This document shows, in pieces, positions 1-64,000 of a stretch of DNA of 64,000 nt (position 1 is the first letter of the stretch; every line of letters begins with the position of its first letter). Origin of the DNA: a virus; IMG/VR virus record IMGVR_UViG_3300042879_003514, positions 31,303-95,302 of that record; one strand, written 5' to 3'. Under the pieces are notes generated by a model, which saw nothing but the letters and a program-made list of their open reading frames with translations, had not been told where the DNA came from and searched no databases. A program made the translations under genes and the position numbers.

Positions 1-51
1 AATCCCTAATTGGTGTAATATAAAATATAACCCTTATTAATGGAGCTAATT

Positions 52-285
52 ATGGCCAGACCATTCACAGACATAACCAAATCAATAAGCGCTAATAATA
101 TTAAAAATGGCACCCTATTAGTAGCTACTGGTGGATTGCGTACTGGATCTTCCAGTAGTTATTTTAATAAGGTTTACGATCAATACGTTCAAACATATCC
201 AGTCATTACAGATATTCAAAGTAAATATGGTTATAGATTTTATAATGGTCTATTTATTGATAGTGTTGATAACGGCACCGTTTGA
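52..285 (+). CDS. hypothetical protein
   Basis: A 77-residue protein starting MARPFTDITK, not recognised. An ATG 12 bases earlier is in frame, but the ATG at 52 has GGAG at 42-45 six bases upstream, so I chose it. No membrane segment or signal peptide is seen; the middle is rich in Gly and Ser. It is the first gene of the window and sits 8 bases before the holin-like gene. The bases in front of it (GTGTAATATAA at 14-24) resemble those in front of the mini-ORF at 3,925. Function unknown. Confidence 0.65.
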   Translation: MARPFTDITKSISANNIKNGTLLVATGGLRTGSSSSYFNKVYDQYVQTYPVITDIQSKYGYRFYNGLFIDSVDNGTV

Positions 286-293
286 GGTGATTC

Positions 294-656
294 ATGATAA
301 AACCCGGATATAGAACTAGTGAATTTTGGTTCACGATGGTTAGTTTTATTTTTAGTGGATTATTTTTAGCTGGTATTATAACAGATAACGCAGATAAGGA
401 AGATCTAATTAGAGATGTAAGTCATGGTGTTGAATCGTGCATCCTAATAGGAGGTCAATTGTTTATACTGTACAAATATATAAAGGGTAGATCAAATATT
501 AAACAATCTTGGTGGAACAGTCAATCAGTACCAATTTCTAAAGAGGTAGACACAAATGAATCTAACAAGCAAAGAACTAATAAAAACAGAAGTAGAAAAA
601 CTAATAGCAACAACAAAAGTAAAAGTACAAGAAGTAAAAAGAATAGCAGTAGATGA
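294..656 (+). CDS. holin-like small membrane protein
   Basis: A 120-residue protein with two hydrophobic segments (about residues 11-27 and 49-63), separated by an acidic loop, and a strongly basic Lys/Arg/Asn/Ser tail. The GYRTSEFW start followed by a membrane span is a layout I know from phage holin-like proteins, so a role in membrane permeabilisation at lysis is plausible but not proven. GAGGTGA lies just before the ATG. The last 101 bases overlap the next gene in another frame, and the low-complexity basic tail lies entirely in that overlap. This suggests the frame was extended into its neighbour after loss of an earlier stop. Next to it are more membrane proteins and a cysteine peptidase. 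Confidence 0.7.
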   Translation: MIKPGYRTSEFWFTMVSFIFSGLFLAGIITDNADKEDLIRDVSHGVESCILIGGQLFILYKYIKGRSNIKQSWWNSQSVPISKEVDTNESNKQRTNKNRSRKTNSNNKSKSTRSKKNSSR

Positions 657-942
657 AGCATGGAAAATTTTACAGTTAGCAACAGCAACAATTATTCAAA
701 TTATTGAATCTATTGGTAATGATTTGGCTGGTCCAGATAAAAAAGCATTAGCAATGGAACTTCTTAATAAATTCTATGATAGTGTGTTTACCGTTGTTGA
801 TATTCCAGTTGTGCCAAACTTTTTGGAGCCTATGATACATAAGTATGTGAAAGCTTTTCTCATGGTATTACTAAGTGCCACAATTGATGCTCTTGTCACA
901 ACTTTTAGAAATGCTGGAGTTTTTATTAAGAAAGTAGGTTAA
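556..942 (+). CDS. hypothetical protein with hydrophobic C-terminal half
   Basis: A 128-residue protein. Residues 1-35 are Lys/Glu-rich and predicted helical. The C-terminal half has a hydrophobic stretch (about residues 96-112, FLMVLLSATIDALV) that could insert in or lie along a membrane. AGAGGTAG lies upstream of the ATG. It overlaps the holin-like gene by 101 bases and ends 1 base before the next start, so it belongs to the same cassette. Not assigned to a family; it could be a second holin or antiholin, which is inference from position only. Confidence 0.65.
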   Translation: MNLTSKELIKTEVEKLIATTKVKVQEVKRIAVDEAWKILQLATATIIQIIESIGNDLAGPDKKALAMELLNKFYDSVFTVVDIPVVPNFLEPMIHKYVKAFLMVLLSATIDALVTTFRNAGVFIKKVG

Positions 943-943
943 T

Positions 944-1327
944 ATGAATTTTACTCAAAGTTTTGAAGAATTTAGTAGAAACGTGAGCACAATGGATTTG
1001 GCTCTGTATGCTGGTGTTGGAATTATTGTCTGGGTTTTATTTAAGGAAAGACTAAGCCCTATACAAAAACTTATACTATCTCTAGTAGACCAAGGCAAAA
1101 ATTTATTATCAACAAATAAATCTAAATCTTCTACTACTACTGATGTTGTTATGAATAAAACATCCGTTACTACACATGGTGAGGATGTCTTTTATCAATT
1201 AATTACATCCTGGAAACAAACTAGAGATCTTGCTGTGAAAAGCAATTGTGAGGAAGCCGTAAGGGTTGCAGATGAAATGTTTCCATTTCTAAGTCCAAGC
1301 GTTTGTAATAAGGATGAAAATCTATGA
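944..1327 (+). CDS. membrane-anchored hypothetical protein
   Basis: A 127-residue protein with one membrane segment (about residues 17-33) followed by a short helix and a Ser/Thr/Lys linker. It ends in a soluble domain containing SWKQTRDLAVKSNC and two further Cys/Pro-rich positions. It overlaps the next gene by 4 bases (ATGA), so the two are translationally coupled. Family not recognised. Position in a run of membrane proteins ahead of a peptidase suggests an envelope or lysis role, which is inference. Confidence 0.7.
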   Translation: MNFTQSFEEFSRNVSTMDLALYAGVGIIVWVLFKERLSPIQKLILSLVDQGKNLLSTNKSKSSTTTDVVMNKTSVTTHGEDVFYQLITSWKQTRDLAVKSNCEEAVRVADEMFPFLSPSVCNKDENL

Positions 1328-1812
1328 ATCAAAAAATTGTGCTTGTTATTGCTGGTCTTTTGGTGTTTATTGGTTTAACTAAACCAGATTTATCAAAATT
1401 TATCAATCGTAATAACAATCCTGTTGTTGTAGACGAAATAATAGTCGTAACACCACCAGCAGATATAAAACTTAGAGAAGTTTGTCAACCAGTTATTGAA
1501 ACTCTAAAGGGTAATCCAAGAGATGCTCGTAGACTTTCAAATACGTTTTTGGATATTGCCAGACTAATCGAATTAGACGGAGAAGAAATGGTCATTAAAA
1601 ATACAGAAGAAATTAAACAAGCAAATAGTTTGGTTGGCGCAATGTTGCGTCTTGATATAAAAGGTAAGTATCCTTCATTATCTAAGGATTGTCAAGCAGT
1701 AGTTGTTAGTCAAATAGGAGATGATAACGTAACTCTAACAAAAGAATTACGAAGTTCTGCTGTTGAAGCGTTTAGGGGTCTTGGGTGGGCTTGTTATGAG
1801 GGGAGCAAATAA
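1324..1812 (+). CDS. membrane-anchored or exported hypothetical protein
   Basis: A 162-residue protein with an N-terminal hydrophobic segment (residues 4-19, IVLVIAGLLVFIGL) that may be a membrane anchor or uncleaved signal. A mostly helical soluble domain follows, with three Cys spread through it (VCQPV, KDCQA, WACYE). It overlaps its neighbours at both ends by 4 and 1 bases, so it is expressed with the peptidase that follows. Not recognised. A spanin-like role in the outer membrane step of lysis is possible but there is no lipobox. Confidence 0.7.
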   Translation: MNQKIVLVIAGLLVFIGLTKPDLSKFINRNNNPVVVDEIIVVTPPADIKLREVCQPVIETLKGNPRDARRLSNTFLDIARLIELDGEEMVIKNTEEIKQANSLVGAMLRLDIKGKYPSLSKDCQAVVVSQIGDDNVTLTKELRSSAVEAFRGLGWACYEGSK

Positions 1813-2738
1813 TGCCTCGTTTTTCACCAAAAGAATTATTTGAAAATTATAAAGAAGGTTTTCAAGGATGTCTTTGGGAACAACATATCTTTGATAGGCT
1901 TTTAGAAGAATCTAAATACGCATATTTTGGAGATGGGGCTAAAAGAATCCAAGGTAGCGGAAAAGGAAAACTATCAACACCATATAAGAGTGTGCTTAAG
2001 TTTGACAAAAGCTCTTACAATGAAAGACAAACCACAGGAGATTGTGTTAGTCATGCAACACGAAATGCTGTAGACGTTACTCGTGCTGTAGAAATTGATA
2101 TAGAGGGAGATAAGGAGAGTTGGTTAGCAAGAGGTGCTACAGAAGCGATTTATGGTGCTAGGGGGTGGGCTGGCCAAGGAATGAGTTGCTCAAGAGCAGC
2201 CGAGTTTGTTAGTAAAATAGGCGGGGTATTAGTTAGACAAAATTATAAAGGTGTTATAGATCTATCAAAATATAACGGTAGTCTTGGTGCTGGTTGGGGA
2301 GGCAGAGGTCTTCCAGATAAAGTAATCGACCTAGCCAATGACCACCAAATCAAAACAGTAAGTCTAGTTAGAACTATAGACGAAGCAAGAGACGCCTTAG
2401 CCAATGGTTATGGTTTAGCAGTCTGCTCTAACTATGGATTTAGTAGCAAAAGAGATAGTAAGGGTTTTGCAAAAACTAGTGGCAGTTGGGCACACGCTAT
2501 GGCCTGGATAGCATGTGACGATACTGGAAAAGAGCCATCGTTTTTAGTGCAGAATAGTTGGGGTAAATGGAATGATGGTGGTCATCCAGAATGGGGTCCA
2601 ATTCCAGATGGTTCGTTTTTAATTAATGCAGAAACCGCAGAAGGAATGTTATCTCAAAGCGGAGCATATGCTTTTAGTCAGTTTGACGGTTTTCCGGTGC
2701 AAAAACTTCCTTCATACGGATTTGAAGATTATCTATAA
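1812..2738 (+). CDS. papain-like (C1-type) cysteine peptidase
   Basis: A 308-residue protein with the C1 peptidase triad in the right order. The nucleophile is Cys78 in TTGDCVSHA, the base is His228 in WAHAMAW, and Asn248 lies in QNSWGKW, the classical papain NSWG motif. A Gln at 73 could form the oxyanion hole. There is no signal peptide or propeptide of the eukaryotic type. It closes a run of small membrane proteins including a holin-like one. It may therefore cleave envelope or wall protein or peptide cross-bridges at lysis; processing of virion proteins is the alternative. The fold call is strong. The substrate is unknown. Confidence 0.8.
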   Translation: MPRFSPKELFENYKEGFQGCLWEQHIFDRLLEESKYAYFGDGAKRIQGSGKGKLSTPYKSVLKFDKSSYNERQTTGDCVSHATRNAVDVTRAVEIDIEGDKESWLARGATEAIYGARGWAGQGMSCSRAAEFVSKIGGVLVRQNYKGVIDLSKYNGSLGAGWGGRGLPDKVIDLANDHQIKTVSLVRTIDEARDALANGYGLAVCSNYGFSSKRDSKGFAKTSGSWAHAMAWIACDDTGKEPSFLVQNSWGKWNDGGHPEWGPIPDGSFLINAETAEGMLSQSGAYAFSQFDGFPVQKLPSYGFEDYL

Positions 2739-2777
2739 AATATCGGTGTATTTATATTAATAAGAGAGGTTATTAAT

Positions 2778-2945
2778 ATGAGATTACTTGATAAAATTGC
2801 TCTTAATAGATTAATTAGTTTAATACTAGGTTTTATACTAACTATAGTAAAACTTTGTTTACCAGAAAGTGGTGATCAAAACACTATAGATAAACCAAAA
2901 GAAAAAAAGCTTTTTCCAAACATTAGACGAAAAAAGAAACAGTAA
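2778..2945 (+). CDS. small membrane protein, 55 residues
   Basis: Short ORF starting MRLLDKIALN and ending RRKKKQ. It has one hydrophobic segment (about residues 12-28) and a highly basic C-terminal tail. AGAGAGGT lies 8 bases before the ATG and the gene ends one base before the next start, so it fits the packing of the region. Family unknown; single-span proteins with a basic tail are common in phage lysis and membrane cassettes. Confidence 0.65.
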   Translation: MRLLDKIALNRLISLILGFILTIVKLCLPESGDQNTIDKPKEKKLFPNIRRKKKQ

Positions 2946-2946
2946 A

Positions 2947-3261
2947 ATGATTAAATTTACTAGTTGTGTTCTTGTGTGTTCATTAATATTATTTTCTTCA
3001 TATGGTTACAACGGTTCCACAACTGCTGTGGTAACTGTTGTTGGTGGAGTTATTAAGGCTAAACACTCAGAAAGTATTAAAAAATATAAAAGAAAAGATT
3101 GTCCTGTTTGTAAAGGCAAAGGATGGTATATAAGTGGTGATGATATTCAAAAAGTACCCTGTGGATATTGCGAACCAGAAGAAAAACAAGAATCTGAAAT
3201 AACTCATCCGCCAATAATTATTAAAGGTGGTAATTGCAAAACTAAGGTAATGAAAAAATGA
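2947..3261 (+). CDS. secreted or membrane-bound protein with CxxC..CxxC zinc motif
   Basis: A 104-residue protein. Residues 1-20 form a hydrophobic signal-like segment with Cys at 7 and 11. A DnaJ-type metal knuckle follows (CPVCKGKGW at about 56-64 and CGYC at about 76-79), which probably binds one zinc. The C-terminal part is charged. Its end overlaps the next start (ATGA). The combination of export signal and zinc knuckle is unusual for a cytoplasmic chaperone domain, and function is unknown. Confidence 0.65.
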   Translation: MIKFTSCVLVCSLILFSSYGYNGSTTAVVTVVGGVIKAKHSESIKKYKRKDCPVCKGKGWYISGDDIQKVPCGYCEPEEKQESEITHPPIIIKGGNCKTKVMKK

Positions 3262-3647
3262 ATAATGAAGATTTAAAAGTTATTGCAGAAAAAATTATCG
3301 CTAAGGTTCCTAATAAAGAACCAGAAAAATTTGGTAGTATTATTATGATACTTATGGTTATAAGTATTATTTTAACATTAATCAGAGTTATTCAGGAGTG
3401 CAATAAAAAGAAAATATCCATCTTCAATAGAAAACAAAAATACGAATATTATGGGCAGCAAGTTAAAGATATTTCTATTAGAAGGTCGTGGTTTACAAAA
3501 ATGATTGTAAAGAAATCCATTCGTAAAGAATTAGATAAAGAAGATTATAAATTATATGGCAATGACTTAGCAAAAGCTATTTTAGACACAGGAGAAAATC
3601 TCAAGGAGGATGAAATTATTACTTTAGTGGAGGCAGCAAATGTTTAG
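3258..3647 (+). CDS. single-pass membrane protein
   Basis: A 129-residue protein with a short charged N-terminus, one membrane span (about residues 26-44, IIMILMVISIILTLI), a basic region and a Lys/Glu-rich C-terminal domain. It overlaps its neighbours at both ends, 4 bases upstream and 8 bases downstream, indicating one operon. Not recognised. Confidence 0.65.
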   Translation: MNNEDLKVIAEKIIAKVPNKEPEKFGSIIMILMVISIILTLIRVIQECNKKKISIFNRKQKYEYYGQQVKDISIRRSWFTKMIVKKSIRKELDKEDYKLYGNDLAKAILDTGENLKEDEIITLVEAANV

Positions 3648-3885
3648 TTTATTAGTATGGTGTGTATATGGAATTTTTGTTGGTAGTATAGCAAAAACAA
3701 TAGTTCCAGGAGATGAAAATTTCGGCTTTGTAAAAACAATAGTATTAGGGGTTGCTGGATCATACGCTGGAGGTATAATAACATATCTGCTGGGAATGAC
3801 ACCGCTCCAACCAGCAGGATTATTTATGGGTGTTGCCGGAGCAGTGGCATCTTTAGTATTTTATAAAAAATTACTTGAAAAATAA
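3640..3885 (+). CDS. GlsB/YeaQ/YmgE-type membrane protein
   Basis: An 81-residue protein with three hydrophobic segments and the family layout: a first span, an AKTIVPG turn, a Gly-rich second span (VLGVAGSYAGGIITYLLG) and a third Gly/Ala-rich span. This matches the transglycosylase-associated (GlsB/YeaQ/YmgE) family, which are bacterial inner-membrane stress proteins of unclear function and usually about 80 residues. In a phage lysis/membrane cassette it may affect membrane integrity. GTGGAGG precedes the ATG. Confidence 0.75.
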   Translation: MFSLLVWCVYGIFVGSIAKTIVPGDENFGFVKTIVLGVAGSYAGGIITYLLGMTPLQPAGLFMGVAGAVASLVFYKKLLEK

Positions 3886-3902
3886 GTTTAGTGTAATATA
3901 AT
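3875..3902 (+). promoter_or_regulatory. sigma70-type promoter
   Basis: TTGAAA at 3875-3880, a 16-base spacer, and a perfect TATAAT at 3897-3902. The -35 box lies inside the end of the preceding gene. Transcription would begin near 3,909, just before the mini-ORF at 3,925, and would serve the hypothetical genes to about 6,700. Confidence 0.6.
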
Positions 3903-3924
3903 ATATTCATATTAAGGATATATT

Positions 3925-3957
3925 ATGGCTATTTACTATATAAATGATCCACAATAA
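3925..3957 (+). CDS. 10-codon mini-ORF (MAIYYINDPQ), possible leader peptide
   Basis: A tiny ORF with its own AAGGA six bases upstream, placed right behind a strong promoter. Its ten residues nearly repeat the start of the next gene (MAIWYIDDPY). The leading bases also match in part. It is either a translated leader peptide or the stub left by a duplication of the 5' end of the next gene. The stop codon TAA at 3955-3957 is followed by a separate ribosome binding site for the full gene. Confidence 0.4.
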   Translation: MAIYYINDPQ

Positions 3958-3994
3958 GGTATTGGGGTATTCTACTAATATAAGGAGTAGAATT

Positions 3995-4450
3995 ATGGCC
4001 ATATGGTATATTGATGATCCATATATCGAAGATGATTTTATAGTAAGTCCTGAAATTCAGGAGTATCTTGATGATGGATTTGTATTACCTGAAATTCCAT
4101 TTACTATTACTAATAATCAATCAGTAAATGATTGGGGGTATATTCAGGATCCAATAGCTTATAAACAAACTGTTGGTTCGCCATACAGCATAATTCATGT
4201 TAAGCCCACTAGTAGTTGGTCAAAAACACTACCTAATGAATTATTACAAAATAGTAAAATCATCTTTACAAATAATATTAATACTAATTATAAAAAATAT
4301 CAAAACTGTATTGATTTAGCAGATCAATTGCAAGAGACAATTGATGAAAATGGGTATGCATCAGTGATCGATAACTCCGCACCCACGACTGTTAATCATT
4401 TCGTACCAAACTATATACATATTATTCATGACTGTGATGGAACTAATTGA
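3995..4450 (+). CDS. hypothetical protein starting MAIWYIDDP
   Basis: A 151-residue acidic protein, not recognised. I place the start at 3995 because AAGGAG at 3982-3987 lies seven bases before this ATG; the open frame extends 17 codons further upstream without a binding site. Its first ten codons are echoed by the mini-ORF 70 bases upstream. There is no membrane segment. It lies directly before the frame interrupted by a TAA at 4633. Confidence 0.7.
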   Translation: MAIWYIDDPYIEDDFIVSPEIQEYLDDGFVLPEIPFTITNNQSVNDWGYIQDPIAYKQTVGSPYSIIHVKPTSSWSKTLPNELLQNSKIIFTNNINTNYKKYQNCIDLADQLQETIDENGYASVIDNSAPTTVNHFVPNYIHIIHDCDGTN

Positions 4451-4452
4451 TT

Positions 4453-4635
4453 ATGGCAAAATTAAAACCCAATCAATTTATCAGCGATGAAGTTCAAAAT
4501 ATTTATATAAATGGAACATTCTATAATAATTATCAAATTATAAAAGATATATCATCCACGAATAGCGTTGCGGTTATTTTAAATATAAATAATGATGATA
4601 ATGATGCACTATCTTGTTTTAATGATAATAACTAA
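4453..4635 (+). CDS. upstream part of a reading frame interrupted by TAA
   Basis: A 60-residue ORF (MAKLKPNQFISDE...) that ends at TAA 4633-4635. The same frame then stays open without interruption from 4636 to 5862. Either this is a real short gene, or the TAA is a nonsense mutation or a read-through site in a roughly 470-residue protein. The TTG six bases upstream is a possible alternative start. No family is recognised; the sequence is Asn/Asp-rich, like the downstream part. Confidence 0.5.
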   Translation: MAKLKPNQFISDEVQNIYINGTFYNNYQIIKDISSTNSVAVILNINNDDNDALSCFNDNN

Positions 4636-4725
4636 CAACTATGCTATGCTGTTAAAGATCTATTATCATCAAAATTTTTTATAGATTATCCTACTTTAAT
4701 CTCCGGAGGCTCATCTGCCACATCA

Positions 4726-5862
4726 TTGAGTTTTGATTGTGCATTTTTAGGTATTAATAATTATAATGTTAATGTAACAATTGATAGAACTTATATTAAT
4801 AATATTTTAGCTTTAACTATTACATATGAATTATATACTGGCGAAATGGTTGGCGATCCATATTTAACATTAGTGGGTAAGATGGTTTGTAACAATGATT
4901 TATTAGAAACAACAATTGGCAAGTTACCATCTGTAGATGTTGATGTGTCACTATATGCTTTGCCAATCCAAGTCACATCTATAACATACTCATCCCCAGA
5001 GCATAATCTAATAGAACTAAATAAAGATAAATGCGTTATAATAATTGCTAGAACTTTTGAAAAATTTGTTGACAATACATTATGTGTAGAAATACCACCA
5101 ACCATAGCATTATCATTTAATGATATTCAAATCTCTGATTGCGAAATAGATCAAAGCGTTAAAAATGCTTTCAATATATTTTTTGATACACAAGCTGTTT
5201 ATCCTATAAAAAGCTCAAATTATACTATTGATGAATATGGATATCAAACTGGATTAACAGCAGAATATTCTGTATCTATTGATTTATTCTTATTCACCGT
5301 GTTACTAGAATATAATGATGGCGAAATTAATTTAACTATTAAAATGATTCAAAACAATGAAATAATATGCTCTATAGTCTTTGTCAAATCATTACCAAAT
5401 ATAGACGATATATTTACTGAAAAATTAGTATTTACTAATCCAACTATTACAGTAATGGATTGTGATAATTTAGATACAGGCATTATTACTTCAACCTCAT
5501 TTTATCCTGGATATACTACCACACCAGATTTATCTGCTAAATTTGATTATATATTCTTTAATACATCAACTGGCGATAGTTTTATTGTGAAAAATGTTGG
5601 CTTAAAGGGTAATAAGCTATCACTACACTCAAGAGTAGATGGTGCTCTTAATAAAATTGATGATTATGTTAGTTTTAGTGGTGATTTACAAATCAATTGC
5701 GCTATAGTTAATCCTATGGTTGATAGTTATCAGTATTGGAATGATGAACAATATGGAAAATTTAGTGAAACTACAATGAATATATTATCTATAAATAATT
5801 GGCCCGTATATGATCTTGATGTTAATCAAATAAATATCCAACTCGGCTGCATAACTCCATAA
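4726..5862 (+). CDS. hypothetical protein, likely C-terminal part of the interrupted gene
   Basis: A 378-residue frame beginning at a TTG. It is Asn/Asp/Ile-rich, with alternating hydrophobic strands that suggest beta-structure (for example NVNVTIDRTYINNILALTI). No membrane segment is seen. The only Shine-Dalgarno-like sequence (GGAGG at 4705-4709) is 16 bases before the TTG, too far to be convincing, and 30 open codons separate the TAA at 4633 from this TTG. I therefore think it was, or is, continuous with the ORF at 4453. A virion or tail accessory protein is possible; there is no family match. Confidence 0.5.
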   Translation: MSFDCAFLGINNYNVNVTIDRTYINNILALTITYELYTGEMVGDPYLTLVGKMVCNNDLLETTIGKLPSVDVDVSLYALPIQVTSITYSSPEHNLIELNKDKCVIIIARTFEKFVDNTLCVEIPPTIALSFNDIQISDCEIDQSVKNAFNIFFDTQAVYPIKSSNYTIDEYGYQTGLTAEYSVSIDLFLFTVLLEYNDGEINLTIKMIQNNEIICSIVFVKSLPNIDDIFTEKLVFTNPTITVMDCDNLDTGIITSTSFYPGYTTTPDLSAKFDYIFFNTSTGDSFIVKNVGLKGNKLSLHSRVDGALNKIDDYVSFSGDLQINCAIVNPMVDSYQYWNDEQYGKFSETTMNILSINNWPVYDLDVNQINIQLGCITP

Positions 5863-5873
5863 AGGGATCAAAT

Positions 5874-6218
5874 ATGTCTGATATTAATGATGCTTGGTGT
5901 CGAGATAATAGTCAAAATAAATTAATTCTTTTATTTGATTGGCCAGGAATTAATCCGGCACAGCATCAAATAGTACCATCTCCAACAATAAGAGTATCCC
6001 ATTTGCCATATTATTATAATTCAGAGAAGTTTGGCTTTGGAGGACCAAAGGCTGCTATAGAAGGTATTAAAAAAAGTTGGGGTTGTCATGATAAAACAGA
6101 AAATGAAAAAAAAGCAGAAATGCCACCGGATCCTAAAAAAACTCGTAATTGTAGTATTGCGTATGCTGGTGGAGTTTGGGGTAGTACTCTTTACGATCCA
6201 ACTGTACGTTGCAAATAA
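5874..6218 (+). CDS. hypothetical protein
   Basis: A 114-residue protein with AAAGGGAT before the ATG. It contains Pro/Tyr-rich and Cys-containing segments (SWGCHDKTEN, TRNCSIAYAGG). Unrecognised. It follows the interrupted gene by 11 bases and is followed after 21 bases by another small Gly/Pro-rich protein, so the three appear to form one unit. Confidence 0.6.
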   Translation: MSDINDAWCRDNSQNKLILLFDWPGINPAQHQIVPSPTIRVSHLPYYYNSEKFGFGGPKAAIEGIKKSWGCHDKTENEKKAEMPPDPKKTRNCSIAYAGGVWGSTLYDPTVRCK

Positions 6219-6239
6219 AAGATCAAGGAATAATTTATT

Positions 6240-6605
6240 ATGTCACATCATTTAATTTTCGTAAATGGACATTGGGCTTTACCTTCCTATACAGATTATG
6301 GGATCAAAGATGTTGGTCAATGGAAAGGTTGTAGAAATCCTGGAATCTGGCCCCCAATATTAATATGTTCTCCAAGAACATCAGATTCATCAAACAATCA
6401 ACCTAAATCAATACCAATAAATACTGCACAGTCTAAAGATAGGGTGGTATTTATTAATCGTGGTGGTTTATTTGGCTTGGGTTCAGGTGTTGGTCCCGGA
6501 ACCAGAATATTTAATCGAAATGGTTTTGTAACAAGAAGCCGTAGAGGAAATCCAGTATATACTGCCAATTATTTTTTTGGCCCACCCATTACACGTTATG
6601 GATAA
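6240..6605 (+). CDS. hypothetical Gly/Pro-rich protein
   Basis: A 121-residue basic protein with AAGGAAT upstream of the ATG. The sequence is rich in Gly, Pro, Arg and aromatic residues (GGLFGLGSGVGPGTR, ANYFFGPPITRYG), without a membrane segment. Not recognised. Composition would suit a small surface or structural protein, which is inference. Confidence 0.6.
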   Translation: MSHHLIFVNGHWALPSYTDYGIKDVGQWKGCRNPGIWPPILICSPRTSDSSNNQPKSIPINTAQSKDRVVFINRGGLFGLGSGVGPGTRIFNRNGFVTRSRRGNPVYTANYFFGPPITRYG

Positions 6606-6610
6606 TAAAT

Positions 6611-6682
6611 ATGCCAGAACCAATAGTTAAAGAATGGATTATTACTGATGCTAGATATCCTGGTTTATTTAGATTGTGTTGA
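6611..6682 (+). CDS. possible 23-residue ORF, perhaps truncated
   Basis: MPEPIVKEWIITDARYPG... ends at TGA 6680-6682. The frame would continue GPVHIINF to a TAA about 24 bases later. It lies 5 bases after the preceding gene. It could be a genuine micro-protein or a gene shortened by a nonsense change. There is no binding site stronger than GATAATAA. Confidence 0.3.
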   Translation: MPEPIVKEWIITDARYPGLFRLC

Positions 6683-6725
6683 GGCCCAGTTCATATTATA
6701 AATTTTTAACTTAACAATCGACCTG

Positions 6726-6753
6726 TTGACAAATCCTCAGCGTTTGATACAAT
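6726..6753 (+). promoter_or_regulatory. sigma70-type promoter for the dCMP deaminase/RNR unit
   Basis: Perfect TTGACA at 6726-6731, a 16-base spacer, and TACAAT at 6748-6753 (5 of 6). The ATG of the deaminase begins only six bases after the -10 box. The predicted transcription start falls on the start codon, which implies a leaderless message. Confidence 0.7.
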
Positions 6754-6759
6754 ACTTAT

Positions 6760-7242
6760 ATGAGCATAAGACCATCGTGGATAGATTATTTTTTAGGTTT
6801 AGCTACTGTTGTATCTCAACGTAGTCATGATATTCAAACCAAACACGGCTGTGTGATTGCCGACAGGAATAATAGAATCTTAGGTGTTGGCTATAATGGT
6901 TTTCCTCGTGGATTACTAGACGAGAATCTACCAAATACTAGACCAGATAAATATCCGTGGATGATTCATGCTGAGAGAAATGCTCTTTCTAATTGTGTTG
7001 TTAGACCAGATAATGGTGTTGCATATGTAACTGGTCAATGTTGTAACGATTGCATAATGGCTTTATGGCAAGAGGGGGTCACAAAAGTAATTATGTCTGA
7101 TGATCATGGTACACATTTATTTGATAGTGAAGCTCAAAAAAGATTTGATATATTTATAAAAATGACCGGCATGGATATAGAATATATTAAACCAGATCTT
7201 TCATGGATTACAAAAATGAGAGGTGTATTAAATGATAATTAG
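6760..7242 (+). CDS. dCMP (deoxycytidylate) deaminase
   Basis: A 160-residue zinc-dependent cytidine/dCMP deaminase. It contains HAERN (His70 zinc ligand, Glu72 proton shuttle) and CCNDC, where Cys95 and Cys98 are the other zinc ligands. Family-typical YNGFPRG lies at about 45-51. It converts dCMP to dUMP, the precursor of dTMP. It opens a nucleotide-metabolism unit with the ribonucleotide reductase downstream. There is no Shine-Dalgarno; the promoter is so close that the mRNA is probably leaderless. Length is normal for the family. Confidence 0.9.
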   Translation: MSIRPSWIDYFLGLATVVSQRSHDIQTKHGCVIADRNNRILGVGYNGFPRGLLDENLPNTRPDKYPWMIHAERNALSNCVVRPDNGVAYVTGQCCNDCIMALWQEGVTKVIMSDDHGTHLFDSEAQKRFDIFIKMTGMDIEYIKPDLSWITKMRGVLNDN

Positions 7243-7366
7243 TTTTTATATATGTTTAATGTTTTATTTATATTCTATAATTTTCACCACTGATCACAAC
7301 TCAATAATGAATGCTTTTTCTTTTACTGTTGTGACAGGATTACTTGTTCTAATCAATAGGAGATGA
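7232..7366 (+). CDS. 44-residue membrane protein
   Basis: A short ORF starting MIISFYICLM, hydrophobic through residues 2-18 and 28-42, so one or two membrane spans. AGAGGTG precedes the ATG, which overlaps the end of the deaminase gene by 11 bases. Its TGA ends one base before the RNR ATG, and its last codons supply the RNR ribosome binding site (AGGAGA). The position bridging two real genes supports translation. Function unknown. Confidence 0.55.
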   Translation: MIISFYICLMFYLYSIIFTTDHNSIMNAFSFTVVTGLLVLINRR

Positions 7367-7367
7367 G

Positions 7368-9560
7368 ATGTCTGCTCTTCAAGAATTACAAAACTATACA
7401 TTTGTTAGTAAATATGCTCGTTGGCTAGAGGATAAGAACCGTCGTGAAACGTGGAAAGAGGCGGTTGAACGAGTAAAAAATATGATGCATACCAAGTATA
7501 GTGAATTTGGTATAGCAGATGATATTGATTGGGCTTATGATGTAATGTATAAGAAGCGTGTTCTTGGTAGTCAAAGAGCATTACAGTTTGGTGGCGAACC
7601 AATATTAAAGCGTCATGCTAAAATTTATAACTGCACAGCAAGTTATTGTGATCGACTAAGATTCTTTCAAGAATGTTTCTGGCTATTACTATGTGGTAGC
7701 GGCACAGGATTTAGTGTGCAAAAGCACCATATATCTAAACTACCATCATTAGAACACGATGTGGAAGATGGTAAAGGACGAGTATATTTAGTTGAAGATA
7801 GTATTGAGGGTTGGGCTAATAGTCTTGGTGTTCTATTGAGTAGTTATTTTAATAAACCGGTTGAAGAATTCAAAGACTGGAAAAATACTCATGTTATATT
7901 TGACTTTTCACAAATTCGTCCAAAGGGATCATCGTTAGCCAGTGGTGTTGGCAAAGCCCCAGGATATGAGCCACTAGCAAATGGTTTAGAAAAAATACGA
8001 GCACTACTTGATCGTTGTATTAATAATGGTCAAAAGAAACTAAGACCCATTGATGCTTATGATATTGTGATGCACAGTAGCGATGCTGTATTAAGTGGTG
8101 GTGTTAGAAGAAGTGCCTCATTAGCGTTGTTTAGTCCTAATGATGAAGAAATGGCCAAAGCCAAAACTGGCAATTGGTATATTGATAATCCACAACGAGC
8201 ACGAAGTAATAACTCAGCCCTCTTGCTAAAAAGTGAAACAGAGTTTGAAGAATTTAAGGTTTTAATGGAGAGTGTTAAGGAGTTTGGTGAGCCAGGATTT
8301 ATTTGGAGCGAATCCACAGAAATGATTTTTAATCCTTGTGTGGAAATTGGCATGTGGCCTGTTGATGAAGAAAGCGGTAAAAGTGGGTGGCAAGGCTGCA
8401 ATCTATCAACCATCAACTGCTCTAGCGTAACCGATGAAGATGATTTTTATGAAAGATGCAGAGCAGCAGCAATTATTGGCACTCTACAAGCTGGTTTTAC
8501 TAAATTAGAATATCTTGGTGAAATTAGCCAAAAGATTTTTGAAAGAGAAGCCTTGCTTGGCGTTTCTTTAACAGGCACAATGGAAAAGCACGAACTTGTA
8601 TTGACCGAAAAGGTTTTAACAAGGGGTGCTAAGATTGCTGTGGAAACAAACAAGGAATTGGCCAAAAAGATTAAAATTAATCAAGCGGCCAGAGTAACCT
8701 GTTTAAAGCCAGAAGGCACCAGCAGTAGTATGCTTGGAACCAGTTCTGGTATTCATCCTCATCACGCTAAACGCTATATACGCCATGTACAGGCAAATGT
8801 TTTAGAAGCACCATACCAGCACTTTAAGAAATTAAACCCACAAGCGTGTGAGAAGTCTAGTTGGTCAGCCAACAACACAGACGAAGTGGTAAAGTTCCCA
8901 ATTGAGGTTCCAGACGGAGCCAAATTAAAGAACCAATTGCCAGCAGTCGATATGCTTAAAGTGGTCAAAGAAACTCAAAAGAACTGGGTTCATTCTGGTA
9001 AAAATCGATCATTATGCACCCAAGATTATTTGAGTCATAATGTTAGCAATACTGTTACGGTCAAACCAGATGAATGGGAAGATGTTACCAAATTTATTTA
9101 TGATAATCGTAAATATTTTGCTGGTATTAGTCTTATTCCCCAAAGTGGAGATAAAGATTATCCTCAAGCACCATTCACAACTGTTTATACAAGCAGAGAA
9201 ATTGTTAAAGAATATGGTGATGCGGCATTATGGTGTTCTGGTTTGATCGAATTAGGCTTAAATGCTTTTAATAATAATTTGTGGGCCGCTTGTGATTATG
9301 TTAGTATGAATCAAGCAAAAGAGAATGATAGTCAGGATAGGTTATTATTTGTGACTAAAATGAAAAATTTTGCTGGTAAATATTTCAATAGTGACCTTAA
9401 ACGTCTAACATATTGCATGAAAGATGTTTATAATTGGAAGATCTATTGTGATCTATTTAATAGTTTCAAGAAGGTTGATTATACGCAACTATCAGAGACT
9501 GAGGACAATACAGTAGGAATTGAAGAAATTAGTTGCGCCGGTGGTGCTTGTCTAATTTAA
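7368..9560 (+). CDS. adenosylcobalamin-dependent (class II) ribonucleotide reductase
   Basis: A 730-residue enzyme of the monomeric RTPR type (Lactobacillus leichmannii enzyme is 739). It reduces ribonucleotides to deoxyribonucleotides using B12. Visible motifs are NPCVEI (Asn322, thiyl Cys324, Glu326), active-site disulfide candidates Cys89 (YNCTA) and Cys344 (GWQGCNL), the RPKGSSLASG and SGGVRRSA loops, and KPEGTSSSMLGTSSGIHPHH. The C-terminal CAGGAC pair (Cys723, Cys728) takes electrons from thioredoxin. No small subunit or activase gene is nearby, as expected for class II. AGGAGA lies upstream of the ATG. It is co-transcribed with dCMP deaminase. Confidence 0.93.
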   Translation: MSALQELQNYTFVSKYARWLEDKNRRETWKEAVERVKNMMHTKYSEFGIADDIDWAYDVMYKKRVLGSQRALQFGGEPILKRHAKIYNCTASYCDRLRFFQECFWLLLCGSGTGFSVQKHHISKLPSLEHDVEDGKGRVYLVEDSIEGWANSLGVLLSSYFNKPVEEFKDWKNTHVIFDFSQIRPKGSSLASGVGKAPGYEPLANGLEKIRALLDRCINNGQKKLRPIDAYDIVMHSSDAVLSGGVRRSASLALFSPNDEEMAKAKTGNWYIDNPQRARSNNSALLLKSETEFEEFKVLMESVKEFGEPGFIWSESTEMIFNPCVEIGMWPVDEESGKSGWQGCNLSTINCSSVTDEDDFYERCRAAAIIGTLQAGFTKLEYLGEISQKIFEREALLGVSLTGTMEKHELVLTEKVLTRGAKIAVETNKELAKKIKINQAARVTCLKPEGTSSSMLGTSSGIHPHHAKRYIRHVQANVLEAPYQHFKKLNPQACEKSSWSANNTDEVVKFPIEVPDGAKLKNQLPAVDMLKVVKETQKNWVHSGKNRSLCTQDYLSHNVSNTVTVKPDEWEDVTKFIYDNRKYFAGISLIPQSGDKDYPQAPFTTVYTSREIVKEYGDAALWCSGLIELGLNAFNNNLWAACDYVSMNQAKENDSQDRLLFVTKMKNFAGKYFNSDLKRLTYCMKDVYNWKIYCDLFNSFKKVDYTQLSETEDNTVGIEEISCAGGACLI

Positions 9561-9585
9561 CAACTCCTATTGTAAAGGGTAAAAC

Positions 9586-10314
9586 TTGAGAAAAAATTCT
9601 AAGAACTCTAAAAATAAATCTAAAATTATTGACGCTACTCAAGAATTGGTTGTACATCAGCTTTATCGTAATAGATTAAAGCCAAGAAGTGAAAACCAAA
9701 AAGAATATATTAGAACTATAGCAGAAAGTACTATTATTTTTTGCCAAGGTTTGGCCGGTAGTGGTAAGACGCATATTGCCATAGGAATGGCTTTAGAATA
9801 CTTATTAGAAAATAAAGTTAATAGAATTATTATTACAAGGCCGGTATTAGAGGCTGGTGAAAAAATTGGTTATTTGCCCGGTACAGCAGAAGAGAAACTA
9901 CATCCTTATTTATTACCTATTATTGATGAAATTAATTATTTTATTTCTCATGCCCAGTACGCTAGTTTGAAATTAAATAATAAGATAGAGGTTGTGCCAC
10001 TAGGATTGATGAGAGGTCGTAATTTTCATAATTGTTTTATTGTGGCAGATGAGTGTCAAAATGCTTCGTATGAGCAGTTAAAAATGCTATTGACAAGAGT
10101 TGGAACACAAAGTAAATTAGTATTGACAGGAGATATCGGCCAATCTGACTTAAGCAGACATTTACAGGGTGGTTTTATAGATTTAATAAATGCTTTAGAC
10201 GGAGTGGAAGGTATTGGTAATTCTAAATTAGAATCATCAGATATTGTAAGAAACCCAATTATTGCTAAAATTTTATCACGACTAGATTCTTACGAAAATG
10301 GAAACCAAAAATAA
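9586..10314 (+). CDS. phoH: PhoH-like P-loop ATPase
   Basis: A 242-residue protein starting at TTG with AAAGGGT just upstream. It has Walker A GLAGSGKT (residues 55-62), the PhoH block ITRPVLEAGEKIGYLPG, and Walker B-like FIVADECQNA, followed by the TGDIGQSDL sensor. PhoH-like proteins are frequent phage auxiliary genes with RNA helicase/NTPase features; their role in infection is unsettled. It overlaps the HNH gene by 17 bases and follows the RNR by 25 bases. Confidence 0.88.
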   Translation: MRKNSKNSKNKSKIIDATQELVVHQLYRNRLKPRSENQKEYIRTIAESTIIFCQGLAGSGKTHIAIGMALEYLLENKVNRIIITRPVLEAGEKIGYLPGTAEEKLHPYLLPIIDEINYFISHAQYASLKLNNKIEVVPLGLMRGRNFHNCFIVADECQNASYEQLKMLLTRVGTQSKLVLTGDIGQSDLSRHLQGGFIDLINALDGVEGIGNSKLESSDIVRNPIIAKILSRLDSYENGNQK

Positions 10315-10882
10315 ACAGTGTTTGTTACTAAATTCAGATTATTCTCCACTTTCTATTATATCATGGAAAAGGTCTTTAATATGGTTGGTTAAATATGAAG
10401 ACAACCCAAGATATGGTATAGAAATTATTGATTTCTTTAAAAATGATTTTATCAATGGAACCAATAATAAAAAATATCCTATTCCAGCAGTAGCTAAAAC
10501 TCAAAGATTTTTTAGAATAAATAATCAACCTATAACATTTTCTAGAAAAAATATATACATTAGAGATAATTATACGTGTCAATATTGCGGCAATTCTTTT
10601 GATATTAAAAATTTAACTTATGATCATGTTATTCCTAAAAGTAAATGGAAAAATTCAATATCTTCATTAACATCATGGACTAATATTGTTACAGCCTGTG
10701 TTGATTGCAATAGAAGAAAGGGAAACAAAACCCCAACACAGGCCAATATGCCTTTAAAAACATTTCCTTCTATACCAACCAATAAACATATAAGATACTT
10801 GCCGGTGATATCTCGCTTATCTACTATAAAAGAGAACATTCCAGAAGAGTGGAAAATTTATTTACCAGAATCATATTTCTAA
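10298..10882 (+). CDS. HNH endonuclease
   Basis: A 194-residue protein. Residues about 82-145 hold the HNH core: a first zinc pair in CQYCG, the catalytic LTYDHVIPKSK segment, and a second pair in CVDCNRRKG with Asn and Arg. The N-terminal 80 residues are typical of a group of HNH proteins that begin with LLLNSDYSPLSIISW. It overlaps phoH by 17 bases and shares TAATG with the next gene. It may be a free-standing homing nuclease or a packaging/repair nuclease; the former is suggested by its position away from terminase. Confidence 0.85.
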   Translation: METKNKQCLLLNSDYSPLSIISWKRSLIWLVKYEDNPRYGIEIIDFFKNDFINGTNNKKYPIPAVAKTQRFFRINNQPITFSRKNIYIRDNYTCQYCGNSFDIKNLTYDHVIPKSKWKNSISSLTSWTNIVTACVDCNRRKGNKTPTQANMPLKTFPSIPTNKHIRYLPVISRLSTIKENIPEEWKIYLPESYF

Positions 10883-11271
10883 TGCCAACTTATTCATATT
10901 CATGCGATAATTGTAGTTCTAATTTTGAACTATTTTTTTATATCAAAGATTATATCGAACATCCAAAATGTACGGTTTGTAAAAGCAAAAAGACTAATAG
11001 AGACTATAATAAAGACGCTCTTACGCAGAGTGCTTCTGTAAGGAAATTGGATTGTGAACTTAAAACTATAGGTGATTTGGCTCAAAGAAATTCTGATAGA
11101 ATGAGCGATGACGAGAAAGCCAGCTTATATTTAAAACACAACGCATATAAACTAGAGGATAATCAAAAAGAATTACCTTCTGGAATGTCTAGAATGAAAA
11201 AACCCCCAAAACCAAAATGGCCTGGATCTAATAATCAACAAATAAAAAAGAGAAGAAAACCAAATGGATAA
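10882..11271 (+). CDS. FmdB-type zinc ribbon protein
   Basis: A 129-residue protein starting MPTYSYSCDNC, the standard opening of the FmdB putative regulatory family. It has two CxxC pairs (Cys8/11 and CTVC at about 31-34) forming a zinc ribbon and a basic Pro/Lys-rich tail. I start it at 10882, where TAATG overlaps the HNH stop; the frame is open 11 codons upstream but the family begins here. It probably binds nucleic acid or regulates transcription, inferred from the family. Confidence 0.75.
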   Translation: MPTYSYSCDNCSSNFELFFYIKDYIEHPKCTVCKSKKTNRDYNKDALTQSASVRKLDCELKTIGDLAQRNSDRMSDDEKASLYLKHNAYKLEDNQKELPSGMSRMKKPPKPKWPGSNNQQIKKRRKPNG

Positions 11272-11635
11272 TATATTTAAAATTAATAATAAAACAGATG
11301 ATGTACTAGATTATGTATATTATACAACTCTGGGAGATCATGAAACGATTGATGATGACGGCAATCCCAGAATAGGTAATAAAGAAAACTGTCTTGCTTA
11401 TATAAGACAAAACGACAAAGATAAGCAATACTATATCAAAGTTGGTACATATGGCAAAATATATAATCCAATAGGATTGTTCTCTGAAGGTAAGTCGAAA
11501 AAATTCTTATCAAAAATTGGAAAGAACGAGTATACATTTAGTAAGGTTAATCAGAAGGTTTTTGATATGTATGTAAATTTCTTAAGAACAAAAAATATAG
11601 CATGGCTAAACAATGCAGAAAGGGAACTAGCATGA
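11264..11635 (+). CDS. hypothetical protein
   Basis: A 123-residue protein, charged, with no membrane segment or motif that I recognise. It overlaps the preceding gene by 8 bases and the next by 4 (ATGA), so it is a coupled member of the replication operon. Segments such as QYYIKVGTYGKIYNPIGLF suggest a small beta-rich domain. Confidence 0.7.
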   Translation: MDNIFKINNKTDDVLDYVYYTTLGDHETIDDDGNPRIGNKENCLAYIRQNDKDKQYYIKVGTYGKIYNPIGLFSEGKSKKFLSKIGKNEYTFSKVNQKVFDMYVNFLRTKNIAWLNNAERELA

Positions 11636-11973
11636 AGAAAAACGAAAAAACGATTAATAACTATGCGGTTTATTATTTATCTGATAAGAATAAATCTATA
11701 AAAGAAATTTCTGAAGAACTTGGATTGACTTCCAAGATGGTGAGTGATATAATTTCTTCTAGGGAAGTTGAAAAAAATTCTGAGATAAATACCACATCTT
11801 CAAAGGTCACTAGTAAGGATTTAATGATCAGAGAAACATCAAATAAGAAAACCAAATCTGTTGCAATTATGACAAAATCTGCATCAGAAGTTAATGATTC
11901 TTTTAGACAAAAGATTAATAATACCACATCTAGGACTAGCAGAGATGCTATACATAGACCAAATAACAAATGA
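11632..11973 (+). CDS. small HTH-containing protein
   Basis: A 113-residue protein. Residues about 19-43 (SIKEISEELGLTSKMVSDII) look like a helix-turn-helix of the kind used to bind DNA. The rest is Ser/Thr/Lys-rich and probably disordered. The start is placed at 11632 because AAGGGA precedes it and ATGA overlaps the upstream stop; an ATG ten codons earlier lacks a site. It overlaps the next gene by 4 bases. It is a candidate regulator, moderate certainty. Confidence 0.65.
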   Translation: MKKNEKTINNYAVYYLSDKNKSIKEISEELGLTSKMVSDIISSREVEKNSEINTTSSKVTSKDLMIRETSNKKTKSVAIMTKSASEVNDSFRQKINNTTSRTSRDAIHRPNNK

Positions 11974-12380
11974 AATATATTTCAAAATACTCCAATGGTA
12001 AACACGTATCATGTGCTCAATATATAACAGAAATTATTTGTGAAAATAAAGCTAAGAAAGAAAAAAAGGACCTACATTATAGATTTTGGACTAATAAAGA
12101 ATGGTCTGCATACTACAGGAATCAAATTGCCACTGCTAATCAATTGCTTTTAAAATATGATGAACAAGCGATAATTAGGGCAATAAAAGCTAAAGAAGCA
12201 GAGAAAATTTATTCTTTGCGTGCTCCTCATCTTATTCCTATCATAGAAAAAGAAGAGAAAGCTTTGGCATTAGAAAATAAAAATTTATCTAAAGAATTTG
12301 ATCGATCAGAAAATAAAGTTTATAACACAAAAAACTTAAAAAATAAATCCATATTATCCAAATTAAAGGAATTAGAATGA
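11970..12380 (+). CDS. hypothetical protein upstream of recA/uvsX
   Basis: A 136-residue basic, mostly helical protein. The central segment LHYRFWTNKEWSAYYRNQIATANQLLLKY is the most conserved-looking part; the C-terminus is Lys/Asn-rich. 4-base overlaps on both sides place it in the recombination operon. The family is not recognised; a DNA-associated role is inferred from context. Confidence 0.7.
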   Translation: MKYISKYSNGKHVSCAQYITEIICENKAKKEKKDLHYRFWTNKEWSAYYRNQIATANQLLLKYDEQAIIRAIKAKEAEKIYSLRAPHLIPIIEKEEKALALENKNLSKEFDRSENKVYNTKNLKNKSILSKLKELE

Positions 12381-13384
12381 GTTTAAAAGAGGATATCACT
12401 AAGCAATTTGGCTCTGATATTATTTTGAATGGTAATGCGGTGGTTGATAAGACAACATTAACAATTCCAATTAGTCCGTCTTTAGATATTGTTTTAAATG
12501 GTGGAATTCCGGAGGGTAGTTTTGTTGTGTTGACAGGGCAACCTAAATGTGGTAAAACGACAACATCCTTGGATTTTTCTGCTACAGCACAAAGAGATGA
12601 GTATGCTCACAGCTCTTTTAAAGATGGTAGAGAAGTGTATTACCTAAATATCGAAGGTAGATTAAAAAAGAGAGATTTAGAAGGAATACCAGGACTAAAA
12701 TTAGATAAATTTCATATTATAGGATCTCAAACGGGTAAAATTCTACATGCTGAAGAATATCTTCAAATAGCAGAAAGAATTATAAATGAAATACCAGGAT
12801 CGGTAGTTATAATAGATTCTTATTCTGCTCTGTGTACAGAAGCAGAAATTACAAGCGATATGGATAAAATGCAACGTGCTGACGGAGCAAAACTATTAGC
12901 AAAATTTTGTCGTAAAGTAGCAAATGTAATTCCAGTAAATAAGAATATAGTTATTGGTATTACGCATTTGATGGGTAATCCAACGGGATATGGAGCAGAG
13001 TTTAAAGAGAAGAGCGGTCAAGCTATTGCGTATCAAACAGATATTAAACTCAGAGCTAAAACTTTTAAGCCTTGGGTATTAAGCGCTGACAGTAATCAAA
13101 TAGGCCAAGAGATAGAATGGCAAGTTGTTTGTTCTGCTCTTGGTCCTCCTGGTGGGGTAATAACATCTTATATTAGATATGGCGAGGGTATAGATAAACA
13201 TACAGAGTTATTAACTTTTGCTGTTGATATTGGCCTTATCAATAAGGGCGGCGCTTGGTACACTTATGATAAAGAAAAATTTCAAGGTATGGAAAAACTT
13301 AGACAATATTTTGTTGATAATCCTCAAGAATATAAAAAATTAGAGCTATCTGTTAAAGAAACCATGGGTATTAAATGCAAATAA
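12377..13384 (+). CDS. uvsX: RecA/UvsX-like recombinase
   Basis: A 335-residue RecA-fold ATPase. It has Walker A GQPKCGKTT (about 54-62), a Walker B strand VVIIDSYSALC, and the NIVIGITHLMGNP segment corresponding to the L1 region. Length and lack of the RecA C-terminal domain fit the phage UvsX group. It forms filaments on single-stranded DNA and drives strand exchange for recombination-dependent replication and repair. It ends inside the start of a nuclease gene and lies upstream of helicase and primase genes. Confidence 0.88.
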   Translation: MSLKEDITKQFGSDIILNGNAVVDKTTLTIPISPSLDIVLNGGIPEGSFVVLTGQPKCGKTTTSLDFSATAQRDEYAHSSFKDGREVYYLNIEGRLKKRDLEGIPGLKLDKFHIIGSQTGKILHAEEYLQIAERIINEIPGSVVIIDSYSALCTEAEITSDMDKMQRADGAKLLAKFCRKVANVIPVNKNIVIGITHLMGNPTGYGAEFKEKSGQAIAYQTDIKLRAKTFKPWVLSADSNQIGQEIEWQVVCSALGPPGGVITSYIRYGEGIDKHTELLTFAVDIGLINKGGAWYTYDKEKFQGMEKLRQYFVDNPQEYKKLELSVKETMGIKCK

Positions 13385-13791
13385 AATCATTAGATGGTTT
13401 TATTCAAAACTGGCAACTTACTGGACATTATTCTCACGCTAATTTATTACACAAGTCTTCGCTTCATATTGAGGCTAGACAAGTAATAAAAGATAGTTAC
13501 CCTACTTTACAGCTTCTTGAAGAAGTTCCAATACCATTAAGAAAAAATGAAACATTATATCTAGATTTTTACCTACCTTTAAAAAAAATATGCATAGAAG
13601 TTCATGGAGAGCAACATTATAAGTTTGTTCCTTTTTATCACAGCAATCAACTTAATTATTTAAAATCTCAAAAGAGAGACAGAGAAAAAAGGGAATGGTG
13701 CGAAATCAACGGAATCAAATATATAGTATTGCCATATGACCAGAAGATTGAAACTTGGAGGGATATAGTTACAAATGACAATACAAACTAA
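13375..13791 (+). CDS. Vsr/PD-(D/E)XK-like endonuclease
   Basis: A 138-residue protein. The core LYLDFYLPLKKICIEVHGEQHY (around residues 61-82) has the Asp..Glu-x-His arrangement of Vsr-like and related PD-(D/E)XK nucleases. A later LNYLKSQKRDREKREWCEINGIKYIVLPY matches the downstream helix and strand. It overlaps uvsX by 10 bases. It could be a free-standing homing nuclease or a repair/recombination nuclease; proximity to uvsX favours recombination. Confidence 0.7.
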   Translation: MQIKSLDGFIQNWQLTGHYSHANLLHKSSLHIEARQVIKDSYPTLQLLEEVPIPLRKNETLYLDFYLPLKKICIEVHGEQHYKFVPFYHSNQLNYLKSQKRDREKREWCEINGIKYIVLPYDQKIETWRDIVTNDNTN

Positions 13792-14272
13792 AAACACATC
13801 GTCTGATCAAGTTAACTATTGGGATAAAGTTCTAGATGAATATGAGTCTTCTTTAGGCTTGCCGGCTTATGCAAACAAGGTATTACCAGAAGAAGAACTA
13901 AATCAATATTTAACAATGGATAGAAATGTTATAGAAAAATTAACACCAGAAGATTGTGCTCAAATATCCTACAGACTTGCTCAATTTTCTTTTCATATTC
14001 AAAGAACTATTAATAGAGAATTAGCAAGATATAACTGGGCAGAAGAGACTTTGAAAGAAACTATTGCTGATGAAATTAATAACTATAAAGGCTATGGATA
14101 TATAGAAAAATCTACGCAAGCAATTAAACATAACGAGAAGGCATCATCTTTAAATAAGATTAAAAAATACGCTAAACAGAGATCGGACAGATTAAGCTAT
14201 ATATCAGCATCGGTAAAAAATTTATCTGACATTATTCTATCAATTCAAAAAATGAAAGTTAAACATGGATAA
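13775..14272 (+). CDS. hypothetical helical protein, possible recombination accessory
   Basis: A 165-residue protein, largely alpha-helical with coiled-coil character (residues 55-165). The segment LPEEELNQYLTMDRNVIEKLTPEDCAQISYRLAQF is distinctive and I have the impression of a conserved phage family, but I cannot name it. Position after uvsX would suit a UvsY-like mediator that loads the recombinase; this is inference from context and helical composition. It overlaps both neighbours. Confidence 0.65.
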   Translation: MTIQTKNTSSDQVNYWDKVLDEYESSLGLPAYANKVLPEEELNQYLTMDRNVIEKLTPEDCAQISYRLAQFSFHIQRTINRELARYNWAEETLKETIADEINNYKGYGYIEKSTQAIKHNEKASSLNKIKKYAKQRSDRLSYISASVKNLSDIILSIQKMKVKHG

Positions 14273-14654
14273 TCTAACTAATCCAGAGCAAATTAAAGCA
14301 TTGATTCAAGCACTACAATCTCTTTTACCCAAAGAAGAATCCACAACATCTTCAAAAGAAGAATCCGTTGAAAAACCAAATTCTAAGGTAAAAACTAAAA
14401 CAAGACAAAAAAAACAAACTAATAATTCTACTAATAAATTTTTAAATATGCCAGAAATTAACATGTTTAAAAGCGATATAGAAATTGATAAAAAGTTATC
14501 AAGGTATCCGCCAACACCAAGAAATAGACAATATCAGCCAATAGAAGTCAAATGCAGATCTTGTGGTAAGCAAGAAGAAATAAATCCAGCAATCTTGCCA
14601 GACTCTGCTGATAGATATAGATGTAATAAGTGTTCATCAAGCTCAGGAGGTTGA
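14265..14654 (+). CDS. zinc ribbon protein upstream of dnaB
   Basis: A 129-residue protein. The first half is Ser/Lys/Thr-rich and probably disordered. The C-terminal part has two CxxC pairs (CRSCG and CNKCS) forming a zinc ribbon, with ILPDSADRYRC between them. It overlaps the previous gene by 8 bases. Its end carries the AGGAGG ribosome binding site for the helicase. A helicase-loading or DNA-binding role is inferred from position. Confidence 0.65.
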   Translation: MDNLTNPEQIKALIQALQSLLPKEESTTSSKEESVEKPNSKVKTKTRQKKQTNNSTNKFLNMPEINMFKSDIEIDKKLSRYPPTPRNRQYQPIEVKCRSCGKQEEINPAILPDSADRYRCNKCSSSSGG

Positions 14655-14658
14655 TTTA

Positions 14659-16125
14659 ATGATTTTGGCTGACCCGTCGGCAGAAAGAGCCGTATTGTCT
14701 GGTATCTGTAAATTTGGCGAAGAAGTTTATCTTGATATAGCAGATATTCTACAAGAGTCATCGTTTACCGTTGATAGTAATGGTATCATATTTAAGTGCA
14801 TCAAAGAGATTTGCGAAAAGAATCAATCTAAATCTATAGATATAGCATCAATTTATTCTGTTGCTCAAGACCTTGGAGTGTCTCATGTATTATCAAGAAA
14901 AGAAGAGGCTCAACATTTAAAGGCTATTATTGATTTTCCTGTTAATATAGAGAACATTCCCAAGTTCGCTGCTAAAATTAGAAAATTACAAATAGCAAGA
15001 TTACTGTATGAGCAACTAGATAAAGCTAAAGAAAAATTATTAGATGTAACTGGTAGCGAACCAGTAACAAGTATAATATCAATTGCTGAAGACACAGTAT
15101 TTGATTTTACATCATTAATTAATGATACAGATAATAATCCTGTGTGTATAGGTAATGATTTAGAAGCATATATTCAAAATTTAATTGATAATCCAATTGA
15201 TCAAGTTGGTATTCCTACGGGATTTCCTGTTTATGATCAGGCTATTGGTGGTGGTTTAAGAAGAAGCACAGTTAATGTTATTGCCGCCAGACCTAAAACC
15301 GGAAAAACATTATTGGTTGATAATATGGGATTTTATATTGCAAATAAATTAAAAATACCTGTATTGAATATGGATACAGAAATGACTAAAGACGATCATA
15401 TTAATCGTATTTTAGCAATGATAACGGAAACAGAAATCAATAATATAGAAACTGGTAAATTTGCAAATTCTCAAGACAAGAAAAAGAAGATTGAAAATGC
15501 TGTAAAAGAACTATTAAATACAAAATTATTTTATAAGTCTATTGCTGGAAAGCCTTTTGAGGAGCAATTGGCTTTAATGCGTAGATGGATTGTGAAAGAA
15601 GTTGGTCTTGAGGATGATGGAACAGCAAAGCCATGTGTTATTTTTTATGATTATTTGAAGCTTATGGATAGTTCTGGAATGAGTCAAGATCTTAAAGAGT
15701 ATCAAGTTCTAGGCTTCATGATGACCTCATTACATAATTTTGCAACTAGATATAAAGTACCGGTTGTGGCTTTTGTCCAATTAAATAGAGATGGTATTAC
15801 TAAAGAAAGCACAGATACAGCAAGCGGCTCGGACAGAATTATTTGGCTATGTAGTAATTTTACCATTTTCAAAAGAAAGTCTGATGAAGAAATTGCAGAA
15901 GATGGTCCTAATGAGGGTAATAGAAAATTAATTCCAGTGATAAGCCGTCATGGTGGTGGTCTTGATGATAACGACTATATTAATTGTCACATGAAGGGCT
16001 GGTGTGCAAAAATTACCGAAGGACGAACTAAACTAGAAATTGCTAATAATATTAACCAACAAAACACAAGTAATGGATTTATTTTAGATGACAACTCAAA
16101 TGACAAAAACATCCCCTTCGTATAA
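14659..16125 (+). CDS. dnaB: replicative DNA helicase, DnaB-like
   Basis: A 488-residue hexameric helicase. An N-terminal helical domain (about 1-110) begins DPSAERAVLSGICKF. The RecA-type motor domain has Walker A AARPKTGKT (209-217), a DTEMTKDDHINR block, and a Walker B strand VIFYDYLKLMD. FVQLNRDG and the arginine-finger-like SGSDRIIWLCSN come later. It unwinds the fork ahead of the polymerase. AGGAGG is a very good binding site. It overlaps the primase by 38 bases, a natural pair. Confidence 0.92.
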   Translation: MILADPSAERAVLSGICKFGEEVYLDIADILQESSFTVDSNGIIFKCIKEICEKNQSKSIDIASIYSVAQDLGVSHVLSRKEEAQHLKAIIDFPVNIENIPKFAAKIRKLQIARLLYEQLDKAKEKLLDVTGSEPVTSIISIAEDTVFDFTSLINDTDNNPVCIGNDLEAYIQNLIDNPIDQVGIPTGFPVYDQAIGGGLRRSTVNVIAARPKTGKTLLVDNMGFYIANKLKIPVLNMDTEMTKDDHINRILAMITETEINNIETGKFANSQDKKKKIENAVKELLNTKLFYKSIAGKPFEEQLALMRRWIVKEVGLEDDGTAKPCVIFYDYLKLMDSSGMSQDLKEYQVLGFMMTSLHNFATRYKVPVVAFVQLNRDGITKESTDTASGSDRIIWLCSNFTIFKRKSDEEIAEDGPNEGNRKLIPVISRHGGGLDDNDYINCHMKGWCAKITEGRTKLEIANNINQQNTSNGFILDDNSNDKNIPFV

Positions 16126-17239
16126 TCAACATCAATTAAAAGTTATATGCGATAATTTATGTGATAATATCGATAGGCTGTTAGAAACTTTAGACCTAAC
16201 AGAAATTAATGATAATGGTAAAATGTATGTTGGAGAATGCCCTATACATAATGGAGATAACAAAACAGCGTTCAATCTCTATCCAACAGGAGACTCTTAT
16301 AGAGGCAACTGGAAGTGTAGAACACACCAGTGTGATAAAATATTTAAGGGATCTATTATTGGTTTTATTAGAGGCGTATTATCTACTAAAAAATATAATT
16401 GGCAAAAAGATGGAGATAAAACGGCTACTTTTAAAGAAACAATAGAATTTATACAAAACTTCTTAGGGGATAATTTATCTAATATAAAAATATCAAAAAC
16501 AGAAATAGAGAAAAAAACATTTTCAAATATTGTTAAAAATATAACTGAGGAATCATCTAATAATATTAAACAAAAAATTAATAGATCTAGTATTAGACAA
16601 TCATTAATTATTCCATCCGATTATTTTATTGACAGAGGTTTCGATAAGGAAATCTTAAATAGATACGATGTTGGGCTATGCAATAAGCAAGATAAAGAAA
16701 TGTATAACAGAGCTGTTGCTCCAGTATATGATAATAATCACAAATATTTAGTTGGATGTACAGGTAGAAGTATTTTTGATAAGTGCGAAGTTTGTAAACA
16801 TTATCATGATAAACAGAGGAGTTGTCCAAATAGTGAAGAGTTATGGAAATATCCTAAGTGGAAACATAATAAAGACTTTAAAAGCCAAAATCATTTATAT
16901 AATTTTTGGTTCGCAAAAGAACATATTCTACAATTGGCAAAAGTTATTCTTGTTGAAAGTCCAGGTAATGTTTGGAAACTAGAAGAAGCTGGAATTCATA
17001 ATTCTGTTGCTCTTTTTGGTTCAAACTTAAGCGATAGACAAAAAATAATGTTAGATGGATCTGGCGCTATGACTATAATAGTATTAATGGATAATGATGA
17101 TGCCGGAAGAAAAGCAGCCACGACAATTAATCATAAGTGTAAAAACACATACAATATTATAAATTTAAATATAGATAAGGCAGATGTTGCTGAGATGTCC
17201 ATAGAGGAAATTAATCAACAAATTAAGAAATATATATGA
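16088..17239 (+). CDS. dnaG: DNA primase, DnaG-like
   Basis: A 383-residue primase. The N-terminal zinc-binding region has CPIH (about 51-54) and CRTHQC (about 77-82). The Toprim domain holds VILVESPGNVWKL with its catalytic Glu, then LMDNDDAGRKAA with the DxD-type metal site. It makes RNA primers for the lagging strand and works with the DnaB-like helicase, whose gene it overlaps by 38 bases. It is shorter than bacterial DnaG, with no clear helicase-binding domain. The start could also be the ATG at 16100. Confidence 0.85.
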   Translation: MTTQMTKTSPSYNQHQLKVICDNLCDNIDRLLETLDLTEINDNGKMYVGECPIHNGDNKTAFNLYPTGDSYRGNWKCRTHQCDKIFKGSIIGFIRGVLSTKKYNWQKDGDKTATFKETIEFIQNFLGDNLSNIKISKTEIEKKTFSNIVKNITEESSNNIKQKINRSSIRQSLIIPSDYFIDRGFDKEILNRYDVGLCNKQDKEMYNRAVAPVYDNNHKYLVGCTGRSIFDKCEVCKHYHDKQRSCPNSEELWKYPKWKHNKDFKSQNHLYNFWFAKEHILQLAKVILVESPGNVWKLEEAGIHNSVALFGSNLSDRQKIMLDGSGAMTIIVLMDNDDAGRKAATTINHKCKNTYNIINLNIDKADVAEMSIEEINQQIKKYI

Positions 17240-17832
17240 CAAAAATTATAGCTTTTGCTGGGACCAAACAATCTGGCAAAACCACATGCTCCGAGGCTGT
17301 TGCTGCTTATTTTAATGGATCTTTTGAACCATTCAATTCCTCAAAAATATATAATTTTGCAGATCCCCTAAAAAAAGATGTTTGCATGAATATTCTTGGA
17401 TTAACATATGAACAGTGCTATGGATCAGACGAGGATAAAAACCAATTAACAAATAATTATTGGCAAGGTGTTCAACTAACCGCTAGAGAAGTCATGCAAT
17501 TTGTTGGCACAGATATATTTAGGAAAATGCAACAGGACGTTTGGGCTGGTGCAACAATACTAAAAATTAATAAAGAAAAACCACCATTAGCAATAATCGC
17601 AGATTGTAGATTCCCAAATGAAGTTGATGCTGTTAAGAAAGCCGGTGGTATTGTTATTAGATTAACACGCAAACCATTTAATTCTGATCATCCTAGCGAA
17701 AATGCTTTGGAACCCATGGTCTATGATTGGAAAAATTTTGATTTTATATTACATAATGCAACAATGACTATAGATGAACAAAAATCGTTTATTATAGGCT
17801 ATCTCCAAAGTAAAGGAATTTTACCATTATAA
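17236..17832 (+). CDS. deoxynucleoside monophosphate kinase
   Basis: A 198-residue P-loop kinase. It has Walker A GTKQSGKTT (9-17), the FADPLKKDVC block, LTAREVMQFVGTDIFRK and the ADCRFPNEVDAVKKAGG segment typical of the T4 gp1-like dNMP kinase family. It phosphorylates dNMPs to dNDPs, complementing the RNR and dCMP deaminase. It overlaps the primase by 4 bases. Its last codons contain the likely ribosome binding site of the next gene. Confidence 0.87.
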   Translation: MTKIIAFAGTKQSGKTTCSEAVAAYFNGSFEPFNSSKIYNFADPLKKDVCMNILGLTYEQCYGSDEDKNQLTNNYWQGVQLTAREVMQFVGTDIFRKMQQDVWAGATILKINKEKPPLAIIADCRFPNEVDAVKKAGGIVIRLTRKPFNSDHPSENALEPMVYDWKNFDFILHNATMTIDEQKSFIIGYLQSKGILPL

Positions 17833-18869
17833 TTACTTATTTTCGCAGTAGTTCTTTTAATACTCATAATATGTGCGAGCAGCAATATTTTTTTGAGTAT
17901 GTGCTAGGATGGAGAGGTCCGTCAAATCAAAAGGCCGACAAAGGGACTATTTGTCATAAAGTATTAGAAATTTTAGCAATTATAAAAAAGAATATTCAAG
18001 ATGGTATACCAGAGTTTGAAGATGATTTAATTGGTAAAGTTAGTACAAATAACTATAATTTAGACAATATCATTGAATTAACATATAAATTTTATACAAC
18101 TAATTTTAATCATCATAAGTGGTCCGATAAAGATTTTAAAGATTGTAAATCATGGGTTTACAAAGCTATAGAATATAATAATCGAATGTTTGATCCAAGA
18201 AATAGAGACATATTATGTCCAGAACAACACTTCGATATACTAATCGAAAAACCTTGGGCAAAGTATAGTTATGATTCACCAGATGGTCTGCTAGAAGGAT
18301 ACCTTGGTCTTAAAGGCACTATTGACCTTGTTACTAAAATAGATAACAATACTATAGAAGTGATAGATTGGAAAACCGGAAAAAGATTAGATTGGGCCAC
18401 AGGACAAGAAAAAACACCAGAGAAGTTACAAAACGATCCTCAGTTAATGATTTATTATTATGCTATAAGTCGTTTATTTCCAGAATACGAACATATCATA
18501 CTAACCATATATTTTATTAACGATGGTGGTGCGTTCTCAATATTATTTGATAAGAGCGACTTGCTAAGAACAGAAGAAATGCTAAGAAAGAAATTTGAAA
18601 TAATAAAACAAACTAAAAAACCAAGGTTGCATCAAACATGGATGTGTAGTAAACTATGTCACTTCGGAAAAACAAGTTTCGCTGACACCCACATCACACC
18701 AACTATTGAATATAGAGACAATCAACATTGTAAAAAAGATTCAATCATGACAAAGTGTGAACAAGTTAAGCATGATATAGAACTAAAAGGAATGAACGAA
18801 GTTATTAAAGAATATAGATATCATAACCACTCATTTGGAAAATATAAGGCACCCGGTAGCACAGAATGA
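17826..18869 (+). CDS. Cas4/RecB-type PD-(D/E)XK exonuclease, probable ATT start
   Basis: About 347 residues. The Cas4/RecB-type core includes GTICHKVLE (motif with His), GLKGTIDLV (catalytic Asp) and IEVIDWKTGK (Glu-x-x-x-Lys). Late Cys residues (MCSKLCHFG, HCKK) could hold an iron-sulphur cluster with the early Cys. It probably degrades DNA ends for recombination or host DNA. The first ATG (17871) falls inside the conserved opening TYFRSSSFNTHNMCEQQYFFEYVLGW. No ATG, GTG or TTG exists between the upstream stop (17811) and this block, but AAAGGA (17812-17817) sits eight bases before ATT 17826. A start at ATT is therefore likely. Confidence 0.75.
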   Translation: MIITYFRSSSFNTHNMCEQQYFFEYVLGWRGPSNQKADKGTICHKVLEILAIIKKNIQDGIPEFEDDLIGKVSTNNYNLDNIIELTYKFYTTNFNHHKWSDKDFKDCKSWVYKAIEYNNRMFDPRNRDILCPEQHFDILIEKPWAKYSYDSPDGLLEGYLGLKGTIDLVTKIDNNTIEVIDWKTGKRLDWATGQEKTPEKLQNDPQLMIYYYAISRLFPEYEHIILTIYFINDGGAFSILFDKSDLLRTEEMLRKKFEIIKQTKKPRLHQTWMCSKLCHFGKTSFADTHITPTIEYRDNQHCKKDSIMTKCEQVKHDIELKGMNEVIKEYRYHNHSFGKYKAPGSTE

Positions 18870-20749
18870 AAAATTATAATCCTTTACATTGTCACTCAAT
18901 GTATTCTTTGCTAGATGGCTTATCTAAGCCGTCTCAAATAGCAGATCGTTGTCAAGAAATTGGAGCAACTGCATGTGCGTTAACAGATCACGGTTCAATA
19001 GCCGGAGCTATTAAATTTCACAAAGAGATGACTAAGGTTGGAATTAAGCCAATTTTAGGTTGTGAGATTTATCTCTGTAAAGATAGTCCAAATATTCAAA
19101 GTAAAGAAAATAGACATTTAACACATTTTTTGGTATTGGCCAAAAACCTTGAAGGATGGAGAAAACTCATTGGTTTAGTTTCAGAGTCTAACCGTCCAGA
19201 TTTTTATTATCACAAGCCCAGACTTGATCTGGAAAATCTAGGGAGGTTCTGCGACGGCAATTTGATTGGAATTTGTGGACATCTAGGATCGTTAATTGCA
19301 GATAATATAATAGATAATGGACAAATAATCTCAGACTGGAAAAACCAAGGAGAAAAAATTATTGGTCAATTAAGAGATATTTTTGGTAAAAATAATATTT
19401 TTCTAGAATCCCAAATGATGGATCATATAAACACACCCATACAAAAAGAATTGACTGGTTGTATCAGAGAGCTTGGTAGAATAACAGACACTAAAATTAT
19501 TTGTACTCCAGATGCTCATTATGTTAGAAAAGAAGATGCCTCTGATCAAAGAATACTTTTGTGTAATAATCTAAAAACAACCATGCCTGAAATTAGTCGC
19601 AAGATCAATATGAACCAGCCGGTGCCAATGGACTGTTTTTTCTTATCAGATAATTTTCATATACTATCACAAGAAGAGATTAACAATCTTCACACAGAAG
19701 AAGAAATTGAAAATACACAGTTGGTTTCTAATATGTGCGAGTCTTACGATATAAATAGTAGACCAAGATTACCGCCATTTGATTGTAAACCAAACCCAGA
19801 TGAGTTCTTAAGACAATTATGTAGAGATGGCTGGAGAGATAAGATAGCCAATAATATAGATAAGCAAAATCAACAAGAATATATAGATCGTATTAAATAT
19901 GAATTAGATATTTTACAGGGGGCTGGTCTTAGTAGTTATTTCTTGATTGTGCAAGATATCGTGAACCATGTTAAAATGAACGACTGGCTACCCGGACCAG
20001 GAAGAGGATCTGCTGCTGGTTGTTTAGTTTCATATCTAATAGGTATAACTAATATTGATCCTATAAAATACAGTTTATTGTTTGATAGATTTTATAATTC
20101 TGGTCGTAATACAAAAGATAGAGTTAGTATGCCAGATATTGATGTTGATGTACCAATAGAAAAAAGAGAAGACATTATTACGTATATTAAAAATAAGTAT
20201 GGTAATAATCAGGTTTCTCAGATGGTTACTTTTAATACGATTAAGGGTCGTGGTGCTATAAAGGATGTTCTCAGAGTTTATGGTAACATATCTTTTGAGG
20301 AAATGAATAGAATTACCAAAAATATACCAGACGAAGCTAAAATAGCAGACGAGTTGCAAGAAATGAAGGACGAATACGGCGAAGCCTCTATCATAAGATG
20401 GGCTTTAGAAAACCAAGGAGAAAAACTCAAAGATTGGTGTCATATTGACGAAAATAATGAATTACAAGGACCACTTGCAAAAAGATTTGAGCAGGCTATA
20501 AGATTAGAGGGTACTAAAGTTAACCAATCTAAACATGCCGCTGGGGTAGTTATAGCAGATACAGATTTGTCAACAATTTGCCCAACTATTTATGACACAA
20601 AAACAAAAACAAAAATTGCTGGTATGGAAATGGAAGACTTAGAAAGTATTGGAATTGTTAAATTTGATATTCTAGGTGTTGCGATGCTGGATAAAATTAT
20701 GTATATTTCTAAATATCTTAAAGAAGGAGTTACAGATGAAATTTCATGA
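18866..20749 (+). CDS. dnaE: DNA polymerase III alpha (DnaE), N-terminal half with catalytic centre
   Basis: A 627-residue protein. A PHP domain (1 to about 280) opens with HCHSMYSLLDG (His8, His10) and TDHGS (Asp41, His42). The palm/thumb part has PGPGRGSAAGCLVSY, the catalytic PDIDVDV (Asp426, Asp428) and VKFDILG (Asp601, equivalent to E. coli Asp555). It stops soon after the third catalytic aspartate, so all three metal ligands are here while the fingers and OB domains are encoded by a second gene at 21604. It overlaps the exonuclease upstream by 4 bases and a small gene downstream by 14. E. coli DnaE is about 1,160 residues; the two halves add up to 1,159. Confidence 0.92.
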   Translation: MKNYNPLHCHSMYSLLDGLSKPSQIADRCQEIGATACALTDHGSIAGAIKFHKEMTKVGIKPILGCEIYLCKDSPNIQSKENRHLTHFLVLAKNLEGWRKLIGLVSESNRPDFYYHKPRLDLENLGRFCDGNLIGICGHLGSLIADNIIDNGQIISDWKNQGEKIIGQLRDIFGKNNIFLESQMMDHINTPIQKELTGCIRELGRITDTKIICTPDAHYVRKEDASDQRILLCNNLKTTMPEISRKINMNQPVPMDCFFLSDNFHILSQEEINNLHTEEEIENTQLVSNMCESYDINSRPRLPPFDCKPNPDEFLRQLCRDGWRDKIANNIDKQNQQEYIDRIKYELDILQGAGLSSYFLIVQDIVNHVKMNDWLPGPGRGSAAGCLVSYLIGITNIDPIKYSLLFDRFYNSGRNTKDRVSMPDIDVDVPIEKREDIITYIKNKYGNNQVSQMVTFNTIKGRGAIKDVLRVYGNISFEEMNRITKNIPDEAKIADELQEMKDEYGEASIIRWALENQGEKLKDWCHIDENNELQGPLAKRFEQAIRLEGTKVNQSKHAAGVVIADTDLSTICPTIYDTKTKTKIAGMEMEDLESIGIVKFDILGVAMLDKIMYISKYLKEGVTDEIS

Positions 20750-20912
20750 ATTGCAGATAAATGCTAAGTTCAAACATAATGGCACTATTTATGTTAAAAT
20801 CCCAGCAGAAAAAGCAAACTGCTGTAAGACAACTGCTAATTGTCAAAATTGGGAAACAAAACAAAAGGCAAAAATATCACCAGAAGATGAAGTTGAAGAG
20901 GTACAATCCTAA
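20736..20912 (+). CDS. 58-residue hypothetical protein inside the split polymerase locus
   Basis: MKFHELQINAKFKHNGTIYV... is a short protein with a possible small beta-barrel (KFKHNGTIYVKIP), two adjacent Cys and an acidic tail. AAGGAG at 20724-20729 precedes this ATG well; the open frame extends upstream but without a better site. It overlaps the end of the polymerase half by 14 bases. A link to the polymerase is inferred only from position. Confidence 0.6.
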   Translation: MKFHELQINAKFKHNGTIYVKIPAEKANCCKTTANCQNWETKQKAKISPEDEVEEVQS

Positions 20913-20918
20913 TTATTT

Positions 20919-21614
20919 ATGTTAACTAAAAAAATTTGTGTTTTTGATTTTGAAACTGATGGCTCTGATCCAGAATCATGTAGTCCTGTTCAATTAGCCG
21001 CAATCATGATTGATCCTGTCAAGTTAGAAATAATTGATGGATCAGAATTTAATGTTCATTGTAAGCCAGAAGTAATAGAAAAAAATCCCGACTATATTTA
21101 TGAAACTGATATTATAGATTTTCATTCTAGAGTGAAAGGATGTAGTCAAGAAGATATTTATAAAGAGTGGAGACAATATCCTTCTCAACAAATAGCATGG
21201 AATTCTTTTATTTCATATTTAGACAAGTATCATTGCTTTGGTAGAAAGAAAAAAAATATATTTACAGCACCTATAGCTGCTGGATATAATATTAATAGAT
21301 TTGATTTAAAAATTATCAATAGACTAAGCCAGAAATACAAGACTATTGAACCAAAAGAAAAAACATCATCTCTGTTTTATCCAAGAGATGTTCTTGATAT
21401 TATGAATTTAGTTTTTTATTGGTTTGAAAGTTCGGATCTAAAAAGTTATTCTTTGGATACTGTTAGAGAATATCTTGGTATTTCAAAAGATGGTGCTCAC
21501 GATGCCTTGAAAGACGTTAAAGACTGTGCTATGATACTAACTAGGTTTATGAGATTGCACAGGAAATTATGTCCAAAAATTTCATTTAAAGGATCTTTTT
21601 TGAATGACGATTAA
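20919..21614 (+). CDS. DnaQ-like DEDDh 3'-5' exonuclease
   Basis: A 231-residue exonuclease. Exo I is VFDFETDGSD (Asp and Glu metal ligands, about residues 9-11), Exo II is AGYNINRFDLK with Asp, and Exo III is GAHDALKDVKDC with the catalytic His and Asp. This is the DEDDh proofreading type (DnaQ/epsilon). It sits between the two halves of the DnaE-type polymerase and overlaps the second half by 11 bases, so it most likely proofreads for that enzyme. Confidence 0.9.
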   Translation: MLTKKICVFDFETDGSDPESCSPVQLAAIMIDPVKLEIIDGSEFNVHCKPEVIEKNPDYIYETDIIDFHSRVKGCSQEDIYKEWRQYPSQQIAWNSFISYLDKYHCFGRKKKNIFTAPIAAGYNINRFDLKIINRLSQKYKTIEPKEKTSSLFYPRDVLDIMNLVFYWFESSDLKSYSLDTVREYLGISKDGAHDALKDVKDCAMILTRFMRLHRKLCPKISFKGSFLNDD

Positions 21615-23202
21615 GTTTAATTGCGGTTGTGAATTCAATAGTAATAGTGATAGTAAATTACATATTGATTATGATATAAATAAAATAAAGTTTGATTGCC
21701 CAAAAACTTGGGATATGATTTCTGAAGGAAACACTAAAGGTGTTTTTCAATTAGAGTCTAGGTTAGGGCAGAGTATGGCTAAAAAACTTAAGCCCGAAAA
21801 TATTGAGCAATTAGCCGCGCTAATTAGTATCATGAGACCGGGTTCTCTAGAAGCTTTTAGAGAAGGTAAAAGTGTTAGTAATCATTATATAGACAAAAAG
21901 AATGGTCAAGAAAGTCTTGATTATTTTCATCCTACATTAGAGCCATGTTTAAAGGCTACTTATGGAGAAATGATTTATCAAGAACAGGCTATGGAAATTG
22001 CCAAAGTGGTTGCTGGATTTGATCTACAAGAAGCTGATATGTTAAGAAAAGCTATTGGTAAGAAAAAACCAGAAGAAATGGCCAAAATCAAAAATAAATT
22101 CATTAGCGGATGCAATAATCTTGGCAAGGTTACTAATAATGAAGCGGAGCAGTTGTTTGGTTGGATAGAAAAAAGTCAAAGGTATTCATTTAATAAAAGC
22201 CATGCTGTTAGTTATGCTGTAAATGCCTTTATGTCCGCTCATGCTAAGGCTCATTTTCCTACTATCTTTTTCTTATCATATCTTAGACTAGCCAAAGATA
22301 AAATAGATCCTCAAGAAGAAATTCTTGAATTGATCATTAATGCTAAGTCTATGGATATAGATATTTTTTGTCCCACTATGGTGCTTAAAAATAAAGATTT
22401 TAAAATTCAAAATAAAAAGATATATTTTGGATTAACTAATATCAAGGGTGTTGGTCAATCTGTGTTTGATAAATTATATGGAATTATTGCCGATATAGAT
22501 TTAATTAAATACACTTGGAGCGAAACATTATTTTATATATTATTAAATATTAATTCGACAGCAGCCAAAGCATTGATTCAGTCTGGTGCGTTAGATTACT
22601 TAAAAGTCTCAAGAAATCAAATGCTATATGAGTTTAATCTGGTCTGCGAACTGACAAAAAAAGAAACTGAAAATACAATTAAATTAATCAAAGATAATCC
22701 AAAATTACAAATCATTGAGTTAATAAGGCAGTTAATCGCTAATACCAAAATTTCTAAGAATAGACAGCAAAAAGTCCTAAGTATAGTTAATCAACTATCA
22801 GAACCACCATATTCTCTTGTAGATAGTCCAGAATGGATATCTGATAACGAAAGAGAATTACTGGGTGCTCCAATAACCTGTACTAAAACAGATTCTTATG
22901 ATTCATCATACGCAAATACTGATTGTAAAGATATTCGTAATTTTCCAGATACTAAACAGTTTTTTATTATAGCAGAAATTCAATCTGTTAATATTATTGT
23001 AACTAAGCGTGGAAGATCTCCTGGAAAAGAAATGTGTTTTATACAAATATCAGACTCTTATGGCAGTCTAGATTGTGTATTATTTCCAGAAGAATTTGCC
23101 GAGAATAAAGCATTATTACAGGCTGGTAGAGTATTGATGTTTAATGGACAGAAGTCAAAAAAGGATAGTTCTGTGATCATAAAAAAAATCTTTGTTGTAT
23201 AG
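21604..23202 (+). CDS. dnaE: DNA polymerase III alpha (DnaE), C-terminal half
   Basis: A 532-residue protein that continues where the gene at 18866 stops. GVFQLES (46-52), ISIMRPGSLEAFREG, YGEMIYQEQAMEIA, ADMLRKAIGKKKPEEMA and FNKSHAVSYAV are consecutive DnaE palm/fingers motifs. A helix-hairpin-helix region (LTNIKGVGQSVFDKL) follows, then an OB-fold (about 453-532). It lacks all three catalytic aspartates, so it cannot polymerise alone. The first 45 residues replace the short linker found in intact DnaE. No intein blocks are seen at the junction. A beta-clamp-binding motif is not obvious. Confidence 0.9.
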   Translation: MTIKFNCGCEFNSNSDSKLHIDYDINKIKFDCPKTWDMISEGNTKGVFQLESRLGQSMAKKLKPENIEQLAALISIMRPGSLEAFREGKSVSNHYIDKKNGQESLDYFHPTLEPCLKATYGEMIYQEQAMEIAKVVAGFDLQEADMLRKAIGKKKPEEMAKIKNKFISGCNNLGKVTNNEAEQLFGWIEKSQRYSFNKSHAVSYAVNAFMSAHAKAHFPTIFFLSYLRLAKDKIDPQEEILELIINAKSMDIDIFCPTMVLKNKDFKIQNKKIYFGLTNIKGVGQSVFDKLYGIIADIDLIKYTWSETLFYILLNINSTAAKALIQSGALDYLKVSRNQMLYEFNLVCELTKKETENTIKLIKDNPKLQIIELIRQLIANTKISKNRQQKVLSIVNQLSEPPYSLVDSPEWISDNERELLGAPITCTKTDSYDSSYANTDCKDIRNFPDTKQFFIIAEIQSVNIIVTKRGRSPGKEMCFIQISDSYGSLDCVLFPEEFAENKALLQAGRVLMFNGQKSKKDSSVIIKKIFVV

Positions 23203-23203
23203 C

Positions 23204-23231
23204 TTGACACTCAGACCACAATCTGTATAAT
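23204..23231 (+). promoter_or_regulatory. consensus sigma70 promoter for ssb
   Basis: TTGACA at 23204-23209, a 16-base spacer and TATAAT at 23226-23231: both boxes are perfect. It starts immediately after the polymerase stop codon and leaves a leader of about 40 bases before the ssb ATG. Confidence 0.8.
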
Positions 23232-23276
23232 AAAGTAGAATGTGTTTCTTCTTTTAGCAACTTAAGGAGTTTTGAA

Positions 23277-23642
23277 ATGAATATTGTTTTACTACGAGGA
23301 AATTTGACAAGAGACCCAGAGCTAAGAACAGTTAATAGTGGAGAAAAGCAAACATCTGTTGTTTCTTTTACTGTTGCTGTTTCTAGAGATTTTACCAGAG
23401 CTAATGGAACCAAGGATAAAATCGTATCTTATCTTCTATGTGAAGCATGGGATAGTGGAGCAGAGATAATCGGAGAATCCTTTAGGAAGGGTGATTTGGT
23501 TATGGTTGAAGGAAGTCTTCGTAATGATTCTTGGGAAAAGGATGGTGTCAAACATTCCACACTAAAGGTAAGAGTTAATAATTTTTCTAAGATCACAAAG
23601 CTTAAGAAAAAGGAAGTTTCAGAAGAAAGCGTTTCTTTCTAA
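23277..23642 (+). CDS. ssb: single-stranded DNA-binding protein (SSB)
   Basis: A 121-residue bacterial-type SSB: MNIVLLRGNLTRDPELR is the family opening, followed by an OB-fold (residues 1-110) with VSFTVAVSRDF and LVMVEGSLRNDSW. The tail is short and ends EESVSF; the acidic DDDIPF-type tip is only partly kept. It coats single-stranded DNA at the fork. AAGGAG lies upstream of the ATG. It has its own perfect promoter and a strong terminator, so it can be made at high level independently of the operon before it. Confidence 0.9.
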   Translation: MNIVLLRGNLTRDPELRTVNSGEKQTSVVSFTVAVSRDFTRANGTKDKIVSYLLCEAWDSGAEIIGESFRKGDLVMVEGSLRNDSWEKDGVKHSTLKVRVNNFSKITKLKKKEVSEESVSF

Positions 23643-23675
23643 GATAATTAATCACACAACCATTAACACAAACTA

Positions 23676-23697
23676 GGGGCGACAACGCCCCTTTTTT
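23676..23697 (+). terminator. rho-independent terminator after ssb
   Basis: Perfect six-base stem GGGGCG (23676-23681) / CGCCCC (23686-23691) with ACAA loop, followed by TTTTTT. It is the most GC-rich short stretch in the surrounding AT-rich sequence. Confidence 0.85.
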
Positions 23698-23707
23698 GTA
23701 AAATTAT

Positions 23708-25300
23708 ATGAAAAAAAAACGAATATTAATGTGTGCAGAAGCACATGATATAAATTCTGGATTTGGTAGATATACCAAGGAAATACTACAAAGATTATAT
23801 AATAATCCTAATTATGAGATCGCAGAATTTGCTTCTTATTTTAACTATGGTAAAACAAAAACAGTACCGTGGAAAGTTTATGCAAATGCTGTAGATGACT
23901 CTCATCCGGAAGCCGAGAACTACAAAAAAAATCCACTTAATCAATTTGGTTTATGGCGTTTCGATAAAGTGGTATCTCATTTCAAGCCAGATATTGTTTT
24001 TGATATTAGAGATTATTGGATGTTTGCTTATCAAGAGATGTCTGCGTTTAGAAAATATTTTCATTGGGTAATTGCTCCTACTGTAGACTCTATACCTCAA
24101 AGAACAGAGTGGTTGAAAACTTTTGAAAACGCAGATGTTGTTCTTACTCATACAGACTGGGCTGGCGATTATTTGAGATCATTAAATAGAAAAATAAATG
24201 TTGGCGGTTGTGTGTCTGATTCTGTTGATCCAGACACTTTTAAGCCCGTAAATTGGACAAAAAACTTTCATAAGACTAGGTATAATATACCATCAAATTC
24301 TGTTGTTATTGGTTCTGTTATGAGAAATCAGAAACGCAAATTAATAGCAGAATTATTCTCAAGTCTTAAAAAATTATTATCCATATCTAGTAATAAAAAT
24401 ATATATTTGTATCTACATACGTCTTTTCCAGAACCTGCTGGATGGGACATACCGCAATTACTACAAGAATATGGGGTATATAACAATGTTTTATTTACCT
24501 ATTATAATCCACAATCTAAGAATATTCTAGTTTCTCCATTCAAAGGAGCAATTTTTGCAAACGACAAGAACGAAACTTATATATTTCCTAATGTGGTAAA
24601 TGGCGTAAACAACGACCAACTATGTGAAATTTATAATTTATTTGATATTTATGTTCAGTATGCAATTTGCGAAGGTTTGGGCATACCACAGTTAGAGGCA
24701 GCGGCTTGTGGAATACCATTATTTTCTGTTAATTATAGTGGAATGGAAGAAATTACCTCTAAAGTAGATGGAGTAAAACTCCGCTATTTATTAAGTAAAG
24801 AATTGGAGACGGGTTCTGATAGAGCAACACCAGACAATGATCATCTAATTGCAGAAATTTTAAAATGGATGGATAAATCAACTCTAGAAAAGAAAAAAAT
24901 ATCTAAAAGAACAAGAGAATTATTAGTTGATAATTATAGCTGGGATATAACTGCTAATAATTTAATGAAAGTATTTGATAGTTTGGAACCAAAAAACATA
25001 TGGCATGAGCCTTTACAATTTAACACTTCCTTAAGTGCTCCTATTTCACTACCAAATCGTAGTTTTATTAATTTTGTTATTGATAATATTCTTATGGAAC
25101 CAAAGTTAAAAAATACACATTTTGCACAATCTATAATAAAAAATTTAGACGAATCGTGTTTTGGTCTTAGTCAAGACTTGGTAATTAAAAAAAGACAAGA
25201 AGCACTAAAGCCACTAGAAATGTATATGAATAGTAAAATGTCATGTGAACAAATTAGGTCGGGGCAAACTATTCTTTCTGATGACTTTTTATCTCAATGA
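23708..25300 (+). CDS. glycosyltransferase, GT-B fold
   Basis: A 530-residue protein of the family 1/4 glycosyltransferase type. The N-terminal domain starts RILMCAEAHDINSGFGRYTKEIL (Gly-rich acceptor-side loop). The C-terminal domain has VIGSVMRNQKRK and the donor-binding block YAICEGLGIPQLEAAACGIPLF with its conserved Glu residues. It transfers a sugar from a nucleotide donor, perhaps to DNA bases, a virion protein or host surface sugar; the target is not evident. It begins 10 bases after the ssb terminator and has no visible Shine-Dalgarno, so its expression route is unclear. Confidence 0.85.
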   Translation: MKKKRILMCAEAHDINSGFGRYTKEILQRLYNNPNYEIAEFASYFNYGKTKTVPWKVYANAVDDSHPEAENYKKNPLNQFGLWRFDKVVSHFKPDIVFDIRDYWMFAYQEMSAFRKYFHWVIAPTVDSIPQRTEWLKTFENADVVLTHTDWAGDYLRSLNRKINVGGCVSDSVDPDTFKPVNWTKNFHKTRYNIPSNSVVIGSVMRNQKRKLIAELFSSLKKLLSISSNKNIYLYLHTSFPEPAGWDIPQLLQEYGVYNNVLFTYYNPQSKNILVSPFKGAIFANDKNETYIFPNVVNGVNNDQLCEIYNLFDIYVQYAICEGLGIPQLEAAACGIPLFSVNYSGMEEITSKVDGVKLRYLLSKELETGSDRATPDNDHLIAEILKWMDKSTLEKKKISKRTRELLVDNYSWDITANNLMKVFDSLEPKNIWHEPLQFNTSLSAPISLPNRSFINFVIDNILMEPKLKNTHFAQSIIKNLDESCFGLSQDLVIKKRQEALKPLEMYMNSKMSCEQIRSGQTILSDDFLSQ

Positions 25301-26397
25301 GTAATATTCTATATATAGGTCCGTATCGTGAATTTACAGGAATGGGTAATGCTGCCAGACAGTATATCAAAGCATTGTTAGTTGCTGGACACAATATTGG
25401 TATTCGTCCAATATACAATATATTTAAGGCATATCCAGAAAAAGATATTGATTATGAAATACTAGAACTAGAATCTAATATTTCTAAGCCATATGATATT
25501 CTAATTCAACACTGCTATCCACACCAACTGTATTACGATAATCGTTTTCAAAAAAATATTGGTATTATACATTTAGAATCTAATAATTATTATTCTAATC
25601 TTAGTAATTATATCAATATGATGGATGAAATTATTGTGGGGAGTAATTTCGTACATAAAACTTTGTCTTCTATTAATTTTGACAAACCAATTAAGGTTGT
25701 GCCAGAGCCTATAGATTTAGAATTTATTAAAAAATATAGAGATAATAATGCTAGATCTATTAAAAATAACTATTCTTTTTATGCTATTGGGGATCTATCA
25801 GAAAGAAAAAATCTATATGAGATTGTAAAAGCTTTTGTTGTAGCATACGATACCGATGATAATGTTGATTTAGTTTTAAAAATTATTAGCAATCAGGAAA
25901 GAGTAGCTACTGATCAAGAAATTGAGTATGAATTAAATAAAATATATTCACGAATCAAGAAAAACTATGAGAAGCGCCCCCGCATAGTATTTGGAGATAT
26001 AGACTACCATTCAATGCTTTATCTACACAATAATAATGACTGTTTTATAAATGTATCTAGCGGCGAAAGTTTTGGTTATTCTACTTTAGAAGCTATGGCT
26101 TTTAATAATCAACTTATCGTAAACGATCATATTGGCAGCTCTGAGATTATTGATGAAGATTGTGGCTTATTTAATAATGTCTACAAAAGAAGTTGCGAAG
26201 ATTCATCAAGACTATACCATATATATAATTCTTATCATCAGTCTTGGCACAAGCCAGAAATTGATAGTTTAATTGTAAATATGAACACGGCAAGAAATGA
26301 ATCTAAAGAAAATCGTGAAAAAAGAGTAGAAAAACAAAATGATAGACTAAATAATTTTTCTATAGAATCAATATCTAAAACATTAATTAATATATGA
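25297..26397 (+). CDS. glycosyltransferase, family 4-like
   Basis: A 366-residue GT-B enzyme. The start ILYIGPYREFTGMGNAARQYIKAL is the acceptor-side loop. FYAIGDLSERKNLYEIVKAF marks the donor domain, and SSGESFGYSTLEAMAFNNQLIV carries the EX7E-type motif. It overlaps the previous glycosyltransferase by 4 bases, so the two are co-translated and may act in sequence. The acceptor is unknown. Confidence 0.83.
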   Translation: MSNILYIGPYREFTGMGNAARQYIKALLVAGHNIGIRPIYNIFKAYPEKDIDYEILELESNISKPYDILIQHCYPHQLYYDNRFQKNIGIIHLESNNYYSNLSNYINMMDEIIVGSNFVHKTLSSINFDKPIKVVPEPIDLEFIKKYRDNNARSIKNNYSFYAIGDLSERKNLYEIVKAFVVAYDTDDNVDLVLKIISNQERVATDQEIEYELNKIYSRIKKNYEKRPRIVFGDIDYHSMLYLHNNNDCFINVSSGESFGYSTLEAMAFNNQLIVNDHIGSSEIIDEDCGLFNNVYKRSCEDSSRLYHIYNSYHQSWHKPEIDSLIVNMNTARNESKENREKRVEKQNDRLNNFSIESISKTLINI

Positions 26398-26861
26398 TAT
26401 CATCAATAGTACATAGAGAGTTTACTGATATTGGAGATACTATTAATATAGCATGGACTCCTTGTGATAATATATTGTTTAAAAAATTTATTCAAGACAC
26501 TTGTTCTCCTTGCAACTTATTAGACCTAAATGAAACATACTATGGAATTAATGATATTACTTTGATTTTATGCAATAATCGGCTTACTCATTTAGAAAGA
26601 TCCCTAGAACTTGCAAAATTTCTATGTTGTCCTATATTAATAGTAGATCATGAAATCAAATCTAGTCATATCAAGGATGAAATTAATACTTCTTTTTTAA
26701 TTAAACAAGTTTATTCTGTTGCTTTGTCAGAGCAAATTGCGGCATCTTGGGGCTCAATTCATGATAATATCATATCTTTTAATGATTTAGATATAAGCAA
26801 TAAAGAAATATGGAGAAATCTAATTTTCCAACTATCTAAAACTAATATAACAATAACATAA
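26394..26861 (+). CDS. hypothetical protein in glycosyltransferase cassette
   Basis: A 155-residue protein with several Cys (TPCDN, CSPCNLL, LCNN, LCCPI). The strand-helix pattern LTLILCNNRLTHLERSLELAKFLCCPILIVDHE resembles half of a Rossmann-type domain, perhaps a reduced GT-B N-terminal domain. No donor-binding motif is seen. It overlaps the previous gene by 4 bases. Function not assigned. Confidence 0.65.
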   Translation: MISSIVHREFTDIGDTINIAWTPCDNILFKKFIQDTCSPCNLLDLNETYYGINDITLILCNNRLTHLERSLELAKFLCCPILIVDHEIKSSHIKDEINTSFLIKQVYSVALSEQIAASWGSIHDNIISFNDLDISNKEIWRNLIFQLSKTNITIT

Positions 26862-26862
26862 A

Positions 26863-27306
26863 ATGAAAAATAAAACAAAATATAAAAAATATTATATTCA
26901 TATAAATAAGCCTCAAATTGAGGTTAATGATTTTGAATTTTATGAAATAAGCAAGTTAAATAAATTAAAAGATAATTCAATCTCTGAGGTATTAATATAC
27001 GATTTGCTTGAATATATCAATTATGTTGATATTTATGAAATTTTTAAAACAATAACCGAGAAAGTTGTGGTTGATGGAAAAATACATATTCAAGGTACAG
27101 ATCTAAAGTCTTTGTGTTTGGCTGTTTTAGATAGTCAAATAGATTCTAATATTTTTCGCTCAATTCTGTTTGGGTTAAATAAAAAAAATATAATGTCGTT
27201 AAACGACACTCGCAAACTTATTGATTCATTTAGTAACATAACTGTTAATAAAATTAAGTTTTTAAATGGAGTACAATACTATATAGAATGCTTAAAAAAT
27301 GAATAA
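26863..27306 (+). CDS. methyltransferase-like protein lacking the SAM motif
   Basis: A 147-residue protein. Residues about 37-85 (LKDNSISEVLIYDLLEYINYVDIYEIFKTI and VDGKIHIQGTDL) match the second half of class I methyltransferases. The N-terminal Gly-rich SAM-binding motif is absent, so it may be inactive, partial or dependent on a partner. No Shine-Dalgarno is visible. It is part of the sugar cassette. Confidence 0.55.
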   Translation: MKNKTKYKKYYIHINKPQIEVNDFEFYEISKLNKLKDNSISEVLIYDLLEYINYVDIYEIFKTITEKVVVDGKIHIQGTDLKSLCLAVLDSQIDSNIFRSILFGLNKKNIMSLNDTRKLIDSFSNITVNKIKFLNGVQYYIECLKNE

Positions 27307-27976
27307 TATCACTTATATAATATTAGCATGTAATCCAGATAAAGGGATGAAATCTTACGGCTCAAAGGGTTTATTGGAGTTTAATAAAAAAAAATTATTC
27401 CAACACCAATTTGAATGGATACGATCAAACAGCAAAAATAAAAACTATGAAATCTTACTAATATGTAATTTTGATCTATGTAGAATTCAAAAAATTATAG
27501 ATCCAGATATAAAGATATTCTCTTCTGTAGGATCTAATCCAATATATGTGGCTTGTTCAAAGGCAAAATATAATAAGTTAATCTTTATGGATTATGGATG
27601 TTTGTTTAAACCAAAAATATTAAATAATATATCTTCTAGTGTAGAATCATCAGTTTTATATGTTAACGATAAGAAAAATCAACAATTAAAAATAGGATGC
27701 ATCATAAAGGATAATTATGTGGAGCATATATTTTTAGATTTACCAGACAATAAATTCTGTAATATCTTTTCTATATCGTCAATAGACAAACAAAAAATAC
27801 TAGATAATATAGAGTATCGGCGCTTTAATTTGTTATATTTCGAAATTTTGAACATGCTTATTAGTAGTGGATCGTTAGTTAAGTCTAGTTCTATAAATAG
27901 TAAAGATTTTTTATATTTTACACAAATGAGACAAAAAAATGACATCAACACTTTCATCAAAAAAATTACCAATTAA
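27299..27976 (+). CDS. nucleotidyltransferase-like (GT-A fold) protein
   Basis: A 225-residue protein. The opening ITYIILACNPDKGMKSYGSKGLLEFNKKKLFQHQFEWI resembles sugar-nucleotide transferases, with a Lys at the expected signature position. LIFMDYGCLFKP could be the metal-binding Asp. It may activate a sugar for the glycosyltransferases before it, an inference from fold and neighbours. It overlaps both neighbours (8 and 38 bases). Confidence 0.6.
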   Translation: MNNITYIILACNPDKGMKSYGSKGLLEFNKKKLFQHQFEWIRSNSKNKNYEILLICNFDLCRIQKIIDPDIKIFSSVGSNPIYVACSKAKYNKLIFMDYGCLFKPKILNNISSSVESSVLYVNDKKNQQLKIGCIIKDNYVEHIFLDLPDNKFCNIFSISSIDKQKILDNIEYRRFNLLYFEILNMLISSGSLVKSSSINSKDFLYFTQMRQKNDINTFIKKITN

Positions 27977-28334
27977 TATTTCCATATATTCAAACTTACT
28001 AAACGATGATATTTTAAAGGATCCTAGAGTTATTCAATTGTTGAATATTGTTCATAGTCAGGATTCGCTACATAAGTATCAGTATGCTTTTTATTCAGAT
28101 AGCAATGAGTTAAAATCAAATATTTTTATACCTGTATTTCATACTATGTACTTGGCCTGCTCATCTAATAATGTGATAATAAAAGGTCAAGAAGATTTTT
28201 GGTTACTTGAAGCATTTTCAAATAATAGATATTTTATACTAAAAGAAAACACAGAACCCACCACAGACTATGCTGCTAAAAATATACAAATTATAGATTC
28301 AATAACAGATATGGAAAAAATATATGCACTATGA
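27939..28334 (+). CDS. hypothetical protein
   Basis: A 131-residue protein with no recognised motif. The middle (FIPVFHTMYLACSSNNVIIKGQEDFWLLEAF) is hydrophobic but not a clear membrane span. It overlaps the nucleotidyltransferase-like gene by 38 bases and the next gene by 11, within the sugar cassette. Confidence 0.6.
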   Translation: MTSTLSSKKLPINISIYSNLLNDDILKDPRVIQLLNIVHSQDSLHKYQYAFYSDSNELKSNIFIPVFHTMYLACSSNNVIIKGQEDFWLLEAFSNNRYFILKENTEPTTDYAAKNIQIIDSITDMEKIYAL

Positions 28335-29118
28335 TAAAATGAAAGATTCTGAAAAAGAAAATATTATAAATAAATTATATACAATAAATAGAAAGTCTTT
28401 TCAGCAAATAGCCGACGAATTAAATACATATGCGAATAAAATTCGTAGAGATGCTAAAAAGTTTAATATTCCTATTAGAGATAAGAGCGAAGCACAAAAA
28501 AATGCTTTATCAAACGGTTCGTGTAAACATCCAACAAAAGGCACAAAAAGAGACTCTGAGACTAAACAAAAAATTGGCACTGGAGTAATGAATAGCTGGG
28601 ACTCATTAACAGACAAAGAATTATCTAATAGAAAAAAGAAAGCTAAACAGCAATGGGATAGTATGTCTCAGGACCAGAAGGATTTAATGATTAGCAATGC
28701 TAATAAAGCAGTAAGGCAGACTAGTAAGACAGGATCAAAATTGGAGAAGTTTATTTTAAACCATTTACTAAAGGATGGATACAAAGTAGACTTTCATAAA
28801 GAGCAAATTTTATCTAATACGAAACTACAAATTGATTTATTCATACCGACCTTAAATACCGCTATAGAGATTGATGGGCCATCACATTTTTTACCAGTGT
28901 GGGGAGAAGATGTGCTGAATAGAAATATCAAATACGACAACAAGAAAACAGGACTAATTCTTGGCAAAGGTAGCGTTCTGATTAGAATTAAGCAGACAAG
29001 GGACTTTTCTGTTGCTCGTGCAGCGGTAATTTATTCTGAACTTATTGAAGAATTATCAAAGATAAAATCTAAATTTCCGGATATAAATAATAGGATAATA
29101 GAAATAGGAGATAGATAA
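28324..29118 (+). CDS. Vsr/EDxHD-like homing-type endonuclease
   Basis: A 264-residue protein. Residues about 15-50 form a helix-turn-helix (SFQQIADELNTYANKIRRDAKKFNI). A NUMOD-like segment follows (GTKRDSETKQKIGTGV). The C-terminal nuclease domain has LQIDLFIPTLNTAIEIDGPSHF, DNKKTGLIL and SVLIRIKQ, the arrangement of Vsr-like and EDxHD homing nucleases. Modular DNA-binding plus nuclease is typical of free-standing homing endonucleases. It sits between the sugar cassette and the annealing-type gene. Confidence 0.72.
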   Translation: MHYDKMKDSEKENIINKLYTINRKSFQQIADELNTYANKIRRDAKKFNIPIRDKSEAQKNALSNGSCKHPTKGTKRDSETKQKIGTGVMNSWDSLTDKELSNRKKKAKQQWDSMSQDQKDLMISNANKAVRQTSKTGSKLEKFILNHLLKDGYKVDFHKEQILSNTKLQIDLFIPTLNTAIEIDGPSHFLPVWGEDVLNRNIKYDNKKTGLILGKGSVLIRIKQTRDFSVARAAVIYSELIEELSKIKSKFPDINNRIIEIGDR

Positions 29119-29119
29119 T

Positions 29120-29863
29120 ATGATGGCTAGACCCAAAAAAGATGTTGGAAACACAGAAACCATTAATGAAACAGTGTCTGTTGAGGTAACTAATAAATCT
29201 GTTACTCCCAATGATATAGAGTGGACAGACTACGTATTAAGCTTATTATCCGATGATGAAAAAATAAGTGGAAATCCAACTACAGATGGATTAAGAAGAA
29301 TTTTTGAAGTAGCATTAGATTGTGTTGTAATTGATTCGTTGTCAGAGGTTGTTCAGTCTCCTAGTCCAGATAATGAAAAAAGAGCAACGGTTATTCATAG
29401 ATTATCTTATGTTTTAAATGGACCCGTATCGCCTGAGCAAAACTTAAATTACAGGTCTGTGAGTGGCGCAGCAGACGTTTATTGGGGTAATTGCGACAAG
29501 ATCTATAGAAATCATCCTGTGGCTGTGGCTGAAACACGAGCCGAAGGTAGGGCTCTTAGAAGAGCATTAAAATTACGCAAGGTGGTGGCTGCTGAGGAAT
29601 TGGCCAAAGATATTGATGACCATCCTGATGCTAATAGTGTTAATAAAATAAGCAGTAATCAGATTAATTTTATCGATCTAATTAGTAAAAGATTAGATAT
29701 AAATGTTAATAATATGTTAGAAAGTTTTGGCTATACCGAAAAAAATGTTTATAATATAGAGCATAGTGATGCTATTAATATTATTAAATCATTGTCGTCA
29801 TATCAACAGGATATTTCCACAATCTCAGAAAATATCAAGGGGTATGACGCTAACTGGAAATAG
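29120..29863 (+). CDS. candidate single-strand annealing (Rad52-like) protein
   Basis: A 247-residue protein. The block VAVAETRAEGRALRRALKL is the TRAxxRALR-type signature I associate with Rad52-like phage annealing proteins. The C-terminal segment ISSNQINFIDLISKRLDINVNNMLESFGY resembles the small helical tail domain of such proteins. It would anneal complementary single strands during recombination, matching the RecA/UvsX and Cas4-like exonuclease. The start could be 29120 or 29123. Moderate certainty. Confidence 0.6.
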   Translation: MMARPKKDVGNTETINETVSVEVTNKSVTPNDIEWTDYVLSLLSDDEKISGNPTTDGLRRIFEVALDCVVIDSLSEVVQSPSPDNEKRATVIHRLSYVLNGPVSPEQNLNYRSVSGAADVYWGNCDKIYRNHPVAVAETRAEGRALRRALKLRKVVAAEELAKDIDDHPDANSVNKISSNQINFIDLISKRLDINVNNMLESFGYTEKNVYNIEHSDAINIIKSLSSYQQDISTISENIKGYDANWK

Positions 29864-29872
29864 GAGTCGATT

Positions 29873-30196
29873 ATGAAAGTCAAATATAAGGTTGGTGATA
29901 AATTAGAGTTTGAATTAGAGGGTGCTGGCCAAAAAGAAATTTTCAAAGAATTAGCGTTAATTCAAGAAATTTTTGCTGAAGACAAGTGCGGTTTGTGCGG
30001 TAGTACCAATCTTAGATTTGTTGTTCGTAATGTTGAAGGCAATGACTATTATGAATTGCGTTGTGCTGACTGTGGAGCTATATTAGCATTTGGTCAACAT
30101 AAAAAAGGCGGTACTCTGTTTCCCAAGCGTAAAGATGATGATGGAAACTATTTACCAAACAAAGGATGGCACAAGTGGAATAAAGACGCTAAATAA
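29873..30196 (+). CDS. zinc ribbon protein
   Basis: A 107-residue protein with CGLCGSTN and CADCG forming a four-Cys zinc ribbon (about residues 39-65). An N-terminal helix (QKEIFKELALIQEIF) precedes it and a basic C-terminus (HKKGGTLFPKRKDDDG) follows. TAGGAGTC precedes the ATG. Position after the annealing-type gene suggests a single-stranded DNA-binding or recombination role; inference only. Confidence 0.7.
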   Translation: MKVKYKVGDKLEFELEGAGQKEIFKELALIQEIFAEDKCGLCGSTNLRFVVRNVEGNDYYELRCADCGAILAFGQHKKGGTLFPKRKDDDGNYLPNKGWHKWNKDAK

Positions 30197-30198
30197 AT

Positions 30199-30651
30199 AT
30201 GGTAAATGTTTATTCTCAAGGTGGTAAAATTGTATTGAGGGATGGCAAAATAGCAACAAGTAATTCATGTTGTTGTGGTACTGCTCCTAATTGCACTGGA
30301 TTTTGTTATGGGTGGAGTATATTTGATAATTATATATTAACAATAACAAGCACCATGGGAAACTATACTCTTCAAGGAAATGGTGATGTTTGGTATAATC
30401 CAGAGTTAGGGATATATGCTTCTCTTGTTTGTGCAACATATATACCTTGTGGTGAAGTATTAGAGGTTGATGTTGGCGCATATGTAGATATATACTTTGG
30501 CTTTTATCCAAATCTGACACTAGCTAGAGCCATATTGGGGCGAGCAAAAGAACCAAATTGTAATACTGGTGGTAATTTAAATAATAAAACATTTAACATC
30601 TTTAGCTGTGATGATAGTGTTACAGGAACGCTGGGGTTTACTGTTCCTTAA
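30199..30651 (+). CDS. Cys-rich hypothetical protein with CCCG motif
   Basis: A 150-residue protein opening VNVYSQGGKIVLRDGKIATSNSCCCG. This start, with a short beta-hairpin and a CCCG knot, recalls proteins I associate with Planctomycetota and their phages. Further Cys pairs and a beta-rich body suggest a disulphide- or metal-stabilised structural protein. It lies between DNA-metabolism and a small unknown gene. Function unknown. Confidence 0.65.
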   Translation: MVNVYSQGGKIVLRDGKIATSNSCCCGTAPNCTGFCYGWSIFDNYILTITSTMGNYTLQGNGDVWYNPELGIYASLVCATYIPCGEVLEVDVGAYVDIYFGFYPNLTLARAILGRAKEPNCNTGGNLNNKTFNIFSCDDSVTGTLGFTVP

Positions 30652-30660
30652 GGAGAATTC

Positions 30661-31254
30661 ATGATAAACGCATATATTGGTACTCATAATAGTAAAATAT
30701 TATCTGTAGGGGCCGCAAAATATTTAAGAAAAAATATAGTAGAAGATATAAATATTACATTAATATGTGATGAAAATAAAAAATCAGAATTAGTCGATCC
30801 TATTTTTGATAATTATATTGAAAGTAATCTTATGCGTAAAGGCATGAGATCTGCTGGTTTTAATATTGCTTTGGGTGTTTCAGATAGGTTAGACAATGCT
30901 TTAAATCTTTATATAGACGATGATTTAAGATTAATGGAAAAAATATCTTTAAATGAAAAATATAGTAGTAATGTTTATGTACCACTTTATTGTAAAATGA
31001 TATTTATATGGAGAGGATGCTTTTCAAAAGATCTATCTAATAGGATAATAATGCCAATTATTAAGGTAGAAAATATCTATCAGTGTTATGAAAAATGGGA
31101 TGAAAAAATCAAAGAATTAGCAGTGGCTAATACTTGTGAAAAAATCGATGATATATGGTTGCATATAGACAAAGGCTCTTTGTTACCATGGCCATCAGTA
31201 AAAACTGAACTGGTAAATTATTTAGATAGTTATATTGATGTGGAAAATATATAA
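30661..31254 (+). CDS. hypothetical protein, possible GT-A-like fold
   Basis: A 197-residue protein with AAGGAG before the ATG. Segment ALNLYIDDDLRLMEK has an Asp cluster placed like a DxD metal site after a hydrophobic strand, and the N-terminus begins with a strand-helix unit. A glycosyltransferase is possible but weakly supported. It is the last rightward gene; its stop is 5 bases from the end of the leftward tail block. Confidence 0.6.
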   Translation: MINAYIGTHNSKILSVGAAKYLRKNIVEDINITLICDENKKSELVDPIFDNYIESNLMRKGMRSAGFNIALGVSDRLDNALNLYIDDDLRLMEKISLNEKYSSNVYVPLYCKMIFIWRGCFSKDLSNRIIMPIIKVENIYQCYEKWDEKIKELAVANTCEKIDDIWLHIDKGSLLPWPSVKTELVNYLDSYIDVENI

Positions 31255-31259
31255 CTATA

Positions 31260-34200
31260 TTACGGACTGCCGCCGTCTGTGCCACCACCACCACACTCGT
31301 CGATCTTTGCGCAAAAATCTGATTCTGATGTTTCTTCACATTCAGTAAACGGATACAATGTTAAGCAATTACTTTCATTTAGACCAATTAATCCTGGTGC
31401 TGTACCCAGAGATGTAAAACAACTAGATAATCCGCAATCATCGTTTGGGCATTCAGATTCTGATTCTGAAGAGGAAGATTCTGATGAGGAGGATTCTGAT
31501 GAGCAACAACTGTTATCTGATGACGAACCTATATTAGACTCAAGCACGATATATCTCTTATCTTCATAATAAGCATAAACTCTTGAACCTTTACAGATAC
31601 TGCGCCCCAAATAATCATATATAGTAATTTGTACAGATTTAAGGGATGTACCCAAATTTTCTCCATTATCCCCGTAGATTGGATAATCATCATAATATAG
31701 TTTACTATCTGCTGAAGGATTTAACAAAATAGCTTTCGCAGATTTATAAGGCGATAATTCTTCTATTAATTGTGCGACAAGAATTCTTTCAGAGGGAGGA
31801 GATACCCATACGCCCCTATCTCTATCCCATCTTAAATCTATTGGGCCAACAGGCCATGTTTTAGGATTAGACAACCAATTTGACATAAACTTATTTTTTG
31901 TTCCGTGTCTTTTAAATTTGCCACTCTCTGTGTCTGAAGGAGAGTCTACAGCATTAGGAATAGGTTTACCTTCTGTGTCATAGCCCCATGATTGTAATAC
32001 AAGTGGTCCTCTTAGACCCAAAAAGCCAAAGTCTGTTTCAGCCTGTCTTTTTTCATCTGTTCCAAAAATTTCTTGAATTTTATCTCCGTAAGTAAGAAAT
32101 AAAATATTAAAACCTTTTGTTGATGATCCTTTTCTATCGTCCCATTTGCTTAATAAGGCATAGGATGTTATTGGATTTATATACTCTTGATGAATATTTA
32201 ATTTATTTGTAGTAATTGGTGGCATTACTGGTCGTGATCTATGTATTGGTGTTTTATTAGTGACCGAAGATATCGTGTTCTTTGCTGTATATTCTGAAAA
32301 TCTACTAAGCCTATCATGTCTTCCATCAATAGATACTGGACTAAATAAACCATCTATAGAAATTGATCCTATGTTCCAAAAAGCCTCATTAGAAAATGAC
32401 ATATCAACTTCGTTCTGAGGATATAGTCCAACACTAATTGTTCTTTTAATTGTACCTGATCCTGTTACAGGCTCTGTGCCAGTCGAACCAGAAGATTGTG
32501 TATATGATTTTAATTCTTCACAAGTTAATGACTCTACTGCCGTTGCAACAGATTCTGACTGACCTGAGCCTGATGAAGAATTATTTTTAGATACGGTATC
32601 GAAAAAGCCACCAATTAATAATACTGATGGACTGTTTTTGTTATCTGCTGCTTCATTAGGATCTTTTTTGAAAGGATTTCTTTCATATTTCCTTTTTTCA
32701 AAGTCATTTAAAATACTATTAATTTCATTTCTAGATTTTTTCCTATTCTCTTTAAATAGTTTAATAGAAGATGATCTATCTTTATTCATCTGTTGTAAAG
32801 TTGCAGAAACAGCTTGTCCATACTGACCAAATTTCGGAATATGTGTTTTAAATGAATATGTTGTCGTTGATCCTTGAGCGCCATAAACAACATTCATGCT
32901 ATCAAGAATCATAGCATAGTTTTGTATAAAATATTGTATATTCCATCCTGGTGGTTCTGCTATAGTAACAGATCCAGAAAATTCCTTATTGACTGGTCTA
33001 ATTGCTTGCAATGCTAATGCTTCACCAGCAATATTCATTGCAGAATAACCTCCAAAACTCCATGGATTTAATGATGAATCAACCACAACATCTGTTGATC
33101 CAATAGACAGAGATGAACTACCCCATGGACCATAAACATATATATTACTTTTCATTGGCACGCAAGCCGCTTCTGGTCTAGCAGCAACTGGTGTTAGTTG
33201 AAATATGTTTAAAGACTGAATAGGATTTATTCCTTGATCTTGGAGTTGATTTAATTTATCTGGAAAAAGGGCCGCAAATGTTCTCAAAGCAGCAGTCAGA
33301 ATACGCTTAACATCTGGAGAATTAATAAGAGGAATCATATCAGATTCAACTAGTATTTGTGATTTATTTTTATATCTAATAATTTCTAAAGCACCATTAA
33401 TTTTTATAAAAATATTTGGAGATTCATTTAGACTATTACTATCTAGAGTATGTGAGCTAAACGTAAAATCCACTGGTTGCCGATTGATTGCAGCAGATAC
33501 TTTATCCTTTGAATTAAATCTCAAAAAACCATTATATTTACCATCTGTTGTTTCAAAAAATTCTTTATTTTTTAATTGTAAAATATTACCATTTTGTTGA
33601 GATGGACTTGGATATCCATCACTAGTGGGATAGTCTGATAAAAGATACGGACCACCCTCACCCTGTATAATTTCAGGAGGATTTGCAGGATAAACACAAG
33701 GACTATTAATTGGAATAAACCATTTTTTACCATAATATTCTTGAATAAAATTAGTAAACCATCTCCAGCATTGGATAAATTTTAATAAATCATCAGTCTG
33801 TTTATCTGCGGGTGCTTGATTAATACCTTTTATGTTAGCAAGATTACGATTGATAGTTTCAGCATCATTAGCATTATTTATAGTTGTAAAAGCAACTAAC
33901 ATTTCATTCATCAATGCGTTTATTCCTAATATAGTTTGAATTCTAGCAGATAAACTATTTGGCTTAATAGCTCCATAAAGCAACCAGATTTCTTGTGTTT
34001 TTGTTGCTAGTATCTCCGTCTCGTCAATTGCAAAACTATCTCCTAGTCCTCCTCCTAAAAGAGCATTAATAGCCGATGTATTTATCTTTACTCCTTTAAA
34101 AGGAGTTCCTTGCGCTCTAACAATAGAACCGTCCTCTAAATATCCTAACATCATATCAACATTATTTTTAAATGAAACCTCAGATAAATAATTTACATTA

Positions 34201-35117
34201 TCTCCAATAATAATTCTGTTGCTTTTTTCGTATAGTTCAACCTCTCCTTCTTCGCTATTTATTAAAGTTCCAGTACTTTTGGCTTGTTGAATAAGATAAG
34301 TTATTGGGGAGCTTGTAACAGCAACTGATCTATCAACTGTCCAAATTATGATAGTATTGCCTTCTAAAGTTGTGAAAGTATCACAAGCAGCATCTCTAGA
34401 TGCTTGATCTATTATTTCTCCAATAGTCATCGATGAGCTAGATGTTATAGACCATTCTGGCGTAACAGCTATTAACCTACTAAGATCCAAATTCAACTGG
34501 TCGGCGCCTGATGTTGTAAAAATTCTTCCACCAGAATCTATCTGTAATCTTTGTAAAACCTTTAATAAAGATATTCCATTTTGTGAACTACTGGTTCCTG
34601 GTCCAGAAGTTCCAAAACCAGTACAAGATTGAACACGCGGCCAATTTTGACTATCTTCTCCAGGAGGACAAACAGCGCAAGTCACTCCTTCTTGGAAATA
34701 CGCAAAATTAATAAAATTCGGCATCGTTGCTATAGCAGCATCATTGCAGTAGTAGTCTTTCAGTAAAACAGAAACATTATCTAAAATTTTTCTTGGATCA
34801 ATAATTTTAAATTTATATGTATAGCCATTACTAGATTCTGAAACGGATGCACTATTAACTATTCCACCAAATGCAAATGCTGTTGTAGTAGAAAAGAATT
34901 TGACTGCTCTGCCAACATCTGGTAAAGTAAATCCAACCCCAGCATCTGTGCCACACGGATCAACAACTAATTCTAAATCCAATATTGAACTATTTGAGCC
35001 TATACCAATATTAATATTGAAATTTAATAAATAAATTGATCCTGTAAAAACCCTACCTCCACCATTAGCATAGATCATATCAAAAGCAGAGCTAATAGTT
35101 TTACAAGTTGTGGTCAT
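31260..35117 (-). CDS. large tail protein, hub/tip-like, with Ser/Glu/Cys-rich end
   Basis: A 1,285-residue protein, the last gene of the leftward tail operon. The N-terminal region (about 1-300) has beta-rich segments such as LVVDPCGTDAGVGFTLPDVG and a FKIIDPRKILDNVSVLLKDYYC block that suggest a baseplate hub/tail tip protein. The middle has a Lys/Arg-rich helical stretch (about 765-815). The C-terminus is low-complexity Ser/Glu with many Cys (CCSSESSSSESS). The Ser/Glu/Cys tail recalls planctomycete surface proteins. Tip location fits gene order after the tape measure; there is no named family. Confidence 0.7.
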   Translation of the reverse strand: MTTTCKTISSAFDMIYANGGGRVFTGSIYLLNFNINIGIGSNSSILDLELVVDPCGTDAGVGFTLPDVGRAVKFFSTTTAFAFGGIVNSASVSESSNGYTYKFKIIDPRKILDNVSVLLKDYYCNDAAIATMPNFINFAYFQEGVTCAVCPPGEDSQNWPRVQSCTGFGTSGPGTSSSQNGISLLKVLQRLQIDSGGRIFTTSGADQLNLDLSRLIAVTPEWSITSSSSMTIGEIIDQASRDAACDTFTTLEGNTIIIWTVDRSVAVTSSPITYLIQQAKSTGTLINSEEGEVELYEKSNRIIIGDNVNYLSEVSFKNNVDMMLGYLEDGSIVRAQGTPFKGVKINTSAINALLGGGLGDSFAIDETEILATKTQEIWLLYGAIKPNSLSARIQTILGINALMNEMLVAFTTINNANDAETINRNLANIKGINQAPADKQTDDLLKFIQCWRWFTNFIQEYYGKKWFIPINSPCVYPANPPEIIQGEGGPYLLSDYPTSDGYPSPSQQNGNILQLKNKEFFETTDGKYNGFLRFNSKDKVSAAINRQPVDFTFSSHTLDSNSLNESPNIFIKINGALEIIRYKNKSQILVESDMIPLINSPDVKRILTAALRTFAALFPDKLNQLQDQGINPIQSLNIFQLTPVAARPEAACVPMKSNIYVYGPWGSSSLSIGSTDVVVDSSLNPWSFGGYSAMNIAGEALALQAIRPVNKEFSGSVTIAEPPGWNIQYFIQNYAMILDSMNVVYGAQGSTTTYSFKTHIPKFGQYGQAVSATLQQMNKDRSSSIKLFKENRKKSRNEINSILNDFEKRKYERNPFKKDPNEAADNKNSPSVLLIGGFFDTVSKNNSSSGSGQSESVATAVESLTCEELKSYTQSSGSTGTEPVTGSGTIKRTISVGLYPQNEVDMSFSNEAFWNIGSISIDGLFSPVSIDGRHDRLSRFSEYTAKNTISSVTNKTPIHRSRPVMPPITTNKLNIHQEYINPITSYALLSKWDDRKGSSTKGFNILFLTYGDKIQEIFGTDEKRQAETDFGFLGLRGPLVLQSWGYDTEGKPIPNAVDSPSDTESGKFKRHGTKNKFMSNWLSNPKTWPVGPIDLRWDRDRGVWVSPPSERILVAQLIEELSPYKSAKAILLNPSADSKLYYDDYPIYGDNGENLGTSLKSVQITIYDYLGRSICKGSRVYAYYEDKRYIVLESNIGSSSDNSCCSSESSSSESSSSESESECPNDDCGLSSCFTSLGTAPGLIGLNESNCLTLYPFTECEETSESDFCAKIDECGGGGTDGGSP

Positions 35118-35118
35118 T

Positions 35119-37506
35119 TTAGTTGTCCATAATGAATATTTGGTCTTGATAAGAATTAAAAATAATATCTATAGAATAATCAAGATTATCTTCCACTAAT
35201 ATCCTATATTCATTTTGATATAAATTATTTATTAATAATTCCTGCTCATCCCCCATTATTGTATACACACCGGGTAGTAGATTAATAAATAAAGTATTTT
35301 TAGCAAAGGTTTTATTGTAGTTTTTTGGCCCATATATCGTATGTTTAATTGGTTTATCAATATTGACCAATAATTTAGCAGTATTTGTTTCATCCTCTGT
35401 TTGTTTAATTGTTTGATATGCTTCTACAGGAGTGGTTATACTAGCTGGTATTTGTCGTGGTTGTGGAAGATATTCATCAATAGTTGTATTTTCACCAGCA
35501 GCTCTTACGTAAACCAAAATATCGCCATACAAGAATTGATCTACTACTAGTTTATTATAGTCTTGTAATATTTTTTTAGATATGGTAAAATGATTATCAT
35601 AGTTCTTATTTAAATTATTATATATAATATTATTTGGAATATTGTTATACTTATCTTTAATTCTAATAATAATATATCCATTTGATAATGCTTTTATGCT
35701 AGAACTATCAATAAGTTTATTATTTGACATAAGAGGTTTTATTGAATTAGACTTATTATCTAGTACATAAAAGTTCACAATATAGTTGTTATCGATAGTT
35801 GTACTATCTGGTAAAAGATACGAGGAATTTCCATCTATTACTATATCTATACCACCTGTGTGTGTCGCATTATCAAGATTATATACATAAATTTCTGATA
35901 AATTATTAATTTTATTTATTGATCTCAATAAGTTTTTAATATTTAACATATAAGCGGAATCTTCTGGACTGCTATCACAAACAGTTTGACTAGTGGTAAC
36001 ATATTGATTTAAAACATTAAATTTTTCTAAAAAACTAAGAATGGTTACGTAATTCAATTGGTATAAATTTTTATAAACAAGTTTTTTTGTATTAGTGGTT
36101 TTAAATTGATAAAAATCCTCGTTATTTGTATTGTCTCCAATAGAAACATAAACATTATCCATTCTAGATGATGTTATTTCTCTAAAACTAGAGTTTGTAA
36201 ATTGAGCATGAACATTGTCTTGAAGTATAAAACTTCCTCTAGCCAGACTTGCGTTTTCATTATTTATATCTCCAAATTCTGACAATCCTAGAGATAAATC
36301 AAACGCTTCATTGGTTTTTGGATTTGAAATTTGTAAAATACTATTTAGTAAGTTTGGATTAGCGTTTGGATTTAGTCCGGGAGCGATATAAAAATAATAA
36401 AACCAATCTTCTGATGAATTTCCTAATTTTAGAATTTCAATTTCATTATCTTGAATACTATACTTATCTAACATATTACGTACTATTAAGAATTCATATG
36501 GATTATTATCAATTTTAATTATTATATTATCTTTTAATTTTAATGTTTTAATATACTGCCAAAGAGCAGAATTATTACTAATAAGTTTATATGGTATTAG
36601 AATAGTATCATAAATTGGTAGCGTTATCGTTGGTGAATATAATTTAGATTTTATATCTTCCGTAATTTTTAAAGAAACAGAGAGAGGATTAATATTTGGT
36701 ATAATGATATCATCAATAACTGTGGTACATCCATACATATTCTCGATGGCTAGTGAGTAGGTTCCTGGCATCAGTAAATTTGTAATTTGATATGAATATC
36801 TATTATTTATAGTATCCACATTAGTAATATATTTTGTTTCAAACGCATCTAAAAAATATATAAGACCCTGATCATCAACATTTGTGAATAATAAACTAAA
36901 TGGACCATATCCAGTTATATCAAATTTTAAAGTACCATAACCATCAAATACAGTTGGTGGTATAGAAAATTGATCTAGATATTTGGTTTCTATATTAACT
37001 ATTGAAAAAGATGGCCCTGATACCGAGCATCCATTGTTATCGACAACAGATACTGAATAAGAACCAGCAGATAAATTACGAATTGTTACTGATGGTTCTG
37101 AGGAAACAAGAGTTTGCTCTTTAATATCATAAATATATGGTGGGGAGCCGCCAGAAACTTCTATATAAATATTAGCGTCATTATTGCATGAATATTCTTT
37201 ATGTTGGACCCCAGTAATTTTTAATTCTGGAGGAGATTCAATATTAAAGGTGTATGGCCCAAGAATAGAATTATCTATTAAACTACGAATAATAAATTCA
37301 TAATTACCATTTTTTAAGTTAGATATCAATCTATTATCGGTAGAAATTATGGTATCATCATCAATATCGCCACTCCACTCTATTATATTATTAAAAAAAC
37401 TAGTATTCTCTGCTTGTGTAATTAATATAATTTGAGTTATTTCTATAAAACCATTGCGTTGGTTTTTACATAAATTATCAACTTTCCTATAGTTTATTGT
37501 AGCCAT
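35119..37506 (-). CDS. tail protein with SprB-like Ig domain
   Basis: A 795-residue beta-rich protein. Residues about 94-170 match the SprB-type repeat: VSGGSPPYIYDI, then NLSAGSYSVSVVDNNGC, with a second weaker copy about 205-270 (MPGTYSLAIENMYGCTT). SprB repeats occur in gliding adhesins and other surface proteins. The rest is Asn/Ile-rich and unassigned. Position near the end of the tail operon suggests a tip or fibre role in host recognition. Its stop is 1 base from the next start. Confidence 0.7.
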   Translation of the reverse strand: MATINYRKVDNLCKNQRNGFIEITQIILITQAENTSFFNNIIEWSGDIDDDTIISTDNRLISNLKNGNYEFIIRSLIDNSILGPYTFNIESPPELKITGVQHKEYSCNNDANIYIEVSGGSPPYIYDIKEQTLVSSEPSVTIRNLSAGSYSVSVVDNNGCSVSGPSFSIVNIETKYLDQFSIPPTVFDGYGTLKFDITGYGPFSLLFTNVDDQGLIYFLDAFETKYITNVDTINNRYSYQITNLLMPGTYSLAIENMYGCTTVIDDIIIPNINPLSVSLKITEDIKSKLYSPTITLPIYDTILIPYKLISNNSALWQYIKTLKLKDNIIIKIDNNPYEFLIVRNMLDKYSIQDNEIEILKLGNSSEDWFYYFYIAPGLNPNANPNLLNSILQISNPKTNEAFDLSLGLSEFGDINNENASLARGSFILQDNVHAQFTNSSFREITSSRMDNVYVSIGDNTNNEDFYQFKTTNTKKLVYKNLYQLNYVTILSFLEKFNVLNQYVTTSQTVCDSSPEDSAYMLNIKNLLRSINKINNLSEIYVYNLDNATHTGGIDIVIDGNSSYLLPDSTTIDNNYIVNFYVLDNKSNSIKPLMSNNKLIDSSSIKALSNGYIIIRIKDKYNNIPNNIIYNNLNKNYDNHFTISKKILQDYNKLVVDQFLYGDILVYVRAAGENTTIDEYLPQPRQIPASITTPVEAYQTIKQTEDETNTAKLLVNIDKPIKHTIYGPKNYNKTFAKNTLFINLLPGVYTIMGDEQELLINNLYQNEYRILVEDNLDYSIDIIFNSYQDQIFIMDN

Positions 37507-37515
37507 AATTAATAC

Positions 37516-39033
37516 TTATTTATATATTGGTTTAGTATTAGTTGTGCAAGTAAGGTTGTTTAGGGCTCCTTGTTCACATAACACATATTCTTTTGTTATA
37601 GTATATGAGGTTGACATAATATTTTTTTTCTCATTTAATAATATGAGAGAATAAGCATTAGGTAATGCCGAGAACGTACTATTTACCTCAGTATCCACAC
37701 AATTAGCTAATGTTGACATTTTTTTCTTATCACAACCATTTAATGTTCCCTTGCCTGTAATAATGAGCCTTTGGGGTGTAGACGGAGCTATTTGTTGAAC
37801 AATAGCTTTCGCAGAATTAGGGATTATAAATTCTTTGTATCTAATAGCTGAAAATGTTTCTTCTATTGTAACATCTATATTTCCAACGCCTGTTGTGGTA
37901 CATGAATTGATATCTCCAAACTCTGATTTAAATGATATTTCGCCAGCCACCACAGATCGTTTTACATTACTAGATAATCTTTGATAACAAAATGGCTTTG
38001 GTGTTGCTGGTGGTTCGATGCTACCTCCGTATAAAACTATACTATGATGATGCCAATCTCCATTTAATATTATATTAAGCGATGCATTATAAGCCCTATC
38101 TGCATTAGCTATTCTTTCGTTAGCAGTTGCTTTGTTTTCTAGATAATCACTAATAGATGCTTTAGATAATCCTTTGATTACACCACTTAATACTTTATTT
38201 TTCATGGTAGTTCTTTGATCAATTTTTTCTTCAGTATTGAAATCTATCCATGCGTAAGGCTTTCCTCCACCCTGACTAAGATACATGTCAAAAGACCATG
38301 TTAAGCTACCATCAATATTAATAGTAAGTTTTTTAGTATCTAACCATTTATTCCAGCCTTTATATTTATCTAAAATTTTAGTATTACAACCATTTAAAGA
38401 TAATAAACTATTAGCTCTTCTTTTGAGTATATCTTCAGAGTTTTTTGTTGGATTATATGATGGTTTACCACATATAGTTCTACCATATGATGAGACATTA
38501 ATTTCACCAGATATTTTAATATATGATTTTGTTGCGTCTAATACATTGTCCACACTTGATATGGCAGAAGCCTCCCCTATAAGACTTAGTTTTTCGCTAT
38601 AGTTTTGTAAAAATTCTATTTTTTGACCACCCTCAGACAAACAATTATCTTGTAAAAATGATTGGTCTGGATTTACAGCAGCGGCGCCATTGATAGTTTC
38701 TATGGCTATAACCATAGAATAATTTACAGAATAAGGCCCATTTCCTTGTGAAAAAGTTACTGTTCTAATTCTGCCAGTACCATCTAAAAAATCTGATCCA
38801 CCAGAACATCCTATTTTTAGCGTTACACAATCAGCATCTGCTTGTAATTGATTTATTTTTGCAACTTCATCATCTATTGTTTCACTAACTAGATTACCAG
38901 ATAATGTAACTATTAAAAGACCACCAATGACATACTCTCCAGATTTATTATACTCATAAGAGGTACTAACAAATGGTGCTGGCCTAAGCGACATACCAGC
39001 AACAAAAATAGAATCAAAATTTGATGCAGCCAT
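37516..39033 (-). CDS. tail protein, paralogue of the next upstream gene
   Basis: A 505-residue protein sharing layout with the 499-residue neighbour: both have an N-terminal SYEY..G.IIGG..I.T.SG.V segment, a Cys-containing strand (CVTLKIGCSG) and a C-terminal TITKEYV/TVTKEFI end. The N-terminal domain plausibly forms a tail-tip or baseplate ring. No named family. It is 1 base from its paralogue, so they arose by tandem duplication. Confidence 0.7.
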   Translation of the reverse strand: MAASNFDSIFVAGMSLRPAPFVSTSYEYNKSGEYVIGGLLIVTLSGNLVSETIDDEVAKINQLQADADCVTLKIGCSGGSDFLDGTGRIRTVTFSQGNGPYSVNYSMVIAIETINGAAAVNPDQSFLQDNCLSEGGQKIEFLQNYSEKLSLIGEASAISSVDNVLDATKSYIKISGEINVSSYGRTICGKPSYNPTKNSEDILKRRANSLLSLNGCNTKILDKYKGWNKWLDTKKLTINIDGSLTWSFDMYLSQGGGKPYAWIDFNTEEKIDQRTTMKNKVLSGVIKGLSKASISDYLENKATANERIANADRAYNASLNIILNGDWHHHSIVLYGGSIEPPATPKPFCYQRLSSNVKRSVVAGEISFKSEFGDINSCTTTGVGNIDVTIEETFSAIRYKEFIIPNSAKAIVQQIAPSTPQRLIITGKGTLNGCDKKKMSTLANCVDTEVNSTFSALPNAYSLILLNEKKNIMSTSYTITKEYVLCEQGALNNLTCTTNTKPIYK

Positions 39034-39034
39034 T

Positions 39035-40534
39035 TTAACACTTCTTTATAAATTCTTTAGTAACTGTATAATTTTTATTAGATACTAAACTAGTATGAGA
39101 AATTAATAACCAATCCTTTGGAGTTGCAGAACCTAAATAGTCTTTAACCGCTTGGTCTAAAGGTTCGAGTACACCAGTTGGTCTAGCACTTGTTGCAACA
39201 CATACATCTGAGCTACTAGCGCTACTAGTAAAAGAAATGCGTTTAGCACTACATGCATTTATATCTTGAATTAGTGTTCCGTATGAAGGAATTATATGCT
39301 CAACAATTTGGCGCTGTGGTTCTGTTATATCTACCACAAGTTCTCTTTTATATCCATCACCATCAACACAGTCATTATTATTTGACGATGAAGACCATTC
39401 AAAAACAAAATTTATAGTGCCTTCTGAACGAGATTTCGATACAGACGATGTTGATGGTTTTATTACTAATTGTTGTTGAGGGTCTTGTTTAGGATCATCG
39501 TCTAAACCTTTGCAATTTCCAACAGAAGATCCGCCAACCCCACCGCCCACAGGAGGACAATTTGGTTTTTCATTTAAAATTAAGGTTTTTCCATTGCTAT
39601 CAAACTCTTTTAAGTAATTATACTTATTTATAATTTTATCAAATGCTTCTTCTGCTGAAGCTAATTTTGAGCTTGATGCTGTATCTGGTAAATCAATAAG
39701 ATCTGTCCAAGAAATTGATGCTAATCCTATAATTGATCCAGTAATTCTTTTTGATTCTTCTTTTTCTTGGTATGTTTTATTATGTTCAAATTCTAAATCT
39801 ATAAATGCCCCTGTTGAAACAGAAGGTGGTAGCAATATTATATCAATAGAGAACGATGTTTCTGTTGAAGTAACCTCTAAAGATCTAGACTGAGCAAAAG
39901 GTTTCCAGTTTTTATATGCGCTTATAAGAGGGTGGTTAGGTATATATGCGACAAATTTTTTAATTAGTCGTAATGCAATTTCTTGAGGATTTGACGAATC
40001 ACATAATGGCCTACACGATGCGGATGCTTTACAACTGAATTTTACATAAGATTTCGATATATTGTTTTGATCATTTAGAAATACAAAACCGTGAGATTCT
40101 TCCCCAATTTCTATTGTTTCCGACTTGGATATGGAGACAACATGATCATCAACAGTTATTCCCATAGAATTTGGTGGAATAGATTTTAATTTAGTTTTAA
40201 TTTCTATTGTAAAAGACCCTTGGTTGACCCACGATGGGTCTGGTCCTTGGTCTATGCTAACATTAGTAATTTTACCCATACCGCTATATAAATTTGGAAT
40301 ACTAACACTAACACAACCACTATCTTGACCTAAATTTCTTATTTGAGCTAGTTTAGACATTACCGTTGCGCCAGATTTAGCCGCTTGAGAAACAGAAACC
40401 GTGCCTGTGACAGTAAATATTGTTGAGCCGCCTATTATTTCACCATTTGGACTGGTAAAATACTCATACGACATATTAGCAAATGGCGCGTATGTTTCAT
40501 CTAGGGTTACAGAACCTATAATAATAGTAGGCAT
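39035..40534 (-). CDS. tail protein, first of a tandem paralogous pair
   Basis: A 499-residue protein with AAAGGAT before the ATG. The N-terminus MPTIIIGSVTLDETYAPFANMSYEY parallels MSLRPAPFVSTSYEY in the next gene. A Pro/Gly-rich linker (CPPVGGGVGGSSVGNC) lies near residue 335. It probably sits at the tail tip, by gene order. No enzymatic motif is seen. Confidence 0.7.
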   Translation of the reverse strand: MPTIIIGSVTLDETYAPFANMSYEYFTSPNGEIIGGSTIFTVTGTVSVSQAAKSGATVMSKLAQIRNLGQDSGCVSVSIPNLYSGMGKITNVSIDQGPDPSWVNQGSFTIEIKTKLKSIPPNSMGITVDDHVVSISKSETIEIGEESHGFVFLNDQNNISKSYVKFSCKASASCRPLCDSSNPQEIALRLIKKFVAYIPNHPLISAYKNWKPFAQSRSLEVTSTETSFSIDIILLPPSVSTGAFIDLEFEHNKTYQEKEESKRITGSIIGLASISWTDLIDLPDTASSSKLASAEEAFDKIINKYNYLKEFDSNGKTLILNEKPNCPPVGGGVGGSSVGNCKGLDDDPKQDPQQQLVIKPSTSSVSKSRSEGTINFVFEWSSSSNNNDCVDGDGYKRELVVDITEPQRQIVEHIIPSYGTLIQDINACSAKRISFTSSASSSDVCVATSARPTGVLEPLDQAVKDYLGSATPKDWLLISHTSLVSNKNYTVTKEFIKKC

Positions 40535-40567
40535 AATTATTATATCCTTTAATTTTCCTAATTAAAT

Positions 40568-43500
40568 TTATAGATTAATAATACTATCAGAGAGTTTAAA
40601 CCAATTATTATCCCCACCATGTACTATGGTTATATTATAGCCACCAGGCAATGTATGAAACGCACTTATCAAATCAGAAGATTTGTATATAGATATATTA
40701 TAAAATGATGAATTAATATTAACAATAGTAAATTTTTTACCCATATATAATCCTGTGCCATTTGGTAGATAAAGATTTGTGGCTCCAGAAGGATATAGAA
40801 ATTGATATTCAGCATCATTAGCAGATAAATACTTTGGAGTTACTGGAACACCAGAGGTTGCTAATGTTTCATATCTAAGTTTACTGTTAACATATGGATT
40901 ATTAGAATCATTTTGATAAATTATTTTATGTATTTGATTAACTCCAGTTGGCATAACAGATGGAGTTATATTTAATCCTGTTGGCGTTGTTAGAAAATTA
41001 AAAGTTAATCCACTGTTAGTAATTAGATTACCACTAGAAATTATATTTTGAAAAATTCCAGTTAAACCTAGTACAACATTACCAGAAGCAAAACTAAAGT
41101 TTGCATTACCAGAAGCTGTTAGGTTATTAGTAATTATATTAGAGCTAAAAATACCAGTTCCAGAACATACTAAGTTGGTTCCTATGGTTATACCAGAATT
41201 TGTAATAATATTTCCAGAACTAATTAAATTACCACCAATAGTAACTCCAGAGTTTATAATAGCATTACCAGATACTAGGATATTTCTATTAAATACAAAG
41301 TTTTCAGAACTGCTTTTGATAATCGATCCACTTGGATCTAGTATAATATGATTTTGATTATTAACATATAAACGAATACTGTTGTTACCGCTAAATGAAA
41401 CCGATTCATTATTAGATAATATAATATTGCTATTACCACTAGATGTGATACCAGAACCAACTAAAATATTAGAATTTCCAATAGAATTAGATAAATTAGC
41501 AAGAATGACTGAGTTATTACCAGAAATATCTGATGAAGAACCGAATATGAAATTAGACAATCCACTTGTGGAAGAATTATCCCCAACAAGAATATTATTA
41601 TTTCCAGATGAATATAGTCTTGATCCAACAAGAAATCCTCCATCACCATATAATTCATTATTATAACCAAATAAAATACCAGTATCAGATATTGTTCCAA
41701 GATTACCAACCCCAAGAGCAAACAATGTTGCAGATATATCTGTGTTTGATACGTTATTGCTACGCCCAAAAGCAACAGAGCCATTGGCTGTAACAGTATT
41801 ACTTTCTCCGATACCAACAGAATAGTCTCCATGAACGCCGTTTAAGTAACCACATGAAACTGAGTATAGTCCGTTATTAGCATTGTCGATACCAATTGAG
41901 ATGCCATAGTCTTCATCAATAGTGTTGCTATTACCAACAATAACAATTCCCATATTGCCACTAGTTAAACAACTATTATCACGACCAATTATTGTGTTAT
42001 CAATGCCAGAACATGTGATATTTTTGCCGAATAAAATATTATTAGTACCAGTCGCCTGAATATCTCTACCAAATATAAAATTACCACTATTAATTATATT
42101 ATTATTAAATCCATAAATAACATTATTGCCTGAATAATTATTAACTCCTATTGTTAGATTATTATTAGATAAATCAAGTATATTAAGCAAGGATCCTGTT
42201 GAGGCGATTTTGCAAATAAACTTTGAATTTTCATTTCCATTAGTTGTGTTATTGATATTAGAAGATAAAACTAAACCGGTCTTAGATACGCCACTAGAAT
42301 TTACAAACTTAAAAACAATATTTTCATTAATACCAGAAGATAAAATAGAGGTATTATCAATAATAAAATTAATATCATTATTAGATAGTGTTGAATATAC
42401 TAAAGATCCCGAGCCACCTAAACTTAAATTAGTATTATCATTTAATGCTAAGTAAACACTATTGCTGCCAGTAACACTAACTCCAGAACCTCCAAATACC
42501 CAGATATTATTTCCAGAGGCGGTGTGGTTAAGACCAAATAATCCGCCGTATGTTCCAGATGATAGGATTAAAGAATCTCCAATAGCTATACTATTTTCTG
42601 CACAAATATTATGGAATGATCCTATAACAATATTATTTCCTTCATTAGATGAGGCGCTTCCTATTACAACACCATTAGTATTTTGGTTATTAAATCCAAG
42701 AACTACTCCGTCAGAACTAAAAACTGCAACATCTTCGTTAGATCCATTATTAAGAGCCTCTATATGAATAGAAGAATTTTCACTAGAATTTAGGGCCGAG
42801 TCAATAATAGAATAAATTCTATTATAGCTAACACTACTATTACTACTATTTAATCCAGAGAATACTATAGAGCCAACTATATTATTTGTTGTTATTCCGC
42901 TTTGAGAATTATTAGAAAAAACTATTTTTGGACCAGAACCGCTGTTGTATATAGTGAGTCCATTTCCACCACTAGCATTGATAGTTAAAATATCATTTGG
43001 ACTAGATGAGTTAATGCCAATTTTATTAGTACTACCATCAATAAAAAACATGTGGGTTCTACCAGTACCCTCAACTCTAAAACTATTAGCATGAGACTGT
43101 TCGTTAAATACTGTGGTGGAGCCAATATATCCTGGTAGAATATTATGAGCGGTAGAAATATTTCCAGTACCACCAATTAATATGGCTTCATTAACACGAT
43201 CCCAACTCAACGCATTTGTGCCACTAAATGCACTATCATATTTAAATTGTATTGCGCCATTATTGCCATATGGATAAGAAGATTCTAAGATAGGATCAAG
43301 AGTTACCCATCCGCTCTGAGATGGAACAGAAACTATTTGTAGATAATCTTTTATAATAGAAATATCATAGGTTCCCGTACCATTAATAGTTTGAGATGAG
43401 TCTGGAGTTAATAGAATAGCATTTGCTTGTTCGTATTGATTGCCTATTGTTTTATCAAGCACAAAGCCTAATACAATTGGATCAGATCCTGATGTTACAG

Positions 43501-43933
43501 GTGGTAAAGAAACAGTTACACCCGAAACAGATGAGTCTACTATATATGTTGCGGATACGTTGGGTGCTGTGAAACTTGCGTTTTTTTCTTCTAAATTAAT
43601 ATTATTTAATGAATTTGAACTATCGCTACTAATAATACTTTCTATATATTTAGTACCAGAAGTAAAGCTTACTAAACTATTACTACTGCTTGAAGATATA
43701 ACTTTCTCTCTGACCAAAATATTTAAGCCACCACTAACCTGAATGTACCCAACACCAATTTCCCACTCAAAATTAGTATCTAGTCTATAAATATAGTAAT
43801 TAAATTTATTAGATGATCCTAATGCTGATACAAATGTGCGAAATCCTAGTGGTGCGCCATTAAGCACAAAATTTCCAGTGCCAGTTGATACAGAAGTTTC
43901 TTGAACTTTATTCGCATAGTATTTAATTGACAT
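40568..43933 (-). CDS. tail fibre/adhesin with YadA-head-like repeats
   Basis: A 1,121-residue protein, Asn/Ser/Gly/Ile-rich. From about residue 415 to 850 it has many short repeats of the form SGNNxIxxGxxxxxSG (for example TSGNMGIVIVGNSN, GDYSVGIGESN, NGSVAFGRSNNV). These match the left-handed beta-roll head repeats of YadA-type trimeric adhesins. The N-terminus MSIKYYANKVQETSVSTGTGNFVLNGAPLGFRTF looks like a common phage tail-fibre attachment segment. It is probably a trimeric fibre for host adhesion. AAAAGGGGA precedes the ATG. Confidence 0.78.
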   Translation of the reverse strand: MSIKYYANKVQETSVSTGTGNFVLNGAPLGFRTFVSALGSSNKFNYYIYRLDTNFEWEIGVGYIQVSGGLNILVREKVISSSSSNSLVSFTSGTKYIESIISSDSSNSLNNINLEEKNASFTAPNVSATYIVDSSVSGVTVSLPPVTSGSDPIVLGFVLDKTIGNQYEQANAILLTPDSSQTINGTGTYDISIIKDYLQIVSVPSQSGWVTLDPILESSYPYGNNGAIQFKYDSAFSGTNALSWDRVNEAILIGGTGNISTAHNILPGYIGSTTVFNEQSHANSFRVEGTGRTHMFFIDGSTNKIGINSSSPNDILTINASGGNGLTIYNSGSGPKIVFSNNSQSGITTNNIVGSIVFSGLNSSNSSVSYNRIYSIIDSALNSSENSSIHIEALNNGSNEDVAVFSSDGVVLGFNNQNTNGVVIGSASSNEGNNIVIGSFHNICAENSIAIGDSLILSSGTYGGLFGLNHTASGNNIWVFGGSGVSVTGSNSVYLALNDNTNLSLGGSGSLVYSTLSNNDINFIIDNTSILSSGINENIVFKFVNSSGVSKTGLVLSSNINNTTNGNENSKFICKIASTGSLLNILDLSNNNLTIGVNNYSGNNVIYGFNNNIINSGNFIFGRDIQATGTNNILFGKNITCSGIDNTIIGRDNSCLTSGNMGIVIVGNSNTIDEDYGISIGIDNANNGLYSVSCGYLNGVHGDYSVGIGESNTVTANGSVAFGRSNNVSNTDISATLFALGVGNLGTISDTGILFGYNNELYGDGGFLVGSRLYSSGNNNILVGDNSSTSGLSNFIFGSSSDISGNNSVILANLSNSIGNSNILVGSGITSSGNSNIILSNNESVSFSGNNSIRLYVNNQNHIILDPSGSIIKSSSENFVFNRNILVSGNAIINSGVTIGGNLISSGNIITNSGITIGTNLVCSGTGIFSSNIITNNLTASGNANFSFASGNVVLGLTGIFQNIISSGNLITNSGLTFNFLTTPTGLNITPSVMPTGVNQIHKIIYQNDSNNPYVNSKLRYETLATSGVPVTPKYLSANDAEYQFLYPSGATNLYLPNGTGLYMGKKFTIVNINSSFYNISIYKSSDLISAFHTLPGGYNITIVHGGDNNWFKLSDSIINL
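41380..42690 (-). repeat. coding repeats of YadA-head type
   Basis: Roughly 14-17-residue units with alternating SG/NN turns and hydrophobic strands (N-I-I-G, S-V-A-F-G), degenerate at DNA level. They lie inside the 1,121-residue tail adhesin gene. Confidence 0.6.
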
Positions 43934-43950
43934 AGTAAATTAATCCCCTT

Positions 43951-46900
43951 TTAAGTTTGAACAATATTTAATGATCCAGCAGTTGCTTGGTTGATCGCAA
44001 GAGCTATCTTATCAAATACAGATTTTTGTATATTTTCTGCGTTAGTTTCATCAAGATTTCCTGCTCCTGGACCTTCTAATGTTACTGTTATTGTTCCATT
44101 TACTGGTATGGATCCTTGTGCTGTTAGTGTTATTGTGGATGGTATACGAGAGATTACACCGGCTAATTCTGTTACTGATGAACTAAATGGACCAATTTGA
44201 CCTTGTAGTATTGATGACGCATCTTTTATTGACACTGCTGCTAAGTTTAATGATCCTGCTGATGTTGTTAGATCAATTTGTGATAAAGATGATGCAACAT
44301 CAGATAGACCACCAAGTTTAGATGCTGCTTCATTAAATGCTCCAACAAATCCTCCAAAAGAACCAACATATGTTTGAAAATTACTAAATGCGGTATCCAA
44401 AGATGATGAGTCAACACTAATACTAGATACACCACCAGAAGTTGTGGGACTGGCTACTGGTCCAGCAGTTTCGTAGTATTGTGTATCTACAATACCCCCT
44501 TTATTAAATCGTTTTGGACTTATTGTTTGACCATTATTAATAGCTTTGAGAAGACCCATATTTTGTTTGGCCGCTTTTCTATTAATTACAAATTCGCCAG
44601 GAGTTAACATGGCCGGAACAGTATCTGTGCCTCGTGGTTGATATGGTACTAGCTTTCCTTGTGAAGCATATATTAATCCACCATTTGCTCTGGTTGTAGC
44701 ATTTAGAGCCCCTTTTCTTTTTCTATATTCTTCTGGTGCTCCTGGTAATACTTTTCCACTAAAAGGATCGACATTGCTTGATTGTGGTGATACAAATTGT
44801 CCTGTTACTGGGTCTCTTGGACTAGTTGTACGAGAGGGGGGTCGGGATAGAACATATCTTCCTCCTACTCTTCTTTGAGAAGCTGGATTCCTTAAATAAC
44901 TCGATATTTGTTGTTCTGTTGGCGTTCCTGTTCTAAATGGATCATTGGGATTATTAGGATATAATTCATCAAACCTGCTAAATATGTCATCATCAGGTTC
45001 TGGTCCTAAATTAGGTATATCTAAATCATCACCAACAGTTGGTATTCTGTCCATCTGTTGCATTAGAGCATCATTAACTGCATTTGTTCTTACTTGTTCT
45101 GCAAGATTAGGGAGCGGTGTTTGTTGTAATGCGCCTCTCACCTTATCTGCTGATTTTTCAGCCATATTATTCAATGGGTTTCTAATAAATGGTGGTCTAA
45201 CCTTTGGTGGTGGTTGGAAAACCATGCTGGGGAACTTTGGTCCAGTGGGGCTAGGAGTTAATGCTCCTACTGCTTTTGGTAATCCTCTGGCGCTTAACCT
45301 AGCAGCATCATCAATAAAACCAGCTCCAGGAATAACAGCGCTAACATCTGTGGCGGCCCCTACTACCGTCTCTCCTGCTGTTTGTCCAATAGAATCATAG
45401 AATTGAGCACTTTTTTGTTCTGGACTAGCATTTGGGTCTAATGGTTTTTGACTTAATCCACCACCATAAGCATTAACATTATATGTAGAATTAGCGCCTG
45501 TTAATATCCTTTGTAAAAAATCTTTGGGTTTTCTATGAGGAACTTTTCTTTCTAAGATACTATCTTTATTTCTTGGATGAGCTATTTGATAACCTAAATT
45601 ATAAACGGCTGTTCCAAAGTTTCTCGAACCAGCACCAATTAAACCAGCAACTTCAGAAACAAACGAGTCAGAGGCGTTTCGTCTTTTACTATTTCTACTA
45701 CCTTGGATTACATCTCTTACTATTGGTAATTTTGATAAAGTATCAAACATTTGCTTATTTGCCACATCAGTATCAAAATATGGATTAAATTGTCCATTAA
45801 ATGTTTCTATTTCTCTATCAAATCCAGCTTCTTTAATTCTTCTTTTTCGTTCTTCATTTGATGCGGCTATTCTATTTGTTGTCGTAGCGCCTCTTTGAGC
45901 AGCGTTCTGTCTAGCTCTAGCTATAATATCAGCAACAGAAGCATCTAGACTAGCTTGGTCTTCAAAACTTGGGGTCATGAAGAAACTATCCATCTCTGCT
46001 TGTGCAAGTTCTAATAGATTTTCTGATCCACTAGGGTCTAGCTCTGTAACTTTTCGTTGTAGAGCGCGTGTTACTGCTCTTTCTGGAGAAAATGCGTCCT
46101 CTCTTATCTTTCTATTGTATTCTATTTGTTCAATCGGAGATAAAAGATTAAATTCTTCTTTTCTTTTTTGTTCTTCGGTTATTGGTGCAGCATTTTGAGC
46201 TGCTTTTTCTCTAGCAGCTTGATCTGTTTTGCCTCTTTCAACTAAAAACTCGTTAAAACGAACAAAAGGAAATGGTGTTCCTGGGCCGCGACCAGCCCTT
46301 TTTTGTTCTTCCATCTGAGATTCTGTTAAGAATTGATAATCTATTGATCTTAAACCATACTTCTGCTCTCTTTCAAGTCGTGCTGCTTCAGCATCAGCAA
46401 TTTGTTTATTTCTAGCAGCTTGCTCTTCTGGTGTTCCTCGTGTTCTGAGAGTTATTTCAGCCTTTTCAGCTTCTAGTTTTGTCGCTCTCTTTTGTTCAAG
46501 AGCTTGTGCTTCCGCAGCATTTTTTGCTGATCTTTGTCTGAATTGATAGTCACCAATATAAGCATCAAGGTATGCTTGTTGTTCTGGTTTTAAATTATAG
46601 TATCCTTGGGGTCTTCCTCGATTAGCCTCTAGGTCTGTAAGAATATCGTCTGTGCTAGCATTAGAATATCTAGTTCCAGAACTAGTATACATTTGATTAA
46701 AATATACTCTTCCAGAATCCAATTGTGATTTTTCAGCTGCTGTTTTTTGATTTTTTTGAGTTCGTTCTCTGTCTTGAGCTTCTTTTTGACTTGAAGCTTC
46801 TCGTCTTTCTTCTAGTTTTGCCTTATAGTCAGCAGATGGTTCGCTTGCTCTTTGAAAATCTCTTAGTCCTTCTTGTTTTGATTCTATAGAAACGGCCTTG

Positions 46901-49900
46901 TCTTTTTGATATTGTTCAGATGCTTTGTATCTCTCAATAATTGTTTTAAGATCAGCTGTGAAACCAACACCTGGATTATCCATAAATCCGCCTCTGACCC
47001 ACCAATTTTGAGCAGATTCAATGGTCTGAGCGCTATCCTCAGATCCGCTCAAGCCCATAGCTTTGTTTGCTAAAGCTCTTTGCTCTTCTGCTCTTTTCCT
47101 TTCAGCATCTCTTCTGGCGGCTTCTGGAAGTCTTGAGATATTTGTCGCTACTCTGGCTGCTCTTTCCTGTTCTGCTGCTTCTTTTCTTGCTCTTCTCTCA
47201 TCTTCTAATCTTTCTTTAGGAGTTCTATTATTTAATCTTACTTGTTCTGCGGCTACAGCATCTGCTCTTCTTTGTTGTTCTTGTAATCTAGCATTCTTCT
47301 GTCTTTCTTCATAGGCTTCTATTCTTTTTTGATCCCTATCATCGTCTTCTTTTAGTTGTTTTGTGGCTCTTGCTTTATAGTCAGCATCGCTTTCTCCTTC
47401 ATTTCTTGGTATATTCTTTATTCTTTCATTAGTATCTGTCTCCATGCGTGTTTTAAGATCAACCTTCTTTTGTTCATAATTCAATGCTTCTTGTGCTTCT
47501 GTCTTTCTACGGAGAAGTTCCGTATATTCATTAGTTAGGCTTCTATCTTTATTAATTTTTTCTATTCCTACTTTTTGTCTATCCAAAGCTGCTTGATCTT
47601 TTGGATCTTCTATTACAGAATCTGTCCATTCTTGAATATATAGCCTTGTTTGGTTAACATACTCTGCAATTTGAGCATTTATTTCATCAAGTCTAGCCTT
47701 AGCTGCTTCTACTAATCCACCACCTTGTAAATAAACCATTCCACCCATACTATATCCTGCGGCCTTACCATTACTATTTATAGCTTTTAATAAAGAGAGA
47801 TTTTTCTTAGTAGCTTTAGCGTTAACAACAAACTCACCAGGAGTTAACATCGCAGGAACAGTATCAGTGCCCTTTGGCTGAAAATTAACATACTTACCAC
47901 GAGCAGCATATATTAAACCACCATTAGCTTTGGTCGTAGCAGTTGCAGATCCTGTGGTTGTTGTATTGTCTGCTGCGTTTGTAACTTTATCTGCAAAATA
48001 ATTTGCACTACCTTTTATAGCGGTTTCGAATATTCCGGCTGCCTCTAAACTTCTGCTTGCAAGAGCCTCATTAGCAGCTGCCATTGCTTTTATAGCATCA
48101 TTATATTCCTTAATAAAGTCAGAAACATTATATTCTGGAGCTTCTAATGTTTGCTTCACAGCATTAGCAAGATCAGCAGGAAGCATTTGAAAAATTTGTT
48201 CAAGAAAATCTCCTCTAGTTTTTAAAGCATCATCTGCTGTTTGTCCTCTCATTTTAATTTGTAATGCTTGTATGGCTCCTGGGATATCAAAACTATTCCC
48301 TTGACCAGCCATAATATTAGAAAATTTTTGTTGATTCATTATAAAATCTGTCATATATTCTGGATTATTAACATTAGATAATAAATCCATAAGAACATCA
48401 GTTCTTCCTTGTTTAGCCTTTTGAACCTCTTCTATCTTACTTAGCGCATTTGATGCTCTAGAAGAATCTGTGGCCAATTGCTTTAATGCTTTTTCTAAAT
48501 TAGTTGCTTGAGCATTAACTTGAGCAAATCTTACTTCTTCTTGAGGGGTTCTATTTTTATTTTCGTTTAATCTTTTTTGTTCTTCTTCTGTTTGTCTAAG
48601 TCTTGCTTCAATTGTTGCAACATCTGTTGTGCCACCATACGACTCAAATACTTGGGGACCACCTCTTCTATTATCACCAGCAAAAGTAACTCGCGTAAGA
48701 GATCTAATAGCATTATTAAAAGATTGATTTAACTGGTCTAATGCTACCGGTTCATTAAGAGTTTGAGATAATCTTAAAGAGCCTTCTGTTCTTGCTGACA
48801 CTGCCGCATTACTATATTCTTGAGCTAACACAAGACTTTCTGAGAGTTTAGAACCAAACCTTGTCACTTCTGCTGCTACTTCATTAGCAGCCTCACTCAT
48901 TTTATCAAGTTCACTAGATGATATGCCAACAGTATCAAAAAACTTTTGTAAGCCAGGATTATTTTTTGCTAACTCTGATAGTGTAACATCCGCACCACTT
49001 CCACTAAGATTATTAAATTCTCTTCTTAGGTCTTCTAAGATGGGAGGTAAAGAAGTTTTTGATAGTTTTAGTGGAGCAAGCAATTCTCTGATTGCTTTAT
49101 CAAACTCTCCACTAACATCTCCACCTGTACCTGACTTAACGGATAATGAACCAAATATACCCTGTATACCTTTTTCTAAGTTTTGTTTTACTGAAACCCT
49201 TTCTTTGGTTTGCTGTGTAAATTCAGGACTAAAATTTAATCTACTAGCTAAATTATCAATAGCTGATGATACTTCAGCCTGTGAATATGCTCTTAGATTT
49301 TTGAATATCTCTGTGTCTATTTTATTAGGTCTAGGCTGGAATTCACCACCGCCCTTAATGCCAACCTCAGCATTTATGTCTTGTACGTATTGACTAAATT
49401 CAGAGGATGCTCTTTGCACAGATGATACTGTATTCTGTAAGCTTTGAGAATACTGATTTGATGACTCAATTAGTTGTTTATTTATAGCTATATTTTGCTG
49501 TTTTGCTGTACTTTCTGCTTTATATGCTTCTACTAATCTACTAGTTGTTAATGCTATAGCTTGTTTAATTTCTGCTTCTTTTTTATTTCTTACAGTTTCT
49601 GGTAAAGTACGATCAGATTGTACAGCAGCTAATTTTGCTTCCAAATCTGTTATTGCTGAACCACCTCTGGCTATGGCAATATCTCTATCAGTTGCTCCAA
49701 CAGCAGTTCGTGCTTGATCAAAAGTTAACCCCCTTTTCAAAGCTTCTGATATTCCTTTTTGAGCAGCTTCGGCGGCTGGTCTGGCTGCTGATTCTAACTC
49801 TTTACTATATGATAATTCTTCTCGTTTGTCCATTTTGCCTATTCCAGTATCAACCAGATTAAGCATTGCAGCTTCAACAACTGTTCCTATAGCAGAGTAA

Positions 49901-52815
49901 ACTTGTCCTTCTATGGTTGCTGTTGGAACAAATTCTTCTGTTTTTGCCTGAGATATAACTTGTCCAGCATTTCTCAAGCCATCTATCGTGGTTCTAATCT
50001 CTCCAAATGAATCTGAGGTTGCATTAGTAGTTTTTGATAATCTTTCAAAAGCCTGACCAAGATTAGTTGATAATGTTTCAATTGATTTTTGAGCAGAAGA
50101 TACTCTTATTTCTCTAAGAGAAGCTAAATATGCTGATGCTGCCCCGGCAACAGCAGCAAGACCTACGGCAACAGCCTTCAACTGTGGGGGTAGGAACGAT
50201 AATGAGTCTACAACAGTTTTTGTAACTCCTGCTGCGCCAGCACCACCAGCAACAGCAGCACCCAACGCAGGAGCACCAGCCTTAGATAGTAAATCACCAG
50301 CTACTCCAGCTCCTAAAAGAAGACTAGTAGGACTTAGACCAGCGTCCTTTGCGGCCTTTTCTCGTCCTATTATATCTCTTCTTTCTGCTCTATCGTATCC
50401 TTGTGCTTTTAATTGTCTGGCTCTTTGTAATGTGTTGGTATCCGTTAATTGTTTAAACGACTGAATTACTTTATTAATAGATGATGTTAGCGAATCAAAA
50501 ATAGATGCGCCACCACCAGCAGCATAAGACTGAACAAAGCCAACAGAACCACCTTTATTATATCCACGAATTTTATCAGCATTATTTAATCTATTTAATT
50601 TATGATGGCCAATTCTTTGTGCTGCTTTTTTATTGATAACAAATTCACCAGGAGTTAGGAGTGCTGGAACAGTGTCATCAACCGATCCGCCACCAGCTAA
50701 TTTAGTATATTTTTCTGATGGTTTGTATTTAGCAAGATTGTATGCTATTCCGATATTTCCCAATTGAATCGAGTCTGCTTTTTGATTTTTTTTCTTTGTG
50801 AATCGTTTAATATAGTCTGTTTGCCCATCCTCAAGATAATATCTCATTAACTTATCTGCTAAAACAAAATCTGGAGTTCTTTCAGATCTATTTCTAACCT
50901 CAACTGGTCCTTTACCAGTGCCTATAATATCTACTGGATAATTACCGCCTTTATGAGTACCACGACCCAATTTGTCTTTAACTAATTTTTCGAATGTGTT
51001 TGATTGAACATCTTTGGAGGATTGAAGACCATATATAGTTTTATTAAAATTAATTGTATCTATACTATCTAAATTTTCTTCTACATACTTCTTCATTTTC
51101 ATGCTGTATAGTTTTTGTGGAGACACAGGGCCTCCACCAGCATATTTATTCATCTTATGTAGATTATTAATACCAATAGTCTCAACAGCTTTCTTTCTTA
51201 TAACAAACTCACCTGGAGTTAACATCGCTGGCACAGTATCTCCACTACCACCACCAGGAACCAATCCTCCTCTAGCAAATCTGCGTCTACCACCACCACC
51301 TAGGGACGAAGATAAACCGCTAACAAAGCTACCAATATTACTAATTCCTTTAACAGCAATAATAGCTGTCAATGCTGGTAAAACACTCTTTGCAGCATCA
51401 GCTATAGATATTAAAGCGCTAGCTAATTTTAATGATATATCTACAAAAGTTTGAAAGCCTTTGCTTTGTCCAACATCACGAACAAGACTAACAAATTGCT
51501 CTCTTACCTTTGTAATCTTAACCCCAAGTCCTTCTTGTGCTGTAGCAACGTCTTTGGCTAATGATCCAGCGCCTCTTTGAGCAACATTTAATGCTTCTTG
51601 AGCTGTTGCAAATTGCTGAATTAATGGAATAACCTTACCAACCTGACGAAAACCACCCAGTTCTTCTATAATAGCAGAAAACCTAATATCTCTTGTATCC
51701 AATTTACTTAGTCCATCACTAAGTCTTCTTACAGCTTCATAGGCTCCTACGAATTTACCTTCAACATCAGTTAATTCAACACCATATTGTTTAAGAGCTT
51801 CTATTGTACCTCCTCGTTGTATACGACTAAAAATAGTACGTAAACCTGTAGCAATAGTTTCCGCACTTTCACGAGTAGTTGCTCTTACGCTTGTAAATAC
51901 TGCTATAAATTCATTTAAAGCGTCTTTACCTTGGCTTACACCCTGACTAGCAGAAGCAAAAACACCGCCAGTTCTTTGGATAGCAGTGATAATATCACTC
52001 GCTTCAACAGCAAATTTAGCAGCAACTGCATTGATTGAGCCCAATGCGCTTTCTAAATCATTTGCGCTAATTCCGAACTGTTTCATTAGAGCAATACTGC
52101 CCTCAACTGTGCTATTCATATCATCAAAAGACGGAGCTAAAGATGACTTTGCCAATGCTTCTAAAGCAGTTTTAGTTTCTGCCGCAGATAAGCCTGCCTG
52201 AGATAGTGTTACTGATACTTGAAGTAGAGATTGAGATGTAACACCCAAGCCTTGTGATAATCTTACAATTTCTTGAGACAATCCTTTAAGACCAGTTGCT
52301 GTTTCAAATGTGACTTGTTGCAGTCTAATAAATTCTTTATTAAAATTTAAAAATTCACTATATGCTGAACCAAAAGCTTTTGCAATAGCATATATGCTTC
52401 CTGTTACTATAGAAAACGCGGCAAATCTACGAACAGCCAACCCGGCTTGCCTACCAAATGCTTCAATTTCAGATGTAGCCTCTGCTGTTCTTGTTCTAAC
52501 ATTATTAATAGCATTATTAGCATTATTAAGATTATTGCCTAAGTTTCCAATATTTGTGGAAGCACTACCAATACCAGCTCCTAGTGTTCTCAAAGCAGAA
52601 TTAAGAGAAGCAGCGTTTGATTCAGCATCCCTTAATGCTCTGCTTAAATTATTTATATTAGAAGTAATTCCCTGTATATTACTAGACGCTCTAGGGTCTA
52701 TTTTCAGATCTAAACTTACAGTAGATAATTGTTTACGTATATTTCCAACAACTTGATTAAGATTACTAGGTCCTCTTAAATTAAGTTCTGCTGTTAAGTT
52801 AAAAGATGATGCCAT
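43951..52815 (-). CDS. tail tape measure protein, 2,954 residues
   Basis: The largest gene of the window. Residues about 150-480 form the TP901-type tape measure domain (RLQQVTFETATGLKGLSQEIV, LYD-like GLRTIFSRIQRGGT). Hydrophobic segments at about 828-895 are expected to help genome passage through the host membrane. A charged coiled-coil region spans about 1,720-2,240. A motif DTVPAMLTPGEFVI plus basic residues occurs four times (near 51,225, 50,660, 47,855 and 44,610). Between the first two copies lies an inserted globular domain with PVDII..PVEVRNR. Using the usual rule of about 0.15 nm per residue the tail would be near 440 nm. GGTGA precedes the ATG. Confidence 0.92.
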   Translation of the reverse strand: MASSFNLTAELNLRGPSNLNQVVGNIRKQLSTVSLDLKIDPRASSNIQGITSNINNLSRALRDAESNAASLNSALRTLGAGIGSASTNIGNLGNNLNNANNAINNVRTRTAEATSEIEAFGRQAGLAVRRFAAFSIVTGSIYAIAKAFGSAYSEFLNFNKEFIRLQQVTFETATGLKGLSQEIVRLSQGLGVTSQSLLQVSVTLSQAGLSAAETKTALEALAKSSLAPSFDDMNSTVEGSIALMKQFGISANDLESALGSINAVAAKFAVEASDIITAIQRTGGVFASASQGVSQGKDALNEFIAVFTSVRATTRESAETIATGLRTIFSRIQRGGTIEALKQYGVELTDVEGKFVGAYEAVRRLSDGLSKLDTRDIRFSAIIEELGGFRQVGKVIPLIQQFATAQEALNVAQRGAGSLAKDVATAQEGLGVKITKVREQFVSLVRDVGQSKGFQTFVDISLKLASALISIADAAKSVLPALTAIIAVKGISNIGSFVSGLSSSLGGGGRRRFARGGLVPGGGSGDTVPAMLTPGEFVIRKKAVETIGINNLHKMNKYAGGGPVSPQKLYSMKMKKYVEENLDSIDTINFNKTIYGLQSSKDVQSNTFEKLVKDKLGRGTHKGGNYPVDIIGTGKGPVEVRNRSERTPDFVLADKLMRYYLEDGQTDYIKRFTKKKNQKADSIQLGNIGIAYNLAKYKPSEKYTKLAGGGSVDDTVPALLTPGEFVINKKAAQRIGHHKLNRLNNADKIRGYNKGGSVGFVQSYAAGGGASIFDSLTSSINKVIQSFKQLTDTNTLQRARQLKAQGYDRAERRDIIGREKAAKDAGLSPTSLLLGAGVAGDLLSKAGAPALGAAVAGGAGAAGVTKTVVDSLSFLPPQLKAVAVGLAAVAGAASAYLASLREIRVSSAQKSIETLSTNLGQAFERLSKTTNATSDSFGEIRTTIDGLRNAGQVISQAKTEEFVPTATIEGQVYSAIGTVVEAAMLNLVDTGIGKMDKREELSYSKELESAARPAAEAAQKGISEALKRGLTFDQARTAVGATDRDIAIARGGSAITDLEAKLAAVQSDRTLPETVRNKKEAEIKQAIALTTSRLVEAYKAESTAKQQNIAINKQLIESSNQYSQSLQNTVSSVQRASSEFSQYVQDINAEVGIKGGGEFQPRPNKIDTEIFKNLRAYSQAEVSSAIDNLASRLNFSPEFTQQTKERVSVKQNLEKGIQGIFGSLSVKSGTGGDVSGEFDKAIRELLAPLKLSKTSLPPILEDLRREFNNLSGSGADVTLSELAKNNPGLQKFFDTVGISSSELDKMSEAANEVAAEVTRFGSKLSESLVLAQEYSNAAVSARTEGSLRLSQTLNEPVALDQLNQSFNNAIRSLTRVTFAGDNRRGGPQVFESYGGTTDVATIEARLRQTEEEQKRLNENKNRTPQEEVRFAQVNAQATNLEKALKQLATDSSRASNALSKIEEVQKAKQGRTDVLMDLLSNVNNPEYMTDFIMNQQKFSNIMAGQGNSFDIPGAIQALQIKMRGQTADDALKTRGDFLEQIFQMLPADLANAVKQTLEAPEYNVSDFIKEYNDAIKAMAAANEALASRSLEAAGIFETAIKGSANYFADKVTNAADNTTTTGSATATTKANGGLIYAARGKYVNFQPKGTDTVPAMLTPGEFVVNAKATKKNLSLLKAINSNGKAAGYSMGGMVYLQGGGLVEAAKARLDEINAQIAEYVNQTRLYIQEWTDSVIEDPKDQAALDRQKVGIEKINKDRSLTNEYTELLRRKTEAQEALNYEQKKVDLKTRMETDTNERIKNIPRNEGESDADYKARATKQLKEDDDRDQKRIEAYEERQKNARLQEQQRRADAVAAEQVRLNNRTPKERLEDERRARKEAAEQERAARVATNISRLPEAARRDAERKRAEEQRALANKAMGLSGSEDSAQTIESAQNWWVRGGFMDNPGVGFTADLKTIIERYKASEQYQKDKAVSIESKQEGLRDFQRASEPSADYKAKLEERREASSQKEAQDRERTQKNQKTAAEKSQLDSGRVYFNQMYTSSGTRYSNASTDDILTDLEANRGRPQGYYNLKPEQQAYLDAYIGDYQFRQRSAKNAAEAQALEQKRATKLEAEKAEITLRTRGTPEEQAARNKQIADAEAARLEREQKYGLRSIDYQFLTESQMEEQKRAGRGPGTPFPFVRFNEFLVERGKTDQAAREKAAQNAAPITEEQKRKEEFNLLSPIEQIEYNRKIREDAFSPERAVTRALQRKVTELDPSGSENLLELAQAEMDSFFMTPSFEDQASLDASVADIIARARQNAAQRGATTTNRIAASNEERKRRIKEAGFDREIETFNGQFNPYFDTDVANKQMFDTLSKLPIVRDVIQGSRNSKRRNASDSFVSEVAGLIGAGSRNFGTAVYNLGYQIAHPRNKDSILERKVPHRKPKDFLQRILTGANSTYNVNAYGGGLSQKPLDPNASPEQKSAQFYDSIGQTAGETVVGAATDVSAVIPGAGFIDDAARLSARGLPKAVGALTPSPTGPKFPSMVFQPPPKVRPPFIRNPLNNMAEKSADKVRGALQQTPLPNLAEQVRTNAVNDALMQQMDRIPTVGDDLDIPNLGPEPDDDIFSRFDELYPNNPNDPFRTGTPTEQQISSYLRNPASQRRVGGRYVLSRPPSRTTSPRDPVTGQFVSPQSSNVDPFSGKVLPGAPEEYRKRKGALNATTRANGGLIYASQGKLVPYQPRGTDTVPAMLTPGEFVINRKAAKQNMGLLKAINNGQTISPKRFNKGGIVDTQYYETAGPVASPTTSGGVSSISVDSSSLDTAFSNFQTYVGSFGGFVGAFNEAASKLGGLSDVASSLSQIDLTTSAGSLNLAAVSIKDASSILQGQIGPFSSSVTELAGVISRIPSTITLTAQGSIPVNGTITVTLEGPGAGNLDETNAENIQKSVFDKIALAINQATAGSLNIVQT

Positions 52816-52836
52816 TTATTTCACCGATTAAAAATA

Positions 52837-52872
52837 AAAGACACCACAAGCGATTAAACTTGAGATGTCTTT
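52837..52872 (-). terminator. hairpin with U-rich tail between chaperone-region gene and tape measure
   Basis: Stem AAAGACA / TGTCTTT (seven pairs, 52837-52843 with 52866-52872), an inner stem CAAG/CTTG and an eight-base loop. On the minus strand it is followed by TATTTTT. It could be a partial terminator that lowers tape measure transcription relative to upstream tail genes. Confidence 0.6.
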
Positions 52873-52897
52873 TGATTTATATAGGGTAGTATGAGTA

Positions 52898-53779
52898 TTA
52901 ATTATCTGATTTGGTAATCTCTGAGACTGGTTGAGAAGACAAAGACGGCGAAGCTGTTTGTGGTTTTTCATCTTCCTTTTTTTCCTCGTCAACTATTGGG
53001 TTACCATTATCATCAATGAATGGTTTAAATTCTGTGATATAATCTCCATTTACGTCTACTGCATTCCCATTCTTGTCAACATATTTGCCTTGCTCATCAA
53101 CGAATCTACCAAACTCATCAATCAATCTACCATCAGCATCTGTTAATTGTCCCTTTTCATTAATTAATCTTAGTTTATCATCAACAAATTTGTATTTAAT
53201 TAAAAATTTATTTTCTGGTAATTTCTTTTCATAATCATTATCGAGTCCATACAACATATTGGCCAATACCTGGGCAGCTTTTACTGCAACAGGTTCTGCT
53301 GCGCGAGATAAGTAATCTTCATAATTTTTAAAATATTTATCTTTAGTATCTGAATACACCAATGATGCACTAATTAAATAGTTAAATCTAGCATTATCAG
53401 CCTGTCCTTCTGCTGTATGATTATCAAGATTGGTTCTAACAGAAATTAGATCTCGAATATCATCTCTAACATTTTTCATATCAATAGCTACTTTTTTAGC
53501 CTGTTTTAGACTAATACCACCCTTAGCAAGAGTTTTTTCATGATCCATTAATTCTTGTTGTAAAACAGCAAGCTTAGCTTGTTTAGAATCATCCCATAAT
53601 CCCTGATCCTTTAATAAATCATCAAGTCTAGCTCTTACAATACATCCAGATTTAACAGCATCAGAGAAAGCCTGATTGTAAACCTTCTGAGCCTCTCTTT
53701 GATCAGCAAGTGATGGCGACTTAATTGTAAAGTTTTGGTTTTTATTATCAATTACTATATCAAAAGAATCTGTAATCAT
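52898..53779 (-). CDS. tail assembly protein with seven-residue repeats
   Basis: A 293-residue protein directly upstream of the tape measure gene, where tail assembly chaperones usually lie. Residues 1-195 are charged and helical (ITDSFDIVIDNKNQNFTIKSPSLADQREAQKVY). Residues about 198-264 are nine tandem seven-residue units of the type (L/F)(I/V)D(E/D)xG(R/K). The C-terminus is Glu/Lys/Ser-rich and disordered. AGGAGATC precedes the ATG, which overlaps the upstream stop. No frameshift site is seen. Confidence 0.75.
   Translation of the reverse strand: MITDSFDIVIDNKNQNFTIKSPSLADQREAQKVYNQAFSDAVKSGCIVRARLDDLLKDQGLWDDSKQAKLAVLQQELMDHEKTLAKGGISLKQAKKVAIDMKNVRDDIRDLISVRTNLDNHTAEGQADNARFNYLISASLVYSDTKDKYFKNYEDYLSRAAEPVAVKAAQVLANMLYGLDNDYEKKLPENKFLIKYKFVDDKLRLINEKGQLTDADGRLIDEFGRFVDEQGKYVDKNGNAVDVNGDYITEFKPFIDDNGNPIVDEEKKEDEKPQTASPSLSSQPVSEITKSDN
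52988..53191 (-). repeat. coding tandem repeats of 21 bp (7 residues)
   Basis: About nine units such as LINEKGQ, LTDADGR, LIDEFGR, FVDEQGK, YVDKNGN, AVDVNGD and FIDDNGN. The regular Asp and Gly spacing suggests a beta-solenoid or repeating loop array, possibly calcium-binding. Confidence 0.75.
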
Positions 53780-54102
53780 GATTGATCTCCTGTGTCATTT
53801 TTATGTTTTAAATTATCGTTTATTAAAGTAACTCTATATTTATTTTGCTGATTTTCATCCTCAATATAATTAATGATATCATCAAGTGCCATTCTCATTT
53901 GGTTATTACCATGATTAAGAATAGATGTTCTAAGTATTTCCCACATATCTAAAAAATCCTGTTCTTTAGCAGTGAGGGGTTTATTAGAGTCCAATCCCCA
54001 TAGATAACCAAAAGATTCCTCAAATCTAACCAGTGATCCAATAATAGTTGTCTCAAATCTTTTACTAATCTGTTGAATTATTCCTTTTTTATTTCTGTTC
54101 AT
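53776..54102 (-). CDS. hypothetical tail-module protein
   Basis: A 108-residue protein. The block FETTIIGSLVRFEESFGYLWGLD and RTSILNHGNNQMRMALDDI are striking and look like a conserved phage tail-module family, but I cannot name it. It overlaps the next gene by 4 bases. A tail assembly role is inferred from position before the tape measure. Confidence 0.7.
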   Translation of the reverse strand: MNRNKKGIIQQISKRFETTIIGSLVRFEESFGYLWGLDSNKPLTAKEQDFLDMWEILRTSILNHGNNQMRMALDDIINYIEDENQQNKYRVTLINDNLKHKNDTGDQS

Positions 54103-54103
54103 A

Positions 54104-55132
54104 TTATTTAATTCCTGAGTTCTGTTCTGATAATCTATTTAGTAGTTCTTGTTTTACAATCGGAATATTTTCCCACTTTTCTTCCGGCTTTGCCTTTGCT
54201 GTTTCTATCAGTTGTTCTGCAAAAAGTTTTTCTCTTGGATTATTAGAATCCATAATAGCCTGAGCTTCTTCTGGACTACTAGCAAAAATAAAATTATGTT
54301 GATTATTCTTATTCCCAATTTTATTCTGTATAAGATTTTTTTTCTTTTCTTGTGCTGCTTTTCTATTATGAAATAAAAACCAGCCATCTAAAGCATCATC
54401 ATCATTTATTATATCTTCTGATGGGGCTTCTGGGTGTTGTCTAGCATTATCATACATCTTATGTAAATTTATTAAATATTTATAATCATCAGTTATATTA
54501 ATTAAATCTTTTTCTAGTTTACAACTTAATATATACGATCTCCAAAGATCAGATCTGGCTAATGCTTTCATATCGCTAACTTGTATGGTTTGATCAATAA
54601 TTTCTCTAATAAATATATTATGTAGTTTATTATAATTGCAATTATCTTCTTTTTGATTAAATAATAAATTATTATTTTTATCATAAATACATTTTTGTAT
54701 TATAAATTCATTTTTAATTGAAGAAGCGTATTCCTTAATTCCTAGAGAATCTAAAGATCTTTTTTTATTTAATAATTTAATATATTGGTTTTCTAATGAT
54801 TTTAATTGTTTTTTAAGCTTATCTTTAATTTTAAAATTAATAAAATTTTGAAAGATATCTATCTTTGTATCTTCTATAGATTTCTCAACAGCTTTTAATG
54901 TTGCTTCTTCATTTTTATTCCATAGATTATTAATTAATAAATAATATTCGATTTCATCATCTGTTAACCATCTTTTATCATATTTATTTTCTTCTATAGT
55001 TTTGTCGTATAGAATTTCTGATAAATATTTAATTTCAATAGAAGGAGATAAAACTTTATATGTTTCATTATGAATATCTATATAGTAATATCCTAATATA
55101 ATTCTATATAATATTTTTTCTAAATTTAACAT
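54104..55132 (-). CDS. hypothetical tail assembly protein
   Basis: A 342-residue charged helical protein. The C-terminal part DDDALDGWFLFHNRKAAQEKKKNLIQNKIG contains a DALDGWFL segment typical of conserved tail-region proteins of large phages. Glu/Lys-rich coiled-coil regions span about 75-140. It overlaps the upstream tube-like gene by 7 bases and has no visible Shine-Dalgarno, suggesting translational coupling. A chaperone role is possible. Confidence 0.7.
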   Translation of the reverse strand: MLNLEKILYRIILGYYYIDIHNETYKVLSPSIEIKYLSEILYDKTIEENKYDKRWLTDDEIEYYLLINNLWNKNEEATLKAVEKSIEDTKIDIFQNFINFKIKDKLKKQLKSLENQYIKLLNKKRSLDSLGIKEYASSIKNEFIIQKCIYDKNNNLLFNQKEDNCNYNKLHNIFIREIIDQTIQVSDMKALARSDLWRSYILSCKLEKDLINITDDYKYLINLHKMYDNARQHPEAPSEDIINDDDALDGWFLFHNRKAAQEKKKNLIQNKIGNKNNQHNFIFASSPEEAQAIMDSNNPREKLFAEQLIETAKAKPEEKWENIPIVKQELLNRLSEQNSGIK

Positions 55133-55983
55133 GATGATACTTCATCAAACTTAATTACTGGTTTTAATCCTGATATGGTTTCATAGCTTGTAAAAGTAAC
55201 AGATCCTGTTTGTGGTTTAGAAGACTGACTAGCCTCACCACCAGAATACGACAAATCTGTGATAAATGCACTATTTACAGCAATTGAGATTCCACAAGAG
55301 CTAGCAGATAATGAATATTTAGTAGTATCTGGATCACCACAAGCCTGAGAAAATGCGTCTAGCACATATGAATCAACACCCTCTGTTAAAAAATCATATT
55401 TAATAGATGTTGTCATAGGAAACGACACCATGGAGGCATAGGGTTTATGAGTAGCAAATTCTGAAATATTTTCTCTGTTTACTGTAATATCAACAGTTAC
55501 TGCTGTTAAAAGGGTGGAATTTATTCCTGGCGGAGATGAACCAGAATAATCTTTTCTCATAAAAACTCGTTTTTCACCACCACAAGTTGATGAGCCTGAT
55601 CCGGCTGCTGCTTTACTATATCCAATATATGATTTTGTTACTAAAAAAGGACCATCTATAGTAAAAGAATATGAAATTCGATTTAGTAATGCCAAGTCAC
55701 AAACAGCAGACCCTGATCTATTCTTTAGTTCTATTTTAGAAACTTCATTAAAATCTGATACGCTGTGAACACCAGCAGAGTCAAGATACTGGCTGTAAGA
55801 TAATGTTATGTTTGGTATTTCTCCAAACTTGGCTATTGGACTACTATTATTAGGGGCAAAAATAGACTTAATAGATCTATTTAAACTATACTCAGCTGAA
55901 TATAATCCACACAATTGACTTCCACATTTACTTACGCCAAGCTGTGGAAATTGATTTAATAAAACAGTCTGTCCTTGAGCCAT
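55126..55983 (-). CDS. tail tube-like protein, second copy
   Basis: A 285-residue beta-rich protein with Cys and Gly-Ser loops. It resembles the 273-residue gene before it in the order of segments: VTVDITVNRENISEFATHKPYASMVSFPM here against VSVNFNRESQYKLGQFKPFLRTVTFPI there, and matching C-terminal strands (FITDLSYSGG / RLSSIGFSGG). Both are likely tail tube or tube-terminator subunits. AGGAAA precedes the ATG. Confidence 0.7.
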   Translation of the reverse strand: MAQGQTVLLNQFPQLGVSKCGSQLCGLYSAEYSLNRSIKSIFAPNNSSPIAKFGEIPNITLSYSQYLDSAGVHSVSDFNEVSKIELKNRSGSAVCDLALLNRISYSFTIDGPFLVTKSYIGYSKAAAGSGSSTCGGEKRVFMRKDYSGSSPPGINSTLLTAVTVDITVNRENISEFATHKPYASMVSFPMTTSIKYDFLTEGVDSYVLDAFSQACGDPDTTKYSLSASSCGISIAVNSAFITDLSYSGGEASQSSKPQTGSVTFTSYETISGLKPVIKFDEVSSC

Positions 55984-56033
55984 AAACTTTTTCCTGTAAG
56001 TTTATTTTATTATATTAATTTAATAATAAATAT

Positions 56034-56855
56034 TTATGCAACTATTAGATTGTTCCAAGATGAGTAAGTATACTGAACTTCAACATTACCACCACCTGTA
56101 TCACCACCACTAAAGCCGATACTACTTAGTCTAGCATCCCCAATTGTCCAAGAAGAATTACAAGCAGTAATAACTTTAGTGAGTTTTTCTGTATCTGCTG
56201 GAGCGCATTTTTGTGGCTCTGTTGAACTAATAGCCCCGGCTTGTGGAATTAAAAGACTATACTGTAGTGTGCATTCAATTGGGAAGGTTACTGTTCTTAG
56301 AAATGGTTTGAATTGACCTAGCTTGTATTGACTTTCACGATTAAAATTGACACTAATACTAGCAGAAACAGCTCCGTCCATACCTTTTGTGTCGAAGTCT
56401 TGGCGTCTTGGTAAGTGTAGATTAGTATCATTTAGTGGAGAGAACGCTCCACCAGTAATGACTTCTTCTCCGGTATATGATAATTCTTCAGTGAATAAAC
56501 CATCAACACCAAAGTTAACACTATAGGAATTTAAATATGCGTTCTTAATTGTGAAACCTGTTGCTCCAGAAGCAACGCCGATTATAATTTCGTTTGTTTT
56601 TTGTAGTTCTGCTTCAATTTGTACGATATCGCCTGTTAGATTTAGCTTTAAACCTGGGCCACCAACTATGGATCTAGTGATAGTAACTTCTACTTCTGGG
56701 GTTACTGGAACAGCTTCTACGTGTTTAAGTTGACCTAGCTGGAAAACTGGTTCAATATTAGAATTTGATGTAAAACCAACGCTCTGAACTCCTTTAAGTG
56801 GAGTACCATTGAGTGAAACACCGTGTGTTGCATAAAATATACGCTCTAAAGCCAT
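56034..56855 (-). CDS. tail tube-like protein, first copy
   Basis: A 273-residue protein. GVQSVGFTSNSNIEPVFQLGQLKHVEAVPVTPEVEVTITRSI is a segment typical of phage tail tube subunits, followed by alternating beta strands and ending in SIGFSGGDTGGGNVEVQYTYSSWN. It should polymerise into the tail tube around the tape measure. GGAGAC precedes the ATG. The ~70 bases upstream hold nothing I can assign. Confidence 0.75.
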   Translation of the reverse strand: MALERIFYATHGVSLNGTPLKGVQSVGFTSNSNIEPVFQLGQLKHVEAVPVTPEVEVTITRSIVGGPGLKLNLTGDIVQIEAELQKTNEIIIGVASGATGFTIKNAYLNSYSVNFGVDGLFTEELSYTGEEVITGGAFSPLNDTNLHLPRRQDFDTKGMDGAVSASISVNFNRESQYKLGQFKPFLRTVTFPIECTLQYSLLIPQAGAISSTEPQKCAPADTEKLTKVITACNSSWTIGDARLSSIGFSGGDTGGGNVEVQYTYSSWNNLIVA

Positions 56856-56926
56856 AGGAGTCTCCAGTATCTTGAATTGGTGCTATTGTAATTTTAATAA
56901 GAACAACAGTAAACTATACACCAGTA

Positions 56927-57901
56927 TTAAAAGGATCCGCATATAATTTCATTAGTGATGCGAATAACAGCACCAAACATTCTAATGTTAGTAAAATCAA
57001 TATCAGAAATTGTAATGTTTTTTAGTCTACATTCTTTCCATTTATAGCTATCATTTTTAACAATAGTATTGTAATTTTGTCCATTAATATTTATAGAACC
57101 ATCATAATTTAGTGGATAAACACCACTGTTGACAACAATATCTGTTTTATAAAGCTGCAATAGTCTATCTTCTTGAATCCTAATAATATCTACTATATTA
57201 TTTTTATCTGCGGGATTATCGGCCAATACATGGAGTAATATGTCCTGATTAAAAATTAAGTCTTTGCTACCTAATTGAAATGGTTCCTGAATTGATCTTG
57301 TTATAGTCTCAATAACAACAGCTGGTAATTGTATTCTGTATTCGCTACCTATAGAAAAATTACCCTTGTCTACATTTAATATTCCAGTTTTATCTTCTAG
57401 TGATCTAAATTGAATTTCTTTCCAGTATGGAAATTCTTCTGTTTTGTATACTTGAATGTTTCTATAACTATATTCTAAATGAACTGTTCCTGTTGCTGGT
57501 ATTGCCTGATTAAATATCACCTTTCCTTCTGGATAATTGATTTTATATCCAAGCGTTGAGTTACCAGTTGGAGCAGGATAAAGAGTAGAATTGACATAAA
57601 TTCCACTAATATTTATTGGTGATTGATTATTAAAAACTATTCCAGTTTCATAAACCCAATCTTTACGCGGTGTTTGCCAAACCGTATTAGTAGATTGATT
57701 TTTGTCTTCTGTGGGTTTTAAAACATGAAGATTAAAATTTGAAATATTTGTAGTTGGTATTTTAACATTTGTAAATCCACCAATTTTTATAAATCCCCAA
57801 TCTAAAAATGATTTATAGTTATTCTCAAGTTCATTAAGAAATTTCGTGGATCCTATATTTGTTACACCAGTAAATTCTGGTTCAAAAACACATCTAGACA
57901 T
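56927..57901 (-). CDS. hypothetical neck/tail structural protein
   Basis: A 324-residue protein rich in beta-strand patterns with Ile/Asn. Segments such as VIFNQAIPATGTVHLEYSYRNIQVYKTEEFPYWKEIQ resemble virion proteins that build a tail-terminator or neck ring. AAGGATAC precedes the ATG. Position just upstream of the tube genes supports a neck or tail role. No family assigned. Confidence 0.65.
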   Translation of the reverse strand: MSRCVFEPEFTGVTNIGSTKFLNELENNYKSFLDWGFIKIGGFTNVKIPTTNISNFNLHVLKPTEDKNQSTNTVWQTPRKDWVYETGIVFNNQSPINISGIYVNSTLYPAPTGNSTLGYKINYPEGKVIFNQAIPATGTVHLEYSYRNIQVYKTEEFPYWKEIQFRSLEDKTGILNVDKGNFSIGSEYRIQLPAVVIETITRSIQEPFQLGSKDLIFNQDILLHVLADNPADKNNIVDIIRIQEDRLLQLYKTDIVVNSGVYPLNYDGSININGQNYNTIVKNDSYKWKECRLKNITISDIDFTNIRMFGAVIRITNEIICGSF

Positions 57902-57911
57902 TATTGTATCC

Positions 57912-58553
57912 TTATGTTATTAATTTTTTCATAATATCATTAATTTGAGCAGATGAGGCGTCGATTGCTCTTGTTATCCAATTATTATTTATTGAACCAG
58001 CAAACTCTGGAGGCACTCTCCATCCACCACTACCTTGTCTCATTATACCCAAGCCTGTGCGAGAGAATGGGCTGGGTCCAAAAACAAATTCATGACTACC
58101 AATTATTATGGAATCTCCTTCTGTTAATAACCATCTTAGCCATTCTAAATTTGATCCTTTCTCTGTGCTAAAAGAAGCTGATCCCAGACTAAGCAAGTCT
58201 TGTAAATCTTTTCTAACCATTTCTAATTTAATACCACCTTTAATTTTTTGGCCCACAATAGAAACAGGAGTTTTTGTTACAACTTTCCCATTTTTAATAG
58301 TACTTAAAATATCATTAATTCTACTTTGTGGATCAACAATACCAAATTCACCCCGTAACTGACCACCAAGTAATGACGCATATTCTGGTTGAGCTTGTAT
58401 ACTATTTATTAATATATCTGGAATCTCATTTGACATTCTATTATATATTTTATCTAAATATTTATTTAATTCGGGAATCAAAGCATTTAGAATAGCCTTG
58501 TTCACAGTTGCATCAGAATCTACTAATTTTATATTAAATTTTAAAGAACTCAT
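57912..58553 (-). CDS. hypothetical head-tail/neck protein
   Basis: A 213-residue protein. A first helical part (TVNKAILNALIPELNKYLDKIY, LLGGQLRGEFG) and a C-terminal part with SRTGLGIMRQGSGGWRVPPEF are typical of small connector or tail completion proteins. It overlaps the next upstream gene by 4 bases. Function inferred from order. Confidence 0.65.
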   Translation of the reverse strand: MSSLKFNIKLVDSDATVNKAILNALIPELNKYLDKIYNRMSNEIPDILINSIQAQPEYASLLGGQLRGEFGIVDPQSRINDILSTIKNGKVVTKTPVSIVGQKIKGGIKLEMVRKDLQDLLSLGSASFSTEKGSNLEWLRWLLTEGDSIIIGSHEFVFGPSPFSRTGLGIMRQGSGGWRVPPEFAGSINNNWITRAIDASSAQINDIMKKLIT

Positions 58554-59065
58554 ATTTTCTTCCAGTATGTGAAAAAATAAGAACTCTCTCCAAATCCAGC
58601 TGGTTCGGAATCACTATTTCGTTGATAAAAATTATCTGTGTAACTTGATATATTAGTATCAACAATTAATTTAGAACATTTTTTTATTTTAGGATAATCA
58701 GTTAATTTATTAATTGTTTGAATCGTTCCTTCTGGATTATGAACCTTACTATTGAAATTTGTCCAATACTTAGAATTGAAAACTACTAATAAATCTATTA
58801 GATCATAAGCTTCAGAATATGTTCCGCCTAAACCTCTACAGTACGAACATATTTGACCATCAGCAAATTGCAATGGTCCATTTGGCTTATATCTATTGCT
58901 AGACTTACCAGATATTGGATCAATATAGCAATTTGAACATTCTGTAAATAACGATCCCTCATAAATTAATTTACACGGCAAAGATAAAGAGCTATTTCTT
59001 AATAACTCATCAATAAAAGAATTAAAAGTATTTTTAAGATCAGAGGTTATTATATCTAAACTCAT
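58550..59065 (-). CDS. Cys-rich connector-type protein
   Basis: A 171-residue protein with CSNCYIDPISGKSSNRY and CSYCRGLGG forming a four-Cys zinc site (about residues 37-82). It overlaps both neighbours by 4 bases. Phage head-tail joining proteins with this CxxC pattern exist, so a connector role is likely but unproven. Confidence 0.68.
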   Translation of the reverse strand: MSLDIITSDLKNTFNSFIDELLRNSSLSLPCKLIYEGSLFTECSNCYIDPISGKSSNRYKPNGPLQFADGQICSYCRGLGGTYSEAYDLIDLLVVFNSKYWTNFNSKVHNPEGTIQTINKLTDYPKIKKCSKLIVDTNISSYTDNFYQRNSDSEPAGFGESSYFFTYWKKI

Positions 59066-59472
59066 TGAGTTACCTCTGGAATAAAGGTAATTAGTCCTGT
59101 TACTATTTTTGATACTTCTCCAATATTATTAATTAATTCTATATCATAAAGTGCAATAGATTGAGTTACCTTGCGAGTAAAGCTTTCTGGTAAATTCATT
59201 TCAATTGTACTATTCGAATTATTTATTTTTAATAGCAAATTAGCAGATGTCATACTTAGTAAGATAGTTGGGGACGAAATTGATGGTCTGATTTGCCCAC
59301 GCAAAGAATATCCAGTTAAGTTAACACTATTATCATCTTTGGATAATAGAAAAGAAATTCTATAACTACTTCCTTTATTTAATGTTAAGTTTTTAGTAGA
59401 TGTAACAAAACATGCATCACTTTCTGATGGATTTTCAATACTATCAAATATAGATATACAAAATGAGGCCAT
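59062..59472 (-). CDS. small beta-rich structural protein
   Basis: A 136-residue protein. The core NLTGYSLRGQIRPSISSPTILL and ALYDIELINNIGEVSKIVTGLITFIPEVT resembles short phage proteins of the baseplate/fibre-attachment type with a DIEL...V..G.I.F.PEVT ending. AAGGATAC precedes the ATG. It is the first gene after a good leftward promoter. Confidence 0.68.
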   Translation of the reverse strand: MASFCISIFDSIENPSESDACFVTSTKNLTLNKGSSYRISFLLSKDDNSVNLTGYSLRGQIRPSISSPTILLSMTSANLLLKINNSNSTIEMNLPESFTRKVTQSIALYDIELINNIGEVSKIVTGLITFIPEVTQ

Positions 59473-59571
59473 ATTAGTATCCTTAAAAAATTAAAGAATT
59501 ATTAATTTAAATACACCCTCTGTTGTTTTTTATTCTTATCCTTTATTTACCTTATAAGATGGAAGCATTTT

Positions 59572-59600
59572 ATGCTATAAAAGATAAAGAAAGTAGTCAA
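59572..59600 (-). promoter_or_regulatory. sigma70-type promoter on the minus strand
   Basis: Reading leftwards: TTGACT (complement of 59595-59600), a 17-base spacer and TAGCAT (complement of 59572-59577), 5 of 6 and 4 of 6 matches. It lies in the widest intergenic space of the right block (59,473-59,605), after a tail protein stop and about 100 bases before the next ATG. Confidence 0.5.
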
Positions 59601-59605
59601 TTTTA

Positions 59606-60520
59606 TTATTTGTTTCTTCCCAAAACTGTTTGAAACTGTTGCAGAGCTTGATAGTAGGACAGTTGTTGATCATATGTTAAAAATGGCCCAAATGAATAAG
59701 AGGATATATGACCAGTACCATAAGTATCGTTTGATAAGCAAGAAGAATCGTTGGGATCAACTGCGATATGATTATATCCAAAAATTGTTATACTTAATCC
59801 AATATTATTTAAGCTATTGCTATTCATATCTCCAAAGGTAAAGTCATTGTCATAAGCTCCGTTTCGATATGTACTAGAATTAGCTCCGCTTTCACCAGTA
59901 TCACAACATCCTAAAAATAATCCGTTGTCTGAAGAACTAAAAAATTGTCCACCATAACTTCCTCCACTATCATTATCTCCCATATAGTATTGTCCAGGAT
60001 AACCGCTTTGTTCCACATACAACCAGATCCAAGCACATGTACCAGCGCAACAACTAAAACTATCATCACAGCCCATGTAAAAATCGTATGTGCGATTCAT
60101 CATATAAGCACTCATATGATTGTTAATACCCGTAAAACCATTATTATTATTAGGTAACACTCCCGTGTCCAAATATTTGGTTCCGCCCCCACCAGCATTT
60201 AGTCCACCACTACTACCTCTTTCAGTATAGTCTCCATCAACAAAATTAGTATTTGTATCTATACTATTTCCATACTGAGATCCAGTAAAAGATAATCCTC
60301 TATATAAAGGAACTCTGGCAGCAGTTAGATTATCTCCACAAATTAAATTTAATCTACTAAATTTCTCTCTTATACCAGCAGCATCTATTCTATAACAAAA
60401 ATCACTAACGGCTTTCAGAGTATCTTTAGAGACTCTACCACCATTAGATAAAACCCTATTGTGCCAGTCTCGTGCTTCTCTATGAATATTGGTTGTTGGA
60501 AATAGGTTTGCATTAAGCAT
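59606..60520 (-). CDS. surface/tail accessory protein
   Basis: A 304-residue protein. The start TNIHREARDWHNRVLSNGGRVSKDTLKAVSDFCYRIDAAGIREKFSRLNLICG is a conserved block I associate with planctomycete and related phage proteins. It is followed by VPLYRG, GLNAGGGGTKYLDTG and a Gly/Ser/Asp/Tyr-rich beta domain with several Cys, resembling a lectin-like fold. It may decorate the tail and bind sugars, which is inference. Weak ribosome binding. Confidence 0.72.
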   Translation of the reverse strand: MLNANLFPTTNIHREARDWHNRVLSNGGRVSKDTLKAVSDFCYRIDAAGIREKFSRLNLICGDNLTAARVPLYRGLSFTGSQYGNSIDTNTNFVDGDYTERGSSGGLNAGGGGTKYLDTGVLPNNNNGFTGINNHMSAYMMNRTYDFYMGCDDSFSCCAGTCAWIWLYVEQSGYPGQYYMGDNDSGGSYGGQFFSSSDNGLFLGCCDTGESGANSSTYRNGAYDNDFTFGDMNSNSLNNIGLSITIFGYNHIAVDPNDSSCLSNDTYGTGHISSYSFGPFLTYDQQLSYYQALQQFQTVLGRNK

Positions 60521-60524
60521 AATC

Positions 60525-60839
60525 TTATATTACCGTTACGGTTCCATCTTCATTAAGTGTGAAATTACCAATATGACTATTAGTTTCTAATATAGCTTCT
60601 GGTTTAATTGAGTTAATTAATTGACCAAGTTTATAGTGTAATTCAAACATTTCCTTAGCGTCATTTCCTAATGCTGTTGACATCTCCGCCGGCGTATAAT
60701 ATGGATTGTTCCAGAAAGATAAAGTGCCATTAATATATGTAGACACTATAACATTAAATAGGCTTGATGCTTCAGTTTTTAATCCTTGTGCAACAGAGTC
60801 TGATGATGGTTTATAGTTATTAGAATCTAGAATACTCAT
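60525..60839 (-). CDS. hypothetical tail fibre-associated protein
   Basis: A 104-residue protein with AAGGAGAA before the ATG. LSFWNNPYYTPAEMSTALGNDAKEMFELHYKLGQLI is a helical block that recurs in phage proteins next to tail fibres, as here. It may be a fibre assembly or accessory protein. Confidence 0.65.
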   Translation of the reverse strand: MSILDSNNYKPSSDSVAQGLKTEASSLFNVIVSTYINGTLSFWNNPYYTPAEMSTALGNDAKEMFELHYKLGQLINSIKPEAILETNSHIGNFTLNEDGTVTVI

Positions 60840-60851
60840 TAATTTCTCCTT

Positions 60852-63800
60852 TTATAGAATTCTCCATCTGCTATCAACAGTATCATATAAAATACTAACG
60901 GTACCAGTTGGAGGAATAATATGATCTCCACCTGTGGATGTAATAAATCTATTTTCCGATGATGAACTAGCTGATTGGTGATTGATTGTAAGATTATGTG
61001 ATGGTCCAGTATTTATTACAATTCTCACATATTGAGAGCCAAGACCTGTTGGTGCTGTTAATCCTGTTATATTAATTCCACCAGTACTACCACTAACTCT
61101 AATAATATCACCATAACCAGGATTCCAATTATTAGTATTTGTTGTTAGTGCTGATGTTTGTAAGAATGTTGGTATGGTATTTACTGTGGTTATATTTCCT
61201 GTGCCAACAACATGCAAAGTTCCGCTAGGCGTGGTGGTACCAATTCCTAGTTTACCATCGCTAGTAAGAGTCATTTTATCTACAGAACTAGATTGAAATT
61301 TAATTCCAGAAGCAGCGCTTATAGCTAAATTACCATTTGCTGTCTGTTCTAAAGTTATACTAGCATTACCATTGTCTCCTCTTATTTGTTTTGTAGCGGC
61401 CATTTGTATACCACTAAAGAAAATAACATTTTCTGTTCCTGGTATTATACCAAAACTTCTATTTTCATTTCTATAAAATATAGCATAATTTTGAAAACAT
61501 CCAGATGCTCCTATACCAATACCCAAATATACTCCACTGTTTTGCAGTCTTAGTATTTCGCTACCACAAGCAAAATTGCCACTAATATGTACAAATTGTT
61601 GAGGAGAGGCTGTGCCTATACCAACTTTACCATTACCATCAACAAGCATAGCCACATTGGATTTTGTACTATTTTTGCTAAGTCTAAATAATATACCGCT
61701 AGAGATATGAGTTCCGCCTATGGGAAACAAATCAATTCCTGGCTCTGTGATGCTAGATATACTTTCTCCCCAAGCAAAATCCATGCCTGCTGTTGTTGTG
61801 GCTCGTCTCATACCATGAGCAATTAAAGCACCGTTACCTGCGGATGGTGTTGTAGACGGCACCACAAGATTACCATTAGTAGCATCTATTGTGGTAGATC
61901 CGGCTCCATCGATATACAATACTCTTGTGGAAATATTTTTTCTAAAATCAAAAATTGTATGACTTGCAGAGGTATGATTAGCTGTTACACTTTGAAAACT
62001 TAATGCTGGTACGGTAGATGTTGTGGATAAACCAGCTATAACCCCCGTATTTGCCGGCGCACCAATATGAAGATTTTGACTAAAATTACCAGTACCAATA
62101 ACATGTAACTGTCCACTAGGAGTAGAGGTTCCTATACCTAGTCGATTGTTCGTGGCATCCCAGTATAATTGACCGCTATCAGCCACTATTCCACTAGAGC
62201 TATTCCAGTATGCAACATGACTAGCAATTCCTGTTCCAGTAACAGGATTTGTTAAAGTATTTTGTTTAGCGTTCAATTGGGTTTGTATTGCGCTAGTAAC
62301 ACCCTTAACATAACTCAATTCAGTTAAGTTTGGATATGTTCCCGTATCAAGAGAGGTGACATTTTTATTAGCGTCAAAACTAGCTATGGTGTTAGCTGTT
62401 TGATTTGTAATACTAAAGTTATTATTAGAAGTTACTCCGCTACTTACAATATTTATTGTGCCATCATTATTGATACCAATATAGTTAGTGGGGCCAGATA
62501 GAACAAGAGTATCATTTAAACTATACACATAGCTTGTATTCTCATCGTTATCCCAATATATTTTTAATTTAGTATTATCATCATAATCTTTAAAATTAAT
62601 ACTTGGTTCTCCATCACCGCCATCATTAGTATATAAATTAATTATCGCTTCTGTTCCAGCATTACCAGATGATCCTATATTCAATGTTTTATTTTCAAAA
62701 GTTAAATCACTTTCAGCATCTATCCCGGTGGTTGTGCCAGTACTTGTGAGTATTCTGTTATTGCCACTATTAGCAATAGTCGGCAATAGTCCGCTAACAG
62801 CACTGTTAAAATCAGTAATATTTGACGATATGTGAGTATGACCGCTAACGCTAACATTTATTCCACTAACTTGTAATGTTGAGAAATTTCCACTAGAGCT
62901 AGCAACCCAATAATCTGTGGTACTATCGTATTGTAAAAATTGACCATTAGTAACTCCGCTAATATTAACATCATGATTATAACTAAGATCACCAAAGTTT
63001 GTTGGTCTTACGAATAATTGACCATTAGCATTACCATTATCTAAAATAATAGCCAGACTAATAGCGTGTTTTGGTTTAACATTAGTTAATTTGCCAGCAA
63101 CTGTTGGATGAGCATATAGAATATCTCCATCGTTCCAAGTCTCATCACCAACAGCATAATTTGTTGCTGATCCATCAAGATCTAAATGTCTGAGATGACC
63201 AAAATCTATAACATATCCATTATTATTATTGTTGATAGTATCCCAAATTAATCCAATAAATCGTATTTCATTAATAGTATTATTAGCAATATATAAGTTT
63301 GGAGTTATAATACCATTAGGATGAACACCATTAGCATAAACTACTTGTCCTTTATATAAAGGACTTCCTGTGGTATTTCTTACTCTGAAAAATCTATGTT
63401 GACCAATCTCCATTATTGTTGAATCAGTAAGAGCAATATCAACTGTGCCTTCGGTACTATTCCAGCCCATTTGTCCTTGAGATCCCACAGGGCCATTATT
63501 AGTATTAAATTGTATAATATCTAATGTGCCAGTATTAGCAACAAGATTTCCGCTAACACTTAACAAGCTCCCGTCAAACATTAAATTGCTTTCAGCATCA
63601 ATTCCAGTGGTTGTACTATCTCTGCTCGTAAGAATCCTATTACCAGAAGGATTTGCTATTAAATCTGTTACACTAACAGTAAAGGTGTTTCCAGCATCAT
63701 TATAATTTAAATTAATACCAGTTCCGGCAACAAATAATCCAGACCCGATTCTATCGTCTACAGCCTCGTTAAAATCCGTAATTGAAGAAGCGGTATGAGT

Positions 63801-64000
63801 ATGGCCGCTGATACTGTAGTTCGTTAACAAGCCACTCACAGCGCTATTGAAATCCGTGATATTACTAGCAGTATGAGTATGGCCGCTAATACTGTAGTTC
63901 GTTAACAAGCCGCTCACAGCATTGTTAAAATCCGTGATATTACTAGCAGTATGAGTATGGCCGCTGATACTGTAGTTCGTTAACAAGCCGCTCACAGCAT
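60852..64000 (-). CDS. tail fibre protein, N-terminus beyond the window
   Basis: At least 1,047 residues, open to the right edge. The first residues in view are three near-identical 26-residue repeats (SISGHTHTASNITDFN type). Later NNRLGIGTSTPSGQLHVIGTG and DGKLGIGTTTPSGTLHVVGTG blocks are typical phage tail fibre shaft/head motifs, with RDSTTTGIDAES repeats between. The C-terminus is short (HNLTINHQSASSSSENRF...), with no peptidase S74 chaperone. A GTG within the repeat is not a real start. It probably makes a trimeric receptor-binding fibre. Confidence 0.85.
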   Translation of the reverse strand, partial: AVSGLLTNYSISGHTHTASNITDFNNAVSGLLTNYSISGHTHTASNITDFNSAVSGLLTNYSISGHTHTASSITDFNEAVDDRIGSGLFVAGTGINLNYNDAGNTFTVSVTDLIANPSGNRILTSRDSTTTGIDAESNLMFDGSLLSVSGNLVANTGTLDIIQFNTNNGPVGSQGQMGWNSTEGTVDIALTDSTIMEIGQHRFFRVRNTTGSPLYKGQVVYANGVHPNGIITPNLYIANNTINEIRFIGLIWDTINNNNNGYVIDFGHLRHLDLDGSATNYAVGDETWNDGDILYAHPTVAGKLTNVKPKHAISLAIILDNGNANGQLFVRPTNFGDLSYNHDVNISGVTNGQFLQYDSTTDYWVASSSGNFSTLQVSGINVSVSGHTHISSNITDFNSAVSGLLPTIANSGNNRILTSTGTTTGIDAESDLTFENKTLNIGSSGNAGTEAIINLYTNDGGDGEPSINFKDYDDNTKLKIYWDNDENTSYVYSLNDTLVLSGPTNYIGINNDGTINIVSSGVTSNNNFSITNQTANTIASFDANKNVTSLDTGTYPNLTELSYVKGVTSAIQTQLNAKQNTLTNPVTGTGIASHVAYWNSSSGIVADSGQLYWDATNNRLGIGTSTPSGQLHVIGTGNFSQNLHIGAPANTGVIAGLSTTSTVPALSFQSVTANHTSASHTIFDFRKNISTRVLYIDGAGSTTIDATNGNLVVPSTTPSAGNGALIAHGMRRATTTAGMDFAWGESISSITEPGIDLFPIGGTHISSGILFRLSKNSTKSNVAMLVDGNGKVGIGTASPQQFVHISGNFACGSEILRLQNSGVYLGIGIGASGCFQNYAIFYRNENRSFGIIPGTENVIFFSGIQMAATKQIRGDNGNASITLEQTANGNLAISAASGIKFQSSSVDKMTLTSDGKLGIGTTTPSGTLHVVGTGNITTVNTIPTFLQTSALTTNTNNWNPGYGDIIRVSGSTGGINITGLTAPTGLGSQYVRIVINTGPSHNLTINHQSASSSSENRFITSTGGDHIIPPTGTVSILYDTVDSRWRIL
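63759..63992 (-). repeat. 78-bp tandem coding repeats
   Basis: Three consecutive 78-base units (26 residues: SGLLTNYSISGHTHTASNIT plus DFN and AV), almost identical in DNA and continuing past the window edge. A degenerate copy lies near 62,770-62,850. Confidence 0.85.

What the first reader, a model, noticed from the sequence alone, without database searches (positions are those of the whole stretch)
44588..51243. DTVPAMLTPGEF motif repeated four times through the tape measure
Copies near 51,225, 50,660, 47,855 and 44,610 keep DTVPA(M/L)LTPGEFV(I/V) plus a basic helix (KKA..IG..LHKMN or KA.K.N..LLKAIN) and a Gly-rich end. Three thousand residues apart at most, they mark boundaries between otherwise dissimilar segments. 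The motif is known in single copy in other tape measures; four spaced copies suggest modular growth by recombination at these sites or repeated binding sites for a tail or host factor.
Basis: partly seen in the sequence, partly recalled or inferred. Interest (0 to 1): 0.5.

Follow-up and report, generated by a model that had tools for sequence, protein, structure and literature searches.

The report
Tape-measure boundary motif framing exchangeable cargo
The protein that sets this virus's tail length carries four copies of one small element, and comparison with related viruses shows that such copies mark the edges of swappable blocks, some of which look like enzymes that could be injected into the bacterial host.

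Summary
Confirmed: a 2,954-aa tape measure protein (TMP) carries four copies of DTVPA(M/L)LTPGEFV(I/V). Their DNA is only 50-63% identical, so selection keeps the protein sequence.

Multicopy is common in environmental phages (1-8 per TMP) and rises with TMP length in two samples (rho 0.78, n=39; rho 0.54, n=45). The first copy follows the N-arm, the last sits about 110 aa from the C-terminus, and length varies between them. In three close pairs DNA homology stops within 25 nt of the end of copy 1 and resumes within 15 nt of the start of copy 2; in the closest pair the enclosed block is 21% identical between flanks at 88-96%.

The element occurs once in lambda gpH and TM4 gp17. Reading: an old TMP joint element, duplicated to bracket exchangeable cargo. 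29 of 52 independently sampled first slots show an FE...D...(D/E)xK signature; others are zincin-like or ADP-ribosyltransferase-like. A nuclease fold was not confirmed. Joint or processing site is unresolved.

The parts
43951..52815 (-). tape measure protein ORF, 2,954 aa
   Evidence: ORF; PhageMin_Tail PF10145 at aa 181-386, E=2e-23; TMP PHROGs
51286..52815 (-). N-arm, aa 1-510, with the PhageMin_Tail core
   Evidence: 70% identical to L001
51130..51285 (-). motif copy 1, aa 511-562 (type 1)
   Evidence: hairpin plus two helices predicted
50707..51129 (-). slot-1 block, aa 563-703, FE...YPVDII...VEVR; cargo candidate, function not shown
   Evidence: related to the L001 block (E=5e-9) and the L141 block (E=7e-5); not tied to the larger domain group (hhalign probability 4.6%)
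50548..50706 (-). motif copy 2, aa 704-756 (type 2)
   Evidence: hairpin plus two helices predicted
47911..50547 (-). segment 2, aa 757-1635; likely the tape proper, with a hydrophobic peak at aa 882-900
   Evidence: near-constant length in relatives (CV 0.20, 17 TMPs) and hydrophobic peak; role inferred
47737..47910 (-). motif copy 3, aa 1636-1693
44671..47736 (-). segment 3, aa 1694-2715; no recognised domain in the window
   Evidence: no Pfam match here
44494..44670 (-). motif copy 4 (last), aa 2716-2774
43954..44493 (-). C-terminal tail after the last copy, aa 2775-2954; docking piece by analogy with lambda gpH
   Evidence: position; analogy from PMC10721106 passage

Best explanation
Each copy is a small autonomous element (Gly-rich lead, beta hairpin DTVPA..TPGEFV, two short helices, Gly-rich exit) related to the element found once near the C-terminus of lambda gpH and once in TM4 gp17. 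In this group of phages it was duplicated long ago and its copies became fixed boundaries inside the tape measure protein. SHOWN by sequence: order and position of copies are conserved; blocks between them, the first slot above all, are replaced between close relatives; length variation lies there; several blocks carry enzyme-like signatures. INFERRED: each copy is a joint that lets a folded cargo domain sit in or beside the helical tape without disturbing it, so that cargo leaves the tail with the tape measure at injection and can be exchanged as a cassette by recombination in the conserved boundary and flank sequence shared with another phage. The last copy separates the tape from the C-terminal piece that docks at the tail tip.
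For: Positional orthology of copies, 87 of 111. Length differences sit between first and last copy (slope 1.10, r2 0.93, 35 ORFs). L141/L134: N-arm 94%, copy 1 96%, slot 1 21%, copy 2 88%, copy 4 98%, C-arm 91%; homology edges at the copies in three pairs. 266 of 555 breakpoints within 30 aa of a copy edge, shifted-position control mean 57.9, max 81. Replication of the copy-length relation in a second sample. FE...D...(D/E)xK signature in 29 of 52 first slots against mean 1.3 in shuffles; HExxH 7 against 0.2 expected; ADP-ribosyltransferase in 2 of 52; glucosaminidase beside the copy in S-SCSM1. Element in lambda gpH, TM4 gp17 and three PDB TMPs. Predicted hairpin plus two helices in copies 1 and 2 (pLDDT about 80-88).
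Against: A conserved island makes edges by itself, which inflates. Segment 2 is about half-identical even in L141/L134, so not every block is simply swapped. In the last segment of that pair homology runs about 130-160 nt past the copies. The main slot-1 domain has no confirmed fold or function, and the window's own blocks have no recognised domain. Injection of cargo and the joint role are inferred.
Confidence: 0.6

Rival explanations
1. Processing site: a protease cuts the TMP at or beside each copy during tail maturation or injection, so a multicopy TMP is a polyprotein whose cargo is released as pieces.
For: T5 TMP is cut after R1127 (PMC10038345, passage), directly before a GG...GE element 92 aa from the end. 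Lambda TMP is also processed (same passage), and its copy ends 71 aa from the C-terminus. K/R lies within 5 residues before the GG in 150 of 227 copies, 108.8 expected. HExxH motifs occur in some blocks.
Against: The profile does not detect the element in T5 pb2, so the likeness is by eye. No single cut motif is shared by all copies and the basic-residue excess is modest. P23-45 TMP has metallopeptidase and RNA polymerase domains, was full-sized in virions (PMC10770324, passage) and lacks the element.
Confidence: 0.25
2. Repeated binding site for a tail-tube, hub or chaperone protein; copies grew in number to help assemble longer tails.
For: Copy number rises with TMP length. The last copy lies before the tail-tip docking piece in lambda.
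Against: Spacing is irregular: 141-1,618 aa between copies 1 and 2 in 17 TMPs. Up to 3,355 aa TMPs manage with two copies. Distinct positional types suggest distinct roles.
Confidence: 0.11
3. No cassette exchange: blocks between copies merely diverge fast while the motif is conserved, so copies look like boundaries.
For: Conserved islands alone create edges (the caveat); segment 2 looks like gradual divergence in part (profile).
Against: In L141/L134, with N-arm 94% and C-arm 91%, slot 1 is 21% identical and of different length, with edges at the copies. First slots hold different kinds of domain.
Confidence: 0.04

Closest known systems
Lambda tape measure protein gpH, element at aa 733-782
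   Same: Same element by profile (21.7 bits), before the C-terminal piece that docks at the tail tip (PMC10721106, passage)
   Different: One copy only in lambda-type TMPs; no cargo slot between copies
Mycobacteriophage TM4 gp17 with its peptidoglycan hydrolase motif mt3
   Same: Element at 703-750, with mt3 (around W853) after it (PMC1796659, passages); enzyme embedded in a TMP
   Different: One copy; the enzyme acts on the cell wall, while most blocks here have no cell-wall signature
T5 pb2
   Same: TMP cut after R1127 just before a GG...GE element near the C-terminus, separating an enzymatic part (PMC10038345, passage)
   Different: Not detected by the element's profile; single place
Thermus phage P23-45 gp96 (TMP fused to virion RNA polymerase)
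   Same: Giant TMP (5,002 aa) carrying enzymes, including a metallopeptidase (PMC10770324, passages)
   Different: No copy of the element by profile
Polyvalent proteins of phages and plasmids; Sle1-type TMP-like effectors
   Same: Multidomain injected proteins with zincins and ADP-ribosyltransferases (PMC5512222, abstract and passages); TMP-related effector with exchangeable functional domain (PMC13277306, abstract and passages)
   Different: The word 'tape' is absent from the main text of PMC5512222; Sle1 belongs to a contractile injection system, and the passages describe a C-terminal functional domain, not slots framed by copies

Membership tests
Phage tape measure protein (PhageMin_Tail type) | PhageMin_Tail core domain | tested here: met
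   PF10145, 83.7 bits against cut-off 33.2; TMP PHROGs
Phage tape measure protein (PhageMin_Tail type) | Length sets tail length | not testable with these tools
   needs electron microscopy
Lambda gpH / TM4 gp17 type C-terminal element | Match to the element's profile, with the GG...GE(F)V...helix layout | tested here: met
   profile of 262 copies matches gpH 733-782 (i-E 6.5e-6) and TM4 703-750 (1.7e-9), Z=1000; 26-row profile matches three PDB TMPs
Lambda gpH / TM4 gp17 type C-terminal element | Lies about 40-180 aa before the C-terminus | tested here: met
   last copy of the window ends 180 aa from the end; in 95 ORFs the 10-75% quantiles are 43-178 aa, with 75 of 95 in 30-215 aa
PD-(D/E)XK nuclease superfamily (slot-1 domain of relatives) | E...D...(D/E)xK signature | tested here: met
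   G, E and D invariant and K at least 90% in 26 sequences; 29 of 52 in an independent sample against 1.3 in shuffles
PD-(D/E)XK nuclease superfamily (slot-1 domain of relatives) | alpha/beta core with a mixed sheet | tested here: inconclusive
   AF2 model helical with no sheet, pLDDT 57-78 in the key part; no fold match
PD-(D/E)XK nuclease superfamily (window's slot-1 block) | E...D...(D/E)xK signature and tie to the group | tested here: inconclusive
   FE...YPVDII...VEVR, R in place of K; hhalign probability 4.6% to the group; related to L001, which has EVK
Polyvalent proteins | Several domains of unlike activity in one polypeptide | tested here: inconclusive
   signatures differ between slots and relatives, but in the window only the TMP core is recognised
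Polyvalent proteins | Injected into the host with the DNA | not testable with these tools
   needs ejection assays

The most novel reading that the evidence does not exclude
A large, mostly environmental group of phages uses the tape measure protein as a standard delivery chassis: a duplicated lambda-type element frames fixed slots into which host-directed enzymes (DNA-cutting, protease, ADP-ribosylating, perhaps NAD-related) are exchanged as cassettes, so that one tail protein is both ruler and multi-effector payload, cut or unfolded at its joints.
Probability: 0.35. Interest if true: 0.82.

Novelty: new variant of a known kind. Interest (0 to 1): 0.58.

Why it matters
Enzymes embedded in tape measure proteins are known one phage at a time. 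Here one conserved element predicts from sequence where exchangeable blocks begin and end, so cargo can be mined systematically. It offers a testable account of why TMPs reach 5,000-6,500 aa, and raises a clear question: does a long TMP mean a long tail or a heavy payload? Lambda and TM4 carry the same element, so its role can be tested in laboratory phages.

Tried and rejected
Gene conversion or recent duplication of copies inside one protein: rejected as the rule, though L138 copies 5 and 7 (0.89 identical to each other) look recent. Regularly spaced binding sites: rejected on spacing. Domain naming of the blocks: Pfam on 10 first slots, 44 segments, 8 proteins or segments and 52 first slots gave few hits, mostly under cut-off. 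PDB sequence searches with the slot-1 domain: nothing significant. Fold search of the slot-1 model: no PDB match, best Z 2.2 on a second look; viral library with the motif-plus-insert model: one significant hit, unnamed, weak TM-score. Search for relatives of the window's slot-1 block alone: none, but that scan also missed L001, which BLASTP ties to it, so it is insensitive. Megablast of the tail region in phage records: none. The control (44 segments) includes 3 first slots of ORFs with another layout (L137, L154, L158). P-loop motif counts were at chance overall (19 against 21.9). Literature: no held paper contains LTPGEF; searches joining tape measure with toxin, nuclease, polymorphic toxin, metalloprotease and ADP-ribosyltransferase terms and with repeats or conserved motifs showed in their listings no account of this motif as a cassette boundary. 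The library is open-licence PMC only, so this is weak evidence of absence. Papers behind PDB 8zdo and 8rk3 were not looked for.

Full report
CHECK. The four copies are real and where stated. The ORF at 43951-52815 (-) encodes 2,954 aa with a PhageMin_Tail core. D codons of the motif start at 51240, 50676, 47865 and 44625; a six-frame scan of the window finds no other. Four separate stretches match one PHROG, phrog_35029. Between copies the DNA is 50-63% identical over a 38-codon core, and where amino acids agree the codon agrees in 9/20, 12/16, 8/17, 9/16, 9/18 and 13/24 cases. The repeat is kept at the protein level. The window is the larger part of a 95,302-base virus record.

RELATIVES. The nearest relative found, the identical TMP of L001 and L002, is 3,956 aa with five copies; the extra length lies between copies. 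A profile search of 49 whole records and 35 fetched regions led to 125 distinct ORFs with the motif. Of 39 complete ORFs of at least 1,200 aa, 4 have one copy, 13 two, 8 three, 9 four, 4 five and 1 eight; copies and length correlate (rho 0.78). The first copy starts a median 618 aa from the start and the last ends a median 110 aa from the stop; in the 35 ORFs with two or more copies the middle takes up the length differences (slope 1.10, r2 0.93). Relatedness is not corrected for, and both samples were chosen by the motif.

POSITIONAL TYPES. For 111 copies from 28 ORFs with three or more copies, the best match outside the own protein has the same class for 23 of 27 first, 17 of 26 second, 23 of 30 middle and 24 of 28 last copies; 15 of 111 match best within their own protein. 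Duplication is therefore old, with later exceptions such as L138 copies 5 and 7.

BOUNDARIES. In L141/L134 the N-arm (94%), the copies (88-98%) and the C-arm (91%) are close, while slot 1 is 21%, segment 2 is 50% and segment 3 is 31% identical. DNA homology stops 4 nt before the end of copy 1 and resumes 15 nt into copy 2. In L147/L129 it stops 25 nt before and resumes 5 nt in; in L156/L160 it stops 1 nt before and resumes 2 nt in. Over 115 pairs of 41 ORFs with N-arms at least 55% identical, 266 of 555 identity breakpoints fall within 30 aa of a copy edge, against 57.9 on average (max 81) when copy positions are shifted; this larger test is weakened because a conserved island makes edges by itself. 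In 17 TMPs segment 2 is near constant in length (CV 0.20; 0.12 without L138) while slot 1 varies (CV 0.91). Working picture: N-arm, copy 1, cargo slot, copy 2, tape, copy 3, further segment, last copy, C-terminal tail.

CARGO. In an alignment of 18 first slots one E and one D align in all. A profile of the FE...FDF...DAK group found 19 loci in viral contigs; of 22 distinct domains 19 lie between two copies, two (L146, L063) are flanked by another repeated element and one (L167) has no detected copy. In the second sample 29 of 52 first slots match the pattern, against a mean of 1.3 (max 4) in shuffles and 4 of 44 mostly other segments. The profile is less sensitive there: 20 of 72 type-2 copies with enough upstream sequence. 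Other contents: HExxH motifs, 7 against 0.2 expected; ADP-ribosyltransferase exoenzyme in 2 of 52; DnaJ-like in L136, E=1e-5, just under cut-off; P-loop and HIGH-nucleotidyltransferase-like stretches in L148 and L154, under cut-off; a glucosaminidase after the copy in S-SCSM1. Against a nuclease reading: the AF2 model has no sheet, and there is no fold, PDB-sequence or Pfam match. The window's own block is related to that of L001 (E=5e-9) and L141 (E=7e-5), not demonstrably to the larger group (hhalign probability 4.6%), and has R for K.

WHAT THE ELEMENT IS. AF2 gives the same hairpin plus two helices for copies 1 and 2 (pLDDT about 80-88). A profile of 262 copies finds one copy in lambda gpH at 733-782 and in TM4 gp17 at 703-750, and none in T5 pb2, SPbeta YomI or P23-45 gp96. 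PDB chains of three TMPs match (8zdo twice, 8rk3, 8iyk). In lambda, gpH 818-842 forms the coiled coil at the tail tip (PMC10721106, passage), so the element lies shortly before the docking piece. In T5 the mapped cut after R1127 precedes a GG...GE element of similar layout, with 92 residues after the cut (PMC10038345, passage); the likeness is by eye. TM4's copy lies before its peptidoglycan hydrolase motif, whose removal shortens the tail (PMC1796659, passages). These place the element between tape and a functional part; joint, cut site or both is not decided. Basic residues before the GG are modestly enriched (150 of 227, 108.8 expected).

NOVELTY. Enzymes inside TMPs are known (TM4, T5, P23-45), as are injected multidomain proteins (PMC5512222, abstract and passages) and TMP-like effectors with exchangeable domains (PMC13277306, abstract and passages). 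What I found no account of, in the searches, is one conserved element, duplicated, that frames replaceable blocks in TMPs of many environmental phages. I file it as a new variant of a known kind.

Noticed in passing
L146 and L063, flanks of the FE...FDF...EAK domain: The same slot-1-like domain is flanked there by a different repeated element (GFIPNFA / VPNYA), perhaps a second boundary type.
   Followed up: partly
L148 slot 1 and L154 slot 1: A P-loop and a HIGH-nucleotidyltransferase-like stretch lie in the same TMP block, an order that recalls NadR; Pfam E 5.5e-4 and 0.0022, under cut-off.
   Followed up: partly
L136:2716-4065 (+): DnaJ-like stretch in the first slot of a 5,620-aa TMP, E=1e-5, just under cut-off.
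   Followed up: no
52 first slots (A9): Two of 52 blocks match ADPrib_exo_Tox (best 6.6e-6) and one matches ART; which members was not told by the tool.
   Followed up: no
L192, Methylolobus aquaticus strain FWC3 contig of 49,825 bases: A type-2 copy in the genome of a named, strain-level bacterium, a possible laboratory host for a multicopy TMP.
   Followed up: no
L125 (S-SM2 gp012) and L126 (S-SCSM1 gp213): Cyanophage proteins annotated as transmembrane protein or lysozyme carry the element and weak TMP PHROG matches; they may be tape measures, and phrog_35029 (unknown function) with them.
   Followed up: partly
window 40568-43933 (-): A 1,121-aa ORF next to the TMP is very rich in Asn, Gly and Ser with recurring SGNN-like units.
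   Followed up: no
window 7368-9560 (+) and 14659-16125 (+): Ribonucleotide reductase and DnaB-like helicase PHROG matches; 7 of the 8 other ORFs tested, all on the minus strand, had no PHROG match.
   Followed up: no
L022:2938-5367 (-): SHD1-like stretch in a TMP segment (E=0.0025); 2 of 44 segments match SHD1, best 2.2e-9.
   Followed up: no
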